A stretch of DNA of 64,000 nt from Actinomycetes bacterium (GTDB taxonomy: Bacteria; Actinomycetota; Acidimicrobiia; Acidimicrobiales; Acidimicrobilacustridaceae), in contig JAKOVR010000093.1 of NCBI GenBank assembly GCA_029782025.1, forward strand, positions 1 to 64,000. Reading direction: 5' to 3'. Within the stretch, counting starts at the first letter, position 1. Every line of letters begins with the position of its first letter. The notes below the pieces were generated by a model. It was given only the letters and a program-made list of their open reading frames with translations, did not search any database and had not been told where the DNA came from. Positions 1-64,000 of the stretch are shown in pieces. The position numbers were made by a program, and so were the translations under genes.

Positions 1-183
1 ATCACCCAGATGCGCTGCCACGACGACGCCCACGCCTACCTCGAACGACGCATCGCCAACGGCAACACCAAGACCGAAGCGCTGCGAGCCCTCAAGCGAC
101 GCCTCTCCGACGTCGTCTACCGCTCCCTGCTCGCAGACACCCAACCCGCAGCCTCAGCGACCCCGCTCGCCGAGGCCGCTTGA
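1..183 (+). CDS. IS110-family transposase, C-terminal end (cut by window edge)
   Basis: Frame 1 is open from the first base to a TGA at 181-183, giving 60 residues. They begin ITQMRCHDDAHAYLERR, continue with ALRALKRRLSDVVYRSLL and end in an Ala/Pro-rich tail. The QMR..DA.AY..RR....K.EA.R.LKR pattern matches the extreme C-terminus of IS116/IS110/IS902 transposases, which follows the catalytic serine region. The rest lies outside the window, so I cannot say whether the element is intact. No terminal inverted repeat is obvious after the stop, as expected for IS110 elements, which mostly lack them. The next gene starts 14 bases downstream. Confidence 0.7.
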   Translation: MTQMRCHDDAHAYLERRIANGNTKTEALRALKRRLSDVVYRSLLADTQPAASATPLAEAA

Positions 184-197
184 CATAGGAGCAAACC

Positions 198-638
198 ATG
201 GGGAAGCTCACCCGCGACGAGGTCTACGCGTTCATCGAGGCCACCGGCCCCGGTGGGATGGCCCGCACCGCCAAGCTCGCCACCGTGCGGGCCGACGGGG
301 CGCCGCACGTGGCCCCCGTCTGGGTCGCGGTCGACGGCGAGGACATCCTCTTCACCACCGATGCCGGCACGCTGAAGGGCAAGGCTCTCGCCCGTGACCC
401 GCGGGTGGCGCTGTCGTTCGACGACGAGACGCCGCCCTACGCCTTCGCCATCGTCGAGGGCACGGTCACGATCTCCGAGGACCCCGAGGAGCTGCTGCGG
501 TGGGCCACGGTGATCGGCGGCCGGTACATGGGCGCGGCCGAGGCCGACCGCTACGGCCGGCGCAACGCCGTGCCCGGCGAGCTCCTCGTCCGAGTGCATC
601 CCACCAAGGTCTTCGGCGCCCGCGACGTCGCCAGCTGA
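198..638 (+). CDS. PPOX-class F420-dependent oxidoreductase family protein
   Basis: The 146-residue protein has the split-barrel flavin/F420-binding fold: LATVRADGAPHVAPVWVAVDG followed by LFTTDAGTLKGKALARDP and RVALSFDDE. This order (strand, APHVAPVW, K-rich loop, VALSFDD) is characteristic of small actinobacterial PPOX proteins that bind F420 rather than FMN. A cytosolic reductase acting on an unknown small substrate is likely. The ATG at 198 is chosen because an AGGAG box lies at 187-191 with normal spacing. It sits just behind the transposase tail and faces the PqqD-like gene, with a hairpin between them. Confidence 0.85.
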   Translation: MGKLTRDEVYAFIEATGPGGMARTAKLATVRADGAPHVAPVWVAVDGEDILFTTDAGTLKGKALARDPRVALSFDDETPPYAFAIVEGTVTISEDPEELLRWATVIGGRYMGAAEADRYGRRNAVPGELLVRVHPTKVFGARDVAS

Positions 639-646
639 CCGTCTCT

Positions 647-695
647 CCTGTGGGTGCGCAACGCATCGCGGAGCGATGCATTGCGCACCCACAGG
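647..695. terminator. Palindrome between convergent genes, probable bidirectional terminator
   Basis: Two 23-base arms (647-669 and 673-695) flank a GGA loop, with one mismatch. The arms contain GTGGGTGCGCAA and its complement. It lies between the PPOX stop (638) and the PqqD-like stop (708). The GGGTGCGCA core resembles the arms of the 47-bp palindromes found elsewhere in the window, so it may be a divergent relative. Confidence 0.6.
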
Positions 696-707
696 AACCA
701 GCACGAC

Positions 708-992
708 TCAGGGAAGGCGCGTCACGACGCCTTCGTCGACGAGCTGGTCGAGCACGGGGGCGACGCCCGCCGCGACCTCGGCCGGATCGGCGCCGTAGGC
801 CTCCGCCAGCGCGGCGACGAGCTCGTCGAGCGACCACGGGTCGGCCAGCAGCTCCCAGAGCACCGACCCCGTGCCCTCGACGAACACCGGTTGGTCCTGG
901 TCGCCCCGCCCGGCCAGCAGCAGCACGCCGTCCTCGAGCTGCCGGTGCAGCGCCTCCGGATGGCGCTGGTAGCGGGGAGGGGCGTCGGACAC
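708..992 (-). CDS. PqqD-like small protein (RiPP recognition element fold)
   Basis: This 94-residue protein reads RYQRHPEALHRQLEDGVLLL near the N-terminus, then GTGSVLWELLADPWSLDEL and an acidic helix VAALAEAYGADPAEV. The layout is the PqqD/RRE winged-helix fold: a beta pair, a Gly-x-G-x-x-hydrophobic-W-E-L turn, and a C-terminal helix that normally docks a precursor peptide. In PQQ or RiPP pathways such proteins present the peptide to a radical-SAM enzyme. No radical-SAM or precursor gene is visible nearby, so its role is open. The start is a GTG at 992, only 20 bases from the ATG of the divergent helicase gene. Confidence 0.75.
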   Translation of the reverse strand: MSDAPPRYQRHPEALHRQLEDGVLLLAGRGDQDQPVFVEGTGSVLWELLADPWSLDELVAALAEAYGADPAEVAAGVAPVLDQLVDEGVVTRLP

Positions 993-998
993 GCGGGA

Positions 999-1004
999 TA
1001 GGGT
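999..1004 (+). promoter_or_regulatory. -10 hexamer TAGGGT of the helicase gene
   Basis: TAGGGT ends 8 bases before the ATG at 1013, predicting a transcript that begins at or beside the start codon. It lies inside the 20-base gap to the divergent PqqD-like gene, whose own candidate (GACCCT on the minus strand) overlaps it. Confidence 0.6.
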
Positions 1005-1012
1005 CGCAGGCC

Positions 1013-3067
1013 ATGTCCGCCGTCGCCAAGCTCCGTGCCGTCACCGCGGCCCTGGGCGCGGCGACCGAGCCGCGACCGCAGCAGGAGCGCATGGCCGCGC
1101 TGGTCGAGTCGGCGCTGGCCGAGCGCCGCCCGCTGGCGGTGCAGGCCGGCACCGGGGTGGGCAAGACCTTCGGCTACCTCACGCCGGCAATCGCCTGGGC
1201 CCGGGCCGAGAACCAGAAGATCGTCGTCGTCACCTCGTCGATCGCCCTCCAGGACCAGCTGGCCCGCAAGGACCTGCCCTTCCTGCGGGAGCACCACCCG
1301 GACCCCTTCACGTTCGTCGTGCTGAAGGGCCGCGCCAACTACCTCTGCGACGCCGCGCTGGCCGATGTCGGCCGGGCGCTGGCCCGGGAAGCGCAGGGCC
1401 AGCTGGATCTGGCCGCCCCGGGCGACGGCGACGGGGGTGGCAGCGGGTTCGAGGCGGTGCTCGACCAGGAGCTGTTGGGCCGGGTGGACCGCGGTCAGCT
1501 GACCCGGATCATCGCCTGGTCGGGCACCACCGCCGTGGGCGACCGGGCCGAGCTCGGCCGTGTGCTCGACGCCGAGCCCGACCCCGCCACCTGGGCCGCG
1601 GTGTCGGTGGCGCCCGGCGCGTGTCCGGGAGCCGACCGCTGCGCCCACGGCCGCGAGTGCCGCTACGAGAAGCAGCGCCGGGCCGCCTACGGCGCCGACG
1701 TGATCGTGGTCAACGCCCACCTGTACGGCGCCCATCTCGCCCTCGACGGTGGCCTCCTGCCCGCCCACGGCGCGGTGATCGTCGACGAGGCGCATGAGTT
1801 CGTCGACGCCGTGATCGGAGCGCTGTCCGTCGAGCTGAGCCGCGGCCGGGTGGCGCAGGTGGCACGGGTGGTCCGCTCCGTGCTGGCCGAGCCGCCGGCC
1901 GAGCTCCGCCAGCTCGAGGGGGCCGCGCAGCACGTCGACGAGACGCTCCGCCGGATGATCGAGGCCCGCGACACGGTGGGCCGGCCCCGACGACTCGCCG
2001 GCGGGATGAGCGAGGACGACGACCTCGTCGACGCCGTGGTGGCGCTCCTCCCGCCGCTGGTGGCGCTCACCTCGAACCTCCGCGAGGTGCGCGACCGGGT
2101 GGCCACCCTCGATCCGTCCGCCGGCGGTCGGATCGACGGGGCGATCGTGGCCGTCACGGGCCTGCACGCCGACATCACCGACCGCCTCCTCGAACCACCG
2201 GACCGCAAGGGGGAGGTGGTCTACCTCGAAGGGTCGGACCGCTTCGCCGCGGTGAAGGCCACCTCGATCACGGTCGGCGCCCGCCTGCGGACGATCGTGT
2301 GGGACGAGGGCGTGGTGCCGATCCTCACCTCGGCCACCCTGCCGCCCTCCATCCCGGCCGGGCTCGGCCTGCCCGATGCCGAGTGGGTGGACGTGGGCAC
2401 GCCGTTCCCGTTCCGAGAGCACGCCCTGCTGTACGTCCCCAAGCACTTCCCGGAGCCCCGCGGCGCCACCATGGACCGGTGGCGGGCGCTGGCCACGGCC
2501 GAGCTCCTCGACATCATCGAGGCCGCCGGCGGCCGCACCCTCGCGCTCTTCACCACGAGCCGCGCCGTGGGGGACGCCGCCGCGGCCGCCCGCGCCCGCT
2601 TCCCCGACCTGCGCATCCTGGCCCAGGGCGAGCTCCCCAAGGCCGAGCTCACGGAGCGTTTCATCGCCGACGAGACCTCGTGCCTGTTCGCCACTGCCTC
2701 CTTCTGGACCGGGATCGACGCCCAGGGCGCCACCCTGCGGGCGGTGGTCATCGACAAGTTGCCGTTCCCGGTGCCCTCCGACCCGATCATCCAGGCCAAG
2801 GAGGAGCTCGTGGGCGCCGACGACGCCTTCGGCCTCGTGTCCGTCCCGGCCGCGGCGGTGCAGCTGGCCCAGGGGGCGGGGCGCCTCATCCGCACCGCCA
2901 CCGACCAGGGCGTGGTGGCGGTGCTCGACCCCCGCCTGGCCACCAAGGCCTACCGGACGCAGATCCTGGCCTGCCTCCCGCCGATGAAGCGCACCATCGA
3001 CCGGGACGAGGTCCTGTCGTTCCTCCGGTCCCTCCGGGGGCACGAGGCCCCCGACGCCGACCACTGA
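1013..3067 (+). CDS. DinG/XPD-like ATP-dependent DNA helicase with Fe-S cluster
   Basis: The 684-residue protein is a superfamily 2 helicase. Walker A is AGTGVGKT (K51) and the DEAH box is VDEAHEF (D258-H261). Between them lie four cysteines, C112, C204, C210 and C216, in the positions used by XPD/DinG helicases for a [4Fe-4S] cluster. The C-terminal half has the SATL segment (LTSATLPPSIPAGLG), FATASFWTGIDAQG and QGAGRLIRT (motif VI). Family members unwind DNA 5'-3' in repair. The reading frame is open far upstream, but the ATG at 1013 is preferred because the family N-terminus starts here and a TAGGGT -10 box sits just before it. Confidence 0.9.
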   Translation: MSAVAKLRAVTAALGAATEPRPQQERMAALVESALAERRPLAVQAGTGVGKTFGYLTPAIAWARAENQKIVVVTSSIALQDQLARKDLPFLREHHPDPFTFVVLKGRANYLCDAALADVGRALAREAQGQLDLAAPGDGDGGGSGFEAVLDQELLGRVDRGQLTRIIAWSGTTAVGDRAELGRVLDAEPDPATWAAVSVAPGACPGADRCAHGRECRYEKQRRAAYGADVIVVNAHLYGAHLALDGGLLPAHGAVIVDEAHEFVDAVIGALSVELSRGRVAQVARVVRSVLAEPPAELRQLEGAAQHVDETLRRMIEARDTVGRPRRLAGGMSEDDDLVDAVVALLPPLVALTSNLREVRDRVATLDPSAGGRIDGAIVAVTGLHADITDRLLEPPDRKGEVVYLEGSDRFAAVKATSITVGARLRTIVWDEGVVPILTSATLPPSIPAGLGLPDAEWVDVGTPFPFREHALLYVPKHFPEPRGATMDRWRALATAELLDIIEAAGGRTLALFTTSRAVGDAAAAARARFPDLRILAQGELPKAELTERFIADETSCLFATASFWTGIDAQGATLRAVVIDKLPFPVPSDPIIQAKEELVGADDAFGLVSVPAAAVQLAQGAGRLIRTATDQGVVAVLDPRLATKAYRTQILACLPPMKRTIDRDEVLSFLRSLRGHEAPDADH

Positions 3068-3142
3068 CGACGCCGTCAGCTTCCCGTCACGTTGCTCGGC
3101 CACGCCACTACTTTCCGTGGTCGAAGTAGTCCATTTGACCAC

Positions 3143-3171
3143 TTGCAGCGTTTCTGACGAACCGTCATAGT
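3143..3171 (+). promoter_or_regulatory. Possible sigma-70-type promoter of the BNR gene
   Basis: TTGCAG (3143-3148) and CATAGT (3166-3171) are separated by 17 bases in an unusually A/T-rich intergenic stretch (3068-3227). This gives an approximately 50-base leader. It is a weak match. Confidence 0.3.
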
Positions 3172-3227
3172 TACCTGAGTCACCGTCAGGTATCGGACCG
3201 ACGGCTCACGACACGAAAGGCGGACCC

Positions 3228-4310
3228 GTGCGTTCCCCCCGTTCCGACCGTTTCCCTGCCCCCCGCCGCTCGCTCGGCTTCGCCGCCGCCCTGGCCGGCG
3301 CCGTGTCGCTGCTGCTGTCGGTCGCCCCGGCCCAGGCCGCCACCTCGCTCTCCCCGGGGTGGCTGGCGCAGCACACGCTGGCCGGCTCGCAGTGCTGGAT
3401 CCTCACCAACGGCGCCCAGGCCCCCTACGCACCCAACGCCACCGCCAGCAGCTGGTCGAAGAAGCCGATGGCGTCGAACTGCCTGGTGTGGACGGCCTAC
3501 GGCATCGGGTCGAACGGGCTCGGAACGGTCCTGTCGGTCGGCGATCAGAACATGCGCGGCCGGTGGACCAACTACGGCAACTCCGCCGCCCAGAACAGCC
3601 AGGCCTTCACCGGGAGCCTCAACACCTACAACGACGTGGCCGCCGACGGCACCACGTGGGTGGCGGTCGGCAACATGGGCCGCATCCAGCGCAGCACCAA
3701 CGACGGCGTGGACTTCGCTGCAGCGTCGACGCCCAACAACGTGGCCGCCCTCGGGTTCGTCGAGCAGCACCACCACACCTGGATCACCGGCGGCGGGTCG
3801 ACCCACCTCCTGTGGCGCTCGACCAATGGCGGCGCCTCGTGGACGGACGTGAGCCCGCCGTCGCGCAACAACGACGACGTGCAGACCACGTTCCAGGGCG
3901 CCACCTACGACGCCGTGCACGGCCGCTGGCTGGCCGTCGGGTCGATGGGCGAGATCTGGCAGAGCGTGGACGACGGGGCGTCGTGGACCCTCAACTTCGA
4001 CTCCGACGCCAACGAGTGGTTCAGCGACGTCGACGCCGGCCCGACCGGCACCGTCCTGGTGGCCACCGCCGGGTGGGGTCGCTACTACCGGTCGACCGAC
4101 GCCACCTCGTGGTTCGGCTCCAACTTCGACGTGGCCAACCTGCCCGCCTTCCGGGCGGTGAAGGCCGGCCCCTCCGGCGAGTGGATCATCGGCGGCCTCA
4201 ACAACCGGATGTACTACTCGCTGAACGACGGCGTGACCTGGGTGGGGGCGACGGGCCTCCCGTCCACCCGCACCTGGGAGGACATCACCTACGCCTACGC
4301 CGCCGGCTGA
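3228..4310 (+). CDS. Secreted BNR/sialidase-like beta-propeller protein
   Basis: This 360-residue protein starts with a signal peptide: basic RSPRSDRFPAPRR, a hydrophobic run and an AQA|A cleavage site near residue 37. The mature part has repeated Asp-box-like blades: RSTNDGVDF, RSTNGGASWTDV, QSVDDGASWTLNF, YRSTDATSW and YSLNDGVTW. S/T-x-D/N-x-G-x-x-W repeats define BNR propellers of the sialidase/photosystem II stability-factor type. Sialidase catalytic residues are not evident, so the fold is supported but not an enzyme activity. The GTG start at 3228 follows a GAAAGG box. The last 16 bases overlap the convergent membrane-protein gene. Confidence 0.75.
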   Translation: MRSPRSDRFPAPRRSLGFAAALAGAVSLLLSVAPAQAATSLSPGWLAQHTLAGSQCWILTNGAQAPYAPNATASSWSKKPMASNCLVWTAYGIGSNGLGTVLSVGDQNMRGRWTNYGNSAAQNSQAFTGSLNTYNDVAADGTTWVAVGNMGRIQRSTNDGVDFAAASTPNNVAALGFVEQHHHTWITGGGSTHLLWRSTNGGASWTDVSPPSRNNDDVQTTFQGATYDAVHGRWLAVGSMGEIWQSVDDGASWTLNFDSDANEWFSDVDAGPTGTVLVATAGWGRYYRSTDATSWFGSNFDVANLPAFRAVKAGPSGEWIIGGLNNRMYYSLNDGVTWVGATGLPSTRTWEDITYAYAAG

Positions 4311-4927
4311 GCTCGACCCTCGATCGGCCCGGTCGTGCCATCGTCGTCACGACCCGGGCCGATGGTCGGGAACACCAGGAGCAGCGTGACCACGATGCCG
4401 ACCGTCGCGATGTAGGCCGGGAAGGCGGCGGCCGCCACCGACCACTCATCGACCGTCAGCAGGGTGATCAACGCGCTGGCTGCACCCAAGGTGAACACCA
4501 GCGGGTGCTCGGTCGAGGGCTCGCGATAGGACTTCACGAACGTGGGCACGCCGGCGAACGCGTCGGCGAGGATGCTGAGGCCGATGGCCACCACCCCTGA
4601 GCCGGTGAGCCGCCAGCCCACCACCGCCACCACCGACAGGGCACCGCAGACGACGTCGAGTCGACCGAGCTGCCAGAAGGCATCGCGGTTCACCGTGCTG
4701 GCGATCACGACCATGAACGGCCCGAACCCGACCATGAAGGTCATCAGCGACCGCAGGCCCACGCCTTCGGACAGCTCGGCGGCGAAGGCGATCATCGGGA
4801 TCGCCGCCCACAGTCCCCAGGTCACACGGTTCGGGCGCGTCCGCCCGCGGAAGGTGGCCAGCACGTAGCTGCCACCGCCGACGATGTTGCAGCAGGCGGC
4901 GAGGAAGACGAACCGCTCGTCGAGCAC
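4295..4927 (-). CDS. Integral membrane protein of unknown function
   Basis: The 210-residue protein has about six or seven hydrophobic segments, among them FVFLAACCNIVGGGSYVLA, ALSVVAVVGWRL and AAAFPAYIATVGIVVTLLLVF, and a short hydrophilic C-terminus. The motif TRPNRVTWGLWA after the first helix recalls small PQ-loop-like or YnfA-like membrane proteins, but I do not recognise the family with confidence. The GTG at 4927 is preceded at 8 bases by CAGACT, a -10-like hexamer also used elsewhere here. The 3' end overlaps the convergent BNR gene by 16 bases. Confidence 0.6.
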   Translation of the reverse strand: MLDERFVFLAACCNIVGGGSYVLATFRGRTRPNRVTWGLWAAIPMIAFAAELSEGVGLRSLMTFMVGFGPFMVVIASTVNRDAFWQLGRLDVVCGALSVVAVVGWRLTGSGVVAIGLSILADAFAGVPTFVKSYREPSTEHPLVFTLGAASALITLLTVDEWSVAAAAFPAYIATVGIVVTLLLVFPTIGPGRDDDGTTGPIEGRAQPAA

Positions 4928-4935
4928 GGCGGGCA

Positions 4936-4941
4936 GTCTGG
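4936..4941 (-). promoter_or_regulatory. -10-like hexamer CAGACT of the membrane-protein gene
   Basis: On the minus strand CAGACT lies 8 bases before the GTG at 4927. It is the TANNNT pattern with T1 changed to C. The same hexamer precedes the response-regulator gene. Confidence 0.4.
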
Positions 4942-4975
4942 CCGATCCCTACCGCCGACCGGCAGTTGCGGCGGC

Positions 4976-5584
4976 CTACCCGTCCGGGTGGCGCCGTGCC
5001 CGGGCGCTCCCGTAGAGCGCGGCAGCCCCGACGATCACCAGGGCGGAGCCGATGGACGCCAACCGCGCCGATTCGGCGCCGGTGTAGACGAGATGGTCGA
5101 CCGGCGGGACCGGCGGCGACGGTGGACAACCGGCCGGCACCGTGCCACCGGCGACGGCGCAACCGAGGACGACCGGCACAGAGGCGACGAACGGCGAGCG
5201 CAGCATCCCGAACCCCAAGCCGCTGATCACGTGGGGCCCGGGCGGACACGTGGCCGGGATCACGCCGTCGGCGTGGCCCTGCGCGTCCGGACCGATGCTG
5301 ATCGACCCCAGCGAGGTTGGGCCCGGGCAGTCGACGACGAGGGCAACGGAGCTGCCGGGCAGCCAACCGGTGGCGACGACGCCGACCGTCGCACCGGGCG
5401 CCGTGGTCGGCGGCGTGACCGTGAGCACCGGACCGACGGGGCAGAGGAGGTAGAGGTTGATGTCACCGAGGTAGTCGGTACAGGTCGTCTGGGCCGATGC
5501 TGCGCCACCCGCACCGACCGCGAGCCCGAGCGCCGCGGTGAGGCCGATCACGAACCCGACCACACGCCACCTCCGAATCCCCAT
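4976..5584 (-). CDS. Secreted protein with LPxTG-like C-terminal anchor
   Basis: The 202-residue protein begins MGIRRWRVVGFVIGLTAALG, a typical signal peptide with a likely cut after ASA near residue 30. The mature part is a small beta-rich domain (VLTVTPPTTAPGATVGVVATG, VVDCPGPTSLG) with several cysteines. The C-terminus is LVYTG, then a hydrophobic segment (LASIGSALVIVGAAALYG) and RARRHPDG. This is the layout of a sortase signal, with LVYTG in place of LPxTG. The ATG at 5584 is chosen over an upstream extension because the signal peptide starts here and TACCCT lies 6 bases ahead. Confidence 0.65.
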   Translation of the reverse strand: MGIRRWRVVGFVIGLTAALGLAVGAGGAASAQTTCTDYLGDINLYLLCPVGPVLTVTPPTTAPGATVGVVATGWLPGSSVALVVDCPGPTSLGSISIGPDAQGHADGVIPATCPPGPHVISGLGFGMLRSPFVASVPVVLGCAVAGGTVPAGCPPSPPVPPVDHLVYTGAESARLASIGSALVIVGAAALYGSARARRHPDG

Positions 5585-5590
5585 GTCCCG

Positions 5591-5596
5591 AGGGTA
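5591..5596 (-). promoter_or_regulatory. -10 hexamer TACCCT of the anchored-protein gene
   Basis: TACCCT on the minus strand ends 6 bases before the ATG at 5584, predicting a leaderless transcript. It faces the ClC promoter across a 67-base divergent region. Confidence 0.6.
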
Positions 5597-5638
5597 GCTG
5601 CACGGCCGCCGGGGCCTCGGGAAGCTGATCACCCGCAG

Positions 5639-5644
5639 TAGCCT
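5639..5644 (+). promoter_or_regulatory. -10 hexamer TAGCCT of the ClC gene
   Basis: TAGCCT ends 7 bases before the GTG at 5652, again predicting a leaderless message. Confidence 0.6.
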
Positions 5645-5651
5645 CGGGTCG

Positions 5652-7004
5652 GTGAGCGAGGGCAGGGCGGCGGGTTCGCCGGGCGCACGGCCGACCGATG
5701 ACGTCGCCATATCGGCCCACCGAGGGTCGCCGGCGCGGTACCTGGTCCGATGGATCGCGCTCGGCGCGGTGTCCGGGGTGCTGGCCGGCGGCGCCGCCGC
5801 CGCGTTCCTCGTCACGCTCGCCGCGGTCACCGATATCCGCACCGCCAACGAATGGCTGCTCTGGCTCCTCCCCGTCGCGGGCTTCGCCGTCGGCGCGGCC
5901 TACCACCACGGCGGCGGGCGCGCCGGCGGCGGGAGCAACCTGATCATCGACGAGATCCACGAGCCCAAGGCGTGGCTCCCCCGTCGTATGGCGCCGCTCA
6001 TCTACGCCGGCACCATCGTCACCCACCTCTTCGGCGGATCGGCCGGTCGTGAAGGTACGGCGATCCAGATGTCGGGGGGGCTCACGGACTGGTTCGCCCG
6101 ACTGGTCCGTCTCCCGCTCGCCGACCGGCGCCCCCTCCTCATCGCGGCCATCGCCGGCGGATTCGGCGCCGTGTTCGGCGTCCCCGTCGCCGGGTGCGTG
6201 TTCGCCCTCGAGGTGCAGTCGGTCCACCGGATCCGGTTCGACGCGCTCGTCCCCGCCCTGACCGCGTCGGTCGTCGGCGACCAGGTGGTGCGGGCGCTCG
6301 GCGTGCACCACACGCCCGTGCCCCGGATCCCCGGCGTCGACCTCACCGCCGCCACCCTCGGCAAGGTGGCGCTGGCCGGCGTGGCCTTCGGGCTGTGCGC
6401 CACCGTCTTCGTCGAGCTCACCCACGGTCTCAAGCGCCTCGCCGCCCGGGTGATCGCCTACCCCCCGCTGCGGCCGGTCGTCGGCGCCGTGGCCGTGATC
6501 GGCCTCACCCTCCTCCTCGGCACCCGCGACTACCTCGGTCTGTCGATCCCGCTCATCACCGACGCCCTGCGCGGGGCAACCACCGTGGCCACGTTCGCGT
6601 TCGCCCTCAAGCTGCTGTTCACGTCGATCACCCTCGGCTCGGGCTTCCAGGGCGGTGAGGTGACCCCGCTGTTCGTGATCGGCTCGGCCCTCGGTGCCAC
6701 CCTCGGGACGGCGCTCGGGCTCCCCGTCCCGGTCGCCGCGGCCATGGGCTTCGTCGCCGTGTTCGCCGGCGCCACGAACACGCCGCTCGCCTGCACGATC
6801 ATGGCCGTCGAGCTGTTCGGCCCCGGCCCCGTGGTTCCGGTCGCCATGGCTTGCGTCGTCGCCTACATCGCCTCGAGCCACCGCTCGATCTACACCAGCC
6901 AACGGCTCGACGCCCCCGAGCACGGGCCTGCAGTTCGGACGGTCGGCGACCTGCGCCACCAGCGGTCGAACCGGCGGTCGATCCGTCGCCGTCCCGAACG
7001 CTGA
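5652..7004 (+). CDS. ClC-family chloride channel/transporter
   Basis: This 450-residue polytopic membrane protein carries the three ClC signature regions. GGSAGREGTAIQMSGG matches GREGP, with threonine for the usual proline. GGFGAVFGVPVAGCVFALE matches GxFxP. GSGFQGGEVTPLFVIGSALG matches GGxFxP with Glu in the middle. The C-terminus ends soon after the last helices, so no CBS domains are present. The family moves chloride, or sometimes fluoride, across the membrane as a homodimer. Start GTG 5652 is supported by the TAGCCT box. An antiport glutamate may lie in GREGT, but I have not assigned it by alignment. Confidence 0.88.
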   Translation: MSEGRAAGSPGARPTDDVAISAHRGSPARYLVRWIALGAVSGVLAGGAAAAFLVTLAAVTDIRTANEWLLWLLPVAGFAVGAAYHHGGGRAGGGSNLIIDEIHEPKAWLPRRMAPLIYAGTIVTHLFGGSAGREGTAIQMSGGLTDWFARLVRLPLADRRPLLIAAIAGGFGAVFGVPVAGCVFALEVQSVHRIRFDALVPALTASVVGDQVVRALGVHHTPVPRIPGVDLTAATLGKVALAGVAFGLCATVFVELTHGLKRLAARVIAYPPLRPVVGAVAVIGLTLLLGTRDYLGLSIPLITDALRGATTVATFAFALKLLFTSITLGSGFQGGEVTPLFVIGSALGATLGTALGLPVPVAAAMGFVAVFAGATNTPLACTIMAVELFGPGPVVPVAMACVVAYIASSHRSIYTSQRLDAPEHGPAVRTVGDLRHQRSNRRSIRRRPER

Positions 7005-7137
7005 GCCGCCGCCCGTGCAGGCGCCGTCAAACGGACACCCGAGGGAGGCGCGGCTGTGCGGGTGATCAGGACGGTGTCATCCCCGGATGCGCTGTCGTGG
7101 CTCGGGGAAGCGACAGCCGCTGCCCGTCCTACTCCGG

Positions 7138-7143
7138 TAGGCT
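7138..7143 (+). promoter_or_regulatory. -10 hexamer TAGGCT of the toxin-antitoxin operon
   Basis: TAGGCT ends 6 bases before the antitoxin ATG at 7150. No Shine-Dalgarno sequence lies in between, so the operon should be leaderless. Confidence 0.55.
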
Positions 7144-7149
7144 TACGGT

Positions 7150-7377
7150 ATGACCACCACGAAGCGCAAGGTATCGGTCTCGCTCGACGAGGACCTCGTT
7201 GCCGAACTCGAAGCTGGCGGCGAAGCGCTGTCGACCCAGGTGAACGACGCGATCCGAGTCGAATTGTCGCGCCGGCGCCGGCACCGCCTGCTGGACGAGA
7301 TGCTCGCCGAGCTCGAAGGAACGCACGGGCCCGCAGATGAGCGCCTCGTGCAGAAGTACGTGGAGCTCCTCGGATGA
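7150..7377 (+). CDS. Antitoxin of a VapBC-like pair (ribbon-helix-helix type)
   Basis: This 75-residue basic protein opens KRKVSVSLDEDLVAELEAGG, the beta-strand plus helix of a ribbon-helix-helix DNA-binding domain. It continues ALSTQVNDAIRVELSRRRR, the second helix. The acidic C-terminal tail (LLDEMLAELEGTHGPADERL) is the part that would wrap the toxin. The stop overlaps the start of the PIN toxin by four bases (ATGA), ensuring coupled synthesis. Such antitoxins normally repress their own operon by binding its promoter. Confidence 0.8.
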   Translation: MTTTKRKVSVSLDEDLVAELEAGGEALSTQVNDAIRVELSRRRRHRLLDEMLAELEGTHGPADERLVQKYVELLG

Positions 7378-7787
7378 GCCGCGTGTTGGTCCTCGATGCC
7401 GAGGCCCTCTCCAGCCTGGCCCGCGAACGTGGCCCGCGCTTTCGCGAGGTTCGGGCAGCGATGGAAGCCGCTCGTCGGCTGAAACGCGACGTCGTCACAC
7501 CAGCGGTGATCCTCGCCGAGCTATACCGCGGTCGAGGTCATAATCAGGTCGTCGATGCATGCCTGAGCCGTGAGACGTTCATCGACGTGCGCGACACCGA
7601 CCGCGAGTTTGCACGCTACGTCGGCGGAGTTCTCAGCGCCGCCGACGCTGACTCGGGTGACATCGCGGATGCCCACGCGGTCGCGACCGCCGTCGAAGCC
7701 GGTGGCGGCGTGATCCTGACTGGCGACCCCAGCGATCTCGAGCGACTTGCCGCCGCGTACCCCAACATCCACATCGCCCCGATCTGA
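7374..7787 (+). CDS. PIN-domain toxin (VapC-like ribonuclease)
   Basis: The 137-residue protein has the PIN layout: VLVLDAEALSSL with the first acidic residue (D8), VTPAVILAELYRGRG with the conserved Glu after the second strand, and DADSGDIADAHAVATA with the later Asp cluster followed by GGVILTGDPSDLERLA. These acidic residues bind Mg2+/Mn2+ in VapC RNases that cleave tRNA or rRNA. The gene overlaps its antitoxin by four bases. Base composition is slightly less GC-rich than neighbouring genes, consistent with a transferred module. Confidence 0.82.
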   Translation: MSRVLVLDAEALSSLARERGPRFREVRAAMEAARRLKRDVVTPAVILAELYRGRGHNQVVDACLSRETFIDVRDTDREFARYVGGVLSAADADSGDIADAHAVATAVEAGGGVILTGDPSDLERLAAAYPNIHIAPI

Positions 7788-7973
7788 TCATTTGGGCACT
7801 CGCGTCCCAGATCACCAGCCCGCCCAAGGATCCCGATCGGGCAGGCCGCCGTCGCTGTCTCGTCGGCTCCGCCCACCGATCGCGGAGAAGATGCGGATGG
7901 GATGCCCCCGCTCACGACCTCACCGATGCCATCGATGAGTTCGTTGCCCGCGTGCGCCTTCGCCCATCACTCG
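7788..7973. other. Intergenic stretch with a possible gene remnant
   Basis: The 186-base gap between the toxin and the convergent lipoprotein gene has no complete gene. On the plus strand around 7897-7989 an open frame reads AHDLTDAIDEFVARVRLRP before stopping. It looks like the tail of a decayed gene but has no start. A bulged hairpin near 7786-7814 could end toxin transcription. Confidence 0.25.
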
Positions 7974-8501
7974 TCACGTCACCGTGACGATCACGATGAA
8001 CGGCGTCGGCACCGTCCCAGGAGGCGTCGGGTCGAGGCCGCTCGTGTACGTGAACGTCAGCTCCGCGGTCCCTCGTTCCACCGCGTCGAAGGTGAGCTCG
8101 TAGGCGTGACCCGTCCCGGCGGAGGCTGTGTCGACGAGCAGGACCTGGGCGCTCTCCGCGGGTGTGACGTGCCACGTCGCTGTCGGGTCCTTCGTGAAGT
8201 CGTAGCGAAAGCGCGTCCCGAGCGGAACGGAGACCTTCGTATCCTTCGCGCTGAACGTCTTCGTCACCTTCGCGTCGAGCGGAAGCCGCCGATCGATCGT
8301 CACGGCGGTGTCCGTGGGACCGGTCCTCGCGGTGACGCCAGTAGGCGGTGTCCGGACGAAGAGTGATCCCGAGGTCGCCTGCTGCTCGACGCCACAACCA
8401 ACGACGAGGAAGGCCAGCCCAATTGCGAGACCGTTCGGGCGTCGGGCGATCCGGTGGTGCACCACGGTCGCCGACCGTATCGCCGATCGGTCCGACGCCA
8501 T
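7974..8501 (-). CDS. Lipoprotein with a chagasin-like beta-sandwich (tentative)
   Basis: The 175-residue protein starts with a basic region, a hydrophobic run (LAIGLAFLVVGC) and a lipobox cysteine, so it should be a membrane-anchored lipoprotein. The rest alternates short strands: KVSVPLGTRFRYDFTKDP, ATWHVTPAES, GHAYELTFDAVERGTAEL and TFTYTSGLDP. The spacing of the W, the GxG-like turn and F.A...G.AELTF.Y resembles chagasin-type (I42) protease inhibitors. The match is weak, however, and the TGYxW signature is absent. ATG 8501 is chosen; an in-frame ATG at 8540 would add 13 residues ahead of the signal. Confidence 0.5.
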   Translation of the reverse strand: MASDRSAIRSATVVHHRIARRPNGLAIGLAFLVVGCGVEQQATSGSLFVRTPPTGVTARTGPTDTAVTIDRRLPLDAKVTKTFSAKDTKVSVPLGTRFRYDFTKDPTATWHVTPAESAQVLLVDTASAGTGHAYELTFDAVERGTAELTFTYTSGLDPTPPGTVPTPFIVIVTVT

Positions 8502-8658
8502 GGTCTCCAGGCGCTCCGCAATCGGGCGGTGCCACTTCACAGGCTGGCGGGTCAGCAGTGGCGCCCACGACCCCGATCAACAGATCGGCGCGGCCGAGCG
8601 GTCCGCCGGACCGGCCCCCTCCCGTGCCGTGGGCCCCCAGCCTCGAATCGCATGCTTC

Positions 8659-8735
8659 TGGTGGGCGATGAGGGAGTCGAACCCCCGACCCCTTGCGCGT
8701 CATGCAAGTGCTCTAACCAACTGAGCTAATCGCCC
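8659..8735 (-). tRNA. tRNA-Val (GAC)
   Basis: Read on the minus strand, the gene begins GGGCGATTAGCTCAG and ends ATCGCCC, then ACCA, so the 3' CCA is encoded. The anticodon arm is CTTGC, loop ATGACGC, GCAAG, giving anticodon GAC. The T-arm contains GGGGGTTCGACTCCC. A TAGGGT -10 box lies 12 bases upstream (8748-8753 on the minus strand). Confidence 0.93.
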
Positions 8736-8747
8736 GAAGAGGGCCGT

Positions 8748-8753
8748 ACCCTA
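8748..8753 (-). promoter_or_regulatory. -10 hexamer TAGGGT of tRNA-Val
   Basis: The hexamer lies 12 bases upstream of the mature tRNA 5' end, the spacing expected for a short 5' trailer removed by RNase P. Confidence 0.55.
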
Positions 8754-8836
8754 CCAGCCGACGCGACCCGGACAGAATCCGTTCGGGCTCCGACTCCCGC
8801 GTGCCGCACCATGGTCCGCACCCGCCACTCGAACCG

Positions 8837-9985
8837 ATGACTCCGCTCCCCCGCTCCCAGTTCCCCGTCACCCGCCACCATCGGTTCTTCAACCACGCCG
8901 GCGTGACACCGCTCCCCGTCGTCGCCGCCGAGGCCATCAGCCGGTGCACGGATGCGTTCGTGACCGGCGGGAGCGTCGCCCTCGATCCGGTCGAGGCGAG
9001 GCAGGAGGAGATCCGGGTGATCGCCGCTCAGCTGCTCGGCGTGCCCGACCACACCGTCGCCTTCGTGAAGAACACCACCGAGGGCCTGTCCTTCGTGGCC
9101 AACGGCTTGCGGTGGTCGCCCGGCGACCGTGTGGTGCTGCCCGCCTGCGAGTTCCCGAGCAACGCCTACCCGTGGCTGGCCCTGCGCGACCTCGGTGTGC
9201 AGGTCGACTTCGTCGAGCCCGTCGGCCCCGGCCAGGCTCTCCCAGTGGAGCAGTTCGAGCAGGCCCTGCGGGCCGCCCCCACCCGACTGGTGGCCACCAG
9301 CTGGGTCCAGTTCGGCCGCGGGTGGCGGACCGACCTCGCCGGGCTCGCCTCGCTGTGCCACGAGCACGGCGCGCTGCTGTGCGTCGACGTGATCCAGGGT
9401 CTCGGGCTCCTCCCGGCCGACCTGGCCGCGTGGGGCGTCGACTTCGCCGCCGCCGACGCCCACAAGTGGATGCTCGGCCCGCTCGGTGTCGGCCTGTTCT
9501 ACGTGGCCGAGGAGCACATCGACCTCCTGCGCCCGATGGAACCGGGCTGGGCCAGCGTCCAGCACCGCGATGACTACGACCGGCTGGAGCTGGCCTTCGA
9601 CCCGACCGCCCGCCGGTTCGAGGGCGGCAGCTTCAACAACATCACGATCGAGGGGATGGGGGCGTCGATCGAGCTGCTGCTGGAGGCCGGCGTCGATGCC
9701 GTGTGGCGCCACGTCGACGAGCTCGACCGGCGGCTCACCGAGGGCCTGACGGCGATCGGGGTGGAGGTCCTGAGCGACCGGTCGGGCGACGGGCGCAGCG
9801 GCATCGTGGCCTTCGCCGCCCCCGGCGGCGACCCCGCCGAGTCGGCCGCCGCGCTGCAGGCCGACGGGTTCGTGACCGCCGCCCGGTCCGGGGCCGTGCG
9901 GGTGTCCCCCCACGGCTACAACACGGCCGACGAGATCGACGAGCTGGTCGCCGCCGTCGAGCGCCTCGCCCGGGCTGCGCGCTGA
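8837..9985 (+). CDS. Class V aminotransferase (cysteine desulfurase-like fold)
   Basis: The 382-residue PLP enzyme has FFNHAGVTPLP at the N-terminus, VAFVKNTTEGLSFVANGL for the phosphate-binding region, GALLCVDVIQGLGLLPAD with the Asp that contacts the PLP pyridine nitrogen, and AADAHKWMLGPLGVG with the Schiff-base lysine. FEGGSFNN and RVSPHGYNTADEID complete the pattern. Relatives act as kynureninase-, isopenicillin-epimerase- or desulfurase-like enzymes; no cysteine loop for sulfur transfer is evident, so substrate is unknown. ATG 8837 is preferred to 8801 because the upstream residues are Pro/His-rich and unlike the family. Confidence 0.82.
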   Translation: MTPLPRSQFPVTRHHRFFNHAGVTPLPVVAAEAISRCTDAFVTGGSVALDPVEARQEEIRVIAAQLLGVPDHTVAFVKNTTEGLSFVANGLRWSPGDRVVLPACEFPSNAYPWLALRDLGVQVDFVEPVGPGQALPVEQFEQALRAAPTRLVATSWVQFGRGWRTDLAGLASLCHEHGALLCVDVIQGLGLLPADLAAWGVDFAAADAHKWMLGPLGVGLFYVAEEHIDLLRPMEPGWASVQHRDDYDRLELAFDPTARRFEGGSFNNITIEGMGASIELLLEAGVDAVWRHVDELDRRLTEGLTAIGVEVLSDRSGDGRSGIVAFAAPGGDPAESAAALQADGFVTAARSGAVRVSPHGYNTADEIDELVAAVERLARAAR

Positions 9986-10038
9986 CGCGCACCCTGACGC
10001 GGCCAGCGAGCCGTCGACGCACCGTGCCACACTGCGGC

Positions 10039-10407
10039 ATGGACTATCGCCAACTCGTCCGCATCCTCGCCGCCGGCCGCATCGTCATCGGCGGTGCCCT
10101 CACGATCGTCCCCGGGTTCGCGGGGGCGATGTGGATCGGCGACATCGCCCGTGACCCGCGGGTGAAGGTGATGATCCGAGCCATGGGCATCCGCGACCTC
10201 GCGCTCGGCGCGGGGCTGTACCGCGCCCTGTCCACCGGCGCCCCCACGCGAGACTGGGCCGTCCTCGGCGGCGTCAGCGATCTGGTCGACGCCGGGGCCA
10301 CGGTGCTGGGGGCCCGGCGCATCGGGGTGCTCAAGGCGCTCCCCACGCTGGCCGTCGCCGGGGGCTCGGCGGCGATCCACCTCAGCGCCACCGACCAGCT
10401 CGACTGA
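10039..10407 (+). CDS. Small integral membrane protein (DUF4267-like, tentative)
   Basis: This 122-residue hydrophobic protein (MDYRQLVRILAAGRIVIGG at the start) has about four membrane segments. The motif GIRDLALGAGLYRAL in the middle and DLVDAGATVLG later recur in small DUF4267-type membrane proteins of actinobacteria. Function is unknown. It follows the aminotransferase by 53 bases and precedes the LuxR-type ATPase by 7, suggesting co-transcription with at least the latter. Confidence 0.6.
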   Translation: MDYRQLVRILAAGRIVIGGALTIVPGFAGAMWIGDIARDPRVKVMIRAMGIRDLALGAGLYRALSTGAPTRDWAVLGGVSDLVDAGATVLGARRIGVLKALPTLAVAGGSAAIHLSATDQLD

Positions 10408-10414
10408 GGGCCTG

Positions 10415-13408
10415 ATGGCCGGGCCGGCCGCCGCCCCGCTCTTCGGCCGCTCCGCCGAGCTCGCCGTCGTGACCGGCACCCTCCGCGGTGCCGGCGCAAC
10501 GGGCCAAGGCAGCGGCGTCCTGGTCGTGCGCGGCGAGGCCGGCTCGGGCAAGACGCGCCTCGCCGCCGAGGCCACGGCGTCGGTCGGAACCGAGGTCGAC
10601 GTGCTCTGGGGGAGGGCGACCTCGGGCGGAGCCGCGGATCCCTACCGTCCACTCGCCGAGATCGCCCTCGCCGCGCTGCGCCGGGGCGCGTCGCTCAGCG
10701 CTCCCCCTCTCGCGCCGTACCTCCCGTCGCTCGCCCGGCTCGTCCCCACCGGTGTCGCCGTCGCTCCGGCCGGAGAGGGCACGGCCCTCGCCGTGGCCGA
10801 GGGTCTGTTCCTCCTGCTCGACCACATGACCGTCAGCCGCCCGGTGGCCGTCGTGGTCGACGACGCCCACTGGGTCGACGCCGACACGGCCGCCGCCCTC
10901 GAGTACCTGGCGTTCCAGATCGCCGGGGCACCGAAGCTCGGCATGGCGATGCTCGTCCGCGCCGACGAGCCGGGCCCCGAGGCCGAACGAATGGAGGCCA
11001 TCGTCGACCACCTCGTGGCGTCCCGCACGGCACGAGAGGTGCAGCTCGCGCCGCTGTCGTCCGACGCCATCGCCGCACTGGCCACCGCGGTGGCCGCAGG
11101 CTGCGTCGACCGGCCCGATGCCGCCGACGTGCCCCTCCCTGATCGGTTCGTCACCGCCATCGCTCGCCAGACCGAAGGACGCCCCTTCCTCGTCGAGGAG
11201 CTCGTTGCCGCGGCCGCCGACCAGGGCGCGTTGCGCTTCGACGCCGGTCGATGGCAGGTCGACGATCGCCTCGAACCTGCCGTCCCCCGCCCCTGGGCGA
11301 ACGCCATCGGCGCCCGGCTGGCCGCACTCGGGCCGACCGAGGCACAGCTGTTGGCCGACGCAGCCGTCCTCGGCCGGACGGTCGACGTCGCCGTGCTCCT
11401 CGCCGCGGGCCACGCACCGGCCGCCATCGACGTCGCCCTCGACGCCGGGCGCCGGTTGCGGCTGCTGTCCGCCGACGATGCCGACGGTGCGCTCCGGTTC
11501 CGGCACGCCCTCACCCAGGAGGCGATCGCCTCGGCGATGCTCCCCCACCAGCGGGCCGAGATCTCCAGCCGGCTGGCCGACGCCGTCGTCGCGGCCCACC
11601 CGACCCCCGACGTCGAGTGGAGCGGCCGTTGTGCCGACCTCCTCCACGCCGCCGGGCGGGCCGAGGAAGCCGCAGGGCGCATGACCGACACCGCTCGGCA
11701 ACTCCTCGATCGGGGGGAGCCCGCCGCAGCGGTGACCTGGCTGGACCGAGCCCGGGCCCTCGGCGACGACGCCCGAACCAGGACGACCGCCGACATGCTG
11801 CTGGTCGAGGCCCTCGCCCTGAGCGGCGACGCCGAGCGCACGCGCACCATCGGCTACGGCCTCCTGCGCCAGCTCGAAGCCGAGGGCGCCCCCGCGGCGC
11901 AAACGGCGCCGGTGCGGCTCCATCTCGCCCGGGCCGGGCAGGCCACCGGGCTGTGGCGGGAAGCCGCCACCGTCCTCGATCGCCTGCTCGAGTCGGTGGG
12001 CCCGCCAGGGCCGGAAGGCGAGAATGCGCTCGCACCCTGGCGCGAACGCGCCTCAGCGCTCGCTGCCCTCGTCGCGTTGGAGGAGGGCGACACGGCGACC
12101 GCGGAAGCCCTCGCGGCACCCATCGCGGCCGCGCCATCGGCCGCGGCCGACGCCCGGTGCGAGGCCTACGAGGTGCTGGGACGCGCCGCCCGCACCCGGG
12201 ACCTCGACGCCGCCGAGCAGGCGTTCCGGCGCGGCCTCGGCGTGGCCCGCGACGCCGGCCTGGCGGTGTGGCGCGCCCGCGCCCTCCACGAACTCGGTAC
12301 CATCGGCCAGCTCGACCGGCTCGCCGTCGCTGGTCTCGAAGACGCCCGGACCGCAGCCATCGAGGCCGGCGCCCCCGGGGTGCTCGCCGCCATTGAGCTC
12401 CACCTCGGCGCCATGCACGGGGTGCGCTTCGAGCCCGACCGGGCGCTCGAAACGTCTCAGCACGCCGTCGAGCTGAGCGAGCGGCTCGGGCGGGCGCACC
12501 AAGCGCTCTTCGGGCACATCGTGGTGGCCCAGGCCCACGCCGTCGCCGGGCGCCGCACCCTCGTGGACCGTGCGCTCGAACCGGTCCTGTCGGCGGCCGG
12601 CGACGACCCCGAGGTCGGCGCCTACGCCTGGGGTCAATGCCGAGCGCTGGCGTCGATCGTGGCCGGCGACCTCGATCAGGCCACCACCGAGCTCGACCTC
12701 GCAGCAGCCTGCGTCGCTCGCGGACGGGCCGGCACCGTGTCCGCCGGCCCGTACCGGGGCCTCTGGCTGTTGCTCGACGCCAGGCGCGGCGACGATCCAC
12801 CGGCGGTCGATGTTCCGACCGCGGCGCTGCGGGCGGCGATCGACGACGAGGCGGCACGGGTCGCCGCCATCACCCAGGGGATGTCCGCGTTCGCTGACGC
12901 CATCCGGGTGGGGCGCAGCGCCGACCCGGCCGACGCCGGCCGGGCCGGTGCTCTGGTGACGGCCGGGCTCGCCCGCTTCGCATCGCTCGAGGGGCAGCCC
13001 GGCTACCGCAGCATCGGGTTGTTGGTCGTGGCCGAATGCGCCCTGGCCGACGGGTGGGGCGAGCCCGATCGCTGGCTCCTCGACGCCGCGTCGTTCTTCG
13101 AGACCGCCGGGCTCGACGGTGCCTCCCGCCTCGTCCGCGACCTGCTCCGGCGGGCCGGCGTACCCGAACGTCGGCGCGGCCGCGGGACGTCGACCGTGCC
13201 GGGGGCCCTGGCCGCCATCGGGGTCACCAGCCGGGAGATGGACGTGCTACGTCTGGTGGCCGAAGGGCTGACCAACAAGGCCATCGCCGATCGCCTGTAC
13301 CTCTCGCCCCGGACCGTGAAGACCCACGTCGAGAACCTTCTGGCCAAGACCGGCAGCTCGAGCCGGACGCAGCTGGCGGGCGTCCTCGGCCGAGCCGAGG
13401 ACGCCTAA
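10415..13408 (+). CDS. LuxR-family regulator with N-terminal AAA ATPase (LAL type)
   Basis: The 997-residue protein has an N-terminal NTPase with Walker A GEAGSGKT (K46) and Walker B AVVVDDAHW (D149-D150). A long helical TPR-like middle follows. The C-terminal LuxR helix-turn-helix runs from about residue 936 (VTSREMDVLRLVAEG, AIADRLYLSPRTVKTHV). Large ATP-binding LuxR regulators of this type integrate an inducer or a protein partner with ATP and activate nearby metabolic operons. The start ATG has a GAGGG box. No obvious target cluster abuts it apart from the small SnoaL-like gene 94 bases downstream. Confidence 0.9.
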   Translation: MAGPAAAPLFGRSAELAVVTGTLRGAGATGQGSGVLVVRGEAGSGKTRLAAEATASVGTEVDVLWGRATSGGAADPYRPLAEIALAALRRGASLSAPPLAPYLPSLARLVPTGVAVAPAGEGTALAVAEGLFLLLDHMTVSRPVAVVVDDAHWVDADTAAALEYLAFQIAGAPKLGMAMLVRADEPGPEAERMEAIVDHLVASRTAREVQLAPLSSDAIAALATAVAAGCVDRPDAADVPLPDRFVTAIARQTEGRPFLVEELVAAAADQGALRFDAGRWQVDDRLEPAVPRPWANAIGARLAALGPTEAQLLADAAVLGRTVDVAVLLAAGHAPAAIDVALDAGRRLRLLSADDADGALRFRHALTQEAIASAMLPHQRAEISSRLADAVVAAHPTPDVEWSGRCADLLHAAGRAEEAAGRMTDTARQLLDRGEPAAAVTWLDRARALGDDARTRTTADMLLVEALALSGDAERTRTIGYGLLRQLEAEGAPAAQTAPVRLHLARAGQATGLWREAATVLDRLLESVGPPGPEGENALAPWRERASALAALVALEEGDTATAEALAAPIAAAPSAAADARCEAYEVLGRAARTRDLDAAEQAFRRGLGVARDAGLAVWRARALHELGTIGQLDRLAVAGLEDARTAAIEAGAPGVLAAIELHLGAMHGVRFEPDRALETSQHAVELSERLGRAHQALFGHIVVAQAHAVAGRRTLVDRALEPVLSAAGDDPEVGAYAWGQCRALASIVAGDLDQATTELDLAAACVARGRAGTVSAGPYRGLWLLLDARRGDDPPAVDVPTAALRAAIDDEAARVAAITQGMSAFADAIRVGRSADPADAGRAGALVTAGLARFASLEGQPGYRSIGLLVVAECALADGWGEPDRWLLDAASFFETAGLDGASRLVRDLLRRAGVPERRRGRGTSTVPGALAAIGVTSREMDVLRLVAEGLTNKAIADRLYLSPRTVKTHVENLLAKTGSSSRTQLAGVLGRAEDA

Positions 13409-13502
13409 CTCGGCCACATGGCCGATCCGGCCGCCGGTCCGCATCCGGAAGATGGTCGTACCGGCCGGCGAGAAGCGCCGGGACGACCACCAAGGAGCCC
13501 AG

Positions 13503-13943
13503 ATGTCTCAGACCAGCACCACCGCCCCGACCCACGGCCACGCCGATGCCGGGGAGCACCCCAACGCCACCCTGGCCCGCCAACTCGTGGACGCCTTCCT
13601 CCGCGGCGACATGGGTGGCGTCGCCGCCGCGCTCGCCCCCGACGCGGTGTGGGAGTTCCCCGGCGACAGCGTGCTGAACGGCACGTACGTCGGACCCGAC
13701 GAGATCGTCGGGTTCCTCGGTCGGTCCTTCGAGCTCTCCGGGGGCACGCTCTCGCTGGAGCTCATCGACGTGATGGGCTCCGACTGGGGGGCCACCCACA
13801 TCCAGCGCGTCCGGGCCGGCGGCGACGGGCGCAGCCTCGACGGGGTCGAGATCCTGTCGCACGAGATCCGCGACGGGAAGATCGTGCGCACCTACCACCG
13901 ATCCGACTCCCCGGCGCTCACGGCCTACTTCGGCCGGGCGTGA
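13503..13943 (+). CDS. SnoaL/NTF2-like protein (ketosteroid-isomerase fold)
   Basis: The 146-residue protein has the cone-shaped NTF2 fold pattern: NATLARQLVDAFLRGDMGG, ALAPDAVWEFPGDS, YVGPDEIVGFLGRSFEL and HEIRDGKIVRTYHRSD. Members act as small isomerases, cyclases or ligand-binding proteins; the catalytic residues here are not assigned. The ATG at 13503 has a perfect AAGGAG box 5 bases ahead (13492-13497), which settles the start against an in-frame ATG at 13452. Confidence 0.78.
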   Translation: MSQTSTTAPTHGHADAGEHPNATLARQLVDAFLRGDMGGVAAALAPDAVWEFPGDSVLNGTYVGPDEIVGFLGRSFELSGGTLSLELIDVMGSDWGATHIQRVRAGGDGRSLDGVEILSHEIRDGKIVRTYHRSDSPALTAYFGRA

Positions 13944-13949
13944 GCGCCG

Positions 13950-14003
13950 TGTCCGGTTCCATCGCGGCGTCCCGGCCCACCGGGTCGGCGGTGGAACCGG
14001 ACA
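13950..14003. terminator. Hairpin between SnoaL-like gene and tRNA-Cys
   Basis: Perfect 12-base arms TGTCCGGTTCCA (13950-13961) and TGGAACCGGACA (13992-14003) enclose a GC-rich 30-base loop that can pair further. It lies between two convergent transcription units, so it probably stops both. Confidence 0.6.
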
Positions 14004-14040
14004 TGCCCGGACCGGCCGACGGTGCGCCCGGTCAGGACCC

Positions 14041-14115
14041 TGGAGGCCGCGGGCGGAATCGAACCGCCGTACGAGGCTTTGCAGGCCTCTGCCTAAGCCA
14101 CTCGGCCACGCGGCC
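14041..14115 (-). tRNA. tRNA-Cys (GCA)
   Basis: On the minus strand the gene reads GGCCGCGTGGCCGAGTGG at the start and ends CGCGGCC, T, CCA, with the U73 discriminator typical of tRNA-Cys and an encoded CCA. The anticodon arm is GAGGC, CTGCAAA, GCCTC, giving anticodon GCA. The T-arm holds GGCGGTTCGATTCCGCC. Confidence 0.93.
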
Positions 14116-14126
14116 AGGGAGCGCAA

Positions 14127-14136
14127 ACCATAGCCT
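14127..14136. promoter_or_regulatory. Overlapping divergent -10 boxes
   Basis: Minus-strand TATGGT (14127-14132) lies 11 bases before tRNA-Cys. Plus-strand TAGCCT (14131-14136) faces the small membrane-protein gene, 28 bases before its GTG. The two hexamers share two base pairs, so the two polymerases cannot occupy the site together. Confidence 0.45.
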
Positions 14137-14164
14137 GGGGCCCGCCCCGACCGGGAAGCCTGTT

Positions 14165-14404
14165 GTGACCGACGCCCAACCCCCCGACGAAGAGCACGAG
14201 ACCGTGGTGGCGGCGGCCGACGCCCGCCCGTCGCTGTCGGGCCGACTCCTCGCGCTCCCGGCCTGGGCGCGGGTCCTCGTCGGGGTGGTGGGCGTGGTGC
14301 TGGCGTTGGCCCTCCTCGCCGTCGGGCTCGGCAGCTTCGACACGGGGTCGGCGCCCGTCTCCGTCCCCGGCTCGGTGATCCACCGCCCGGCCACCACGCG
14401 GTAG
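14165..14404 (+). CDS. Small single-pass membrane protein, unknown
   Basis: The 79-residue protein has an acidic N-terminus (DAQPPDEEHETVVAAADA), one strong membrane helix (ARVLVGVVGVVLALALLAVG) and a short Pro/Val-rich exterior tail. I do not recognise a family. The GTG at 14165 follows GGGAAG with 7-base spacing and lies 28 bases from a TAGCCT box, so it differs from the leaderless genes around it. Confidence 0.5.
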   Translation: MTDAQPPDEEHETVVAAADARPSLSGRLLALPAWARVLVGVVGVVLALALLAVGLGSFDTGSAPVSVPGSVIHRPATTR

Positions 14405-14418
14405 CGGGCCGCCGGACC

Positions 14419-14460
14419 ATCGCCGGTGCACGTTCTCGTCCCGACGATTTCGCCGGTGCA
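14419..14460. repeat. Dispersed element, copy 1 (~30-bp internal period)
   Basis: ATCGCCGGTGCA (14419-14430) recurs as TTCGCCGGTGCA (14449-14460), 30 bases apart, with CTCGTCCCGACGA between. The reverse complement aligns closely with 55687-55729, including the internal TCGTCGGG segment. It is in the 182-base gap before the copper lipoprotein gene. Confidence 0.6.
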
Positions 14461-14573
14461 GTTGCACGGCAGGAGACCGGGGAAGCGCGCCGGCGATCGG
14501 GTGGGGTCGAGGAACGACACCAGCGATGGGCGGGCCGGGCCGAACCGACACGGGAACCACACGGGTCCGCCGG

Positions 14574-14579
14574 TAGCAT
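14574..14579 (+). promoter_or_regulatory. -10 hexamer TAGCAT of the copper lipoprotein gene
   Basis: TAGCAT ends 7 bases before the ATG at 14587, predicting a leaderless message. Confidence 0.55.
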
Positions 14580-14586
14580 CGCCGCC

Positions 14587-16437
14587 ATGACAAGGTCCTT
14601 CGGGGGAATCGTCCAACGTCGACGAGGGGCCGCCATCACGTTGGCGGGAGCGCTGCTCGTGGGCGCCGCGGCGTGCAGTGGGTCCACGACCGGCACCGGC
14701 GCCGGCGGGGCGGGCACCGGCGGGACGGGTTCGACGCCGGGATCGAACGGGGTCACCGTCGGCGGCACGGGCAAGGTCGGCGGGCGGACCACCGGCGTCC
14801 ACCTGCCCGTCGATGCGTCGGCGGCCGCCGCCAACCCGCAACGGGAGGACCGCACCGCGACGTCGGCCTGGGCCAACACCGGGCCCGAGGTGCAGCACCT
14901 CCACTTCACGGTCGGCCCGATCGACATCAAGTCCGGCCAGAACAACATCGCCTACACCGGCGCCGACATCCCCCGGCCCGACCGCGACGGGTACATCGTG
15001 GGCATCCACCCCGACCTGAAGTACGCCGACGGTCGCACCCCCGGCGTCGACGACGTGCACCTCCACCACGCCGTGTGGGTCAACCTGAGCGGCAAGGACC
15101 CGACCGCCCCCGGCCTGCCCGAGCGGTTCTTCGCCGCCGGGGAGGAGAAGACGATCATGCGGTCGCCGGCCGGCTACGGGTACCCGTACAAGACCACCGA
15201 CATGTGGCTCCTCAACTACATGATCCACAACCTCTGGCCGGAGCAGAAGCAGGTGTGGGTCGTCTACGACATCGACTTCATCCCCGCCGATGCCGCCTCG
15301 GCCAAGGGGATCAAGGCCGCCCACCCGTTGTGGCTCGACGTCCAGAACGGGAACATCTACCCCGTGTTCGACGCCCTCAAGGGCACCGGCACCGACGGGA
15401 TCTTCACCTTCCCCGACGACAAGCCCGACCCCTACGGCGTGGCCGCGGCCTCGGCCGGCTCGACCACCACCACCGCCGCTGCGGGTGACGGCACCGACAC
15501 CACGCAACGGCGGCGGCGCGGCCCCGGCGGGTATCGCGGGCCGCCGCGCCCGAGTGGCCCGCTCAACGTGTGGACCGTCGACAAGGACATGACCCTCATC
15601 GGCACCGGCGCCCACCTCCACCCCGGCGGGATCTACAGCGATCTGGTCCTGCGCCGGTCCGGCGCCACCGCCGACGCCGCCTCGGGCGCCGCCGCGGTGG
15701 CCGACGGCGACGCGGTGCGGTTGTTCCGCTCCGAGGCCGTCTACTACGAGCCCGCGGGCGCGGTCTCGTGGGATCTGTCGATGACCGCGACCCCGCCCGA
15801 CTGGCGGGTGGGCCTCCGCCAGGGCGACCAGCTCGTCCTCAACGCCACCTACGACGTGAGCAAGGCGTCCTGGTACGAGTCGATGGGCATCATGGTCGCG
15901 TGGGTGTCGGACGAGACGGGCGGGCCCGATCCGTTCGCGGTGCGGGTCGACCGCATCGGCCAGGTCAGCCACGGCCACCTCCCCGAGAACGACAACCACG
16001 GCGGCGACACGTCGGCCGGCAACCGCACCGGCGCCGGGCTGCTCCCCGACATGACCAAGCTCACCCAGACGGTCGACACCGACAAGGTCGACATCAAGGA
16101 CTACGTCTACGCCCCTGGCGACATGGCCAACTACGACGTCGTGCCCCAGGTCAAGCCCGGCGGCAAGCTCCGGTTCAACAACATCGACAGCCCGCTCGAG
16201 AACGGGATCTGGCACACGATCACCGCCTGCAAGGCGCCATGCAACCTGTCGACCGGGATCGCGTACCCGTTGGCCGACGGCGACACCGTGTTCGACTCGG
16301 GGCAGCTCGGCGAGGCCGGCCCGCCGACCGCCGGTCGGACCGACTGGACCGTCCCCACCGACCTCACCCCCGGGCTCTACACCTACTTCTGCCGGGTCCA
16401 TCCCTTCATGCGGGGCGCCTTCAAGGTGGCGCAGTAG
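14587..16437 (+). CDS. Lipoprotein: PHM-like copper monooxygenase fold fused to a cupredoxin
   Basis: The 616-residue protein has a lipobox (LLVGAAAC, C30) and a Gly/Thr-rich linker. Residues about 90-470 resemble the two-domain peptidylglycine/dopamine hydroxylase fold. A His pair lies in HLHHAVWVNL (H160, H161) and a third His in NYMIHN (H214), matching the CuH site. H-x-H lies in TGAHLHPGGIY (H343, H345) and a Met in ESMGIMVAWV (M433), matching the CuM site. A low-complexity insert sits near residues 290-325. The C-terminus is a plastocyanin-like domain with H543 (GIWHTI) and C602-x2-H605-x2-M608 (YFCRVHPFM). Copper-dependent extracytoplasmic oxidation is inferred; the substrate is unknown. 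Confidence 0.7.
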   Translation: MTRSFGGIVQRRRGAAITLAGALLVGAAACSGSTTGTGAGGAGTGGTGSTPGSNGVTVGGTGKVGGRTTGVHLPVDASAAAANPQREDRTATSAWANTGPEVQHLHFTVGPIDIKSGQNNIAYTGADIPRPDRDGYIVGIHPDLKYADGRTPGVDDVHLHHAVWVNLSGKDPTAPGLPERFFAAGEEKTIMRSPAGYGYPYKTTDMWLLNYMIHNLWPEQKQVWVVYDIDFIPADAASAKGIKAAHPLWLDVQNGNIYPVFDALKGTGTDGIFTFPDDKPDPYGVAAASAGSTTTTAAAGDGTDTTQRRRRGPGGYRGPPRPSGPLNVWTVDKDMTLIGTGAHLHPGGIYSDLVLRRSGATADAASGAAAVADGDAVRLFRSEAVYYEPAGAVSWDLSMTATPPDWRVGLRQGDQLVLNATYDVSKASWYESMGIMVAWVSDETGGPDPFAVRVDRIGQVSHGHLPENDNHGGDTSAGNRTGAGLLPDMTKLTQTVDTDKVDIKDYVYAPGDMANYDVVPQVKPGGKLRFNNIDSPLENGIWHTITACKAPCNLSTGIAYPLADGDTVFDSGQLGEAGPPTAGRTDWTVPTDLTPGLYTYFCRVHPFMRGAFKVAQ

Positions 16438-16525
16438 CGGGCGAGGCCGCCCGGTCGCCGCGACGGCCCGCCGCCAGAGCAGGGTCCCCGGGAAGAACGG
16501 GACGCCGACCGGGGTTGGGGCGGGC

Positions 16526-17014
16526 ATGACGACCCTTGTCCAGGAGATCCCCATCCACCGCCTCGACGGCACGCCCACGTCCCTCGCCGACTTCGCCGGC
16601 CAGGTGGTGTTGCTGGTGAACGTCGCCTCGAAGTGCGGCCTCACGCCGCAGTACACGGCGCTCGAGCAGCTGCAGAAGACCTACGGCGACCGCGGGTTCA
16701 CCGTGGTCGGGGTGCCGTGCAACCAGTTCCTCGGCCAAGAGCCCGGGACCCCGGAGGAGATCGCCGAGTTCTGCTCGACCAGCTACGGGGTGACCTTCCC
16801 GCTGCTGGAGAAGATCGAGGTCAACGGTGAGGGTCGCCACGCCCTCTACGCCGAGCTCACCCAGGTGGCCGACGACGGCGGGCACGACGGCGACATCCGC
16901 TGGAACTTCGAGAAGTTCCTCGTGGACCGCGACGGCAACATCGTCGCCCGCTTCGCCCCCACCACCGTGCCCGACGACCCGGCGGTCATCGCCGCCATCG
17001 AGTCCCACCTCTGA
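16526..17014 (+). CDS. Glutathione peroxidase-family thiol peroxidase
   Basis: The 162-residue protein has the catalytic motif LVNVASKCGLT with peroxidatic C37 in place of selenocysteine, GVPCNQFLGQEPGT with the conserved Gln, and RWNFEKFLVD with the conserved Trp-Asn. In bacteria such enzymes generally use thioredoxin rather than glutathione, and actinobacteria usually lack glutathione, so thioredoxin or mycoredoxin is the likely reductant. It reduces H2O2 or lipid peroxides in the cytosol. It follows the copper lipoprotein gene by 88 bases in the same direction and ends just before a 47-bp palindrome. Confidence 0.92.
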   Translation: MTTLVQEIPIHRLDGTPTSLADFAGQVVLLVNVASKCGLTPQYTALEQLQKTYGDRGFTVVGVPCNQFLGQEPGTPEEIAEFCSTSYGVTFPLLEKIEVNGEGRHALYAELTQVADDGGHDGDIRWNFEKFLVDRDGNIVARFAPTTVPDDPAVIAAIESHL

Positions 17015-17060
17015 CCGCTCATCTCTGACAGCCAGCCTGCCCGTCTCCATCCCGACACAC

Positions 17061-17107
17061 CCTTGGGTGCGTAAGGGCGCGCATAGCGCACCCTTACGCA
17101 CCCAAGG
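17061..17107. repeat. 47-bp palindromic element, copy 1
   Basis: Two 22-base arms around ATA; the outer arm is CCTTGGGTGCGTAAGGG and its complement, with one mismatch near the loop. It lies between the convergent peroxidase (ends 17014) and acyl-CoA dehydrogenase (ends 17122) genes, so a bidirectional terminator role fits. It is the exact reverse complement of the copy at 34547-34593. Confidence 0.8.
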
Positions 17108-17121
17108 GGTCGGGCCGGAGG

Positions 17122-18459
17122 TCAGGCGTTCTTGGGCAGCGCCGAGAACGGCATCGTCTTGTCGTTGTTCGGCTCCTTGGGGAGGCCGAGGACGCGCTCG
17201 CCGATGATGTTGCGCTGGATCTGATCGGTGCCGCCGTAGATCGACGGACCCTGGGCGAAGAGCGCGGTGCCGGTGATCATCGGCAGGAACGGGTTGCCGG
17301 TCGCCTCGTCGAGCGACTTCTGCTGCTCCGGGGTGTAGGCGTGCAGCATGCCGGCCGGGCCGACCAGCCGCAGGCCGAGGTCGCGGGACAGCCGCATCAT
17401 CTCGCTCATCGAGAGCTTGGCGATGTTGGCGATGCCCGGCACGTCCTTGCCCGCCGCCTTGGCCGCCTTGAGCCGGAGGTTGTTCATGCGCCCGAGCTCC
17501 GCCAGCGTGTAGAGCTTGACCAGCTCCTGGCGGATGGTCGGGTCGGTGTTCTGCCCGGACCCCTTGGCCAGGTCGATGTAGAGCTTGGCGCTGGCGGAGA
17601 ACACCCCGCCGCCGCCACCGCCCGACGATCGGCGCCGGGGCTTGCCCCCGGCCGGCACGAAGTCTCCCACCCGCTTCTCGAGGTGGCCGGCGAGCGTCCC
17701 GGGGATCGCGGCGCCGCCGTGGGCGGACCCGCCGCCGGAGCCGAGGCCCTGACGCTCGAACATGAGGGTGCTGTTGGCGACGGCCCAGCCCTGGTTCAGC
17801 CCACCGATCACGGCGTCCTTGGCCACGCGGGCCTCCTCCATGAACACCTCGTTGAACATGGCGTGGCCGGTCATCTCCCGCAGCGGGCGGATCTCCACCT
17901 GGGGCTGGTGCATGTCGAAGGCGAAGTAGGTGATGCCCTGGTGCTTGGGCACGTCGGGGTCGGTGCGGGCGATGAGCATGCCGAGGTCGGCCCACTGCCC
18001 GGCCGAGGTCCAGACCTTCTGGCCGGTCACGATGTACTCGTCGCCGTCCTCGATGGCCTTGGTGGTGAGGCCGGCGAGGTCAGAGCCGGCGCCGGGCTCG
18101 CTGAAGAGCTGGCACCAGCCCTTCTGCCCGGTGACGATGTCACGCACGTAGATGTCGATCTGCTCCTGCGTGCCGTGGGTGGCGATGGTCGGCGCGGCGA
18201 GCAGCAGGCCGAGCCCGCCGGGGGCGCCGAGGGCGCCGAACTCGCCGATGGTGTCCTGCACCCGCACGGTGTCGTTGCGGGACAGCCCCCGCCCGTAGGC
18301 GTTGGTGGGGAGGCTGGGCGCCGCCCACCCGGCGAGGCCGAGCCGCTCCCACCACTGGGCCACGGTGAGGTCCGGGTCCCAGTTCTCCTCGAGCCACGTC
18401 GTGAGCTCGTCGGTCAGCTCGTCGGCGTCACGGGGTTCGTCGGTTTCGGTGGTGCTCAT
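17122..18459 (-). CDS. Acyl-CoA dehydrogenase family flavoprotein
   Basis: The 445-residue protein has the family order. QLFSEPGAGSDLAGLTTKA is the FAD/substrate loop, DEYIVTGQKVWTSAG follows, and YGGTDQIQRNIIGERVLGLP closes the active site at the C-terminus. A run of glycines and arginines (KPRRRSSGGGGGG) interrupts the middle helical region, an unusual low-complexity insertion. Family members oxidise acyl-CoA thioesters at C2-C3 and pass electrons to ETF. ATG 18459 is supported by AGGTG 5 bases ahead; an ATG 27 bases upstream is rejected. The TetR gene lies 76 bases upstream on the same strand and probably controls it. Confidence 0.88.
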   Translation of the reverse strand: MSTTETDEPRDADELTDELTTWLEENWDPDLTVAQWWERLGLAGWAAPSLPTNAYGRGLSRNDTVRVQDTIGEFGALGAPGGLGLLLAAPTIATHGTQEQIDIYVRDIVTGQKGWCQLFSEPGAGSDLAGLTTKAIEDGDEYIVTGQKVWTSAGQWADLGMLIARTDPDVPKHQGITYFAFDMHQPQVEIRPLREMTGHAMFNEVFMEEARVAKDAVIGGLNQGWAVANSTLMFERQGLGSGGGSAHGGAAIPGTLAGHLEKRVGDFVPAGGKPRRRSSGGGGGGVFSASAKLYIDLAKGSGQNTDPTIRQELVKLYTLAELGRMNNLRLKAAKAAGKDVPGIANIAKLSMSEMMRLSRDLGLRLVGPAGMLHAYTPEQQKSLDEATGNPFLPMITGTALFAQGPSIYGGTDQIQRNIIGERVLGLPKEPNNDKTMPFSALPKNA

Positions 18460-18535
18460 GGGTTCACCTCGGTGGTTGGCGATCACGGATCGGGATGGTC
18501 GGTGGGACGGGTCGGGTCAGGTGGGGACGGGACGA

Positions 18536-19129
18536 TCAGGGTGCAGGGGCGAAGGCGCCGATCACCGTGTCGATGACCGACGCCCAGGCCTCGGGGTCGG
18601 GGCGGTCGAGCTGCAGGGCGCGCACGACCAGGGAGCCGAGGGCGAGGGTGGTGCACAGACGAGCGACGACGTCCGGCGACAGGTCGGCGTCGATGTCGCC
18701 GGCCCGCTGCGCCTCGTGGATGAGCAGCGCCAGCTCGGTCTCCCGGGTGGCGACGTTCTTGCGCAGCATCTTGGCCACATCGGGGTCGCGGCGGGCCGCG
18801 CCGACGGCTTCGACCAGCAACGCTCCGTCGCCCTTGCGGCCCGAACCGACCGACACGCCGAGCCGGCGCATCAGGTCGACCACGGAGTCGGCCGCCTCGC
18901 CGGCGAGCAGGCCGTCGAGCGCGCCCGACCCCCGGGAGCGGATGGCCTCGCTGAGCAGGTCGGCCTTGGTGCCGTAGTGGGCGTAGATGGCGCCGGTGGT
19001 GAGGCCGGCCCGCTTGGCGATCTCGGCCACGCGGGCGCCCTCGTAGCCGCGGTCGGCGAACACGTCCGCGGCGGCGTCGACCAGCCGCTCTCTCGTCTCG
19101 TCGGCGGTGACCCCCGCTCGCCGGCCCAT
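18536..19129 (-). CDS. TetR-family transcriptional regulator
   Basis: The 197-residue protein has an N-terminal TetR helix-turn-helix: TRERLVDAAADVFADRGYEG, then ARVAEIAKRAGLTTGAIYAHYGTKADLL. The C-terminal ligand domain is helical, with a run of hydrophobic pairs suitable for an acyl-type effector. It precedes the acyl-CoA dehydrogenase gene and likely represses this two-gene operon. A near-palindrome overlaps its predicted promoter (19136-19154), fitting autorepression. Start ATG 19129 lies 6 bases after TATTTT, so the message should be leaderless. Confidence 0.88.
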   Translation of the reverse strand: MGRRAGVTADETRERLVDAAADVFADRGYEGARVAEIAKRAGLTTGAIYAHYGTKADLLSEAIRSRGSGALDGLLAGEAADSVVDLMRRLGVSVGSGRKGDGALLVEAVGAARRDPDVAKMLRKNVATRETELALLIHEAQRAGDIDADLSPDVVARLCTTLALGSLVVRALQLDRPDPEAWASVIDTVIGAFAPAP

Positions 19130-19135
19130 GCCACC

Positions 19136-19154
19136 AAAATAACGAACGTTCTTT
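19136..19154 (-). promoter_or_regulatory. TetR promoter (TATTTT) and candidate operator
   Basis: Minus-strand TATTTT (19136-19141) ends 6 bases before the start codon. Directly upstream, GAACGTTC (19144-19151) is a perfect palindrome extended by AA/TT on both sides after one mismatch. Position over the promoter fits a TetR operator. Confidence 0.5.
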
Positions 19155-19197
19155 TTCCTGTCCAGCGGGGCGCCGCCCCACCGACGGGGGCGCCCCG

Positions 19198-20058
19198 CTA
19201 CAGCCCCATGACGGCGCGGGTGATGCGGTCCCGGAGCGGCGTCGGGGTGAGGGCGAACGCCGCCGCCAGCACGTGGGCGTCGGCCCCGACGAGATACCGG
19301 GGCTTGGGTGAACGGAGGGAGAGAGCCCGGGCGATCACGCGGGCGCAGGCCGCCGGGTCACCCATGAGCGGGCTGGTGAGCTCCATGGTGCGCCGGGCCC
19401 GCGTGTACGCGGTGCCGTAGCGGCTGGCGGCGGCCCCCTGCTCGGTGTCGTGGTCGAACTCCTCCCAGATGCCCGTGCGGAACCCGCCCGGCTCGATCAG
19501 CACCACCTGGACCCCATCGGCGGCGACCTCCATGCGCAGCGCGTCGGTGACGCCCTCGAGCGCGTGCTTGCTGGCCTGGTACCACCCGCTGAGGGGCGTG
19601 GTGGTGCGCCCGTAGATGGACGACACGTTGACGATCCGACCCCCGTCGCCCCGCCGCAGATGGGGCAGCGCCAACCGCGCCAACCGCATCGGCGCCACCA
19701 CCATCGTCTCGAGGATGTGGCGGGCCTGGTCGTCGGAGCAGTCCTCGATGGCGCCCGTGAGCGAGTAGCCGGCGTTGTTGACCACGCCGTAGAGGCCGCC
19801 GAACCGTGCGACGACGTCGTCCACCGCCGCCGCGCACGCGTCGGCGTCGGTGACGTCGAACTCCACGGTGTGCACCGTGAGATCGGCTTCGGCCGCCTCG
19901 GCCCGCAGGCGCTCGGCCTTGGCCTCGGACCGGACCGAACCGACGGACACGAAGCCGCGGCGGGCGAGCTCGAGGGCCGTGGCGAGCCCGATGCCGGAGT
20001 TGGCGCCGGTGGTGAGCACCACGCGCCCGCTCGGTGGGGTGGGGGCTGGATCGGACAT
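19198..20058 (-). CDS. Short-chain dehydrogenase/reductase
   Basis: The 286-residue protein is a classical SDR: TTGANSGIGLATALELARRG for NAD(P) binding, GVVNNAGYSL, and VNVSSIYGRTTTPLSGWYQASK with the catalytic Ser, Tyr and Lys. A basic residue after the second strand (SVRSEAKAERL) hints at NADP preference. VLIEPGGFRTGIWEE follows as in SDRs that lose a canonical 3-alpha loop. The substrate is not predictable. ATG 20058 is backed by GGAGGTCG; upstream in-frame codons are Arg/Pro-rich and rejected. Confidence 0.88.
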   Translation of the reverse strand: MSDPAPTPPSGRVVLTTGANSGIGLATALELARRGFVSVGSVRSEAKAERLRAEAAEADLTVHTVEFDVTDADACAAAVDDVVARFGGLYGVVNNAGYSLTGAIEDCSDDQARHILETMVVAPMRLARLALPHLRRGDGGRIVNVSSIYGRTTTPLSGWYQASKHALEGVTDALRMEVAADGVQVVLIEPGGFRTGIWEEFDHDTEQGAAASRYGTAYTRARRTMELTSPLMGDPAACARVIARALSLRSPKPRYLVGADAHVLAAAFALTPTPLRDRITRAVMGL

Positions 20059-20134
20059 GGCGACCTCCGGGCTCGGTGGGTGCCCGCAGCGTAGGCCCGC
20101 TGCGGTCGGGAGCCGCCAGCCGACCGGCTCACCG

Positions 20135-21622
20135 TCAGCCCGGGGCGCGGTCCAGGAAGAGCACGGCGTCGAGCCCCCCGCTCGGCGCTTCGTTGAGGGC
20201 CACATCCCCGCCGTCGGCGCGGGCGAGCTTCCGCACGATCGACAGGCCGAGTCCGCTCCCCCCGAGCGAGTTGGCCCGCTGGCGACCGTCGCGCTCGCTC
20301 CGCCAGAACCGGTCGAAGGCGTGGGCCCGCTGCTCCTCGGTCATGCCGGGGCCCTGGTCGGTGACGTGGATCTCGACACGGTCGGCCCGGACCGCCGAGC
20401 CGCCGGCCCCCTCCGTGCGGGCGAACACGTGGATCCGGGCCCCCGCCGGCGACGCGTCGAGGGCGTTGGCCACGAGGTTGTCGAGGACCTGGCTCAGCCG
20501 GTCGCGGTGGGCGAGGACGACCAGGCCGTCGCCCCGCACCACGAGCTCGACCTGCCGGGGCGCGGCCAGTGTGACCCAGAGCTCGGCCCGCTCGGCCAGC
20601 ACCGAATCGAGCGGGAGCACCTCGCGGTCGGCGGCGGTGTCGCTCCGCTCGGCCCGGGCCAGCAGCAGCAAGCCCTCCACGAGGCGGGCGAGGCGATCGG
20701 ACTCGCCCAGGGCGGCGTCGAGGTCGCGGGTGAGATCCGGATCGTTGGCGCCGAGCTCCTCGAGCAACCCCTGCTGGGCCGACACCCGCTCCTGGACGTT
20801 CTCCAGGCGGAGGCGCAGGGCGGCCAGCGGGGTGCGGAGCTGGTGGCTGGCATCGGCGACGAACTGGTCCTGGGCGGTGACGAGGTCCTCGAGCCGATCG
20901 GCCGTGCGGTTGAAGCTCGACGCCAGCTCCCGGACCTCCGGTGGGCCCGCATCCTCGGGGCTGCGAGCGGCCAGGTCGCCGGCGCCGAGGGCGGTGGCCG
21001 CCTCCCGCACCTGTTCGAGCGGGCGGGCCACCCACCGGGCGAGGGCCACGCCGATCCCGGCCGCAGCGAGGAGGGAGACGCCGGCGATGAGGCCCAGGTC
21101 CAGCCAGTAGCGCCGCACGCGATCCTGGAGCTGATCCATCGAGAAGGTGATGCGCACCGCCCCGTACACCTTGCCGGACGCGATCGGCACCGCCACGTAG
21201 AGCAGATCGGTGTCGAGCGTGTCGGAGTGGCGGACGCCCTGGGAGACCTGCCCGAGGAGCGCCGCCTTGATCTCCTCGCGGCTCGAGAAGTTCTCGTTCT
21301 CGCTGGTCGGGTTGCTGTCGGCCAGCGGCTTGCCGGACGTGTCGACGATCACGATCCGGGCCCCGGTGCGGGAGGCGTAGGTGTTGGCGAGGAGGGGCAG
21401 GTCGGCCAGCGGCGTGGCGGCTTGGGCGTGGGGACTGGTCGGGTCCTGGACAGCCTCGACCGTCTCCTCCGAGAACGACGCCACGGCGAAGGCATCCCGC
21501 TGCAGGTCGTTGGTGAGGTCGGACCGGAGGCGGTCCTCGAAGTTGTAGGCCAGCGGGAGCTCGAGAGCGGCGAGGACAGCGAGGGTCAGCGCGAGGTAGC
21601 TGAGGAGCAGGCGGCGCGTCAC
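20135..21622 (-). CDS. Sensor histidine kinase
   Basis: The 495-residue protein has a first membrane helix near residues 5-22 (LLSYLALTLAVLAALELPL) and an extracytoplasmic sensor with hydrophilic N-terminal loops. A second helix is near 160-180, followed by a HAMP linker (ARWVARPLEQVREAA). The HisKA box is VADASHQLRTPLAAL with phospho-acceptor H260, and an ATPase domain carries VLDNLVANALDA (N box), TDQGPGM (G1) and GGSGLGLSIV (G2). It overlaps the response-regulator gene by four bases and so forms a translationally coupled two-component system. The pair is divergent from the ApbE/ferric-reductase-like operon, a probable target. Confidence 0.9.
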   Translation of the reverse strand: MTRRLLLSYLALTLAVLAALELPLAYNFEDRLRSDLTNDLQRDAFAVASFSEETVEAVQDPTSPHAQAATPLADLPLLANTYASRTGARIVIVDTSGKPLADSNPTSENENFSSREEIKAALLGQVSQGVRHSDTLDTDLLYVAVPIASGKVYGAVRITFSMDQLQDRVRRYWLDLGLIAGVSLLAAAGIGVALARWVARPLEQVREAATALGAGDLAARSPEDAGPPEVRELASSFNRTADRLEDLVTAQDQFVADASHQLRTPLAALRLRLENVQERVSAQQGLLEELGANDPDLTRDLDAALGESDRLARLVEGLLLLARAERSDTAADREVLPLDSVLAERAELWVTLAAPRQVELVVRGDGLVVLAHRDRLSQVLDNLVANALDASPAGARIHVFARTEGAGGSAVRADRVEIHVTDQGPGMTEEQRAHAFDRFWRSERDGRQRANSLGGSGLGLSIVRKLARADGGDVALNEAPSGGLDAVLFLDRAPG

Positions 21623-22317
21623 GCGTCGGTCCGCACCCTGAACCCGACCCCCCGCACGGTCTCGATGAGCGTCGGATCACCGAGCTTCTTGCGGAGCGAC
21701 GCCACGTGCACGTCGAGGGTCTTCGTGGGGCCGTACCAGTGCTCGTCCCACACGGTCCGCAGGATCTCGTCGCGTGTGAGCGTGGCCCCGGGGTCGCTGA
21801 GGAGGAGCGCCAGCAGGTCGAACTCCTTGCGGGTGAGCGGCACCTCGGCGCCGTCGACCCGGACCTTGCGCGTGCGGGTGTCGACCTCGACCCGGCCGCC
21901 GGCCAACGCCACGGCCGCCGCGGCGGAGGCCGCGCCGGTCGGGCCGGGCGCGGCACCGTCGCCCGGCCGCTGGGTGCGACGGGTCACGGCCCGGATGCGG
22001 GCCACGAGCTCGCGGAACCCGAACGGCTTCACGACGTAGTCGTCGGCCCCCAGTTCGAGCCCGATGACCCGGTCGATCTCCTCGCTCCGGGCGGTGATCA
22101 CGATGATGGGGACGTCGGAGGTGGCGCGCAGCCGCCGGCACACCTCGTTGCCGTCGAGGTCGGGCAGCCCGAGGTCGAGCAGGACCACATCCGGGATCTC
22201 GGCCTCCAGGGCGGCGGCACCCGTGGCCACCCGCGCCACCTCGAATCCCTCCCGCCGCAGGCCGTCGACCAACGGCTCGGCGATGGCGTCATCGTCCTCC
22301 ACGACCAGCAACCTCAT
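21619..22317 (-). CDS. OmpR/PhoB-type response regulator
   Basis: The 232-residue protein has a receiver domain (LLVVEDDDAIAEPLVDGL, phospho-acceptor D48 in VVLLDLGLPDLDG, IIVITARS, and DYVVKPF with the conserved Lys) and a C-terminal winged helix (LTRKEFDLLALLLSDPG, TLDVHVASLRKKLGDP, TVRGVGFR). Phosphorylation by the adjacent kinase would promote DNA binding. ATG 22317 starts the receiver exactly; upstream in-frame sequence is Gly-rich noise. CAGACT lies 7 bases before the start. Confidence 0.92.
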   Translation of the reverse strand: MRLLVVEDDDAIAEPLVDGLRREGFEVARVATGAAALEAEIPDVVLLDLGLPDLDGNEVCRRLRATSDVPIIVITARSEEIDRVIGLELGADDYVVKPFGFRELVARIRAVTRRTQRPGDGAAPGPTGAASAAAAVALAGGRVEVDTRTRKVRVDGAEVPLTRKEFDLLALLLSDPGATLTRDEILRTVWDEHWYGPTKTLDVHVASLRKKLGDPTLIETVRGVGFRVRTDA

Positions 22318-22324
22318 GGCCCAG

Positions 22325-22330
22325 AGTCTG
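22325..22330 (-). promoter_or_regulatory. -10-like hexamer CAGACT of the two-component operon
   Basis: CAGACT on the minus strand ends 7 bases before the ATG at 22317, the same hexamer as before the 4295-4927 gene. It is in a 102-base divergent region. Confidence 0.45.
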
Positions 22331-22406
22331 GCCGCCGTGCCCACCCTCCGCGTGGACTTGGCCAAAACTTGGAAATCCGCTGCCCCGGCGCTTGCACCCA
22401 CTTCCG

Positions 22407-22412
22407 TACGGT
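22407..22412 (+). promoter_or_regulatory. -10 hexamer TACGGT of the ApbE operon
   Basis: TACGGT ends 7 bases before the ATG at 22420. The response regulator probably binds in the region between the two divergent promoters. Confidence 0.55.
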
Positions 22413-22419
22413 CCACCCC

Positions 22420-22920
22420 ATGGAACGACGCAACGCCCTCGCCCTCGCCGCCAGCCTCGCCCTCGGTGCCACCACAGCCGGCACAGCCATGGCGGCGAAC
22501 CTGTCCCTCCTCCACGCCGCCGGCGACCGTGGCAGCGTCGGCCAGCTCGACGCCCAGAACGTGGCGGCGCTGACGAAGCCAGCGGAACGGTCGACCACCA
22601 CGACGGCCGAACCGGTCGACACCACGGCGCCGCCGGCCGAGCCGACCCCGACCGAACCGGCCGCCGTCGCACCGGTCGAGCCGGCGGTCGAGACCCCGGC
22701 CACCGAGCCCGAACCGGCCCCGGCGCCCGAGCCCACGACCGTCCCGGCCCGTCACCACGACGACGACGACGAGGCCGAGCACCACGAGGACAAGACGCCG
22801 ACTCCCGAGGTGAAGCCCGCGCCGACGCCGAACCCCACCCCCACCGCCGCACCCACCGCCCGCCCGCCGGAGCACGAGAGCGAGCCGGCCGAGCCGCACG
22901 AGGTGGAGGCCGATGACTGA
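22420..22920 (+). CDS. Secreted Pro/Thr/Glu-rich protein
   Basis: This 166-residue protein begins with a clear signal peptide (RRNALALAASLALGATTAG, cut near AMA|AN). The mature part is low complexity: TTTTAEPVDTTAPPAEPTP, then PAPAPEPTTVPARHHDDDDE with a His/Asp cluster that could bind metal, ending in PHEVEADD. No globular domain is visible. It opens the operon with the next gene (8-base overlap), ApbE and a ferric-reductase-like protein. Its position is where such operons often encode the FMN-binding target of ApbE, yet no FMN-binding domain is seen. Confidence 0.6.
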   Translation: MERRNALALAASLALGATTAGTAMAANLSLLHAAGDRGSVGQLDAQNVAALTKPAERSTTTTAEPVDTTAPPAEPTPTEPAAVAPVEPAVETPATEPEPAPAPEPTTVPARHHDDDDEAEHHEDKTPTPEVKPAPTPNPTPTAAPTARPPEHESEPAEPHEVEADD

Positions 22921-23527
22921 GCAGCCCGCCCCCAAGGCCGCCCCGCAGCCCGCCGCCAAGCCCGCCGCCCGGACCGCCGCCAAGCGGGGTCACGCCGCCG
23001 CCGCCTCCCGCATCCTCTTCGCCGGGGTGAGCACGAGCGCCACCTTTGGCTTCATGACGGTGATGGCGCTGCACGCCCCGCCGGCCGAGAAGCCGAAGGT
23101 GAAGCTGGCCACCGGCGGTGCCCCCCTCGACGAGGGCCTCGACCCGGGGACCGAAACCGGTGACGGGTCCGTCGACCCGACTGCGGTCGATCCCACCGCG
23201 GTCGATCCCACCGCCGCCGATCCCACCGCCGTGGGCCCCACGACGACGGCCGTAGCCGGGCTCGGCCCGTCGAGCACCATCGCGGCGCCGACCACGCTCC
23301 CCACCCGGTCGCTCGTACCGAGCACCCTGCCGACCACCGCGCCGACGCGTGTCGCCGGGGCCACGCCGGTGGCCCCCGCCGCGCCCCGCGTGACGGCGGC
23401 CCCGACCACCGCCGCCCCCCGGCCCACCGCCGCCCCCACGACGGCCGCCCCGAGGGTCACCGCCCCTCCCCCGACGGCGGCCCCCCGCCCCAAGCCGACC
23501 ACGGTGACCACCACCAAGGCGTCGTGA
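22913..23527 (+). CDS. Membrane-anchored Pro/Thr/Ala-rich repeat protein
   Basis: The 204-residue protein has a short Ala/Lys/Pro-rich cytosolic start, one hydrophobic segment (ASRILFAGVSTSATFGFMTV) and a long disordered exterior. The exterior holds four VDPTA-like repeats followed by TTLPTRS and TAAPRPTAAP-type repeats. It looks like a surface stalk or a wall-spanning tether. It overlaps the upstream gene by 8 bases and the ApbE gene by 4 (GTGA), so all are translated together. Confidence 0.6.
   Translation: MTEQPAPKAAPQPAAKPAARTAAKRGHAAAASRILFAGVSTSATFGFMTVMALHAPPAEKPKVKLATGGAPLDEGLDPGTETGDGSVDPTAVDPTAVDPTAADPTAVGPTTTAVAGLGPSSTIAAPTTLPTRSLVPSTLPTTAPTRVAGATPVAPAAPRVTAAPTTAAPRPTAAPTTAAPRVTAPPPTAAPRPKPTTVTTTKAS
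23171..23230 (+). repeat. Four tandem 15-bp coding repeats
   Basis: Four units close to GTCGATCCCACCGCG encode VDPTA, VDPTA, VDPTA and ADPTA within the membrane-anchored protein. Units 2-4 are nearly identical, suggesting recent slippage. Confidence 0.75.
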
Positions 23528-24552
23528 GATCTGCAGACGTGGAGCTCCACGTGTCTCCTCTCTCCTCCCCTGCGACCATCGAGCGGTCCTTCCGCGCGAT
23601 GGGAAGCAGCGTGGAGCTCCTCGTCTGCATCCCCGAGAGCCAACCCGGCGACGACTGGGCCACCGGGCTCCTCGACGGCGCGACGGCGCTGATCGAGTCG
23701 CTCGAGCGGCGGTGGAGCCGGTTCCGGCCCGACAGCGAGCTGAGCGAGATGAACGCCTCGGGCCGGGCCGAAGGACTCAGCCCGGAGACCTTCGCCCTGA
23801 TCGCTGATGCGCTCCGGGGCTGGCAGCTGACCGATGCCCTGTTCGATCCCACGGTGTACGACGCCCTGCTGGCGGCCGGCTACGACCGCAGTTTCCACGA
23901 GCTCTCCCTCCGCCACCCCAACCCGGACCCGGCCACGGCCCCCGTCGATGACGACACGCCGAGAGCACCGGCGCCGGGGCCGGTGGGCATCGAGCTCGAC
24001 GACCGCGTCCGGGCTGTCCGCCTACCTGACGGGGTCCGGCTCGATCTGGGCGGGATCGGCAAGGGGCGGGCAGCCGATCTCGTGGCCGAGCACCTCGTCA
24101 ACGAGGGTGCGACCGGGGCGTGCGTCAACCTGGGTGGCGACGTCCGCATCGTGGGACAGCTCCCCGGTGGCCGGCCGTGGGACATCGGCGTGGAGGACCC
24201 CTTCGATGACAGCCGGCACCTCGAGGTGCTGCGGCTGGCTGCGGGAGCGGTGGCCACCAGCGCCCGCACCCGCCGCACGTGGCGCCACAACGGTCGGCCC
24301 GCCCACCATCTGATCGATCCCGCCACAGGTCGGCCAGCGGCCCGCGGCGTCGCCGCAGTGACGGTGGTGGCGGCCGAAGCGGCGTGGGCCGAGGTCCTCT
24401 CGAAAGCGGCCTTCGTCGCCGGGCCCGACCGGGGGGCCGAGCTCATCGAACGCTGTGGCGCCGCCGGCCTGCTCGTCACCGACGAGGGCGAGCGCATCGA
24501 CACGCCCGGTCTCGCCGCCTTCCTTCCCGATCTGATGGAGGTCGACCGTTGA
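23524..24552 (+). CDS. apbE: FAD:protein FMN transferase (ApbE family)
   Basis: The 342-residue protein has the ApbE signatures: RFRPDSELSEMNASG near residue 70, VRLDLGGIGKGRAADLV with the Gly-rich FAD loop, VNLGGDVRIVG, and HHLIDPATGRPA with metal-binding residues. ApbE enzymes attach FMN from FAD to a Ser or Thr of a partner protein, normally outside the membrane. No N-terminal signal or lipobox is obvious, so this one may work in the cytosol or be tethered by its partners. The GTG start overlaps the previous gene by four bases. Confidence 0.88.
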   Translation: MRSADVELHVSPLSSPATIERSFRAMGSSVELLVCIPESQPGDDWATGLLDGATALIESLERRWSRFRPDSELSEMNASGRAEGLSPETFALIADALRGWQLTDALFDPTVYDALLAAGYDRSFHELSLRHPNPDPATAPVDDDTPRAPAPGPVGIELDDRVRAVRLPDGVRLDLGGIGKGRAADLVAEHLVNEGATGACVNLGGDVRIVGQLPGGRPWDIGVEDPFDDSRHLEVLRLAAGAVATSARTRRTWRHNGRPAHHLIDPATGRPAARGVAAVTVVAAEAAWAEVLSKAAFVAGPDRGAELIERCGAAGLLVTDEGERIDTPGLAAFLPDLMEVDR

Positions 24553-25139
24553 ACAGCCAGACGTGGTGGTTCGTCGCCCGCGCCTCGGGCATCACGGCCT
24601 GGGCCCTGGCCACGCTGTCGGTGCTGTGGGGCATGGCGCTGGCCACCCGCGTCTTCGGACGGGACGTGACCGCGCCGTGGCTGCTCGACCTGCACCGGTT
24701 CCTCGGCGCCCTCACGGTGACCTTCGTGGTGGTCCACATGGCCGGGCTGTTCCTCGACCAGTACGTGCACTTCAGCCTGTCCGACCTGCTCGTCCCCTAC
24801 AGCACCACGTGGCGACCCGAGGCCGTGGCGTGGGGCATCGTGGCGTTCTACGTGCTGTTGGCAGTGGAGCTCACCTCGCTCGTGATGAAGCGGATCCCGA
24901 AGAAGGTCTGGCACACGATCCACCTCTCGAGCTTCGGGCTCTACGTCATGTCGACCATCCACCTGCTCCTGGCCGGCACGGACGCCCCCAACCTCGCTCT
25001 CCGCGTGGCCGCCATCGCGTCGATGGGCCTCATGTTGTTCTTCTTCCTCTACCGCTTCATCGGACCCGGCAAGGTCGAATCGGTGAAGACCAGCGGCAAG
25101 GCCGCCCGCCGCCCCGCCGGCAATCCCTTGGGTGCGTGA
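24549..25139 (+). CDS. Ferric-reductase-like heme membrane protein
   Basis: The 196-residue protein has about six membrane helices with regularly placed histidines: LLDLHRFLGAL, TFVVVHMAGLF, KVWHTIHLSSFGLY and STIHLLLAG. This matches the ferric-reductase-like transmembrane domain that binds two b hemes, without the FAD/NAD domain of full reductases. Electrons could pass from a flavinylated partner. The start is a TTG overlapping the ApbE stop (TTGA), with GGAGGTCG 5' of it. The last codons and stop (N-P-L-G-A-stop) lie inside a 47-bp palindrome. Confidence 0.82.
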   Translation: MNSQTWWFVARASGITAWALATLSVLWGMALATRVFGRDVTAPWLLDLHRFLGALTVTFVVVHMAGLFLDQYVHFSLSDLLVPYSTTWRPEAVAWGIVAFYVLLAVELTSLVMKRIPKKVWHTIHLSSFGLYVMSTIHLLLAGTDAPNLALRVAAIASMGLMLFFFLYRFIGPGKVESVKTSGKAARRPAGNPLGA

Positions 25140-25172
25140 GGGCGCGCATAGCGCACCCTTACGCACCCAAGG
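25126..25172. repeat. 47-bp palindromic element, copy 2
   Basis: Same element as copy 1 with GTGAGG replacing GTAAGG in the left arm. It contains the stop codons of both convergent genes: the ferric-reductase-like gene ends LGA-stop in the left arm, and the ABC permease ends LGA-stop in the right arm. Confidence 0.82.
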
Positions 25173-26379
25173 CGGTGAGGCGACGGAGGCGCCACGAGGC
25201 GAGCCCGATGAGGGCGACGGCGATGGCGGCGAGGATCCCGAGGTTGGGCGCGATGTCCACCAGCCCCTTCCGGTCGAAGATCAGGGCGATCCAGGCGTCC
25301 ATGGCCCAGGCGTGCGGGGTGAGGTGGCCGAGTGCTCGCACCCCTTGCGGCACCACCTCCAGCGGCCACATGCAGCCCCCGAGCATCGCCATGCCGATGC
25401 CGAGCGGGATCCCGATCGACGTCGCCTGCTCGGGCGTGCGCACCACGGACCCGATGAAGAGCCCGGCACCGGTGCCGAGGAGGGCGAAGACCAGCGTGAG
25501 CAGCGTGGCGGCGAGCGGGTCACCCCACTGCACGCCGAAGACCAGCCGCCCCACGCCGAGGATCAACGCAGACTGGATCAGCGCCACGACCAGGTGACAG
25601 GCCCCGCCCCCGAGCAGCGCGGTGCTGGCCGGGACCGGAGCGGCCAGGACCCGGCGGGTGATGCCCAGCCGCCGGGTCTCGACCAGGGCCGCCGCGCCGG
25701 TCAGGGAGTTGATGAAGACGAACAGCACGAGGTTCGACGGCGCGGTGTAGTCGTACTTGTTCATGGTCGCCAAGGTCTGCTTCCCCACCGTCTCGACCTT
25801 CACCTCGACCGTGGGCAGCGTCGCCGCTAGGCGGGCCGCCTCGGCACGGCTCCGGCCCGGGTCCGCGCCGGTGCGGCCGGCCGCGAAGGAGGCCGCCGCC
25901 AGCTGTCCGCCCTCCTGTTCGATCGCGGTCGTCACCACGGTGAGGAGCGATCCCGTCGAGCTCTGCGTCTGGTCGGCGTACACCGTGACGGTGGCCGTCC
26001 GACCACCGGTGACCGCCGCTTCGTAACCGGCGGGGATGACCACACCACCGATGAGGTTCTGGATCCGGATGTCGGCCTGCAGGTCGGTCACCTCGGGATA
26101 GGTCACGAGGGCCAGGGCCTCCCCGGCCTCGAGGGCGGTGAGGAACCGGCGGGAGGATTCGGTTCGATCGAGGTCGATGACGCCGACGGGGGCGTGCGAC
26201 GGCGCGGCCCCGATGGTCGACCCGACGATGATGATGATCACGACCGGGAGGACGACGATGAAGAACAGCGCGGTGCGGTCGCGCACGAGGCGCTGGAGCT
26301 CGGTGCCGGCCACGGTGAGCACGGCCCCGACGCGCGACGGGACCGCCGCATGGGACGGCGGCGGGGACGGGGCGGTCAT
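25159..26379 (-). CDS. ABC-2 type exporter permease (second of pair)
   Basis: The 406-residue membrane protein has an N-terminal helix (TALFFIVVLPVVIIIIVGS), a large extracytoplasmic domain (residues ~60-200) and five C-terminal helices, with ABC-2 features such as VETRRLGITRRVLAAPVP and LGGCMWPLEVVP. The order matches YhgE/DrrB-type exporters. The start ATG 26379 overlaps the upstream permease by four bases. Its C-terminus, ALGA, is encoded inside the 47-bp palindrome and may be an extension acquired from it. Confidence 0.88.
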   Translation of the reverse strand: MTAPSPPPSHAAVPSRVGAVLTVAGTELQRLVRDRTALFFIVVLPVVIIIIVGSTIGAAPSHAPVGVIDLDRTESSRRFLTALEAGEALALVTYPEVTDLQADIRIQNLIGGVVIPAGYEAAVTGGRTATVTVYADQTQSSTGSLLTVVTTAIEQEGGQLAAASFAAGRTGADPGRSRAEAARLAATLPTVEVKVETVGKQTLATMNKYDYTAPSNLVLFVFINSLTGAAALVETRRLGITRRVLAAPVPASTALLGGGACHLVVALIQSALILGVGRLVFGVQWGDPLAATLLTLVFALLGTGAGLFIGSVVRTPEQATSIGIPLGIGMAMLGGCMWPLEVVPQGVRALGHLTPHAWAMDAWIALIFDRKGLVDIAPNLGILAAIAVALIGLASWRLRRLTALGA

Positions 26380-27575
26380 CGTGCCACCTTCGCTCGCAGT
26401 CCACCGATCCCCGCGGCCGTCGTCACGACGGCCATGAGGAGCAGCACCCCGACGGCCGGGAGGACGTCGACCAGGGTGCCCTCGGCCGCACCCACCCGGG
26501 TGAGCGCCCGCAGGGCCCAGCCGTTGGGGGTGAGGAGCGCCATCGTCTGCAGCACACCCGGGAGGCTGCCCGGCTGCATGAAGCTCCCGCCGAGCAGGGC
26601 GAGCACGAAAGCCACGATGCTGGAGTAGCCGTCGACCTGGGCATCGGTCCGCGCCAACCCGGTGACCATGGTGGAGATCCCGGCCACGGCGAGCACGACC
26701 GCCACGATCACGGCCAGGACCGCCGCCGGGCTCCCCCACCGCGCCCCGAAGGCGAGCGAGGTGGCCAGCCAGATGGTGACGAGGCTGGCGAGGCCGAGCG
26801 CCAACACGCCGATGGTCTTGCCCAGCATCACCGCGGTGTCGGTGACAGGCGCGGCGCGGACCCGGTCGAGCGTGCCCTCCTTGCGCTCGGTGATGAGGCT
26901 CCGGGCCCCGGCCCCGACGGTGAAGAACAGGAAGAGGATGCCCATCGAGGCGCCGAAGTAGGCCACTGGGCTGTAGCGGCCCTGCACGTCGACCTGTTGC
27001 ATGGCGATGGGGACGGTCACCTTCTGGGCCTCGCTCACCATCGCCTGCACGGCGGCGGCATCGGGCGGACTGGCGCTCACCGCCAAGGCCGTCGACACGG
27101 CCAGCACCGAGGTCGTGATGCGAGAGCCGATCCCTTCGGCGATGGCGCGGGTGACGTCGCCGGCGAGGCGCTTGTCGGCGTCGACGACCACATGGAGGGG
27201 GACGAGCGGCGTGCCCGCGGCCAGGCCGGGCACGGACGCTCCGAACCCGGCCGGCACCACCAGCACGCTGTCGACCCTCCCGGCCTCGAGGTCGCCCCGG
27301 GCGGCGACGAGGTCGGTGCCCCGGCGGTAGTGGAGCGGGGCGGTGTCGGGGGTGCCCGCCGCGATCCCGTCGAGGACGCCCCGCGAGATGTCCGAGCCGT
27401 CGAGGTCGACCAGCAGCACCGTGGCCGAGAACCGGATGCCGCCGCCGAAGGCCGAGCCGATCAACGCCGCCATCACCAGCGGCGTCACCAGGCCCATGAG
27501 GATGGCCGACCGGTCGCGCAGGCGACGCCGGAAGTCGTTGCGGGCGATGAGGAGGGCGGCGGAGAGGGAACGCAC
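26376..27575 (-). CDS. ABC-2 type exporter permease (first of pair)
   Basis: This 399-residue protein has the same design as its downstream partner: an N-terminal helix (GLVTPLVMAALIGSAFGGG), a soluble exterior domain with VLLVDLDGSDISRGVL, then YFGASMGILFLFFTVGAGA, ITERKEGTLDRVRAAPV and further helices. With the partner permease and the ATPase at 27585-28547 it forms a three-gene exporter operon. Substrates of this class are often antibiotics, lipids or polyketides; here it is unknown. Confidence 0.88.
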   Translation of the reverse strand: MRSLSAALLIARNDFRRRLRDRSAILMGLVTPLVMAALIGSAFGGGIRFSATVLLVDLDGSDISRGVLDGIAAGTPDTAPLHYRRGTDLVAARGDLEAGRVDSVLVVPAGFGASVPGLAAGTPLVPLHVVVDADKRLAGDVTRAIAEGIGSRITTSVLAVSTALAVSASPPDAAAVQAMVSEAQKVTVPIAMQQVDVQGRYSPVAYFGASMGILFLFFTVGAGARSLITERKEGTLDRVRAAPVTDTAVMLGKTIGVLALGLASLVTIWLATSLAFGARWGSPAAVLAVIVAVVLAVAGISTMVTGLARTDAQVDGYSSIVAFVLALLGGSFMQPGSLPGVLQTMALLTPNGWALRALTRVGAAEGTLVDVLPAVGVLLLMAVVTTAAGIGGLRAKVAR

Positions 27576-27584
27576 GGTCCGGCC

Positions 27585-28547
27585 TCAGTCGCGCAGGGCT
27601 TTGCCCGTGAGGTGGAGGAACACCGACTCGAGGTCCGGTTCCGCCACGTCGATCGCCGTCACCTCGACCCCGGCGCGCTCGGCCGCCTGCACCAACGGGG
27701 CGAGGACCGCGGCGGTGTCGGTGACGACGAGGTCGACGGACCCGGCCGACGGCGTGGCGCTGACCACGGCCTCGAGCTCCCCGCAGCGTCGGGCCAGATC
27801 GCCGAGCGCGCCCGTGCCGTCCAGCCGGATGCGGGCGTGCTCCCCCACCTGGTCGATCAGCTCACGGCGGGTGCCCTCGGCGATCAGCCGGCCCTCGTCG
27901 ATGATGCCGACCCGGTCGCAGAGCCGCTCCGCCTCCTCCATGTAGTGGGTGGTGTAGAGGACGGACAGCCCCTCGCCGCCGAGCACCTCGATGCTCTCGA
28001 GGATGGCGTTCCGGCTCTGGGGGTCGACCCCGACGGTGGGCTCGTCGAGGACGAGCAGCTGCGGCTCGTGGAGCAAGCCGGCCCCGATGTTGCAGCGGCG
28101 CTTCATGCCGCCCGAGTAGGCGTCGACCCGCTCGTCGGCCCGGTCGGCCAGCCCGATGATCTCGAGCACGGCGTCGATCCGGGACGCCAGCGCCTTCCCG
28201 TTCAGACCCTGGAGCCGCCCGAAGAACCGGAGGTTCTCCCGGGCGGTGAGGTCCGGGTACAGCGCGATGTCCTGGGGCACCAACCCGATGGCGGCCTTGA
28301 CCGAGACGTGGGACCCGTCGAGGGGCTGTCCTGCGATCGTGACCGTGCCCGCATCGCGTCCGAGCAGCCCGCAGACCATGGAGATGGTCGTGGTCTTGCC
28401 GGCGCCGTTCGGACCGAGCAGTCCGTAGGTCTCACCCCGTTCGATGGTGAACGACACGCCGTCGACGACCCGGCGGTCGCCGTAGACCTTCACCAGGCCG
28501 GTGGCGTCCAACACCGGGGTCGCGGCCGGGCCCGAGGAATCGCCCAT
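27585..28547 (-). CDS. ABC exporter ATP-binding protein
   Basis: The 320-residue protein has Walker [10 protein letters not shown] (K51), signature YSGGMKRR (S145), Walker [13 protein letters not shown] (D168, E169) and H-loop [11 protein letters not shown]. The C-terminal ~90 residues ([14 protein letters not shown] and later) are the extension found in drug/lipid exporters of the DrrA/CcmA type. It energises the two downstream permeases. TATGGT ends 6 bases before the ATG at 28547. Confidence 0.92.
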
Positions 28548-28553
28548 GCCACG

Positions 28554-28559
28554 ACCATA
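28554..28559 (-). promoter_or_regulatory. -10 hexamer TATGGT of the ABC exporter operon
   Basis: TATGGT ends 6 bases before the ATG at 28547 on the minus strand, predicting a leaderless operon. It is divergent from the next gene. Confidence 0.55.
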
Positions 28560-28673
28560 CGGAACGCGCCACGGGGACTCCTAGGGCCGGAGGTCCCACC
28601 CCCTCCCTCGGGTTCGCCGCAACGACGCCCGTCAGGCGCGCCGCCCGGACCCGGACCCGGAGGGACGACCTAC

Positions 28674-28679
28674 TACCCT
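28674..28679 (+). promoter_or_regulatory. -10 hexamer TACCCT of the PAS/EAL gene
   Basis: TACCCT ends 7 bases before the GTG at 28687. Confidence 0.55.
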
Positions 28680-28686
28680 CCCCGCC

Positions 28687-31170
28687 GTGCTCGAACGCGC
28701 GCCCGACGACAAGGTGACCGATCCGGTCCTGCCCGCCGACGCGCTGTTGCTCGCCGCGATCCACGGCCTCGACGTCGCCATCGCCGTGCAGGATGCCGAC
28801 GGCAGGGTGCTCGCCCACAACGAGGCGTTGGAGCGCCTCCTCGGTCTCCCGTCAGCCGAGATCGTCGGCTTCCGACCGCTCGAGCTCGCCGTCCTCATCA
28901 CCCTCGTCGACGGGTCGGCGCTCGATCCCGCCCACCTCCCGACCGCCGCCGACCTCGCCCACGACCCGGCCGGCAACACCCAGACGGTCTGGCTCCACCG
29001 TCGAGATGGCGAACGCCGCCGCGTGCGGGCCCGGGCCTTCGCCCTGGCCGGCCCCCCGGTCGCGGGCGGTGCCGTGGCCGTGCTGGCCGACGTCACCGGC
29101 GCCGACGGCGCGCCCGACGGCTGGTCCGACGCCGAGGAGCGCTTCCGCATCCTGGCCGACAACGCCCCGGTCGGGATCTTCATCACCGCCCCGGACGGAA
29201 CATCGCTGTACGGCAACCGACAGGCCGAGATCAACACGGGCCGGCCCTGGGCCGAGATCCGTCGGCTCGGCTGGACCGAGTTCGTCCACCCCGATGATCT
29301 CGATGGCATGTCGCACGACATCGCCAAGGCCATGGCTGACGACACCGAATGGGTCACCGAGTACCGGCTCGTGCGCCCCGACGGCTCGACGCCCTGGGTG
29401 CGCAGCCGCGGCCGCCAGATCACCAGCAGCGACGGCACGCCGCTCGGGATCATCGGCACCGTCACCGACATCACCGAGGTCCACGACGCCTACCAGCAGC
29501 TGGCCGAGAGCGAGCGCCGGCTGCAAGCGGTCATCGATTCCGCCGCCGAGGGCATCGTCAGCACCGACGCCGACGGGATCATCACCACGTTCAACCCGGC
29601 GGCCGAGCACATCTTCGGCCACGCCGCCGCCCGGGCCATCGGCGCGCTGTCCTTCCTCGATCTCCTCGCCCCGGCGACGCGCGAGCAGATGCGCGGCCTC
29701 TGGAACGCCTTCCTGGAGGGGGCGCCGGCCCGCGTCGTCGGCGCCGGGCCCCGCGAGGTGGTGGGGCTGACCGCCGACGGCCGCGAGGTCCCCATCGAGG
29801 TCGTCATCACCGAGCTCGATGCGCGAGGCGGGCGCATCTTCACCGGCATCATCCGCGACCTCACCCACCACAAGGCCCTCACGGCCGAGCTGGAGCACCG
29901 GGCCACCCACGACGACCTCACCGGCCTCCCCAACCGCTCGCTGGTGGAGGCGCAGCTCGACATGGCGCTGGCCGGCGCCTCGCGCCGGCGGTCCCGGCTG
30001 GCGGTGCTGTCGGTGCTGCTCGACCGGGTTGCCCTCGTCAGCCAGGCTCTCGGTCACGACGCCGCCGATGCCCTGCTGACCGAAGCCGCCGCCCGACTGT
30101 CGAGCACGGTGGGCGACGGGGCGGTGTGCGGGCGGTCGGCCCACGACCAGTTCGTCGTGGTCCTGGAGGACCTCGAGGGCCCGGGCGACGCGGTGGAGGT
30201 GGCCCAGCGGGTTATCGAGGCCATCAACCGTCCGTTCGTGCTGGCCGGCGAGGAGGCGTTCGCCGCCGCGTTCGTCGGGATCGCGGTGAGCGAGCAGGGG
30301 GCCGGGACGCCGGCCTCGCTGCTGGCCGACGCCGGCGTGGCCATGCGACGCGCCGTGGAGTCGAGCGCCACGCGGTTCGAGATCTTCGATCCCGACATGC
30401 GGGCCAGCGTGGAGGAGCACCGCCGCCGGGAGGTGGCGCTGCGGTACGCGCTCCAACGCGCCGAGTTCGAGCTCTACTACCAACCCGTGGTCGACCTCGA
30501 CACCCAGCGTCCCATCGGCGCCGAAGCACTCGTCCGGTGGCACCGCCCCGATCACGGCATCGTGCCCCCCGACACCTTCATCCCCATCGCCGAGGACTCG
30601 GGGCTCATCGTGGACCTCGGCGCGTGGATCATCGACGACGCCTTCGCCCAGCTGGCCCGGTGGTGGCGCGAGCTCGGGCCGGCGTGCCCCTCCCTCTCCA
30701 TCAACCTCAGCGGCCGGCAGCTCGCCCACCCCAAGCTGGTCGACTCGGTGCGGGGGGCCCTGTCCGTGCACGCGGTCGACCCGGCGCTCGTGTCGTTCGA
30801 GATCACCGAGAGCGTGTTGCTGCGCGACGTCGACCGGGCGGTGGCGGTCCTCGACGAGCTGCGCGACCTCGGCGTGTCGATCTGCCTCGACGACTTCGGG
30901 ACCGGGTACTCGTCGCTCACCTATCTCTGCCGTTTCCCGGTCGACGTGGTGAAGATCGACCGCAGCTTCGTGTCGGGGGACGGCCGGGTCAACGAGCCCA
31001 TCGTCACCATGATCCTGGGACTGGCCAACACCCTGGGCCTGGAGGTGGTGGCCGAAGGCGTGGAGACCGAGGAGCAGGCCGAACGCCTCCGCCTGTTGGG
31101 GTGCCCGAAGGCCCAGGGGTTCCTCTTCGCCCGGCCCGCCCCGCCGGCCGACTGGCCCGTGGCCGACTGA
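28687..31170 (+). CDS. PAS-PAS-PAS-GGDEF-EAL cyclic-di-GMP protein with degenerate GGDEF
   Basis: The 827-residue cytosolic protein has three PAS domains (about residues 20-135, 150-270 and 275-395; e.g. VGIFITAPDGTSLYGN and GIVSTDADGIITTFNP), then a GGDEF-type domain starting LEHRATHDDLTGLPNRS. The catalytic GGDEF is replaced by SAHDQ-F (S484-F489), so cyclase activity is unlikely. The EAL domain is complete: EALVRW (E613), DDFGTGYSSL (D735, D736) and EGVETEEQAE. It most likely hydrolyses c-di-GMP in response to a PAS-sensed signal. Confidence 0.9.
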   Translation: MLERAPDDKVTDPVLPADALLLAAIHGLDVAIAVQDADGRVLAHNEALERLLGLPSAEIVGFRPLELAVLITLVDGSALDPAHLPTAADLAHDPAGNTQTVWLHRRDGERRRVRARAFALAGPPVAGGAVAVLADVTGADGAPDGWSDAEERFRILADNAPVGIFITAPDGTSLYGNRQAEINTGRPWAEIRRLGWTEFVHPDDLDGMSHDIAKAMADDTEWVTEYRLVRPDGSTPWVRSRGRQITSSDGTPLGIIGTVTDITEVHDAYQQLAESERRLQAVIDSAAEGIVSTDADGIITTFNPAAEHIFGHAAARAIGALSFLDLLAPATREQMRGLWNAFLEGAPARVVGAGPREVVGLTADGREVPIEVVITELDARGGRIFTGIIRDLTHHKALTAELEHRATHDDLTGLPNRSLVEAQLDMALAGASRRRSRLAVLSVLLDRVALVSQALGHDAADALLTEAAARLSSTVGDGAVCGRSAHDQFVVVLEDLEGPGDAVEVAQRVIEAINRPFVLAGEEAFAAAFVGIAVSEQGAGTPASLLADAGVAMRRAVESSATRFEIFDPDMRASVEEHRRREVALRYALQRAEFELYYQPVVDLDTQRPIGAEALVRWHRPDHGIVPPDTFIPIAEDSGLIVDLGAWIIDDAFAQLARWWRELGPACPSLSINLSGRQLAHPKLVDSVRGALSVHAVDPALVSFEITESVLLRDVDRAVAVLDELRDLGVSICLDDFGTGYSSLTYLCRFPVDVVKIDRSFVSGDGRVNEPIVTMILGLANTLGLEVVAEGVETEEQAERLRLLGCPKAQGFLFARPAPPADWPVAD

Positions 31171-31197
31171 CCACCGTCGACCGAATTCGGGCCGCTG

Positions 31198-31203
31198 TAG
31201 GGT
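31198..31203 (+). promoter_or_regulatory. -10 hexamer TAGGGT of the phosphoesterase gene
   Basis: TAGGGT ends 5 bases before the ATG at 31209, the shortest spacing seen among the leaderless candidates. Confidence 0.5.
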
Positions 31204-31208
31204 GCGGC

Positions 31209-32447
31209 ATGGTCCGCCCCACCCCACCCGCTCCCGCGCCAGCCCGCCCGAACCGCGGGATCGCCACGCTCGGCGCGCTGGCCGCCGCCGCGGTCCTCGC
31301 CGCCTGTTCGTCGTCGGCCGGGTCCGGAGCGACGTCGGGACCGGGAGCGACGTCGGGACCGGCGGGCACGGTCGCGGCGCCGAGCGGGAGCAGCCCGGTG
31401 GGCGACGGGTCGCGCCCGTCCCGACCGACGCAGCCCGGCCACGTGTTCGTGATCAACCTCGAGAACGAGTCCTACGGGGCGATCTGGGCGCCGGGTTCGA
31501 AGGCGCCGTACCTGGCCACGACCCTCACCAAGCAGGGCAAGCACCTGCGCGAGTACCACGCCATCGGGCACGCCAGCCTGCCCAACTACCTGGCCCAGAT
31601 CAGCGGGCAGGCCCCCAGCCCGGCCACCCAGCTCGACTGCGGTTCCTTCACCGAGTTCGTGGCCACCGGCACGGGCCCTCTCGGCCAGGCCATCGGCGAC
31701 GGCTGCGTGTATCCGGCCTCGGTGCTCACCGTCGCCGACCAGCTCGACGCCGCCGGCAAGTCGTGGAAGGGCTACATGGAGGACATGGCCAACGGCCCGG
31801 CCGATGCCACCACCTGCCGCCACGCCCCGATCGGCGAGAAGGACACCACGCATGCCGCCCGCAAGGGCGACCAGTACGCCGCTCGCCACAACCCCTTCGT
31901 GTACTTCCACTCGATCATCGACACCCCACGCTGCAAGGAGCGGGTCGTCGACCTCACGGCGCTGCCCGCCGACCTCGCCGACCCCGCCCGCACGCCGAAC
32001 CTGGCCTACATCACGCCCAACCTCTGCCACGACGGCCACGACGAGCCCTGCGTCGACGGCCAACCCGGCGGGCTGGTGTCCGCCGACCGGTTCTTGGAGG
32101 AGTGGGTACCGAAGATCCTGGCCTCGAAGGCGTACCAACAGGACGGCCTTCTCGTCATCACCTTCGACGAGGCCGAGCTGGTCGGGCCCGAGGCCGACTC
32201 GTCGGCGTGCTGCGGGGAGGTGGCCGGACCCAACGCCGCCGCGCCGGGACTCAACGGCCCCGGCGGCGGGAAGGTGGGAGCGTTGCTGCTCTCCCCGCTG
32301 GTCACACCGGGCACCGCCACCGACGCGCCGTTCAACCACTACTCGCTGCTGTGCAGCATCGAAGAGGCGTTCGGCCTGGCCAAGCTGGGCATGGCCGGCC
32401 AGCCCGGCCTGCCCTGCTTCGACGCCTCGATCTACGACAAGCGGTAG
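31209..32447 (+). CDS. Phosphoesterase-family lipoprotein (PI-3-phosphatase/acid phosphatase-like)
   Basis: The 412-residue protein has a lipobox (LAAAAVLAAC) and a Ser/Gly-rich linker. The enzyme domain follows: HVFVINLENESYGAIW with the metal-binding Asn/Glu, IGHASLPNYLAQISGQ with the nucleophile region, NLCHDGHDEPC, LLVITFDEAE, and FNHYSLLCSIEEAFGL. This is the phosphoesterase family of bacterial phospholipase C and phosphatidylinositol-3-phosphatase. It acts outside the membrane on phosphoester lipids or phosphates. It faces a PI-PLC-like gene across only 12 bases. Confidence 0.85.
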   Translation: MVRPTPPAPAPARPNRGIATLGALAAAAVLAACSSSAGSGATSGPGATSGPAGTVAAPSGSSPVGDGSRPSRPTQPGHVFVINLENESYGAIWAPGSKAPYLATTLTKQGKHLREYHAIGHASLPNYLAQISGQAPSPATQLDCGSFTEFVATGTGPLGQAIGDGCVYPASVLTVADQLDAAGKSWKGYMEDMANGPADATTCRHAPIGEKDTTHAARKGDQYAARHNPFVYFHSIIDTPRCKERVVDLTALPADLADPARTPNLAYITPNLCHDGHDEPCVDGQPGGLVSADRFLEEWVPKILASKAYQQDGLLVITFDEAELVGPEADSSACCGEVAGPNAAAPGLNGPGGGKVGALLLSPLVTPGTATDAPFNHYSLLCSIEEAFGLAKLGMAGQPGLPCFDASIYDKR

Positions 32448-32459
32448 CCGCGCCGGGGC

Positions 32460-33704
32460 TCAGCGGCCCGTCCGCCCCGGTGCCGGCTCGATGGCCGACG
32501 CCGTGCACCCTGGCGGCGCCGTGACCGGGTTGCAGCGGGGGCCCGGCTCGGCGAAGGCCACGCGATAGCTCGGGTTGAGGGCCGGATCGGGCACGTAGTA
32601 GTCGGTGCTCAGCCACTGGGCGCCGCTGGCCAGCGCCGCGTCGCGGCGCGCCGTGTCGGCCGCGGTGGCCGTGACCTTCCCATCGGCGATGGTGCGCACC
32701 AGGTACCCCTGGGCCACGAGTGCCTCGATCCCACCCCTCGGGTCGAGCGGATCGTTCTGCTCCACGAAGGCCGAGCGCGGCGTGCCGGGCGGGCCGTCGG
32801 TGAAGAGCACGCGACCCTCGAGCGAGGCCCGGTCGCCGGCGTAGGCGGCGGCGAGGTCCGCGTTGTCGAGGGCGAAGAGGAACTTCCCTCGGGACGCGCC
32901 CAGAGTGGGCCAGGCGCCCGCCCGCACCGCCGCCTCCAGGGTGCCGGCCGACCCGCGCACGTTGTCGGGGGTGATGAGCTTGGACGCGGGCAGCACCGAA
33001 CGGATCTCGTCGTCGATCTGTCCGAGGTTCGAGGCGTCCCACTTCACCGGCGGGGTGAACCCCATGGCCAGCGGGTCGGGCACGGTGTCGTCCTTGGCCT
33101 CGATCAGCACCATGATCGGCACGTGGCCGGGGTGGGCGTCGGACCAGCGGGACAGGACGGTGAGGCAGGCCTTGAAGGTGAGGCAGCTCGACTCGTAGTC
33201 GACCTCGGCGATGTGGAACACCTTCAACCCCGGCTCGCGCATCTCCGGGGGGGCGTCGGCGGAGAGGCCGGCGGCCCGGTTGGCATGGCGGGTGGCGTAG
33301 CGCCCGTCCGGATCGACGTGGACGTCGAGCTCGAGCTGGCGGACGCCGGCGTCGAGCTGCTGGTCCAGGGGCGGGAACCCGTAGTTCCACGCCGACGTGA
33401 GCCCGGGGATGTAGGACTCGAGCTTGTCGCGGAACACCTGGGGGGTCCGCTGGTGGTAGCTGTTGTGGGTCCCGATCACCTGGATCTGGTTGAGCTTCAG
33501 CGCATCCTCGAGGGCGCTCGTGGCCGGCGGCGCCGTACCCGTCGGCGCGGTGGCTGCCGGTCCGCCCGTGCCACCACCCCCGCCACCCGAGCACCCGCTG
33601 ACCACCAGGGCCGCGCCGACGGCCAGGGCGCTCAGGGCCGAGGCGCGGGGGCGACCGGGGGGCCGACGGCGGCGACGGCCGGCGGGGGCGGGCCGTTCGG
33701 ACAT
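32460..33704 (-). CDS. PI-PLC-like (Ca2+-dependent) phosphodiesterase lipoprotein
   Basis: The 414-residue protein begins with an Arg/Pro-rich stretch, a hydrophobic run and a lipobox (LVVSGC), then a Gly/Thr/Pro linker. The core starts LNQIQVIGTHNSYHQRTP, with the catalytic His of PI-PLC X-domain proteins, followed by LELDVHVDPDGRYATRHANR, PIMVLIEAKDD and QWLSTDYY. It belongs to the bacterial Ca2+-dependent phosphoinositide phospholipase C-like family. ATG 33704 fits the lipoprotein signal, with CAGGAT 6 bases ahead. Confidence 0.82.
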   Translation of the reverse strand: MSERPAPAGRRRRRPPGRPRASALSALAVGAALVVSGCSGGGGGGTGGPAATAPTGTAPPATSALEDALKLNQIQVIGTHNSYHQRTPQVFRDKLESYIPGLTSAWNYGFPPLDQQLDAGVRQLELDVHVDPDGRYATRHANRAAGLSADAPPEMREPGLKVFHIAEVDYESSCLTFKACLTVLSRWSDAHPGHVPIMVLIEAKDDTVPDPLAMGFTPPVKWDASNLGQIDDEIRSVLPASKLITPDNVRGSAGTLEAAVRAGAWPTLGASRGKFLFALDNADLAAAYAGDRASLEGRVLFTDGPPGTPRSAFVEQNDPLDPRGGIEALVAQGYLVRTIADGKVTATAADTARRDAALASGAQWLSTDYYVPDPALNPSYRVAFAEPGPRCNPVTAPPGCTASAIEPAPGRTGR

Positions 33705-33710
33705 GACCCC

Positions 33711-33716
33711 ATCCTG
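33711..33716 (-). promoter_or_regulatory. -10-like hexamer CAGGAT of the PI-PLC-like gene
   Basis: CAGGAT on the minus strand ends 6 bases before the ATG at 33704; it is TANNNT with T1 changed to C. Confidence 0.4.
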
Positions 33717-33829
33717 ACAGAGGGCGGGGCCAGAGTGTGACCTTCGTCCCTCCCCCGGCACCCCCCGGTCGGCAAGGGTAGGGGTGAGGGGAACGGAGAG
33801 TCCGAACCCCCGAGGAGGAGGAGGTCGCT

Positions 33830-34441
33830 ATGAAGCGACGCACACTCGATCAGATCTTCAGCGTCGGGGGATTGCTGTTGGCTGGCTTGCTCCTGGTCGT
33901 TGGGCTCGTGCTCAACAACCAGGCCAGCTTCGCGAACACCTACGTCACCGATCAGCTGACAGCCCAGAACATCACGTTCACCCCCGCCGACAAGCTCAAG
34001 GACGAGGAGAAGCAGCAGGCCTGCCTGCTCACCTACGCCGGCCAGAAGCTCACCACCGGCGCCCAGGCGGAGTGCTACGCCAACAGCTACATCGGTCTTC
34101 ACCTGAAGGACATCAACGAGGGCAAGACCTACAGCCAGACCAGCACCGAGTCCCGGGCCAAGGCCACCCAGGCCGCTGAGGCCATGAAGGCCAAGCCCGA
34201 CGACCAGGCGTCCAAGGATCTCGACAAGGAAGCCAAGGCGCTCGCCGGCAAGGTCGACACCCTCTTCAAGGGCGAGACCCTCCGAGGCCTGCTGCTCACC
34301 AGCTATGGGTTCAGCATCTTCGGTGAGCGGGCCCAGCAGACTGCGATGGTGCTCTTCGCCGCCGCTGCGGTGCTCCTGCTGGCCACGATCGCCGGCTTCG
34401 TCCACGCCTTCGGCAAGCACGGCGGTGATGTCGTGAAGTGA
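33830..34441 (+). CDS. Conserved actinobacterial membrane protein, unknown
   Basis: The 203-residue protein has an N-terminal helix (FSVGGLLLAGLLLVVGLVL), an extracytoplasmic alpha-rich domain with two conserved cysteines (QQACLLTYAGQKL and AECYANSYIGLHL) and a C-terminal helix (AMVLFAAAAVLLLATIAGFV). The start NNQASFANTYVTDQLTAQ is typical of a widespread actinobacterial family that databases sometimes mislabel as LigA dioxygenase. No catalytic motif is visible. It has a very strong GGAGGAGGAGG box before ATG 33830, unlike the leaderless genes around it. Its codons are richer in AAG/Lys than its neighbours. Confidence 0.75.
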   Translation: MKRRTLDQIFSVGGLLLAGLLLVVGLVLNNQASFANTYVTDQLTAQNITFTPADKLKDEEKQQACLLTYAGQKLTTGAQAECYANSYIGLHLKDINEGKTYSQTSTESRAKATQAAEAMKAKPDDQASKDLDKEAKALAGKVDTLFKGETLRGLLLTSYGFSIFGERAQQTAMVLFAAAAVLLLATIAGFVHAFGKHGGDVVK

Positions 34442-34546
34442 CACGACCCACCCCGCCTCTCGCCCCGGCGTGAGGCACGGCACCTGGGCCCCGTCCCTGC
34501 CCCCGGTTCTCCGGCAGGGACGGGGCCCCGCCGCGTCCGTGCTCGT

Positions 34547-34593
34547 CCTTGGGTGCGTAAGGGTGCGCTATGCGCGCCCTTACGCACCCAAGG
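34547..34593. repeat. 47-bp palindromic element, copy 3
   Basis: Exact reverse complement of copy 1, with TAT at the centre. It lies between the convergent 33830-34441 and 34580-35407 genes. The minus-strand gene reads S-L-G-A-stop out of its right arm. Confidence 0.82.
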
Positions 34594-35407
34594 ACCTGGG
34601 TCGGGGGAAGGAGAGGCGGGTGCCCGGCGGGGTTCGCCGGGGGGCGGCGGATCGCTGCACGATCCCCACGTCGTCCGCCCACGCGTCACCCGTGGCGCAG
34701 CCCCCGTCGGTCAAGGCCTGATGGTGCACTGTCGCCGCCGCCAGCGGCTCCGCCCGGCCCTCGGCGTCGATCAGCATGGGGGCCGACCACCGCACGGCGG
34801 CCGACGGGCCGTCGCAGTCGGCGAAGACCTCGGACCACGTCATGGCGCCGGTCAGCCGGTCCCCCACCGCCCACAGGTCGCGCACCACCGTGCTCGACCC
34901 GGTGCCGAGGTCGGTCACGGTCGCCCTCCAGGCGCGGGCTCCCGGGCCGCCGGCCGGGGCCGGACCGGCGTCGGCCACCCGCAGCCGGTAGGCCACCGCC
35001 GGGCGCCACGGGTAGTCACGGGTGTTGGGGTTGCCCCAAGAGCTGGGCAGGGTCGACTCGCTCCCCCGCAACTCGACGCCGCCCGGTCCGTACCCGCCCC
35101 AGTTCACCGCCGGCGCGGTCGGGCCCGTGCACCACTGCAGGCCGGTGTGGGCGCCCCCGCCCGACCGACCGGCCCCGTCCACGAAGGACACCTGCAACGC
35201 CCAGAAGTAGAGCCGGTCGACGGTCGGCGGTTCGAGCACCTCCAGGGTGACTTCGACAGCCCGCCAATCGCCGCCGACCGGTAGGTCCCAGAAGAGGTGG
35301 GACGACGACGCGCCGTTCCCCGACGGCGGCCGGCCCGTCACCCCCGTCCACGACCGGGACGCCCGGGCCTCGGCCATCCTCGACCGCCAGCGGTCCGCGA
35401 CCCCCAT
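34580..35407 (-). CDS. Conserved protein of unknown function, beta-rich
   Basis: The 275-residue protein has no signal peptide or membrane segment. Strand-rich stretches include SSSHLFWDLPVGGDWRAVEV, RLYFWALQVSFVDGAG, GGAHTGLQWCTG, and AVNWGGYGPGG, giving the look of a jelly-roll or concanavalin-like domain. I do not recognise the family. The ATG at 35407 has TAGCCT 6 bases ahead. The C-terminal LGA and the stop codon come from the 47-bp palindrome. Confidence 0.6.
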   Translation of the reverse strand: MGVADRWRSRMAEARASRSWTGVTGRPPSGNGASSSHLFWDLPVGGDWRAVEVTLEVLEPPTVDRLYFWALQVSFVDGAGRSGGGAHTGLQWCTGPTAPAVNWGGYGPGGVELRGSESTLPSSWGNPNTRDYPWRPAVAYRLRVADAGPAPAGGPGARAWRATVTDLGTGSSTVVRDLWAVGDRLTGAMTWSEVFADCDGPSAAVRWSAPMLIDAEGRAEPLAAATVHHQALTDGGCATGDAWADDVGIVQRSAAPRRTPPGTRLSFPRPRSLGA

Positions 35408-35413
35408 GGACGA

Positions 35414-35419
35414 AGGCTA
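35414..35419 (-). promoter_or_regulatory. -10 hexamer TAGCCT of the 34580-35407 gene
   Basis: TAGCCT on the minus strand ends 6 bases before the ATG at 35407. Confidence 0.5.
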
Positions 35420-35447
35420 CCGGCCGATGTCGACGCCGCCGGCCCGG

Positions 35448-35900
35448 TCACACCCGGGCGAGGGGCGCCACCCCGAACCCGACCGAGAACCGGTCGCACC
35501 AGATCACCACCGAGCGGTACCGGGCCAGATCGGTCCCGGCCGGGATCGGGTAGGACTGGCTGCCCTTGTTGCCCTTGAGCGCACCCAGCCGTAGCCCGTC
35601 CCGGGCGAACGCCTTGGCGTCGCCGTCGCTCGGCACCGTGGACAGGTAGACCTGCAGATCAGGCCCGTTGTCGGTGACGAGGTCCTCGATGAAGAGGGCC
35701 TGGCCGGCGCCGCTGTCGCCCACCCTCGCCCGTCCCGTCGTGGGATGGGCGAGACCGGAGAACGAGCCCGCGGCCGCGGTGGCGGTCAGGGGCGAGGCTT
35801 CGTGGACCTCGACCGTGGTGAGGAGCTTCCACGGCTGGAAGGCGAGGAGCAGCACGGCCGCCAGGACGACGACGGCACCAGCGAGAAGTGATTTGCGCAT
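35448..35900 (-). CDS. DM13-domain membrane-anchored protein
   Basis: The 150-residue protein has an N-terminal signal anchor (KSLLAGAVVVLAAVLLLAF). A DM13 domain follows: GQALFIEDLVTDNGPDLQVYL, YPIPAGTDLARYRSVVIWC and DRFSVGFGVAPL. The Cys in VIWC is the conserved residue of the family. DM13 domains were proposed by comparative genomics to act in extracytoplasmic electron transfer. It lies 55 bases downstream of the Rieske-ThDP gene on the same strand, so it may be the third gene of that operon. Confidence 0.75.
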   Translation of the reverse strand: MRKSLLAGAVVVLAAVLLLAFQPWKLLTTVEVHEASPLTATAAAGSFSGLAHPTTGRARVGDSGAGQALFIEDLVTDNGPDLQVYLSTVPSDGDAKAFARDGLRLGALKGNKGSQSYPIPAGTDLARYRSVVIWCDRFSVGFGVAPLARV

Positions 35901-35955
35901 GCCCGGACAACGCCCGCGCCCCCCGGGTCGGTTCCCGGCGTCGGACCCGCGCCGT

Positions 35956-37914
35956 TCAGACGAGGTCCGCGTCGGTGTGGACGTCGACCAGGGCCGGGCC
36001 CGGATGGGCCAGCGCGGCCGCGAGCGCGGCGTCGAGATCGTCGCGGTGCTCGACCCGCACACCGAAGGCCCCGCAGAGCTGGGCGTAGGCGGCGAAGTCG
36101 GGGTTGACCAGGCTGGTCTGCCACACCGCCATCTCGACCGCCCGCTGCTCCTTGGAGATCTTCCCGAGCTGGCTGTTGTTCAGGAGCACGTGGGTGATCC
36201 CCATCCCGTACTTCACCGCGGTGGTGAGCTCGGCGAGGTACTGGCCGAACCCGCCGTCGCCGGTGACGGCCACGATCGGCCGGTCGGGAGCAGCCGCCCA
36301 CGCCCCCATCGCGGCCGGGAACCCGAACCCGATGGAGCCGAGGTAGCCCGACATGAGGACCGACTGCGCGGTGCACTCGAAGTAGCGACCGAAGCTGTAG
36401 GTGTTGTTGCCGACATCGACGGCGATCACGGCGTCGTCGGGAACCAGGCGGCTCATGGCGTCGAAGACCGCGGCGGAGGCCACGCCCCGGCCCTGGTCGT
36501 CGTCGAGGCGGTGGCGCTTCTCCTCCCGCCAGATGGCCCAGCGCTCGGCCACGTCGGCCCGCTGGTCGACGGCGTCGGCCGGACGGCCGGCGGCGAGGAC
36601 GCCGTCGAGCAGGGCGCGCGCCGCCACCCCGACGTGCCCGAGCAGGGGCACCGTGACCGGGTGGAAGCGGCCCAGCGCCAGCGGATCGAGGTCGACCTGG
36701 ATGATGGGCTTGTACGGCGCGATCCCCGTGTGGTTGGCGAAGGAGGCCCCGAAGACGACGAGCGCGTCGGACTCGTTCATGACCCAGCTCGCCACCGGGG
36801 TCCCGCTCCGCCCGAGGACCCCGCAGCCGAGCGGATGGCGGTCGGAGATCTGGCCCTTGGCCTTGAAGGTGGTGAGCACCGGGGCATCGAGCGCCTCGGC
36901 CAGGCGCACGACCTCGGGCATGTCGAACCGGGCGCCGTGCCCCACGACGATGACGGGGCGCCGGGCACCGGCGAGCAGGTCGACGGCCTCGGCCAGGGGC
37001 TCGGGCGGCGGCGCCACCTCCCGGCGGCCCGTCCGACCGGCAGGGCCCCCCGCCGGGACATCGGGCGCGGGCTGCACCTGCACCTCGTCGGGGAGCACGA
37101 GGTGGGCCACGCCCCCCGAGACCGTCGCGTGCTTGATGGCGAGGGTCATCAGCTCGGCGTGGTCGGAACCGGCCAGCACGGTCTGGCCGTAGGTGGCCAC
37201 GTCGGCGAACGCGGCTCGCAGGTCGAGGTCCTGGAAGGCACCGCGCCCCAGCACCTTCGACGGGACCTGCCCGGAGAGGGCGAGCACCGGCGCACCGTCG
37301 ACCTTGGCGTCGTAGAGGCCGGTCAGCAGGTTGGTGGACCCCGGTCCGGCGATGCCGAAGCAGGCGGCGGGCCGGCCGGTGAGCTTCCCGTAGGCCGACG
37401 CCGCGAACGCGGCCGCCCCTTCGTGGCGGATCCCGATGTAGGTGAGCGTCCCGGCCTCCTCCTGCCGCCGCATGGCGTCGGCGAACCCCAGGTTGGAGTG
37501 GCCCACCATCCCGAAGACGTGGGTCACACCCCAGGCCACCATCGTCTCGACCATGACGTCCGACACGGTGCGCACGTGGGGGGCGGGCGGGCGGATCCAC
37601 ACGTAGACGCCGTCCTCCCGCACCTCCACCGGGAACGCTTCGGGCTGATCGGTGAACCCGGGCGGGGGCGTGCCCTCGACGGGGTCGTAGTCGTACCCGT
37701 GCCACGGGCAGCGCAGCCATCCCTTCTCGATCGATCCCTCCCCGAGCGGGCCGCCCTGGTGGGGGCAGTGGTTGTCGAGGGCGCCGTACCGACCGTCGCA
37801 GTGGGTGAGGGCGATGGCGCAGTGCCCCGCCACCACCGTCTTCACCCGACCGTCCGGCAGCTCGTCGAGGCCGGCCACCCGCATCCAGGCGCCGTCCCCC
37901 TCGGTGGCGCTCAC
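35956..37914 (-). CDS. Rieske domain fused to ThDP-dependent enzyme (acetolactate synthase-like)
   Basis: The 652-residue protein starts with a Rieske [2Fe-2S] domain: HCPHQGGPLGEG and RCPWHGYD, giving C50-x-H52 and C69-x2-H72. From about residue 105 it is a full ThDP enzyme: a PYR domain with IRHEGAAAFAASAYG (catalytic Glu), the middle domain (RPVIVVGHGARFDMPEVV), and a PP domain with AVTGDGGFGQYLAELTTA followed by ITHVLLNNSQLG, the GDG-NN metal/ThDP motif. Relatives are acetolactate synthase, pyruvate oxidase and sulfoacetaldehyde acetyltransferase. The GTG start overlaps the upstream gene by four bases. Confidence 0.85.
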   Translation of the reverse strand: MSATEGDGAWMRVAGLDELPDGRVKTVVAGHCAIALTHCDGRYGALDNHCPHQGGPLGEGSIEKGWLRCPWHGYDYDPVEGTPPPGFTDQPEAFPVEVREDGVYVWIRPPAPHVRTVSDVMVETMVAWGVTHVFGMVGHSNLGFADAMRRQEEAGTLTYIGIRHEGAAAFAASAYGKLTGRPAACFGIAGPGSTNLLTGLYDAKVDGAPVLALSGQVPSKVLGRGAFQDLDLRAAFADVATYGQTVLAGSDHAELMTLAIKHATVSGGVAHLVLPDEVQVQPAPDVPAGGPAGRTGRREVAPPPEPLAEAVDLLAGARRPVIVVGHGARFDMPEVVRLAEALDAPVLTTFKAKGQISDRHPLGCGVLGRSGTPVASWVMNESDALVVFGASFANHTGIAPYKPIIQVDLDPLALGRFHPVTVPLLGHVGVAARALLDGVLAAGRPADAVDQRADVAERWAIWREEKRHRLDDDQGRGVASAAVFDAMSRLVPDDAVIAVDVGNNTYSFGRYFECTAQSVLMSGYLGSIGFGFPAAMGAWAAAPDRPIVAVTGDGGFGQYLAELTTAVKYGMGITHVLLNNSQLGKISKEQRAVEMAVWQTSLVNPDFAAYAQLCGAFGVRVEHRDDLDAALAAALAHPGPALVDVHTDADLV

Positions 37915-39548
37915 GGCGCCACCACCCCGCCGTAGGCCACGCCGGTGAGGTGGGCCATGTCGCGGTCGAAGGTCGTGAGGTCGTCTGGGCTGAACTGGTC
38001 GAGGTGGTCGTGGCCGCAGGCCCGAGCCAGGATCTGCATGAGCTCGACCGACGCTCGCAGGAAACGATTGAGCCGCTGGGCCGCCTCCTCGACGGGCAGC
38101 CGGGCCCGCAGGTGCTCCTGCTGGGTGGCGATGCCCACGGGGCAGTTGTTGGTGTGACACGCCCGCATCCCGAGGCAGCCGATGGCCTGGAGGGCGGAGT
38201 TGGCCACCGCCACGGCGTCGGCACCGAGGGCCAGGGCCTTGGCGAAGTCGGCGGCCTCCCGCAGCCCGCCGGTGGCCACCAGGGTGATGTCGTCCCGCCC
38301 CAGCCGGTCGAGGTGACGCCGGGCCCGGGCGAGCGCGGGGATGGTGGGAACGGAGATGTGGTTGCGGAAGATGAGGGGCGCGGCGCCGGTGCCGCCGCCC
38401 CGCCCGTCGAGGATGATGTAGTCGACGCCGATGGCCAGGGCGGCGTCGATGTCGTTCTCGATGTGCTGGGCCGACAGCTTGAAGCCGACCGGGATCCCGC
38501 CCGACCGCTCGCGCACCTCCTCGGCGAAGCGCCGGTAGTCGTCGAGGCTCGACCAGTCGGGGAAGCGGGCCGGGGAGACCGCCGGCGTGCCCTCGGGCAG
38601 GCCTCGCACCGCCGCGATGCGGCCCACGACTTTGTCGCCAGGCAGGTGACCGCCGGTGCCCGTCTTGGCCCCCTGCCCACCCTTGAAGTGGAAGGCCTGC
38701 ACCTTGTCGAGGTGGTCGAACGACCAGCCGAACCGACCCGACGCCAGCTCGTAGAAGTAGCGACTGTTGGCCGCCTGCTCCTCGGGCAGCATGCCCCCCT
38801 CGCCCGAACAGATCCCCGTCCCGGCCAGCTCGGCCCCCGTGGCCAGCGCCACCTTGGCCTCGAAGGACAGCGCCCCGAAGCTCATGTCGGTGACGAAGAT
38901 GGGGATGTCGAGCCTGAGCGGCTTGTCGGCGTTCGGGCCGATGCACACGTCGGTGCCCACCGGCTCGTCGTCGAGACGGGGAAGGGTGGCGAGCTGCGCC
39001 GTGACGAACTGCAGGTGGTCCCACGTCGGGAGCTCCTGCCGGGACACGCCCATCGCCGCCACCGGCCCGTGGTGCCCGGTCTTCTCCAGGCCGTGGGCCG
39101 CCAGCTCGTGGATGGAGTTGACGAAGGGCTCCTCGGGCACGAGGTGGGGATCCTTGAAGTAGCCCTGGTACACGTCGGGGTCGAAGGGCTGTGGGTGGCG
39201 CATCTTGAACCGCAGGATCTCGTCACGATCGACGAGCAGGTCGTCGCCCTCCACCCAGCTGGTGAACTTCTCCAGCACCTCGGCGTTGTTGTAGGCGCTG
39301 ACCCCGCTGTCGATGCGGTAGTCCCAGCCGTGGAGGCCGCACAGCAGGTTGTCGCCCACGATCGAGCCGTCGCAGAGCAGGGCGCCACGATGCAGGCACC
39401 GGCCATAGAGAACCGAGTGCTGATCGCCTCGGCGTATCACGACGAGGTCGATGCCCTCCACGGTGGCACCCGTCGGCACCCGGTCGGCGACATCAGCCCA
39501 GCGGGCCACCTTCGCGCCACGGCGCTCCGCCACCACGGTGATGTCCAC
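37911..39548 (-). CDS. Rieske domain fused to glutamate-synthase-like FMN domain
   Basis: The 545-residue protein opens with a Rieske domain (RCLHRGALLCDGS and LLCGLHGWDY; C51-x-H53, C70-x2-H73). From about residue 150 it is the FMN-binding TIM barrel of glutamate synthase: DMSFGALSFEAKVALATGA, FHFKGGQGAKTGTGGHLPG, DYIILDGRGGGTGAAPL and TLVATGGLREAADF. The [3Fe-4S] motif is C458-x5-C464-x4-C469 (GCLGMRACHTNNCPVG). The amidotransferase domain is absent, so it is not a normal glutamate synthase. GTG 39548 follows AGGAGG. It overlaps the Rieske-ThDP gene by four bases. Confidence 0.85.
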   Translation of the reverse strand: MDITVVAERRGAKVARWADVADRVPTGATVEGIDLVVIRRGDQHSVLYGRCLHRGALLCDGSIVGDNLLCGLHGWDYRIDSGVSAYNNAEVLEKFTSWVEGDDLLVDRDEILRFKMRHPQPFDPDVYQGYFKDPHLVPEEPFVNSIHELAAHGLEKTGHHGPVAAMGVSRQELPTWDHLQFVTAQLATLPRLDDEPVGTDVCIGPNADKPLRLDIPIFVTDMSFGALSFEAKVALATGAELAGTGICSGEGGMLPEEQAANSRYFYELASGRFGWSFDHLDKVQAFHFKGGQGAKTGTGGHLPGDKVVGRIAAVRGLPEGTPAVSPARFPDWSSLDDYRRFAEEVRERSGGIPVGFKLSAQHIENDIDAALAIGVDYIILDGRGGGTGAAPLIFRNHISVPTIPALARARRHLDRLGRDDITLVATGGLREAADFAKALALGADAVAVANSALQAIGCLGMRACHTNNCPVGIATQQEHLRARLPVEEAAQRLNRFLRASVELMQILARACGHDHLDQFSPDDLTTFDRDMAHLTGVAYGGVVAP

Positions 39549-39578
39549 GACTCCTCCTCTCCACGACCGGCGTCGTGC

Positions 39579-39584
39579 ACCGTA
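39579..39584 (-). promoter_or_regulatory. -10 hexamer TACGGT of the Rieske operon
   Basis: TACGGT lies about 30 bases before the GTG at 39548, leaving a short leader with an AGGAGG box. The operon is therefore leadered, unlike most genes here. Confidence 0.45.
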
Positions 39585-39628
39585 GACCCAACGCCGGACC
39601 CCCGCCCGCGGTTCCTCCGCGTCCGAAG

Positions 39629-39658
39629 TAGCGTGGCCTCGGCGTTCGGGGGAACGCC
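39629..39658 (+). promoter_or_regulatory. P450 promoter with candidate operator
   Basis: TAGCGT (39629-39634) is a likely -10. Just downstream GGCGTTC (39641-39647), four G and GAACGCC (39652-39658) form a perfect inverted repeat at the expected transcription start, so a repressor bound there would block initiation. ATG 39681 follows a GGGAG box. Confidence 0.45.
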
Positions 39659-39680
39659 CGGCGGAGTCCCAGGGAGCGCC

Positions 39681-40952
39681 ATGACCACCACCGAGCCCGT
39701 CCCGGCCGACGACCTCGACCCCTTCGACGCCTTCAACCTCGCCAACGGCGCCGGCGGCGAGGACCCGTACCCGGCGTTCGCCGCCGCCCGGGCCCGCGGC
39801 CCGATCCTCGACGGCGTCGGTGTGGAGATGGGGTTGATGGGCGACGAGGGATCGATGGAGGCGCTCGACGGCGTCGAGCTCCCCACCCTCTTCACCGCCT
39901 ACTCCTACGACGCCGTGCAGCAGGTCCTTCGCAACGGGACGGACTTCTCCTCGGCCCACTACGGCATGGTGATCGGCATGGTGTTCGGGCGGTCGATCCT
40001 CGAGATGGACGAGCCCGAGCACCACCTGTACCGGTCGTTGATCCAGCAGGCGTTCACCCGCAAGTCGATGGAGCGCTGGGAGCACGACCTGGTGCGTCCG
40101 ATCGTGAACGGCCTCATCGACGAGTTCATCGGGGACGGCCGTGCCGACCTCGTCCGCGCCCTCACGTTCCCCTTCCCGATGACGGTGATCGCCGGCCTGC
40201 TCGGCCTCCCCGACGAGCGCCTCGAGGAGTTCCACCGGCTGGGGATCCAAGCCATCAGCGTGGGGTTCGACTTCGAGCTCGCGCTCCGGGCCTCGACCAG
40301 CCTCCGTGACCTGTTCGCCGACCTCCTCGCCGACCGCCGCGCCGCCATGGATCCGCTCGCGCCCGCCGCGGACATCATCTCCGTCCTGGCCGCCGCCGAG
40401 CTCGACGGGCAGAAGCTCACCGACGAGGACATCTTCGCCTTCCTGCGCCTCCTCCTCCCGGCCGGCGCGGAGACGACGTACCGGTCGTCGAGCAACCTGC
40501 TGTGCGGGCTGCTCACCCACACCGACCAGCTCGACGCCCTCCGCGCCGATCGCAGCCTCCTCCCCCAGGCGATCGAGGAGGGGCTTCGGTGGGAGACGCC
40601 GCTCCTGATGATCGCCCGCATGGCCAAGAACGACACCGAGGTGTGCGGCCGGCCGGTCCCGACGGGGTCCGTGGTGATGACGATCCTCGGGTCGGCCAAC
40701 CACGACGAGAGCCGATGGGACCGACCGGAGGCGTTCGACATCTTCCGCACACCCAAGCCGCACGCCAGCTTCGCCTTCGGCCCGCACACCTGCCTCGGGA
40801 TGCACCTGGCCCGGATGGAGACCACCGTGGTGGTCAACGCCCTGCTCGACCGGCTCCCCAACCTGCGCCTCGATCCCGACGCCCCCACCCCGACAGTCAC
40901 CGGCACCCTCTTCCGGGCGCCGCTCACCCTGCCCGTCGTCTGGGACACCTGA
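39681..40952 (+). CDS. Cytochrome P450 (bacterial class I)
   Basis: The 423-residue protein has the I-helix oxygen motif PAGAETTYR (A261-T266), the K-helix ExxR (E300-R303) and the heme loop FAFGPHTCLGMHLA with axial C371. LRRLLQ-type B-C regions and MDEPEHHLYRSLIQQAFT at the C helix are as in bacterial P450s acting on terpenoids, steroids or fatty acids. Electrons would come from a ferredoxin; one is encoded at 62472-62876, and Rieske proteins are divergent to it. The substrate is unknown. Confidence 0.92.
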   Translation: MTTTEPVPADDLDPFDAFNLANGAGGEDPYPAFAAARARGPILDGVGVEMGLMGDEGSMEALDGVELPTLFTAYSYDAVQQVLRNGTDFSSAHYGMVIGMVFGRSILEMDEPEHHLYRSLIQQAFTRKSMERWEHDLVRPIVNGLIDEFIGDGRADLVRALTFPFPMTVIAGLLGLPDERLEEFHRLGIQAISVGFDFELALRASTSLRDLFADLLADRRAAMDPLAPAADIISVLAAAELDGQKLTDEDIFAFLRLLLPAGAETTYRSSSNLLCGLLTHTDQLDALRADRSLLPQAIEEGLRWETPLLMIARMAKNDTEVCGRPVPTGSVVMTILGSANHDESRWDRPEAFDIFRTPKPHASFAFGPHTCLGMHLARMETTVVVNALLDRLPNLRLDPDAPTPTVTGTLFRAPLTLPVVWDT

Positions 40953-40982
40953 GCGACGCCGACCTTCGGCGAAACCGCTTTG

Positions 40983-41000
40983 TGAGTGAGCACTCACTCA
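40983..41000. promoter_or_regulatory. Perfect TetR-type operator
   Basis: TGAGTGAG, CA, CTCACTCA: 8-base arms with a 2-base spacer, ending 2 bases before the TAGGGT -10 box. This is a textbook position for autorepression by the TetR protein encoded downstream. Confidence 0.7.
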
Positions 41001-41002
41001 GA

Positions 41003-41008
41003 TAGGGT
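41003..41008 (+). promoter_or_regulatory. -10 hexamer TAGGGT of the TetR/exporter operon
   Basis: TAGGGT ends 7 bases before the ATG at 41016, predicting leaderless transcription. Confidence 0.6.
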
Positions 41009-41015
41009 GCGGCGG

Positions 41016-41624
41016 ATGCCCGCCACCAGTGCCCACCCCGCCCGCTCCGGGCGGGCTGCCGCGCTCCCCCCCGAGGAGCGCCGAGCGGCGATCGTGGCGG
41101 CGACGGTCCCGCTGCTGCACGAGCACGGCGCCGCCATCACGACGCGGCAGATCGCCGAGGCCGCCGGCATCGCCGAGGGCACGGTGTTCCGGGCGTTCGC
41201 CGACAAGGAATCGCTCCTCGCCGCCGCCGTCGAGGCCGCCCTCGACCCCGGCCCCGGCGAGGAGGCGCTCGCCGCCGTCGACCTCGCCCTCCCCCTCGAC
41301 CGCCGCCTCGAGCAGGCCGTGGCCATCCTCCAGGACCGGCTGGCCACGGTCTGGCAGCTCATGACCAGGCTCGGTCTGGCCAAACCCCCGGACGACGAGG
41401 CCGCTCAGGCCCGGCGGGCGCGGTCACTCGACGCCCTGGCCCGCATCCTCGAGCCCGACGCCGCGACCCTGCGCCGCAGCCCCCAGGAGGTCGCCCGGCT
41501 CGTCCACGGGCTCACCCTCGCCTGCACCCATCCCGCCGTGGTGGGCGACAACCCGCTGCCGGCGGCCGAGATCGTGACCCTCGCCCTCGATGGCGTCCGC
41601 GTCCGGCCTCCGCACGACCGCTGA
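41016..41624 (+). CDS. TetR-family regulator of the adjacent ABC exporter
   Basis: The 202-residue protein has a TetR helix-turn-helix (RRAAIVAATVPLLHEHGAA, TRQIAEAAGIAEGTVFRAFA, DKESLLAAAVEAAL) and a helical ligand domain. It begins at ATG 41016, just after the operator and TAGGGT box; an ATG at 40986 would lie inside the operator and is rejected. The two ABC exporter genes start 61 bases downstream, suggesting the regulator controls export of its own ligand. Confidence 0.88.
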   Translation: MPATSAHPARSGRAAALPPEERRAAIVAATVPLLHEHGAAITTRQIAEAAGIAEGTVFRAFADKESLLAAAVEAALDPGPGEEALAAVDLALPLDRRLEQAVAILQDRLATVWQLMTRLGLAKPPDDEAAQARRARSLDALARILEPDAATLRRSPQEVARLVHGLTLACTHPAVVGDNPLPAAEIVTLALDGVRVRPPHDR

Positions 41625-41685
41625 CCCGACCGATGCCTCCCACCGCCGACCCCGCCCCGCCCACCCGCTGACCCACCGGACCCCG

Positions 41686-43419
41686 ATGCTCACCAGACTC
41701 CTCCGCACCTACCTCGCCCCCTACCGCAGGGCCCTGACCGCGGTCGTCGGCCTGCAGTTCCTCCAGGTGACCGCCACCCTCTACCTCCCGAGCCTCAACG
41801 CCGAGATCATCGACAACGGCGTGGTCAAGCAGGACCTCGGCTACATCTGGGGACACGGCGGCATCATGCTGTTCGTCACCTTCCTGCAGGTGTGCTTCGC
41901 CATCGCAGCCGTGTACTACGGGGCCCGCGGCGCCATGGGGTTCGGCCGCGACGTGCGGGCGGAGCTCTTCCGCAAGGTGATGAGCTACTCCCAGCAGGAG
42001 GTCGGCCACTTCGGCACGCCGTCGCTCATCACCCGCATCACCAACGACGTCCAGCAGATCCAGATGCTCGTGATGATGGGCTGCACCCTGCTCGTCGGCG
42101 CACCCATCACCGCGGTGGGCGGCACGATCATGGCCCTCCGGGAGGACGTCGGCCTGTCGGCCCTGCTGCTCGTGAGCATCCCCGCGCTGGCCATCTGCCT
42201 GGCCCTGATCGTCTCCCGCATGGTCCCGCTCTTCCGCCTCATGCAGGAGCGCATCGACCACGTCAACCAGGTGCTCCGGGAGCAGCTGACCGGCATGCGG
42301 GTGGTGCGGGCCTTCGTGCGCGAGCCCCACGAGACCGACCGCTTCGCCGTGGCCAACGACCGGCTCACGCTCACGTCGCTCGGGGCCGGGCGGCTGATGG
42401 CGCTCATGTTCCCCGTGATGATGCTCGGCATGAACCTCTCGAGCGTGGCCGCCATCTGGATCGGTGGCAACCGCATCAGCACCGGGGAGATGAAGATCGG
42501 GGCGCTCATCGCCTTCCTCAGCTACCTCGTGCAGATCCTGATGTCGGTGATGATGGCCACGTTCATGGCCGTGATGGTGCCCCGGGCCTCCGTGTGCGCC
42601 GAACGGATCCAGGAGGTGCTCGACACCGACACGTCGGTGGCCGAGCCGTTGGCTCCCGTCACCGAGCTCCACGGTCCGACCTCGCTCGAGCTCCGCGACG
42701 TCTCGTTCCTCTACCCGGGAGCCGAGGCGCCGGTCCTGTCGCACATCTCGGTGTCGGTGCGAGCCGGCGAGACGCTAGCCATCATCGGCAGCACCGGCTC
42801 GGGCAAGTCCACCCTCGTCAACCTCGTGCCCCGCCTGTTCGACGTCAGCTCGGGCGCCGTGCTCATCGACGGCGTCGACGTGCGCGAGCTCGACCCCGAC
42901 ATCCTGTGGAGCCGCATCGGGCTGGTGCCCCAGAAGCCCTACCTCTTCTCCGGCACCATCGCCACCAACCTCCGGTACGCCGACCCCGACGCGACCGACG
43001 ACGCCCTGTGGGAGGCGCTGGAGATCGCCCAGGCCCGGGAGTTCGTCGAGGCCAAGGAGGGCGGGCTCGACGCCGAGATCGCCCAAGGAGGCACCAACGT
43101 CTCGGGCGGCCAGCGCCAACGTCTGGCCATCGCCCGGGCCCTGGTCCGAAAGCCCGGCATCTACCTGTTCGACGACTCGTTCTCCGCCCTCGACCTGGCC
43201 ACCGACGCCCGGCTCCGGGCCGCCCTCGCGCCGCACACCACCGACGCCGCCGTGGTGGTCGTCGCCCAGCGGGTGAGCACGATCAAGAACGCCACCAAGA
43301 TCCTCGTCCTGGAAGACGGCCAGGCGGTGGGCCTCGGCACCCACCACGAACTGCTCGAGATCTGCCCCACCTACCGGGAGATCGTCGAATCGCAGATGAC
43401 CATGGAGGAGGCGGCATGA
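41686..43419 (+). CDS. ABC exporter half-transporter with degenerate catalytic site (A subunit)
   Basis: The 577-residue protein has six membrane helices (from LTAVVGLQFLQVTATLYLP), then an NBD with Walker A IGSTGSGKST, canonical signature VSGGQRQRLA and Walker B IYLFDDSFSALD. The catalytic Glu is Asp and the switch His is Gln (VVVVAQRVSTI), marking the degenerate half of a heterodimeric exporter. Its intact signature would serve the partner's ATP site. It overlaps the partner gene by four bases (ATGA). Drug or lipid export is the usual role. Confidence 0.9.
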   Translation: MLTRLLRTYLAPYRRALTAVVGLQFLQVTATLYLPSLNAEIIDNGVVKQDLGYIWGHGGIMLFVTFLQVCFAIAAVYYGARGAMGFGRDVRAELFRKVMSYSQQEVGHFGTPSLITRITNDVQQIQMLVMMGCTLLVGAPITAVGGTIMALREDVGLSALLLVSIPALAICLALIVSRMVPLFRLMQERIDHVNQVLREQLTGMRVVRAFVREPHETDRFAVANDRLTLTSLGAGRLMALMFPVMMLGMNLSSVAAIWIGGNRISTGEMKIGALIAFLSYLVQILMSVMMATFMAVMVPRASVCAERIQEVLDTDTSVAEPLAPVTELHGPTSLELRDVSFLYPGAEAPVLSHISVSVRAGETLAIIGSTGSGKSTLVNLVPRLFDVSSGAVLIDGVDVRELDPDILWSRIGLVPQKPYLFSGTIATNLRYADPDATDDALWEALEIAQAREFVEAKEGGLDAEIAQGGTNVSGGQRQRLAIARALVRKPGIYLFDDSFSALDLATDARLRAALAPHTTDAAVVVVAQRVSTIKNATKILVLEDGQAVGLGTHHELLEICPTYREIVESQMTMEEAA

Positions 43420-45287
43420 GCGAGCAGCAGCGCCCCGGCACCAGCCTCTCCGCCGAGTCCCGCAACTCCATCGCCGGCCGCTGGGGCACCCAGGGCATGC
43501 CGGCGGAGAAGGCCAAGGACTTCTCGTCGTCGACCCGGCGCCTCCTGTCCTGGCTGCGCCCCGAGCGGACGGGCGTCACCTTCGTGCTCATCGCCGCCGT
43601 CGGGAGCGTCACCCTCTACGTGCTCGGCCCGAGGATCCTCGGCAACGCCACCGACGTGGTGTTCAACGGGCTCCGGTCCGGCGGCCCGAAGGCCATCGAC
43701 TTCGACGACCTGCACCGGGTGCTGCTGACCGCCGGCGCCATGTACCTCGTCGGTGGCGTGCTGGCCTTCCTCCAGTCGTACCTCTTGGCCGGCGTGGTCC
43801 AGCGGACGATGTTCCGCCTCCGGGGCGAGGTCGAGAACAAGATCAACCGGCTCCCGCTGCGGTACGTCGACGGCCAACCCCGTGGCGACCTCCTCAGCCG
43901 GGTCACCAACGACATCGACAACGTGGCCCAGAGCATGCAGCAGACCCTGAGCCAGATGCTGACGTCGGTCCTGCAGATCACCGGCGTGCTGGTGATGATG
44001 ATGCTCATCTCCCCCATCCTCGGGGCCGTGGCCCTCATCACCGTGCCGGCGTCGATCTACCTGATGAAGGCCATCACCACCCGCTCGAAGACCCGCTACA
44101 TCGCCCAGTGGCGCCACACCGGCGGGCTCAACGCCATCGTCGAGGAGAGCTTCAGCGGCCACGCCATCGTGAAGGTGTTCGGCCGGCACCGGGAGGTCGA
44201 GCAGCGCTTCGCCGAGCGCAACGAGGACCTCTACGAGGCCGGCTTCGCCGCCCAGTTCATCTCGGGCACGATCCAGCCGGCGATGATGTTCCTGGGAAAC
44301 CTCAACTACGTGATCATCGCTGTGGTCGGCGGCCTGCGGGTGTCGAGCGGGGCGATGTCGCTCGGCAGCGTGCAGGCCTTCATCCAGTACTCCCGTCAGT
44401 TCACCCAGCCCCTCACCCAGTTCGCGTCGATGATCAACGTGATGCAGTCCGGGATCGCGTCGGTGGAGCGGGTGTTCGAGCTGCTCGACGCCCCCGATGA
44501 GCCCGCCGACCCGGCCGAGCCCCTGACCGACGAGACCCCTCGGGGCCGCGTCGAGTTCGAGCACGTCCACTTCTCCTACGACCCCGATCGCCCCCTGATC
44601 GAGGACCTGTCCCTGGTCGCCGAGCCGGGGCAGACCGTCGCCATCGTGGGCCCGACCGGCGCCGGCAAGACCACGCTCGTCAACCTCCTGATGCGGTTCT
44701 ACGACCTCGACGGCGGCGTGATCCGCCTCGACGGCAACGACATCTCACAGATGACCCGCCACGAGCTGCGCAGCAACATGGGCATGGTCCTGCAGGACAC
44801 GTGGCTGTTCAGTGGCACCATCCGCGACAACATCGCCTACGGCAACCTCGACGCCACCGACGAGCAGATCCACGAGGCTGCCCGGGCGACCTATGTCGAC
44901 CGCTTCGTGCACTCCCTTCCCGACGGCTACGACACCGTGCTCGACGACGAGGCCGGCACGGTGAGCGCGGGCGAGAAGCAGCTGATCACGATCGCCCGGG
45001 CCTTCCTGGCCAACCCCACGATCCTGATCCTCGACGAGGCCACGAGCTCGGTCGACACCCGGACCGAGGTGCTCATCCAGAAGGCGATGGCCGCGCTGCG
45101 CAAGGAGCGCACCAGCTTCGTGATCGCCCACCGCCTGTCGACGATCCGCGACGCCGACACCATCCTCGTGATGGACGGCGGGGCGATCGTCGAGCAGGGC
45201 AACCACGACACGCTGCTGGCCAAGCGCGGCGCCTACTACGAGCTCTACAACTCCCAGTTCGCCGGCGCCGCCGCCGAGCTCGTCTGA
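43416..45287 (+). CDS. ABC exporter half-transporter with active catalytic site (B subunit)
   Basis: The 623-residue protein has an extended N-terminus (SLSAESRNSIAGRWG), six membrane helices and an NBD with Walker A VGPTGAGKTT, Walker B LILDEATSSVD with catalytic Glu, and switch His in FVIAHRLSTI. Its signature is VSAGEKQ rather than LSGGQ. With the A subunit this gives one consensus site (B Walker with A signature) and one degenerate site, as in TM287/288- and TmrAB-type exporters. Confidence 0.9.
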   Translation: MSEQQRPGTSLSAESRNSIAGRWGTQGMPAEKAKDFSSSTRRLLSWLRPERTGVTFVLIAAVGSVTLYVLGPRILGNATDVVFNGLRSGGPKAIDFDDLHRVLLTAGAMYLVGGVLAFLQSYLLAGVVQRTMFRLRGEVENKINRLPLRYVDGQPRGDLLSRVTNDIDNVAQSMQQTLSQMLTSVLQITGVLVMMMLISPILGAVALITVPASIYLMKAITTRSKTRYIAQWRHTGGLNAIVEESFSGHAIVKVFGRHREVEQRFAERNEDLYEAGFAAQFISGTIQPAMMFLGNLNYVIIAVVGGLRVSSGAMSLGSVQAFIQYSRQFTQPLTQFASMINVMQSGIASVERVFELLDAPDEPADPAEPLTDETPRGRVEFEHVHFSYDPDRPLIEDLSLVAEPGQTVAIVGPTGAGKTTLVNLLMRFYDLDGGVIRLDGNDISQMTRHELRSNMGMVLQDTWLFSGTIRDNIAYGNLDATDEQIHEAARATYVDRFVHSLPDGYDTVLDDEAGTVSAGEKQLITIARAFLANPTILILDEATSSVDTRTEVLIQKAMAALRKERTSFVIAHRLSTIRDADTILVMDGGAIVEQGNHDTLLAKRGAYYELYNSQFAGAAAELV

Positions 45288-45327
45288 CGACGCCCACGGA
45301 GGACCGGGGCTCGGGTCGGACAGGCCC

Positions 45328-45333
45328 TAGACT
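45328..45333 (+). promoter_or_regulatory. -10 hexamer TAGACT of the GH5 gene
   Basis: TAGACT ends 8 bases before the GTG at 45342. Confidence 0.5.
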
Positions 45334-45341
45334 CGTCCGCC

Positions 45342-46937
45342 GTGCGCACCACCGAACCCACCCGGGGGCGCCGGCGGGCCGGCCTCCGGGGTCGACCCCG
45401 CCGCGCCGTCGCCGCCGTCGCCGTCACCAGCGCCGCCGCCATGCTCGGCGCCGTCGGCCCGCTCGCCACGCCGGCGGGGGCCGTGCAAGGCCCGCTCCCC
45501 GGCAACCTGGCGTCGTGGAGCACCGTCGCCGGCACCGACGGACGCGTGTACATGGCCGACGAGCAGGGACGGGCCCGCCAGTGGCACGGCGGCAACCACA
45601 AGACCACCGACCCCGACACGCTCACCGACGATCTCCTCACCGCCGCCGCCGACCGGGGCATGGACCACATCCGCCTCGCCGTCTTCTGGGATGCGCTGGA
45701 GCCGACGCAGGGGGCCTACGACACCGCCTACCTCGACAAGATCGAGGCCGCCCTCGACCGCGCCGCCGCCCACGGGCTCATGGTCATCATCGACATGCAC
45801 CAGGACGTCTACGGCCCCGCCTTCGGCAGCCGAGGCGTCCCGACGTGGGCCACCCGGACCGATGGCGTGCCCTTCACGCCCCACGAGGTGTGGCTCCAGA
45901 ACTACCTGGAACCCGCGGTGCAGAACGCCTTCGAGCACCTCTACGAGGACGCCGACCTCCGCCAGGCCCAGATCGACGCCTGGCTGGCCATCGTGAACCG
46001 GGTCCGGAACCACGCGGCGGTGCTGGGCTACGACCTGCTCAACGAACCGTTCGGCAAGATCCGTCCCGGCGAGGACTTCTTCCAGGCCGCGGCCCGGGTG
46101 GAGCGCGAGCAGCTCACCCCGATGTACCAGCGCCTGACCGATGCCATCAGCGCCGTCGATCCCGTGCACTGGGTCCTGTTCGAGCCACCGAACCTCGCGT
46201 CGCTCGGGATCCCCACCTCGCTCGGGGCGGTCAACGGTCCGCATGTCGCGATCTACCCGCACATGTACGACGCCGCCATCGAGTCGGCCACCTACACCCC
46301 CGGCGGCGTCATCCAGTACGACCCGGCCTTCTTCTCGAAGTGGGCCAATGCCATCGGCACCTACACCAAGGCCCACCCGGTGCCGCTGCTGGTCGGCGAG
46401 TGGGGCATCGCCTCCCCCGACACGCCCGGGATGGACGCCTTCGTGCTCGACTCGCTCGCCACCCTCGACAAGGTCGGCTCGGGCTGGTCGGTGTTCAACT
46501 GGTGCAAGGGCGGGGGCTACTGCCCGGTCGACGCCGCCGGCAACGACCGCCCGGCCATCGGCCAGATCTTCCAGCCTTACGCCCGGGCCATCGCCGGTGC
46601 CCCCACGTCGAGCACGTGGGCGCCGTCCACCCGCACCCTCACCGTCGTCTACCGCGACGGCGCGGCGACCGGTCCCACCGACATCTTCGTGCCCGAATCC
46701 CGGGCCTACCCCGCGGGGTTCGTGGTGGAGACCAGCGACGGGCCCGGCGCGTTCACCCAGGCCTTCGACGCCCCGAGCGGGGTTCTGCACGTGACCGTTC
46801 CGAAGACCGGTGGCGACCACGCCATCTGCGTGAAGCCGACCGGCGCCCCGCCGGGCTGCGCCGTCCCCCAGGCCACCCCCACCACCACCTCGACCACGGT
46901 CCCCACCGCGGTCGCCGTGCCGGCCTTCACGGGCTGA
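45342..46937 (+). CDS. Secreted glycoside hydrolase family 5 (endoglycosylceramidase-like)
   Basis: The 531-residue protein has an Arg-rich signal peptide (AVAAVAVTSAAAMLGAVG, cut near AGA|V). The TIM-barrel catalytic domain follows, with MVIIDMHQDVYGPAFG, DLLNEPFGK (acid/base E235) and LLVGEWG (nucleophile E353). HQD-Y and the C-terminal beta domain (RTLTVVYRDGAATGPTDIF) are features of endoglycoceramidase-type GH5 enzymes, which cleave the oligosaccharide from glycosphingolipids. The tail is Thr/Pro-rich. Substrate specificity is inferred from the motif order only. Confidence 0.85.
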   Translation: MRTTEPTRGRRRAGLRGRPRRAVAAVAVTSAAAMLGAVGPLATPAGAVQGPLPGNLASWSTVAGTDGRVYMADEQGRARQWHGGNHKTTDPDTLTDDLLTAAADRGMDHIRLAVFWDALEPTQGAYDTAYLDKIEAALDRAAAHGLMVIIDMHQDVYGPAFGSRGVPTWATRTDGVPFTPHEVWLQNYLEPAVQNAFEHLYEDADLRQAQIDAWLAIVNRVRNHAAVLGYDLLNEPFGKIRPGEDFFQAAARVEREQLTPMYQRLTDAISAVDPVHWVLFEPPNLASLGIPTSLGAVNGPHVAIYPHMYDAAIESATYTPGGVIQYDPAFFSKWANAIGTYTKAHPVPLLVGEWGIASPDTPGMDAFVLDSLATLDKVGSGWSVFNWCKGGGYCPVDAAGNDRPAIGQIFQPYARAIAGAPTSSTWAPSTRTLTVVYRDGAATGPTDIFVPESRAYPAGFVVETSDGPGAFTQAFDAPSGVLHVTVPKTGGDHAICVKPTGAPPGCAVPQATPTTTSTTVPTAVAVPAFTG

Positions 46938-46944
46938 CCGGCCG

Positions 46945-46961
46945 GGCTGAGGCCCTCAGCC
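46945..46961. terminator. Compact hairpin between convergent genes
   Basis: GGCTGAGG, C, CCTCAGCC: perfect 8-base arms, overlapping the stop codon of the minus-strand gene (46956). It can terminate both the GH5 and the MDMPI-like transcripts. Confidence 0.5.
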
Positions 46962-47519
46962 GGTTCGGCCGAGGATGGCCAACAGCCGCGTCTGCGGGCC
47001 GGCCCCTTCGGGCAGGTCGGGGGCATGGCCGAACGCACCGGAGGCGGCGAACCCCTCGGCCTGCGGCTCGGCCACGGCCAGGCAGGCGTCGACGAGGTCG
47101 GCGGGCAGGACGGTGTCGTAGCCGATGGCCACGGCCATGTCCCATCCGTGGATGAGCACGTCGATGAGGCGGTGCCCGCAGTACACCGAGCCGGGGACGG
47201 GGCCATAGGACACCGGGCACGGGGCCTCCATGGCCCCCGGGGCGTTGAAGGCCTCGACGGCCAACGCGCCCGACGCCCGGAAGGCGCCGCTGATGTCGCC
47301 GCCGACGATGTCGCCCTCGAAGCGGTCCCCGACCTCGTCGATCGTCTCCCCGGCCACCAGCGGCGGCACCCAGTAGTTGCCGTAGATCACGTGGTGGGCC
47401 AGGGTGGCGACGTCCCAGTCGTCGCACGGCGTGGGATCCCCGAGCTGCTCGGGTCGGATGGCGTCGAAGATCAGCTGGGTGTGGGCCACGGCCCGCGCGT
47501 GTGCTTCCGGAAGCTCCAT
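46956..47519 (-). CDS. TIGR03086/MDMPI-type metal-binding protein
   Basis: The 187-residue protein belongs to the DinB/mycothiol-dependent maleylpyruvate isomerase superfamily: IRPEQLGDPTPCDDWDVATLAHHVIYGN with the first His ligands, CGHRLIDVLIHGWDMAVAIG with the last, and a Glu-rich helix between. The four-helix bundle binds Zn or another divalent metal and in actinobacteria is linked to mycothiol chemistry. ATG 47519 follows a GGGAGAGAG box. The gene ends inside a hairpin facing the GH5 gene. Confidence 0.82.
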   Translation of the reverse strand: MELPEAHARAVAHTQLIFDAIRPEQLGDPTPCDDWDVATLAHHVIYGNYWVPPLVAGETIDEVGDRFEGDIVGGDISGAFRASGALAVEAFNAPGAMEAPCPVSYGPVPGSVYCGHRLIDVLIHGWDMAVAIGYDTVLPADLVDACLAVAEPQAEGFAASGAFGHAPDLPEGAGPQTRLLAILGRTG

Positions 47520-47604
47520 CTCGCTCTCTCCCTCTCGTGGGTCGGACCCAATCGTCGCAGGTTTTCCGGCGGCACGCCCCGGGAGCGACGCCACCCAACT
47601 CGGT

Positions 47605-47651
47605 CCTTGGGTGCGCAAGGGTGCGGTATGCGCGCCCTTACGCACCCAAGG
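47605..47651. repeat. 47-bp palindromic element, copy 4
   Basis: Same arms with two changes (GTGCGCAAGG and GTGCGGTATG). Unlike the others it lies between divergent genes (starts 47519 and 47710), so it cannot be simply a terminator at this locus. Confidence 0.78.
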
Positions 47652-47656
47652 CACAG

Positions 47657-47675
47657 ATGAGTAGCCGTTACTCAT
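47657..47675. promoter_or_regulatory. Inverted repeat ahead of the giant adhesin gene
   Basis: ATGAGTA, GCCGT, TACTCAT: perfect 7-base arms, 34 bases before the ATG at 47710 and just after palindrome copy 4. It could be an operator for either divergent gene. Confidence 0.45.
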
Positions 47676-47709
47676 GCCCGTCGGGGCCGGCGGCGAGGAG
47701 GATCGGCCC

Positions 47710-50700
47710 ATGGCCACACGACCGACCGCCCGCCCTGCCCTCCTCGCCACGCCCGCACGCGCCGTCGCGGCGGTGTGCCTCCTCGCCGCCACGCTGGTCT
47801 CGATCACGGTCCTGCGCTGGGCCGACCGAGCGAGCGCCGGGTCGCTCTCCCAGGGGTCGGTCACGATGGTCTCGGCCAACAAGGACCGCACCGATTCCGC
47901 CCCGACCCCTGGCGGCACGTTCGGGTCGGACCAGGTCGCCGTCAGCGAGGACGGCAAGGTCGTCGCCTTCGTCTCGAAGACGCCGGCGGAGCTCCTGGTG
48001 AACGATCCCGTCCAGCTCGCCGCGGGCACGGTGACGGACACCAATGGCGTCGAGGACGTCTTCGTCTGGGACAGCCGGGTGCCGGCGCCCATCGGTCCGG
48101 TCACCACCCTGGTGTCGTGGAACGCCTCCCACACGGGCGCCGGGGGCGGGAACATCAACCCGTTGTCCCAGCACCCGATCATGGCGCCAGGTGGCCTCGG
48201 CATCGTGTTCGAGAGCCGGGCCAAGGATCTCACCACCACGCCGGTGGTGTCCGACGTCAACCTCTACGCCTGGGTGCCGGTCATCAACGACCTGTTCCCG
48301 CTGTTCCTCGTCAACGTCGACAAGACCGGCACCACGGGCTCGAACAGCATCAACACGGACGCCTCGATCGCCGTGTCGCTCGTTCCGCCCGGCGCCAAGG
48401 TGGCCTTCACCAGCAACGCGACCGACCTCGTCACCGAGGACAGCCACGGCCTGCAGCAGGTGTACGTCCGGGACTTCGTCACCCAGTCGACCCAGATGGT
48501 CAGCCTCGACAAGACCGAGGCGGCCGGCACGGTGTCGGGCGCCGACGACGGCATGATCGCAGCGAACGGCCTGCGGGTCGCCTTCGCATCCGGCGGCGGC
48601 GACATCGTGAACGGCGTCAGCGGGAGCAGCGGCAACATCTGGGTCCGCGACCTGCTCCTCGGTACCACCTCGCTGGTGAGCGTCAACAACGCCGGGACCG
48701 ACGGCACCAGCGGGAACGGCAACCCCGTCATCTCGGCCGACGGCAGCGCCGTGGCGTGGGACAGCAACGACGTGAACCTGTCGGTCACCCCCCACAACGG
48801 CAACAACCACATCTTCTACCGGTTCGGCGCCACCCCGGTGCAGATGGTCGACACCGACTTCACGGGGCTCCTCGGCTGCAACCTGGCCTCGAACAACCCC
48901 GGCCTCAGCCTCACCGGCACCACCGTGGTGTTCGAGAGCTTCTGCTCCGACATCACGCCCGTCGGCGTGAGCGACACCAGCAGCACCGACGTCTTCGTCC
49001 GCCGCTTCCCCCTGGACCTCGCCCCCGTCCTGGTGAGCATCAACGACGCCGGCACCGCCTCGGGCAACGCCGCCTCGTTCATCTGCCCCGGCGGCTCGCC
49101 GCCCAACTGCGGCGCCTCCACCAACGCCGGCATCACCATGAACGCCGACGGCACGGCGATCGCGTTCTTCTCGGCCGCCAACGACATCGCCAAGGCGCCG
49201 AACTCGCCGCCCCCCTTCAGCAACGGCAACGTGTTCGTCCGCTACCCCTACATCGACAAGACGGTCAACGTCACCACCACGGCGGCCGGTACCAACCCCA
49301 ACGGCGTGTCCCGCGACTCGGTGATCAGCGCCGACGGAGCGACCGTCGCCTTCGTCAGCCTGGCCGACGACCTCGTCACGCCCGACACGAACCTCGCGTC
49401 GGACGCCTACATCTCCGACCTGCACAACAAGTTCTTCATCCAGCCCATCACCGCCGTCACCGAGGCCGACGGCAAGGTCACCGTCGTCGTGCAACGCACG
49501 GGTAACAACGGCACCACCGACACGGTCGACTTCGAGACCGCCGACGGCATCATCCCGTCGCTCCCCATCCCGATCGGGGTCACCGACCCGGCGCCGGCGA
49601 CCGAGCCGTCCGACTACACCAAGAAGACCGGCACGCTCACGTTCAAGCCCGGGGAGACCACCAAGACGATCACGATCGACATCACCGACGACCTCACCCC
49701 GGAGCAGTACTTCGAGCTGTTCCGCATCGGGCTGAAGAACCCGGGCGGCGCCGGCGAGCTCGGCCTGCCCGGCCCGCTCAACGAGGCCTACGTCACCGTG
49801 ATCGACGACGACGCCACGCAGGACTTCCACGTGGCCATCACCCAGCAGCCCCCGGCCTCGGCCCACGTCGGCGACATCGTCACCATGAAGGCGAAGGTCT
49901 CGGTCGACTCCGGGCCGGACAGCCTCGACCTGACGACGCTGGCCTCCGGGGCGGGGACGACCGGATTCGACTCGGTGACCTTCCCGGCGCCACCGACACC
50001 GATCGCCAACGGATCGTCGCAGGAGGTGACCTTCACGGCCCGGCTCACCGGCACGCCCGGGTCCACCACCAACGCCGTGCAGGTCGACGCCACCGGGGCC
50101 CTCGGGGCGAACCCGGCGGCCACGCGCAACGCCACCACCTCGACGGTGACCAGCACCGACGCCGTCACGGCCACCCTCGCCGCCGTCGACGACGGTGACG
50201 GGAACCCGAGCCACGTGGCCCTGGCCGACAAGATCACCTACACGCTCACCGTCGACAACGCCTCCGACACCCCGGCCCAGCTGACCGGGCTCCCGGCCGG
50301 CTTCGTCGCCGCCACCGGCTCGACCCAGTTCAGCCGCACCGACGGGTCCACCACGGTGGCCGCCCACGGCTCGACCCAGTGGACCCTCGTGGTCGACGTG
50401 GACGACACCGACCTCGACGGCGCCACCATCGACCAGATGCCGAGCGGGATCACCTACGGGATGAGCGCCTTCGGCCTGTCGGGTCAGGCGGTGGCCAGCA
50501 CGCCCGCCAGCATCAGCTCGATCGTCGACGCCCCGGTCATCGCGGCGTCGGCCCACACGCTCACCGACACCAACGGCTCCCCCCTCCAGCCCGGCGACAG
50601 CGTCGACGTGTCGGTCACGATCACCAACAGCGGCGGGGCCGCGGCCACGAGCGTGTCGATCACCGACACCCTCACCGATCTCGCCAACCCGACCAACGTC

Positions 50701-51828
50701 CAGGTCGCCGGCGCGGCCTGCGGCGCCTGCACCGTGGGCGCCAACTCGGTGACCGCACCGCTCGGTGCCATCCCGGCCGGCGGATCCGTGGTCCTGACCT
50801 TCACGGTCACGGTGCCCGCGTCACCCGGGGGCGTGGTGGCCAAGAGCAGCGTCGTGGCCACCTTCGCCCCCGCCAGCACCGGGACGAGCCCGTCGGCGCC
50901 CGACGTCAAGAGCCTGGCGTTGGCCGCCGGGCCCAACCCGGTGGCCAACGACGACAAGTACAACGCCACCGAGGATCAGAAGCTCACCGTCGTCCTGGCC
51001 AACGGCGTGCTCGGCAACGACACCGACGGGCAGAACGACCCACTCACGGCGGCCGTGGTCGACACGTCCAACGCCCACGGCGTCGTGGCACTCGCCGCTG
51101 ACGGGTCGTTCACCTACCAGCCCGCCGCCGACTTCAACGGCACGGCCACCTTCACCTACAAGGCCAACGACGGCACCCACGACAGCAACGTCGCCACGGT
51201 CACGATCGACGTGGCCCCGGTGAACGACGCCCCCGTGCCCGGTGCCGACAGTGCCAACGCCGTCAGCGACGGCAGCGGCACGAGCTTCAAGGTGCTGTCG
51301 AACGACACCGACGTCGACGGCGACACCCTGACGATGGAGGTCACCCAGCAGCCGGGGCACGGGCAGGTCCAGTGCGACCCGCAGGGCAACTGCACCTACA
51401 CCCCCGACCAGGGCTACAGCGGCCCCGACTCGTTCCAGTACGCCGTCAACGACGGACACGTGCCCCACAACAGCGTCGTGGCCTCCGTCCAGATCACCGT
51501 CACGCCCGGCCAGTCCTCGTCCAGCACGTCCTCGAGCACGTCGAGCACGTCGAGCAGCACGACGAGCACGACGGCGATCGACAGCACCACGACCTCCACC
51601 ACCGGCCAGTCGACGACGACCGCCGCGGTCGGCAACAACTCGGGCGGGGGCAGCGGCTCCGGTGGCGGCGGCGGGGCCGGGGCCGGCGGCGGGACGGGGG
51701 CGGGAGGCGGCACCCTGCCGGCGACCGGTTCGGGGACCGCTCGGCTCGTGACCGTCGGCCTCCTCCTCATCGCCCTCGGGGCCCTCTCCCTCACCGCCCG
51801 TCGCCGGGTGGCCGGCCCCCACCACTGA
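47710..51828 (+). CDS. Giant cell-wall-anchored multidomain protein (LPATG)
   Basis: The 1372-residue protein has a signal peptide and a long TolB/WD40-like propeller region (repeats such as VISADGSAVAWDSND and VISADGATVAFVS, to about residue 580). A Calx-beta-like segment follows (TEPSDYTKKTGTLTFKPGET), then CARDB/DUF11-like strands (ADKITYTLTVDNASDTP). Two cadherin-like tandem repeats run from residue 1078 (VLGNDTDGQNDPL, VLSNDTDVDGDTL). A Ser/Thr stalk (~1268-1310), a Gly-rich run and LPATG (1336-1340) with a hydrophobic tail and RRR finish it. A sortase should anchor it as an adhesin. GGAGG precedes ATG 47710. Confidence 0.85.
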   Translation: MATRPTARPALLATPARAVAAVCLLAATLVSITVLRWADRASAGSLSQGSVTMVSANKDRTDSAPTPGGTFGSDQVAVSEDGKVVAFVSKTPAELLVNDPVQLAAGTVTDTNGVEDVFVWDSRVPAPIGPVTTLVSWNASHTGAGGGNINPLSQHPIMAPGGLGIVFESRAKDLTTTPVVSDVNLYAWVPVINDLFPLFLVNVDKTGTTGSNSINTDASIAVSLVPPGAKVAFTSNATDLVTEDSHGLQQVYVRDFVTQSTQMVSLDKTEAAGTVSGADDGMIAANGLRVAFASGGGDIVNGVSGSSGNIWVRDLLLGTTSLVSVNNAGTDGTSGNGNPVISADGSAVAWDSNDVNLSVTPHNGNNHIFYRFGATPVQMVDTDFTGLLGCNLASNNPGLSLTGTTVVFESFCSDITPVGVSDTSSTDVFVRRFPLDLAPVLVSINDAGTASGNAASFICPGGSPPNCGASTNAGITMNADGTAIAFFSAANDIAKAPNSPPPFSNGNVFVRYPYIDKTVNVTTTAAGTNPNGVSRDSVISADGATVAFVSLADDLVTPDTNLASDAYISDLHNKFFIQPITAVTEADGKVTVVVQRTGNNGTTDTVDFETADGIIPSLPIPIGVTDPAPATEPSDYTKKTGTLTFKPGETTKTITIDITDDLTPEQYFELFRIGLKNPGGAGELGLPGPLNEAYVTVIDDDATQDFHVAITQQPPASAHVGDIVTMKAKVSVDSGPDSLDLTTLASGAGTTGFDSVTFPAPPTPIANGSSQEVTFTARLTGTPGSTTNAVQVDATGALGANPAATRNATTSTVTSTDAVTATLAAVDDGDGNPSHVALADKITYTLTVDNASDTPAQLTGLPAGFVAATGSTQFSRTDGSTTVAAHGSTQWTLVVDVDDTDLDGATIDQMPSGITYGMSAFGLSGQAVASTPASISSIVDAPVIAASAHTLTDTNGSPLQPGDSVDVSVTITNSGGAAATSVSITDTLTDLANPTNVQVAGAACGACTVGANSVTAPLGAIPAGGSVVLTFTVTVPASPGGVVAKSSVVATFAPASTGTSPSAPDVKSLALAAGPNPVANDDKYNATEDQKLTVVLANGVLGNDTDGQNDPLTAAVVDTSNAHGVVALAADGSFTYQPAADFNGTATFTYKANDGTHDSNVATVTIDVAPVNDAPVPGADSANAVSDGSGTSFKVLSNDTDVDGDTLTMEVTQQPGHGQVQCDPQGNCTYTPDQGYSGPDSFQYAVNDGHVPHNSVVASVQITVTPGQSSSSTSSSTSSTSSSTTSTTAIDSTTTSTTGQSTTTAAVGNNSGGGSGSGGGGGAGAGGGTGAGGGTLPATGSGTARLVTVGLLLIALGALSLTARRRVAGPHH

Positions 51829-51846
51829 CCACTGGGCCTCACCGAC

Positions 51847-51893
51847 CCTTGGGTGCGTAAGGGTGCGCCATGCGCGCCCTTACGCACCCAAGG
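51847..51893. repeat. 47-bp palindromic element, copy 5
   Basis: Same element as copy 3 with CCATG at the centre. It lies between the convergent adhesin (ends 51828) and polysaccharide deacetylase (ends 51906) genes. Confidence 0.82.
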
Positions 51894-51905
51894 GATGAGG
51901 CCCGG

Positions 51906-52940
51906 TCAGGGGACCACGGCGTCGACGGCCCCGGCCGACAGGCCCGCGGCGGCCACGGCCTCGATGATCCCCGGGAGGGCGTCGGCGTCCCGGGATGCCG
52001 CGCCCACGTGCATGAGAACGATCGCCCCGGGAGCGAGCGCCGCCCGCACCGTGGCCACGATCTGCTCGGGACTGTCGCCCTTCCACCCCCTCGAATCGAC
52101 CGACCACAGCACGTCGTACCGGTAGCCGGCCCGGCCGAGGAGGGCGTCCACGCCGGCGTCGGTGTCGCCGTACGGTGGCCGGAACCACGGCCGGACCGTG
52201 GCGCCGGCCAGCCGGGTGAAGGTCGCCTCGGCCCGGCGCAGCTCGTCGAGACGCTCGGCCTCGGTGAGCGGGGCCGTGCTCGTGGAACGGCCGGTCCACG
52301 AGCGGTGGTCGGCGGTGTGGTTGATGATCTGATGCCCTTCCGACACCATGCGCCGGAAGAGGTCCGGGTTCTGCTCGGCCCAGGTCGCCGTCATCCCGAA
52401 GCTGGCCCGCACGTGGGCGGCAGCGAGGATGTCGAGGATGCGGGCGGCGTTGCCGGTGTCGGACCCGGCGTCGAAGGTGAGGGCGACGATCGGCCGGGAC
52501 GACGACCCCCGGGTCACCCGCAGGGCGGGACCGGCGGGCGTGGTGGTGGTCGTGGTCGGCCGGGGCGTCGTCGGGACCGTGGTGCGGACGGGCGTGGTCG
52601 GTGTCGTGGACGGCGCGACCGTGGTCGCTGCGCTCGACGGCGGGACCGACGTCGTCGGGAGGTAGGTCGGGCCGTCGGTCGGTTGGGTGGTCCCGGAGCC
52701 GTCGACGGTGGCGGGGGTGCCGGGGGTGCCGGGGGTCGTGCCCGAGATCCCGGGGGTCGTGCCCGGGGCGGGCGTCCCCGTCGTGGTGCCGGCCGTCCCG
52801 CTGGTCGGCGGCGAGGCGTCGTCGGTCCGGCCGCACGCCGTCGAGGCCGCCAGTGCGGTCACCGCGAGCAGCGCAACGAGGCCGGCGCGGCCCCGGTCGC
52901 GCGCCCGACTGGCCGGGCGTCGCAGAGCGGGACCGGTCAT
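51906..52940 (-). CDS. Polysaccharide deacetylase lipoprotein (NodB domain)
   Basis: The 344-residue protein has an Arg-rich start, a hydrophobic run with lipobox (ALAASTAC), then ~100 residues of Thr/Pro/Gly-rich linker. The NodB domain is at the C-terminus: IVALTFDAGSD (catalytic Asp and metal Asp), QIINHTADHRSW (metal His pair), RPWFRPPYGDTD, SVDSRGWKGD and GAIVLMHVG. It should remove acetyl groups from peptidoglycan or another wall glycan. Its start overlaps the upstream membrane-protein gene by four bases. Confidence 0.88.
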   Translation of the reverse strand: MTGPALRRPASRARDRGRAGLVALLAVTALAASTACGRTDDASPPTSGTAGTTTGTPAPGTTPGISGTTPGTPGTPATVDGSGTTQPTDGPTYLPTTSVPPSSAATTVAPSTTPTTPVRTTVPTTPRPTTTTTTPAGPALRVTRGSSSRPIVALTFDAGSDTGNAARILDILAAAHVRASFGMTATWAEQNPDLFRRMVSEGHQIINHTADHRSWTGRSTSTAPLTEAERLDELRRAEATFTRLAGATVRPWFRPPYGDTDAGVDALLGRAGYRYDVLWSVDSRGWKGDSPEQIVATVRAALAPGAIVLMHVGAASRDADALPGIIEAVAAAGLSAGAVDAVVP

Positions 52941-53575
52941 GCCGCCTCATCCTGCCGCGCTGGCGCCGGCGGCGCGGCCGACACCGGGGTCGGCATCGGG
53001 ACGAGGACGGCCGGCGCGGCGCCGCCACCGGAACCCCGGCCCCGCCGCTCCGCCCGGCGGTCGGCGATCTGGCCCACGGCCACGGCCGAGCCGAGCAGGG
53101 CCGCGCCGACGCAGATGAACACGCCGAGGATCCCCATGGCGTTCGAGCCGGGCCCCTCGGTGAAGGAGAGGAGCAGGGTGATCACGCCGAGGACCCCGGT
53201 CAGGAGCGCGGCGGAGCGCAGCCGGTGGACGGCGAGCACGGCCAACGGCAACGCGGTGGCGAGGATGGCCACCGCGCGCACCGGGCCTCGCTGGTCCTCC
53301 ATCCGCACGAAGGCGTCCCACGACGAGCTGACCAGGTCGAAGGCGGCCACGGCGCCGACCAGGACGGACGCCACCCACGTCGCCGGTCTGGGCCGGAACC
53401 ACGCCAGCGCGACGACGGCCAGCATCGGCACCACCCATGACGCCGCCAGCACCGCCCCTTCCATCCCTCCCGGCTCGTCCATCGCTTCGCCGACGACGAA
53501 CAGCACCCCGAGGCTCGTGAAGAGCAGGAGCAGGCCGATGCCTGTCCACTCGAGGGTCCGGGCGAAGATCGACAT
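52937..53575 (-). CDS. Integral membrane protein, unknown
   Basis: The 212-residue protein has about six membrane helices: WTGIGLLLLFTSLGVLFVVG, VLAASWVVPMLAVVALAWF, WVASVLVGAVAAFDLV and later LTGVLGVITLLLSF. A cytosolic Arg/Gly/Pro-rich tail follows. No family is recognised. ATG 53575 follows a strong AGGAGGTG box. It is translationally coupled (4-base overlap) to the polysaccharide deacetylase gene, so it may take part in the same envelope process. Confidence 0.65.
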   Translation of the reverse strand: MSIFARTLEWTGIGLLLLFTSLGVLFVVGEAMDEPGGMEGAVLAASWVVPMLAVVALAWFRPRPATWVASVLVGAVAAFDLVSSSWDAFVRMEDQRGPVRAVAILATALPLAVLAVHRLRSAALLTGVLGVITLLLSFTEGPGSNAMGILGVFICVGAALLGSAVAVGQIADRRAERRGRGSGGGAAPAVLVPMPTPVSAAPPAPARQDEAA

Positions 53576-53749
53576 GGCGCACCTCCTCGTTCCGGCTGCC
53601 GGCAGCAGCTCGGGAGGCCTACCTCCAGCATGGTCGACGCCGGCCCCGGCCGGCAGGGTCGGACGACCTTCAGATCGCACCGCCGGGAGCGGAGCCGTGG
53701 GGCCGTTCGACCCTGCCCTGCCGGCGCAAGGTCGGCGCACGATCGAACC

Positions 53750-54490
53750 ATGATGATGCGCCGCATGCACCACCGGCGCCGGTCGATCTCCCTGGCCGGC
53801 GTGGCCGCCACCGCCCTGATCGCCGCCTGCTCGAGCGGGTCGGGCACCGGTGGACCCACCACCTCCGGCGGCGGCCCGGCGACGACGCCGGTGTCCGCGT
53901 CGGGCACGACCGGCACCGCCGCCGCCGGACGGTACGTGACCACGGACGGCTCGCGACCGACCCGCTTCCCGGACCTCCGACAGGCGGTCGGCCCGGCCAC
54001 CATCGACGCCCCGCTGGCATCGGTCCGGGCCACGCTCGAAACCGAGATCGGGCCCGTGGCCGAGGATCTCCCGGCCACGGACGCAGGCGAGACCGGCCAC
54101 CGGCGGCTCATCTGGCGGGCGGGCGGCGGTTCCGTCGAGGTCGCGGTCAACGAACCGGCCGCCACCGTGGACTACGTCACCGTGTCGAGCCCGGCCGGCT
54201 CGGGGCTGCGGGTGGCCCTGTACGGGGGGACGGCGGTGGGGACGTCCACCCTCGGCGAGGTCATCCGGGCGTTGGGACCGCCGACCGACCCCAACCCCCA
54301 GGGCGACTACGCCGCCATGTGGATCTACTGCGACGACAACGAGGTGATCGGCCTGAAGGTCAACGACCGTGAACCCAGCGGGCCGGCCACCCCGACGGCC
54401 GATCCGGCCCAGGTGATCCGGTGGGTCGACGTGTTCCACTCGGTGGGCCCGACCACCGAGTGCAACGGCCCCGCCGCCCCCGGGCGATGA
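53750..54490 (+). CDS. Lipoprotein of unknown function
   Basis: The 246-residue protein starts with three consecutive ATG codons (MMMRRM), a basic stretch and a lipobox (TALIAAC). A Gly/Thr/Ser linker leads to a globular domain of about 160 residues with RRLIWRAGGGSVEVAVN, VALYGGTAVGTSTLGEVIRALG and DYAAMWIYCDDNEVIGLKV. The last segment resembles the end of small beta-helical lipoproteins, but I do not recognise the family. It leads into the cupredoxin-like gene. Confidence 0.65.
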   Translation: MMMRRMHHRRRSISLAGVAATALIAACSSGSGTGGPTTSGGGPATTPVSASGTTGTAAAGRYVTTDGSRPTRFPDLRQAVGPATIDAPLASVRATLETEIGPVAEDLPATDAGETGHRRLIWRAGGGSVEVAVNEPAATVDYVTVSSPAGSGLRVALYGGTAVGTSTLGEVIRALGPPTDPNPQGDYAAMWIYCDDNEVIGLKVNDREPSGPATPTADPAQVIRWVDVFHSVGPTTECNGPAAPGR

Positions 54491-54512
54491 CGACCGTCCC
54501 GGACCCGATCGC

Positions 54513-54518
54513 TAGCCT
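54513..54518 (+). promoter_or_regulatory. -10 hexamer TAGCCT of the cupredoxin-like gene
   Basis: TAGCCT ends 7 bases before the GTG at 54526, favouring this start over the ATG at 54487 that overlaps the previous stop. Confidence 0.5.
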
Positions 54519-54525
54519 CGCCGCT

Positions 54526-55044
54526 GTGCGCCGACCTGTCCCGCCCCGCCCTTCGGCCGCAGCTGTGGCCGCCGTCCTGCTGGCCCTCGTGCTGTCCGGC
54601 TGTGGATCGAGCGGGAACGGCCCGGCGCCGGCATCGACCACGGCGGCGGGCGCCGGGGCGACCAGCGGTGTGCCGGCCTCCCGCGTCCTGTCCCCGGGGA
54701 CGACCCGCGCCAAAGGGACGTGTGTGTCCCGCATGCCGGGCGAGGTGCTCGCCGCGATCGACGCGGTGGTGCAGTTCAGTACGAGCCAGGTGTGCCCCGG
54801 CTACGTGACGGTGCGGCCTGGCACCCCGGTGACGTTCACCAACGAGGACGCCGTCGCCCACACGGTGACGATCCAGGAGGGCACCCTCCCCGGAGGGAAG
54901 ACGATCGCCTCTGGCTCGGCGCCGCCGGGCGGGAGCTGGGTGCAGCCGTTCGACACGCTCGGGTCCTTCACCTACGTCCTCGACGCCATCCCGTCGTTCC
55001 GGGGGACCGTCGAGGTCACCGACGGCACGATGACCGGCCACTGA
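54526..55044 (+). CDS. Cupredoxin-like lipoprotein lacking most copper ligands
   Basis: The 172-residue protein has a lipobox (LLALVLSGC) and a single cupredoxin-like beta-sandwich: GYVTVRPGTPVTFTNEDAVAHTVTI with the N-terminal His ligand, and GSFTYVLDAIPSFRG at the C-terminus. In type 1 copper proteins the last loop reads YxCxxHxxM. Here Cys, His and Met are replaced by Leu, Ile and Phe, so a type 1 site cannot form. A structural or different metal-binding role is likely. An ATG at 54487 overlapping the upstream stop is an alternative start. Confidence 0.72.
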   Translation: MRRPVPPRPSAAAVAAVLLALVLSGCGSSGNGPAPASTTAAGAGATSGVPASRVLSPGTTRAKGTCVSRMPGEVLAAIDAVVQFSTSQVCPGYVTVRPGTPVTFTNEDAVAHTVTIQEGTLPGGKTIASGSAPPGGSWVQPFDTLGSFTYVLDAIPSFRGTVEVTDGTMTGH

Positions 55045-55062
55045 GGTCGGCCATCGCGGGCC

Positions 55063-55557
55063 TCAGCTCGGCGCGGTGGTCCCCCCGAGCGGGATCGGGT
55101 CCATCCCGAGCTTGCGGTGGTCCCAGGAACGCACGCGGTCGACGTCGATCCGCACGGCCACCCGCTTGTTGAGCATGAACTCGACCAGCGGCTTGACCTC
55201 CTCGGAGTACGGCCCGTTGTAGCGCTCCCACACGCTGACCCCGACGGCCCAGAGCGCCTCCGGGTCCTCCACGATCTCCGCCGTGCCCTCGAGGGCGACA
55301 CCGCGGAGCGTGTCGTAGGTGAGGCCGTCCTCGATCATGCAGGTGATCCGGTTGTCCCGCCGTAGGTTCACGGCCTTCTGGGACCGGCTCTTGGTCTCGA
55401 ACCAGATCTTCCCGTCGATCACGGCGAACCACATGGCGACGAGGTGCGGATGGCCTGTCGGCCCGTTGGTCGCCATCGTGGCGGTCCGGCTCTGTTCGAT
55501 GAAGGCCGCGACCTCGGCGTCGTCCATGACGATCTGCGAACGTTGGTTGGTCCCCAT
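55063..55557 (-). CDS. PPOX-class F420/FMN-dependent protein
   Basis: The 164-residue protein has the split-barrel pattern: RTATMATNGPTGHPHLVAMWF, DGKIWFETKSRSQKAVNLRRD and ITCMIEDGLTYDTLRGVALEG. It is related to the PPOX protein at 198-638 but longer, with a C-terminal helix and strand (VRIDVDRVRSWDHRKLG). It probably binds F420 and reduces a small substrate. ATG 55557 follows GGAGG with 6-base spacing. Confidence 0.83.
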   Translation of the reverse strand: MGTNQRSQIVMDDAEVAAFIEQSRTATMATNGPTGHPHLVAMWFAVIDGKIWFETKSRSQKAVNLRRDNRITCMIEDGLTYDTLRGVALEGTAEIVEDPEALWAVGVSVWERYNGPYSEEVKPLVEFMLNKRVAVRIDVDRVRSWDHRKLGMDPIPLGGTTAPS

Positions 55558-55620
55558 CCGGGCCTCCTGGCGGTGAGCGGGCTGACCCCCGACCCTACCG
55601 AACCGGCGCCGCCCCGCCGA

Positions 55621-55730
55621 TCGCTGGTGCAGGTTCCCGGGCCAGCGATGTCGCTGGTGCGGTTTCCCGGGCTGGGGCCGCGCAGATGCACCGGCGATCT
55701 CGTCGGGGCCGAACAGATGCACCGGCGATC
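55621..55730. repeat. Dispersed element, copy 2 (two direct plus two inverted ~30-bp units)
   Basis: TCGCTGGTGC followed by GGTTCCCGGGC-like sequence occurs at 55621 and 55651. In opposite sense CAGATGCACCGGCGATC occurs at 55683 and 55714. The right half aligns with the reverse complement of 14419-14460. The unit lies in the 205-base gap between the PPOX and amidohydrolase genes; whether it is mobile or regulatory is unknown. Confidence 0.6.
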
Positions 55731-55762
55731 CCCGTGCCCGCCGCGCCGATGGGGCGGGGCGA

Positions 55763-56932
55763 CTACTCGATGCCGATGGACTCGGGGCCGATGCGCTCGA
55801 CGATCGGGGCCAGGGCGTCGAGGTCGAGCGAGTAGCACTCGGCCGCCGTGGTGCCGATCATCTGGCGGGCCTCGGTCGCGGGGATGTCGCCGAAGGTCTC
55901 GCGGAGCGCCTCGACGGTGTGGGGCCAGGTGCCCTCGTGGTGCGGGTAGTCGTTGCCCCACATGAGGACCTCGACCCCGATGTCGTGACGGAGCACGACC
56001 TCCTTGCGGGCCATCACCGACGCACCGATGCGGACGTTGCGCCGGAAGTAGTCGCTCGGCTTCATCGACAGGTGCCGCGTGAAGGCGTCACCGAAGCGCT
56101 CGGTGGCGTGGGAGCCCTCGAACTTGCGGTCCATGCGGGTGAGCAGGTCGGGCACCCACCACGCCCCGTTCTCGGTGACGCAGAACTTCAGCGCCGGGAA
56201 GCGCTCGAACACGCCGCCCCAGATCAGGTGCCACAGCGGGCGCGACGCCCACCACGACGCCTCCGTGGTGAAGATGCCGGCCGCGCCGGGCAGGTCCCAG
56301 CCGCCGAAGTCACCGACCGCGCCCGAATGGGTGTGGACCGGCAGGTCGAGGTCCTCGCAGACGGCCCAGAACGGGTCGTACTGCGGGTGGTTGTAGGGCG
56401 GCCGCTCGTGCCACACCGAGGGGATCAGCACGCCCTTCAGGCCTTGGTCCTTGGCCCACCGGGCTTCGGCCACCGCGATCTCGGGGTCCTCGACGGTGGG
56501 GATGATGGCCAGGCCGATGCGCCGATGCGGCTCGTCGGCGCAGAACTCGGCCAGCCACCGGTTGTGGGCCCGGGCCCCGGCCAGGAGGCGCTCGGGGCGG
56601 GCGCCGGCGTGGGGCGCCAGGCCGGCGCCGAACGGCGGGGCGTTGCCGTCGGTCGTGCCGTCGGGGAAGAGCACCTCGGCCGCGATCCCGTCGGCGTCGA
56701 GCTCCTTGGTGCGCTGGGCCGAGTCCCACGCCCCGGTGAGCCCTTCGGCCAGCTCGGCCTCCCGCTCGTCGAGGAAGTCGGCCACCTGCTCGCGGAGCTT
56801 GTCGCCCTGCGCGGCCAGGCGGGCCAGCTGGCGGTCGTAGGCCTCGCGGTAGTCCTCGTCGAGGTAGTCGCGGTAGCGGCCGCCGGGGAGGCCGGCGTGG
56901 CAATCGGAGGAGACGATGAGGACACGGCTCAC
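55763..56932 (-). CDS. Amidohydrolase-family enzyme (decarboxylase-like), copy A
   Basis: The 389-residue protein is a TIM-barrel amidohydrolase-2: VLIVSSDCHAGLPGG at the N-terminus, LPVHTHSGAVGDFGG (metal His), LKFCVTENGAWWVPDLL and LMWGNDYPHHEGTWPH (catalytic Asp-x-x-His region). The family includes ACMSD-like decarboxylases and hydrolases; the HxH of typical members is DCH here. GTG 56932 follows AAAGGGG. A palindromic operator lies 61 bases upstream, shared with the second amidohydrolase gene. Confidence 0.82.
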   Translation of the reverse strand: MSRVLIVSSDCHAGLPGGRYRDYLDEDYREAYDRQLARLAAQGDKLREQVADFLDEREAELAEGLTGAWDSAQRTKELDADGIAAEVLFPDGTTDGNAPPFGAGLAPHAGARPERLLAGARAHNRWLAEFCADEPHRRIGLAIIPTVEDPEIAVAEARWAKDQGLKGVLIPSVWHERPPYNHPQYDPFWAVCEDLDLPVHTHSGAVGDFGGWDLPGAAGIFTTEASWWASRPLWHLIWGGVFERFPALKFCVTENGAWWVPDLLTRMDRKFEGSHATERFGDAFTRHLSMKPSDYFRRNVRIGASVMARKEVVLRHDIGVEVLMWGNDYPHHEGTWPHTVEALRETFGDIPATEARQMIGTTAAECYSLDLDALAPIVERIGPESIGIE

Positions 56933-56992
56933 GGGAGGACCCCTTTCACGGGTGATCTGCTGCCCCAGTGGTATCACGCCGGCGCCCCGCTT

Positions 56993-57021
56993 GGCAAGAC
57001 ATTCTCCGATACTGTCTTGCC
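56993..57021. promoter_or_regulatory. Operator A of the amidohydrolase regulon
   Basis: GGCAAGACA (56993-57001) and TGTCTTGCC (57013-57021) form perfect 9-base arms around 11 bases. The sequence AAGACATTCTCC followed by GTCTTGCC recurs at 60135-60162 before the second amidohydrolase, at almost the same distance from the start codon. Confidence 0.7.
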
Positions 57022-57127
57022 TCATCGGGGCGAGACGGCACCTGAGAAACGTCTTGTCCGGGGTCCGACCAGGGTGGCGCGGAGGACGGCGATGCGCCGG
57101 ACCGAGCGCGCCACCGCCGCGTCGTGC

Positions 57128-58846
57128 TCAGCCCGACGCCCGGGCTTCGGCCCGCAGCACGTCCTTGCGCACCTTGCCGGTGTCGGTCTTCGGCAGCGGT
57201 TCGGTTCGTAGGTCGAACGTGGCCGGGACCTTGAAGTCGGCCAGCGTCTCGGCCACCCAGCGACGTAGGTCGCCGGCGGTGACTGCGGCGGACGACGCGA
57301 GGTGGACGACGGCGTGCACGGCCTCGCCCAGATCGGCGTCGGGGATGCCGACCACGGCCGCCTCGAGCACGTCCGGATGGGCGAGGAGCCGGTCCTCGAT
57401 CTCGATGCAGCCGATGTTCTCGCCGCCCCGGATGATGAGGTCCTTGGCCCGATCGGTGAGGTACAGCCACCCGTCCTCGTCGAGGTGGCCGAGATCGCCC
57501 GTGCGGAGCCAACCGTCGACGATGGCCTCGGCCGTGGCCTCCGGCTGGTTCCAGTACCCGGCGATCAGGTGCGGTCCCCGCACGCAGATCTCCCCGGTGG
57601 TGCCCGCCGGCAAGGCGCGACCGTCGGGGTCGCGGATCTCGACATCGACGGTGAGCATGGCCCGACCGACCGAACCCGGCCGCTCCTGCCGGGACCGTCC
57701 ACCGTTGAAGACCGACACGCCCGACGTCTCGGTCAGGCCGTAGAGGTTGGACTGGTAGACGACGTTGGGGAACGTCTCGCGCACCGCGGCGGTGAGGTCG
57801 GTGGGGACGGGGGCGCCGCCGAAGCCAACGTTGCGAACCGTGCCGAGGTCGTAGCGATGGCGGTCGGGGTGCTGGCACACCCGGGCCGCCATCGTGGGCA
57901 CCGACGCCCACGCCGTGACCCGCTCCCGCTCGATCAGCTCCATGGCCGTGACCGGGTCGAAGCGGCCGGCCAGCATCACCAGCTTCCACCCGGCCAGGAA
58001 CCCGCCGACGAGGTGGGCCTGGGTGCCGCTCACGTGGAACAGCGGGACGCACAGGAGGCGCACCTCGTCCGTGGCCGGCGGCGCGCTGTCGGCCGGGTTA
58101 GCGAGGGCGTTGACGGCGGCGATGCCGCTCACGTTGTGAGTCGACGCGATCCAGGCCCGATGGGTGGCGACGGCGCCCTTCGGACGCCCGGTGGTGCCGC
58201 TGGTGTAGAGGATCACCGCGGGGTCGTCCTCCCCGATCGGCACCTCCGGGAAGGCATCGGTGGGTTGCGCGTGCAGGTCGGCGGCGTCGTGGACCCGGGG
58301 GTCGGCGGCGAGGTCGTCGGGGTGGGCGTCGATTACGTAGATCCGCTCGACCGACGCCAGCTCGGGGAGCAGGCCCCGCAGGCGCTCGAAGCGGGGCCGG
58401 TCGGTCACCAGCACCTTGGCCCCCGAGTCGGCCAGCCCGTAGAGGATCTCGTCGGGCTTCCACCACCCGTTCAAGGCCACGGCGATGCCGCCGGCGTCGA
58501 CGGTGCCCCAGAAGGTGGTGCACCACACGGGATGGTTGGCGGCGAGGATGGCCACCCGGTCGCCCGGCTCCAGCCCCGCCCCGCCGGGCCCGAAGAGCAC
58601 GGCCGACACCGAGTTGGCGCACCGGAAGAAGTCCCCGTAGGTCCACCGGAGGTCGCCGAAGACGAGCGCGTCGCGGTGGGCACGCCGATCGACGGTGAAC
58701 CTCGCCAGCTCCCGCAGCGAACGGAACCGCTGGACGAAGGCCTTGGTGGGGACGCCTCGGACGTCGACCAACTCGATCTCGAACCGGGCACCGGGCGCGG
58801 TGAGCTCGACGATCGCCTCGTCCACGGTCAGCGCCGGCCGGCCCAT
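57128..58846 (-). CDS. Class I adenylate-forming enzyme (acyl-CoA synthetase-like)
   Basis: The 572-residue protein has the ANL motifs: AVILYTSGTTGRPKGAV (P-loop), YGLTETSGVS, GWLRTGDLGHLDEDGWLY with the hinge Asp, and LPKTDTGKVRKD with the catalytic Lys. It should activate a carboxylic acid as adenylate and transfer it to CoA. It lies 43 bases downstream of the second amidohydrolase on the same strand, so they are probably co-transcribed from the operator-controlled promoter. The N-terminal 45 residues contain an unusual extension before the family start. Confidence 0.9.
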   Translation of the reverse strand: MGRPALTVDEAIVELTAPGARFEIELVDVRGVPTKAFVQRFRSLRELARFTVDRRAHRDALVFGDLRWTYGDFFRCANSVSAVLFGPGGAGLEPGDRVAILAANHPVWCTTFWGTVDAGGIAVALNGWWKPDEILYGLADSGAKVLVTDRPRFERLRGLLPELASVERIYVIDAHPDDLAADPRVHDAADLHAQPTDAFPEVPIGEDDPAVILYTSGTTGRPKGAVATHRAWIASTHNVSGIAAVNALANPADSAPPATDEVRLLCVPLFHVSGTQAHLVGGFLAGWKLVMLAGRFDPVTAMELIERERVTAWASVPTMAARVCQHPDRHRYDLGTVRNVGFGGAPVPTDLTAAVRETFPNVVYQSNLYGLTETSGVSVFNGGRSRQERPGSVGRAMLTVDVEIRDPDGRALPAGTTGEICVRGPHLIAGYWNQPEATAEAIVDGWLRTGDLGHLDEDGWLYLTDRAKDLIIRGGENIGCIEIEDRLLAHPDVLEAAVVGIPDADLGEAVHAVVHLASSAAVTAGDLRRWVAETLADFKVPATFDLRTEPLPKTDTGKVRKDVLRAEARASG

Positions 58847-58889
58847 CCGCTCGCCTCGCCTCGTCCGGTGCGCCGCGACCGACCGAGGG

Positions 58890-60074
58890 TCACGCCGGCA
58901 GGAGCTCGGTCAGCTCGACCGCGTTGGCGTAGAGGATCCGATCGCGATCCCCTTCCGGCAGGCCGGCGATCTCGGGAAGGATGTCGCGGGGCTCGGCCAG
59001 CCCTTCGATGTGGGGCCAGTCCGACCCGAACAGCACACGATCGGCGCCCATCAGTTCGGCCACCTCGGCGATGTCGTCCTCCCAGAAGGGGTTGATCCAG
59101 ACGTGCTGGCGGAAGGTGTCGGCGGGATCCTCGGCGAAGTACCCGGGCAGCCGGTTCTTGGCGTGGGCCAGCTTGCGGAACAGGTCGGGCAGGTACTCCG
59201 ACCCGTTCTCCACCGACGCGACCCGCACCCGGGGGAACCGCTCGAACAGCCGGTCGTAGACGAGGGTGATCAGGAAGTCGTAGATCGCCCGCTCGGGGTT
59301 GAGGCTGGCCACGGTCGGACGCTTGCCCCCACCGATGGTCTCGAGGGTGAGGCCCTTCGGGTAGCCGTTGGTGGAGTAGCCCGAGTTGCTGACGTGGGCG
59401 ATGACGGTGACCCCCGCTTCGTTGACCCGGGCCCAGAACGGATCGAACCGGGGGTCGGCGGGCGAGTAGCTGCCGGTGGGGGTGAACACGGCGGCGGGCC
59501 GGAGGGCGACGATCCGGGCGCCCTGGTCGAGGGCCCAGTCCAGCTCCCGGCAGGCCCAGTCGATGTCGGTCAGGGTCAGGTAGGGGGCGGCGTAGATGGT
59601 GTCCTTGACGTTCATGCCCCAGTCGTCGGCCACCCAGCGGTTGAAGCCCTGGAACAACGCACACACCGCGTCGGGGTCGCGCTTCAGGCGCTCCTCGTAG
59701 AGCACGCCGAGCGTCGGGAACAGCCACACCCCCTCCACGCCCTGCTCGGCGATTCGCTCGAGCCGGGCGTCACGGTCCATGTACTCGGGCGGCATGGGCT
59801 CCACCGCCGACTTGATGAGCTCCTCGGCCGACCGGCCCTCCGGGTTGCCCCGGAAGTACTCCCGCAGCACCCCGGGCTTGCTGACCGGGTTGAAGGTGGG
59901 GTTGGTCACCTGGCGGTCGATGCGCCCCCCGACGAGGTGGTAACGGCGACCGTCGAGCTCGACCCACTGCACGCACCTCGGCTGCATGGCCCGGGGCACG
60001 TGCCGGGTGAAGGCGTCGGGAGCTTCGTAGTAGTGGTTGTCGGCGTCGAAGATGCGGACGGATGCCTCGGTCAT
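58890..60074 (-). CDS. Amidohydrolase-family enzyme (decarboxylase-like), copy B
   Basis: The 394-residue protein resembles the first amidohydrolase in outline: VRIFDADNHYYEAPDAF near the start (D-N-H in place of HxH), VWLFPTLGVLYEERL, VTVIAHVSNSGYSTNG, VASVENGSEYLPDLFRKL and LFGSDWPHIEGLAEP with the catalytic Asp. Many actinobacterial clusters pair such enzymes with acyl-CoA ligases in the breakdown of aromatic or alicyclic acids; the same is inferred here. It leads the operon with the ligase gene and is preceded by operator B. Confidence 0.83.
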   Translation of the reverse strand: MTEASVRIFDADNHYYEAPDAFTRHVPRAMQPRCVQWVELDGRRYHLVGGRIDRQVTNPTFNPVSKPGVLREYFRGNPEGRSAEELIKSAVEPMPPEYMDRDARLERIAEQGVEGVWLFPTLGVLYEERLKRDPDAVCALFQGFNRWVADDWGMNVKDTIYAAPYLTLTDIDWACRELDWALDQGARIVALRPAAVFTPTGSYSPADPRFDPFWARVNEAGVTVIAHVSNSGYSTNGYPKGLTLETIGGGKRPTVASLNPERAIYDFLITLVYDRLFERFPRVRVASVENGSEYLPDLFRKLAHAKNRLPGYFAEDPADTFRQHVWINPFWEDDIAEVAELMGADRVLFGSDWPHIEGLAEPRDILPEIAGLPEGDRDRILYANAVELTELLPA

Positions 60075-60134
60075 GGTCGCTCCAGTGGATCAGGCGTCGG
60101 ACGGCGAGCGCATGGCGTCGACCTTACAGGCCGT

Positions 60135-60162
60135 GAAAGACATTTTCCAGAACCGTCTTGCC
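60135..60162. promoter_or_regulatory. Operator B of the amidohydrolase regulon
   Basis: AAAGACATTTTCC then GAAC then CGTCTTGCC: the same palindrome as operator A with one arm mismatch, 61 bases before the ATG at 60074. Confidence 0.65.
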
Positions 60163-60282
60163 GGGCCTCGGCGCCACCAAGGCCGGGCTCACCTCCTGCT
60201 CGTCGGCGCGCCAGATGGCCGGACGGCCGGACGGTCGGACACGAGCGCCTGGTCGCCGGCGCCTACCCTGCGGTCGTGGGGG

Positions 60283-61599
60283 ATGACCGTGGCTGACCCG
60301 ATCCTGATCGCCTCGCCTGGCGTCATCGTGGCCGGATTGTTGACCGCGGGCCTGGCGCAGCGGCATCGCCGGACCGCGCTCCAACGCCGCGTCGCCAGGG
60401 CGGCGGCCGAACGTGGGCTCACCCCTGCCCCGCTCCCCGATGCCATCCTGGGCCCGACGGCTCCGGGACCGTCGACGTCCCCCTCGCCCTTCGCCGCCAT
60501 CCGGAGCGGCACCCCGGTCGCGGGCGTCACCGTCAGCGGCTCGGTCTCGGGCCTCCCGGTGTGGTTCACGGTCTTCGAGTTCGCCGACGCGCACGGGAGC
60601 GGGTGGAACGCCGCAGCCATCGTGCGCCTGCCCGACGGAGAGCGGCCGCACATCCTCGCGGCGCGAAGTGGCCGATCCGTCGCCCCCGGCGCCGATCGAG
60701 ACATGATTCCCCTCCTCCATGATCCCGATGCCCGGAGCCTGACCGTCCTCGCTGACCGAGCGGCCAGAGGCACCGGGGCGATCCGACTCGCTCGCACCGT
60801 CCTCGAGCACTTCGATGCCGATCTCGACGTCGTGGAGGTGCGAGGAGCGTGGCTCCTCGCCGTTGGCAGCAGCATCCGGGACCTGCGGGCCCTCGACGCC
60901 GCGCTGACGTTGCGTGCCGCCATCGACCGCGAGGGCCGCTCCCCCGGCGACCCGGCCGCGACCGCGAGCGGCCGATCGCTGTTCGTCGACGAGGCGCGCA
61001 TCATGGGCCTGCGCCCGACGCCGGCGCCGGCCGAACTGATGGCACTCGACGCCGCGAACGACGATGGCGGGGCTGCGCCGTGGGTGTCGGTGCAGTCGCC
61101 GTTCGAGATCCTCCCCGCGCGCACCACGCCCCCGACCATCGTGGGCGGGACGGCGGCGGGCCGCCCGGTCTGGATCGGCCAAGGTCGGGCCGTGGACGCC
61201 CGCGGCGCCGTCCGGGCCGATCTGGAGTGGGCGATCCTCGGGCTCCGATGCCAACGCCTCCCCCACGTCGTGGTGGCAGGGAGCAGGGCGGTCGCCACCC
61301 CCCGCGCGGGCGGGCACCTCCGAGGCCATCCCGCCTCCGGGCTGCCCGGGGGCCGCTGGTGGAGCCTGGGTCCCGCCGGCGCCGACCCCGTCGCCGGTCA
61401 GCTCGCCGCCCTGCTCTCCGGTGGGCCGGATCGCACCATGTCGATCGAGGTCAAGGACCACTGGCTCGTCGTCGCTCGACCGATGACGGCCAGCGCCGGC
61501 AGCGTCGCCGTCGCCACCATCGTTGCCGATGCCATCGAGGGGTCGGGCATCGAACCCGCGCCCGAGCCGGACTGGTCGCCACCCGCCGACCTCGCCTGA
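60283..61599 (+). CDS. Membrane-anchored protein of unknown function
   Basis: The 438-residue protein starts with one hydrophobic segment (ILIASPGVIVAGLLTAGLA) then RHRRTALQRRVARAA, so the bulk should be cytosolic. The soluble part looks like two repeated alpha/beta halves: VFEFADAHGSGWNAAAIVRL with VVEVRGAWLLAVGS, and later PWVSVQSPFEILP with IEVKDHWLVVARP. No family is recognised. ATG 60283 lies 13 bases after a TACCCT box. The region upstream (60163-60282) separates it from operator B. Confidence 0.6.
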   Translation: MTVADPILIASPGVIVAGLLTAGLAQRHRRTALQRRVARAAAERGLTPAPLPDAILGPTAPGPSTSPSPFAAIRSGTPVAGVTVSGSVSGLPVWFTVFEFADAHGSGWNAAAIVRLPDGERPHILAARSGRSVAPGADRDMIPLLHDPDARSLTVLADRAARGTGAIRLARTVLEHFDADLDVVEVRGAWLLAVGSSIRDLRALDAALTLRAAIDREGRSPGDPAATASGRSLFVDEARIMGLRPTPAPAELMALDAANDDGGAAPWVSVQSPFEILPARTTPPTIVGGTAAGRPVWIGQGRAVDARGAVRADLEWAILGLRCQRLPHVVVAGSRAVATPRAGGHLRGHPASGLPGGRWWSLGPAGADPVAGQLAALLSGGPDRTMSIEVKDHWLVVARPMTASAGSVAVATIVADAIEGSGIEPAPEPDWSPPADLA

Positions 61600-61776
61600 T
61601 CCCCCCTGCGGGCGCCGTCATCGGTCAGCCGGGGCGTCCCGTCCTTCGTGTCCTCCCGGGCATCGTCGCCAAGGCGCGCCGGGACGGCAAGACTGACCCA
61701 ACGCGATGACACACGTCGAGCCAGGCACTGGCTCGACGTGGTGGCCGAGCGTCCGACGAGGGGATCTCTGGTCGCC

Positions 61777-62448
61777 ATGTGCTTCAGCGCCAACGTCAGC
61801 CTGGCCACCGGGGTCGTCGTCGGCGGCGCGGGCGCGGCGACCATCCCGTTCATCCACCAACGCCGTGAGGTCGCGTTCGCCACGCTCCCCCTGGTGTTCT
61901 CAGCCCACCAGTTGCTCGAGGGCATCGTCTGGCGCCACGTCGACGCCGCCGGCGGTACGGCCGTCAGCACCCCGGTCGTGCTGGTGTGGCAGTTCGTCGC
62001 CTGGACGTTCCTCCCGATCTACGTCCCGTTCGCGGTGGCCCTCTTCGAGCCCGATCGGCGCCGACGGCAGGCCATGTGGGGCCTGACCGCCGTCGGGGCG
62101 GGCATCGGGACCTTCCTCCTCGTGACGTCGATCGACTCCGGATCCCGGGTCCAGATCGCCCAGCACCACCTGCAGTACGACATCCCCCTCCACCCCGGAT
62201 GGCTCCCGGCGATCCCCTACGTCGCCGCGACCTGCCTCTCGGTCCTGCTCTCCAGCCATCCCTTCGTCGTGCGGTTCGGCATCGCGCTCACCGCCTCGAT
62301 GGCCCTGTCCGCGGCAATGGACGCCCTCAACTTCTCTTCGGTCTGGTGCTTCTTCGCCGCGGTGCTCAGCCTCGGGATCCTCGTCCACTACCGCACCGCC
62401 TCCCGGGAGAGCCGAGCCGGCCTCCGGCCCGCCGACGCCCACGGCTGA
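61777..62448 (+). CDS. DUF6629-like polytopic membrane protein
   Basis: The 223-residue protein begins MCFSANVSLATGVVVGG, the MCFSA start characteristic of a conserved family of about 220 residues with six or seven membrane helices. Later features include LPLVFSAHQLLEGIVW, IYVPFAVALFEPDRRRRQAM and HHLQYDIPLHPG. The function is unknown. ATG 61777 is the family start; upstream codons have no membrane segment. Seven-base tandem repeats follow its stop codon. Confidence 0.72.
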   Translation: MCFSANVSLATGVVVGGAGAATIPFIHQRREVAFATLPLVFSAHQLLEGIVWRHVDAAGGTAVSTPVVLVWQFVAWTFLPIYVPFAVALFEPDRRRRQAMWGLTAVGAGIGTFLLVTSIDSGSRVQIAQHHLQYDIPLHPGWLPAIPYVAATCLSVLLSSHPFVVRFGIALTASMALSAAMDALNFSSVWCFFAAVLSLGILVHYRTASRESRAGLRPADAHG

Positions 62449-62470
62449 GCGTCGAGCGTCGAGCGTCGAG
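62447..62470. repeat. Three tandem GAGCGTC repeats between convergent genes
   Basis: Three full GAGCGTC units plus GAG fill the gap between the DUF6629-like gene and the ferredoxin gene, starting at the second base of the former's stop codon. The tract is likely prone to slippage. Confidence 0.7.
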
Positions 62471-62471
62471 C

Positions 62472-62876
62472 TCACGGCTCGGACGCGAACACGTCCCGAC
62501 TGTGTTGGAGGAAGAACGTGTGGTCGTGGCCCTTGTTGGGGTCGGTGGCGTTGTACTTCGCCGAAGACGGCGACCCGTCGGGCAGGTGCTCATCGGAGTA
62601 GATCGCTCCGACCGGGCAAACGTCGGGCTGGTAGCACGCGGTGCACGACGTGCACTCGTCCAGGTTGACGTAGAGCAAGGTGTCGCCGAACACGGCGATG
62701 GCCTCCGGGCTCGCCGGGTGCTCGGTCTCGACGATCCCGCTCCCGGCCTCCACCTCGGATACGAGCCTGTTCGTGGCCGCGTCGAACTCGTAGATGCACT
62801 GCACGGGGCACACGTCGACGCACGCACGGTCCTTCACGCCGATGCACGCTTCGGTGATGATCGCCACGCCGGCCAT
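62472..62876 (-). CDS. Seven-iron-type ferredoxin with an insertion
   Basis: The 134-residue protein has two cluster motifs: C11-x7-C19-x3-C23-P-x2-C27 at the N-terminus (ACIGVKDRACVDVCPVQC), and later LDECTSCTACYQPDVCPVG, with Cys spacing x2-x2-x5. About 30 residues separate the motifs beyond the usual distance, and the last spacing is 2 longer than normal. Such ferredoxins carry [3Fe-4S] and [4Fe-4S] clusters and serve P450s and other oxidoreductases. The ATG follows GAGGCGGTG. It may serve the P450 at 39681. Confidence 0.85.
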   Translation of the reverse strand: MAGVAIITEACIGVKDRACVDVCPVQCIYEFDAATNRLVSEVEAGSGIVETEHPASPEAIAVFGDTLLYVNLDECTSCTACYQPDVCPVGAIYSDEHLPDGSPSSAKYNATDPNKGHDHTFFLQHSRDVFASEP

Positions 62877-62887
62877 GGTTCACCGCC

Positions 62888-63007
62888 TCACGGTCGGAAG
62901 GGACGGCTGCTGACCGCAGCGGCCGGCGTCGACTCGACCAGCTGGTCGGTGCGGTCGATGGCGTGGTGGCCGTCGACCGTGTCGGGGGTGGTGTGGCGTG
63001 GGGTCAC
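62888..63007 (-). CDS. Possible small ORF upstream of the ferredoxin
   Basis: A GTG at 63007 preceded by GGAACGAGG opens 39 codons (TPRHTTPDTVDGHHAIDR, then VESTPAAAVSSRPFRP), ending 11 bases before the ferredoxin ATG. Length, spacing and ribosome-binding site fit a small upstream peptide, but no conserved family is known to me and chance cannot be excluded. Confidence 0.25.
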   Translation of the reverse strand: MTPRHTTPDTVDGHHAIDRTDQLVESTPAAAVSSRPFRP

Positions 63008-63320
63008 GGGTGCCTCGTTCCTGGCGTCGGCGTCTGGTGGATGACGCGCTGCCGGGGTCTTGAGCACCGCTCCCCGGGCCGGCGGGCCCGGACGACACGT
63101 GGGGATCCGTCGTGTCGGCCCCCGTAGCGTACCGCCACACGCCTCGGGACCGGTTCGGTACCTCCGCACGACAACTCCCCTTCCCGATGACCGGGGCGCG
63201 CCCATTGGGGGTAGCATGCCAGTAGCCCTCCTTCCCGGACGGCCTGCCGAGATTCGGCAGAGGAGCGATGCCCCGGTCCCTGGCAGCGCGTCGATACGAC
63301 GCCACCAGAAGGGGCAGACC
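63008..63320. promoter_or_regulatory. Intergenic/5' leader region of the sigma-factor gene
   Basis: The gap holds TAGCAT (63212-63217), about 100 bases before the sigma-factor ATG. Within this presumed leader CTGCCGA (63244-63250), GAT, TCGGCAG (63254-63260) forms a perfect hairpin. An in-frame ATG at 63216 could extend the protein by 35 residues but overlaps the -10 box. The rest shows nothing recognisable. Confidence 0.35.
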
Positions 63321-64000
63321 ATGACACCGCTCACCGAAACCGGCGTTCGGCCCCACGTCGCCGTCGTCGACCACCCATCCGACTCGACCGATGCGCTGCT
63401 GCAGCGCTACCAGGTGGAGCGGACCCTGGCCCTTCGGAACGAGATCGTCGAAGCCAACCTGTGGTTGGGCGACTACTTCGTCCGTCGGTACAGCACCCGA
63501 GGGGTCCCCGTCGAGGATCTCCGACAAGTCGCCTCGATGGCCATCGTCCTCGCCGTCGAGCGGTTCGATCCCGCCCATGGCGTCGCCTTGCGCACCTTCG
63601 CCTCCCGCACGATCGACGGTGAGCTCAAGCGCTACTTCCGGGATCACACCTGGGTGGTGCGACCGACCCGGCGCCTCGTCGAACTGCATCTGTGGCTCCG
63701 CACCGAGATCGAGGACCTCACGCACCGTCTGGGGCACGCACCCCCACCCGCCGAGATCGCGGTCGAGACCGGGGCCACCGAACGCGACGTCCGCGACGCC
63801 TTGGAGGCCGCGGTCGCACGGTACCCCGGGCGCATCGACCACGGAGAACGGCCGGACGACGGACCCGTGGCCCACCTCCCCGCGTCCGAGCGGGCCGAGC
63901 GGCAGTTCGACGCCGTCCTCGACAGGCTCACGGCCTCCGCCGTGCTCGACCATCTGGCCGACCGGCAGCGTCAGGTCCTCGAGATGCGCTACCTCGGAGG
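63321..64000 (+). CDS. SigB/SigF-type RNA polymerase sigma factor (cut by window edge)
   Basis: The frame runs open to the last base, giving at least 226 residues. Region 2 is complete: ALRNEIVEANLWLGDYFVRR, VEDLRQVASMAIVLAVERFD, FASRTIDGELKRYFRDHTW and VVRPTRRL, with the -10-recognising residues of group 3 sigma factors. Region 3 follows (HAPPPAEIAVETGATERDV) and region 4 begins at the right edge (ADRQRQVLEMRYLGG). Such factors direct stress and development genes and are held by anti-sigma factors. ATG 63321 has AGGGG ahead of it. Confidence 0.88.
   Translation, partial: MTPLTETGVRPHVAVVDHPSDSTDALLQRYQVERTLALRNEIVEANLWLGDYFVRRYSTRGVPVEDLRQVASMAIVLAVERFDPAHGVALRTFASRTIDGELKRYFRDHTWVVRPTRRLVELHLWLRTEIEDLTHRLGHAPPPAEIAVETGATERDVRDALEAAVARYPGRIDHGERPDDGPVAHLPASERAERQFDAVLDRLTASAVLDHLADRQRQVLEMRYLG

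What the first reader, a model, noticed from the sequence alone, without database searches (positions are those of the whole stretch)
14587..16437. Bacterial PHM-like copper monooxygenase fused to a plastocyanin-like domain
The lipoprotein shows ligands matching CuH (H160, H161, H214) and CuM (H343, H345, M433) of peptidylglycine/dopamine hydroxylases. A C-terminal cupredoxin adds H543, C602, H605 and M608. The cupredoxin could deliver electrons to the monooxygenase copper pair in place of ascorbate, giving a self-contained extracytoplasmic oxygenase.
Basis: inference. Interest (0 to 1): 0.65.

Follow-up and report, generated by a model that had tools for sequence, protein, structure and literature searches.

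The report
PHM-fold copper enzyme fused to cupredoxin
This secreted protein of a deep-branching actinobacterium joins a two-copper enzyme core, folded like the animal enzymes that make noradrenaline and amidated peptides, to a small blue-copper electron carrier, and it belongs to a conserved, so far unnamed bacterial family whose nearest shorter relatives match an uncharacterised, copper-regulated plant protein family.

Summary
About 60 relatives, nearly all from Acidimicrobiia and Thermoleophilia, keep both halves, and all ten residues are invariant. AlphaFold models of the window protein and of a relative (47% identical) give PHM/DBH-fold matches for the first half (VIA-align Z 17.4 and 17.1 to human dopamine beta-hydroxylase) and cupredoxin matches for the second (Z 11.1 and 10.6), with an amicyanin-type ligand loop.

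It does not match the Pfam Cu2_monooxygenase families. It lies nearer bacterial SURNod19 (PF07712) proteins, which keep most of the copper motifs without the cupredoxin. Plant Nod19 is a miR398 target of unknown function.

Best mechanism: an extracytoplasmic dicopper C-H oxygenase with a built-in type-1 copper entry for electrons. Hints: YceI genes directly downstream in six relatives, and a YceI-cytochrome c-PHM fusion in the same genome. Substrate, activity and direction of electron flow are inferred. "Self-contained" is too strong, because an upstream electron donor is still needed.

The parts
14587..16437 (+). Whole gene, 616 aa: signal peptide, PHM-fold core, His-rich linker, type-1 cupredoxin
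   Evidence: ORF; single copy in the genome; full-length relatives
14587..14676 (+). Signal peptide with lipobox-like LVGAAAC; C30 as lipidation site (inferred)
   Evidence: sequence; C30 column is Cys in 24 of 32 aligned relatives; N-termini by eye
14878..15444 (+). PHM-fold N-terminal jelly roll (about residues 98-286), carries the proposed CuH site
   Evidence: model and fold match
15058..15069 (+). HLHH motif, H158, H160, H161 (CuH ligands; PHM H107/H108 counterpart)
   Evidence: invariant in relatives
15220..15228 (+). M212-x-H214 (third CuH ligand; PHM H172 counterpart)
   Evidence: invariant; hhalign pairs it with the QxHYH motif of bacterial PHMs
15445..15537 (+). Low-confidence low-complexity insertion (residues 287-317)
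   Evidence: pLDDT under 50 in the model
15559..15915 (+). PHM-fold C-terminal jelly roll (about residues 325-443), carries the proposed CuM site
15613..15621 (+). H343-L-H345 (CuM ligands; PHM H242/H244 counterpart)
   Evidence: invariant in intact relatives; hhalign pairs it with HxH of bacterial PHMs
15883..15885 (+). M433 (CuM Met; PHM M314 counterpart by order and fold)
   Evidence: invariant
15967..16005 (+). Interdomain motif SHGHLPENDNHGG (residues 461-473; family THGHLxENxNHGG); not found in the cupredoxin-less relatives
   Evidence: the short relatives end soon after the CuM Met
16075..16434 (+). C-terminal cupredoxin domain (about residues 497-616)
   Evidence: amicyanin profile hit E 7e-5; fold match Z 11.1
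16213..16215 (+). H543, type-1 copper ligand
   Evidence: invariant
16390..16410 (+). C602-R-V-H605-P-F-M608, type-1 copper ligand loop of amicyanin type
   Evidence: invariant ligands; aligned to the amicyanin C-x2-HPFM loop
16526..17014 (+). Glutathione peroxidase 88 bp downstream, same strand; possible operon partner here, not conserved in relatives
   Evidence: Pfam GSHPx E 1e-38; neighbour table

Best explanation
An extracytoplasmic copper oxygenase with a built-in electron-entry domain. The first part folds like PHM/DBH and holds two separate coppers: CuH (H160, H161, H214, perhaps with H158 or M212 near) and CuM (H343, H345, M433). O2 and an organic substrate with a C-H bond to be hydroxylated would react at CuM. 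The C-terminal type-1 copper (H543, C602, H605, M608) would take electrons one at a time from a cell-surface carrier, possibly a quinol held by a YceI protein or a cytochrome, and pass them to CuH, replacing ascorbate. Shown here: the gene, the conservation, both folds as predicted models, the invariance of all ligand candidates, the fused state across the family. Inferred: copper binding, monooxygenase chemistry, direction of electron flow, the electron source and the substrate class.
For: All ten ligand candidates invariant in ~60 relatives down to 37% identity. The best matches are the closed conformers, in which the two copper sites come together (PMC6123673). Cupredoxin half: 5fc9 Z 11.1, amicyanins Z 9+ and amicyanin profile hit 7e-5. 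Profile-profile alignment with bacterial Cu2_monooxygenases pairs H214 with the PHM H172 motif and H343/H345 with the HxH motif, E 2.8e-4 but probability only 41%. YceI directly downstream (gaps -4 to +10 bp) in six relatives; in three of those genomes it is the only YceI gene. The window's own genome has a 747-aa membrane-anchored YceI - cytochrome c - Cu2_monooxygenase fusion. YceI domains bind ubiquinone-8, and a cytochrome domain from a YceI-containing protein can reduce copper monooxygenases (LPMOs) in vitro (PMC8981238).
Against: No activity or copper binding is shown. Ligand distances could not be measured. Sequence similarity to true PHM/DBH is at the edge of detection, and the conserved cysteines of the Cu2_monooxygenase family are absent from the core. 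The window itself has no YceI neighbour but a glutathione peroxidase, and most relatives have unrelated neighbours. The cupredoxin could also be an electron acceptor.
Confidence: 0.6

Rival explanations
1. Reverse electron flow: the PHM-like centre oxidises a substrate and the type-1 copper carries electrons away to a cytochrome or oxidase, so the protein is a dehydrogenase or oxidase-type respiratory entry rather than a monooxygenase.
For: Amicyanin, one of the nearest cupredoxins, accepts electrons from a dehydrogenase in its own system (general knowledge; 1mda title). Direction cannot be read from sequence.
Against: The CuH/CuM pattern including the CuM Met is that of O2-activating enzymes, and a YceI/cytochrome protein in a known system can feed electrons to copper oxygenases.
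Confidence: 0.15
2. Copper binding or stress protein without catalysis: surface copper buffer, chaperone or sensor using an old PHM-like scaffold.
For: Plant SURNod19 relatives are known through copper and stress regulation (miR398 target, PMC3882225); no substrate is known for any member.
Against: Full retention of two distinct triads plus a type-1 site in every intact relative, and of surrounding residues such as W395, W429, Y386 and Y422, fits catalysis better than storage.
Confidence: 0.15
3. Nitrogen-oxide chemistry: type-1 copper feeding a mononuclear copper site as in copper nitrite reductase, or NO oxidation of the kind suggested for archaeal purple cupredoxin (from memory).
For: Cupredoxin half matches the cupredoxin part of NirK 6hbe (Z 10.6) and purple cupredoxin 5fc9 (Z 11.1).
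Against: The catalytic half has the PHM fold, not the cupredoxin trimer of NirK; there are two proposed copper sites; no denitrification genes were seen among the neighbours annotated.
Confidence: 0.05

Closest known systems
Peptidylglycine alpha-hydroxylating monooxygenase (PHM) and dopamine beta-hydroxylase (DBH), Pfam PF01082/PF03712
   Same: Two-jelly-roll fold, order HH ... H ... HxH ... M of copper ligands, secreted
   Different: No significant Pfam match, no conserved cysteines in the core, MxH instead of QxHY around the third CuH ligand, fused cupredoxin, bacterial lipoprotein or secreted protein
SURNod19 family (PF07712; plant Nod19/MtN19 and short bacterial members such as L068, L069, L070)
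   Same: Homologous core by profile search (41 to 132 bits); HH, HxH and terminal Met motifs shared
   Different: No cupredoxin and no THGHLxENxNHGG linker; the third CuH ligand position varies (MxH, HxH or HxM); the plant function is unknown
Amicyanin and Nitrosopumilus purple cupredoxin (5fc9)
   Same: Cupredoxin fold and, for amicyanin, the short C-x2-H-x2-M ligand loop
   Different: Those are free-standing proteins; here the domain is covalently joined to a PHM-fold core and has an invariant CxxxC pair (C548, C552)
YceI - cytochrome c - Cu2_monooxygenase fusion in the same genome (L085:1959-4202)
   Same: PHM-type oxygenase tied to a redox domain, and a YceI link that is also seen in relatives of the window gene
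   Different: Uses cytochrome c, is a true Cu2_monooxygenase-family member, anchored by an N-terminal membrane segment
Cellvibrio Cbp2D (YceI-like domain + c-type cytochromes; one cytochrome domain donates electrons to LPMOs in vitro)
   Same: Logic of a YceI/redox module feeding a secreted copper monooxygenase
   Different: The oxygenase is an LPMO and a separate protein

Membership tests
PHM/DBH copper type II monooxygenases (PF01082/PF03712) | PHM fold of two tandem jelly rolls | tested here: met
   VIA-align Z 17.4 and 17.1 to DBH, ~17 to closed PHM, two separate models
PHM/DBH copper type II monooxygenases (PF01082/PF03712) | Score above the Pfam gathering threshold | tested here: not met
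   No Pfam family for the window protein; Cu2_monoox_C in 1 of 55 relatives at E 0.11
PHM/DBH copper type II monooxygenases (PF01082/PF03712) | CuH triad of His and CuM His-x-His + Met, in that order | tested here: met
   Sequence order and invariance
PHM/DBH copper type II monooxygenases (PF01082/PF03712) | The triads form two metal sites in space | not testable with these tools
   Model coordinates are not released by the tool
PHM/DBH copper type II monooxygenases (PF01082/PF03712) | Conserved core cysteines (invariant in the bacterial Cu2_monooxygenase alignment A2) | tested here: not met
   A2 has invariant Cys; the window family's only invariant Cys lie in the cupredoxin
PHM/DBH copper type II monooxygenases (PF01082/PF03712) | Copper-, O2- and reductant-dependent hydroxylation | not testable with these tools
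   needs purified protein
SURNod19 (PF07712) | Match to the family profile | tested here: inconclusive
   Window protein: no match; 18 of 55 relatives match at E up to 1, best 5e-4
SURNod19 (PF07712) | Homology to accepted SURNod19-profile members | tested here: met
   A1 profile finds L070, L068, L069 at 132, 79 and 41 bits; those score over the PF07712 cut-off
Type-1 (blue) copper cupredoxins | Cupredoxin fold with His, Cys, His, Met ligands | tested here: met
   Z 11.1 to 5fc9 and 9+ to amicyanins; H543, C602, H605, M608 invariant
Type-1 (blue) copper cupredoxins | Type-1 copper spectrum and redox potential | not testable with these tools
   needs purified protein
Bacterial lipoproteins | Signal peptide ending in a lipobox Cys | tested here: inconclusive
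   LVGAAAC30 by eye, Cys conserved in most Acidimicrobiia relatives; no signal-peptide predictor available

The most novel reading that the evidence does not exclude
A new class of PHM-fold oxygenases that carry their own type-1 copper electron-entry domain and draw electrons from the quinone pool through YceI-type carriers instead of ascorbate. Its core is shared with the plant SURNod19 family, which would make that copper-regulated plant family of unknown function a family of copper monooxygenases.
Probability: 0.35. Interest if true: 0.85.

Novelty: new variant of a known kind. Interest (0 to 1): 0.6.

Why it matters
How PHM-type dicopper enzymes work outside ascorbate-containing secretory vesicles is open, and no fused protein redox partner of this kind is known to me. 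A fused cupredoxin gives a ready-made system in which electron entry, CuH and CuM can be titrated and mutated in one chain. The link between this core and SURNod19 gives a direct, testable proposal for a plant protein family that is cleaved by the copper-regulating microRNA miR398 and has no known function.

Tried and rejected
Pfam, NCBIfam and PHROGs on the window protein: nothing that explains the core (the PHROG tail hit covers only the last 35 residues at E 6e-4 and falls in the cupredoxin, so it was set aside). CuA site: considered because of the CxxxC pair, rejected because C548/C552 are not in the C-x3-C-x3-H-x2-M order (sequence). Conserved operon: rejected in general, neighbours are diverse (SseB, PPK2, GH10, heliorhodopsin, M3 peptidase); only YceI recurs directly downstream in distant branches, and the tree does not exclude a single gain of it. 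Peptide-amidation role: oligopeptide ABC transporter genes lie near some relatives, but ABC genes are common and no lyase partner was seen, so not pursued. Literature searches for PHM with cupredoxin found nothing relevant in the held library, which is not proof of absence.

Full report
OBSERVATION. The signal peptide ends in LVGAAAC30, a lipobox-like sequence. Acidimicrobiia relatives mostly have such a Cys, Thermoleophilia relatives have ordinary secretion signals, so the family is extracytoplasmic (judged by eye). The gene is single-copy in its genome.

FAMILY. A genome-contig scan gave 55 loci from Acidimicrobiia and Thermoleophilia, plus one record among them labelled Promineifilum on a 3.3-kb low-coverage contig, which may be mis-binned. 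Apart from contig-end fragments and one broken copy, every relative contains both the core and the cupredoxin, so the fusion is old. In 396 actinobacterial genomes 30 have a match of some kind; among 40 close relatives only 7 do, so the gene is patchy. All ten named residues are strictly invariant in the 55-row alignment A1, as are H158, M212, C548 and C552. In the larger 62-row set the only exception is a fragment of a frameshifted copy, L035.

FOLD. AlphaFold2 on A1 gave pLDDT 83.3 and pTM 0.85; a model of the Svornostia abyssi relative, with nearly the same alignment, gave 90.5 and 0.88. Foldseek ranks PHM first in both (E 3e-8 and 2e-9). VIA-align gives DBH chain A Z 17.4 (251 residues, 3.2 A) and PHM 6ala Z 16.9 for the window protein, and 17.1 and 17.0 for the relative. 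These two are closed conformers according to PMC6123673, while open PHM structures fit less well (Z about 14, rmsd 5 A or more). The closed preference in both models is an observation about the models, not proof of the working state. The C-terminal domain matches purple cupredoxin 5fc9 (Z 11.1) and amicyanins (Z 9+), and the profile A1 finds amicyanin at E 7e-5. The loop C602-R-V-H605-P-F-M608 has the short amicyanin spacing. The high pTM suggests a defined packing of the two halves, but no coordinates were available, so neither copper-copper nor ligand distances were measured.

MAPPING TO PHM. Sequence similarity to PHM is very weak. hhalign of A1 against 11 bacterial Cu2_monooxygenase sequences (A2) gives E 2.8e-4 with 41% probability; the alignment pairs the H214 motif with the Q-x-H-Y-H motif (PHM H172) and H343-x-H345 with HxH. 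A2 itself finds DBH and PHM in the PDB. M433 is assigned to CuM by order and fold only. The invariant cysteines of A2 have no counterpart in the core. I therefore do not file it as a Cu2_monooxygenase-family member; it works like one, if the fold and ligand order are a guide.

SURNod19 LINK. 18 of 55 relatives weakly match Pfam SURNod19 (best 5e-4). Short bacterial proteins that pass the SURNod19 cut-off (L068, L069, L070) are found by the A1 profile at 79, 41 and 132 bits. They keep HH, HxH and the terminal Met. At the third CuH position they show MxH, HxH or HxM (residues 212 and 214 of the window protein), which suggests that both of these strand-neighbouring positions can face the metal (inference). 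L069 lies in the window's own genome. Two further relatives (L096, L097) carry SLH-like repeats, judged by eye. Plant Nod19 is a validated miR398 target, falls in copper deficiency, rises in copper excess in roots and nodules, and has no known function (PMC3882225). A copper-enzyme role would fit, but no plant sequence was examined here.

ELECTRON SUPPLY. A YceI gene follows the family gene with gaps of -4 to +10 bp in L003, L008, L009, L016, L017 and L025 (YceI by Pfam for L003, the others by clustering with it and by the genome search). In the genomes of L003, L016 and L017 only one YceI gene is found. The tree needs up to three changes for this trait but does not exclude one origin. In the window's genome another gene encodes a membrane segment, YceI, a CxxCH cytochrome and a Cu2_monooxygenase in one 747-aa chain, and other Acidimicrobiia have the same layout. 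YceI-like domains bind polyisoprenoids including ubiquinone-8, and a cytochrome domain of the YceI-containing Cbp2D reduces LPMOs in vitro (PMC8981238; PMC9113575). Taken together this favours a redox module feeding a PHM-type centre, with the cupredoxin taking the place of the cytochrome. The step from quinol to cupredoxin is inference. The linker motif THGHLxENxNHGG between core and cupredoxin (E467 and N468 invariant, H462 nearly so) is absent from the short relatives and may serve the interface or an electron path.

VERDICT. Known kinds are joined in a way I found no record of in the held literature: new variant of a known kind. Confidence about 0.9 for the two folds, 0.8 for three copper sites, 0.6 for an oxygenase fed by the cupredoxin.

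Noticed in passing
L085:1959-4202 (window's own genome, G000:C157 about 14458-16701): 747-aa fusion of a membrane segment, YceI, cytochrome c (CASCH) and Cu2_monooxygenase; similar fusions in several Acidimicrobiia (L076, L078; L080 shows the cytochrome and monooxygenase parts).
   Followed up: partly
L069:1411-2448 (-), G000:C204: The same genome has a separate SURNod19-family protein (51 bits to PF07712) with PHM-like HH, HxM, HxH and Met motifs and no cupredoxin.
   Followed up: partly
L096:757-2400 (-) and L097:1623-3194 (+): SURNod19/PHM-like cores followed by what look like SLH (S-layer homology) repeats, suggesting surface-anchored versions; judged by eye.
   Followed up: no
window 16526-17014 (+): Glutathione peroxidase 88 bp downstream of the oxygenase gene on the same strand; this neighbour is not conserved in relatives.
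   Followed up: partly
L019:7380-8123 (+): A heliorhodopsin gene (Pfam E 1e-99) starts at the stop codon of the oxygenase-cupredoxin gene; heliorhodopsins have been linked to light-induced oxidative stress (PMC8612252).
   Followed up: partly
L039, L046, L047, L048, L052: Tandem pairs of the oxygenase-cupredoxin gene in Solirubrobacterales.
   Followed up: no
L100:694-1734 (-): 346-aa lipoprotein-like protein with two cupredoxin-like repeats and no PHM core, in a relative of the window's order.
   Followed up: no
window 14041-14115 (-) and 8659-8735 (-): tRNA-Cys (gca) and tRNA-Val (gac) genes, the former about 470 bp upstream of the oxygenase gene.
   Followed up: no
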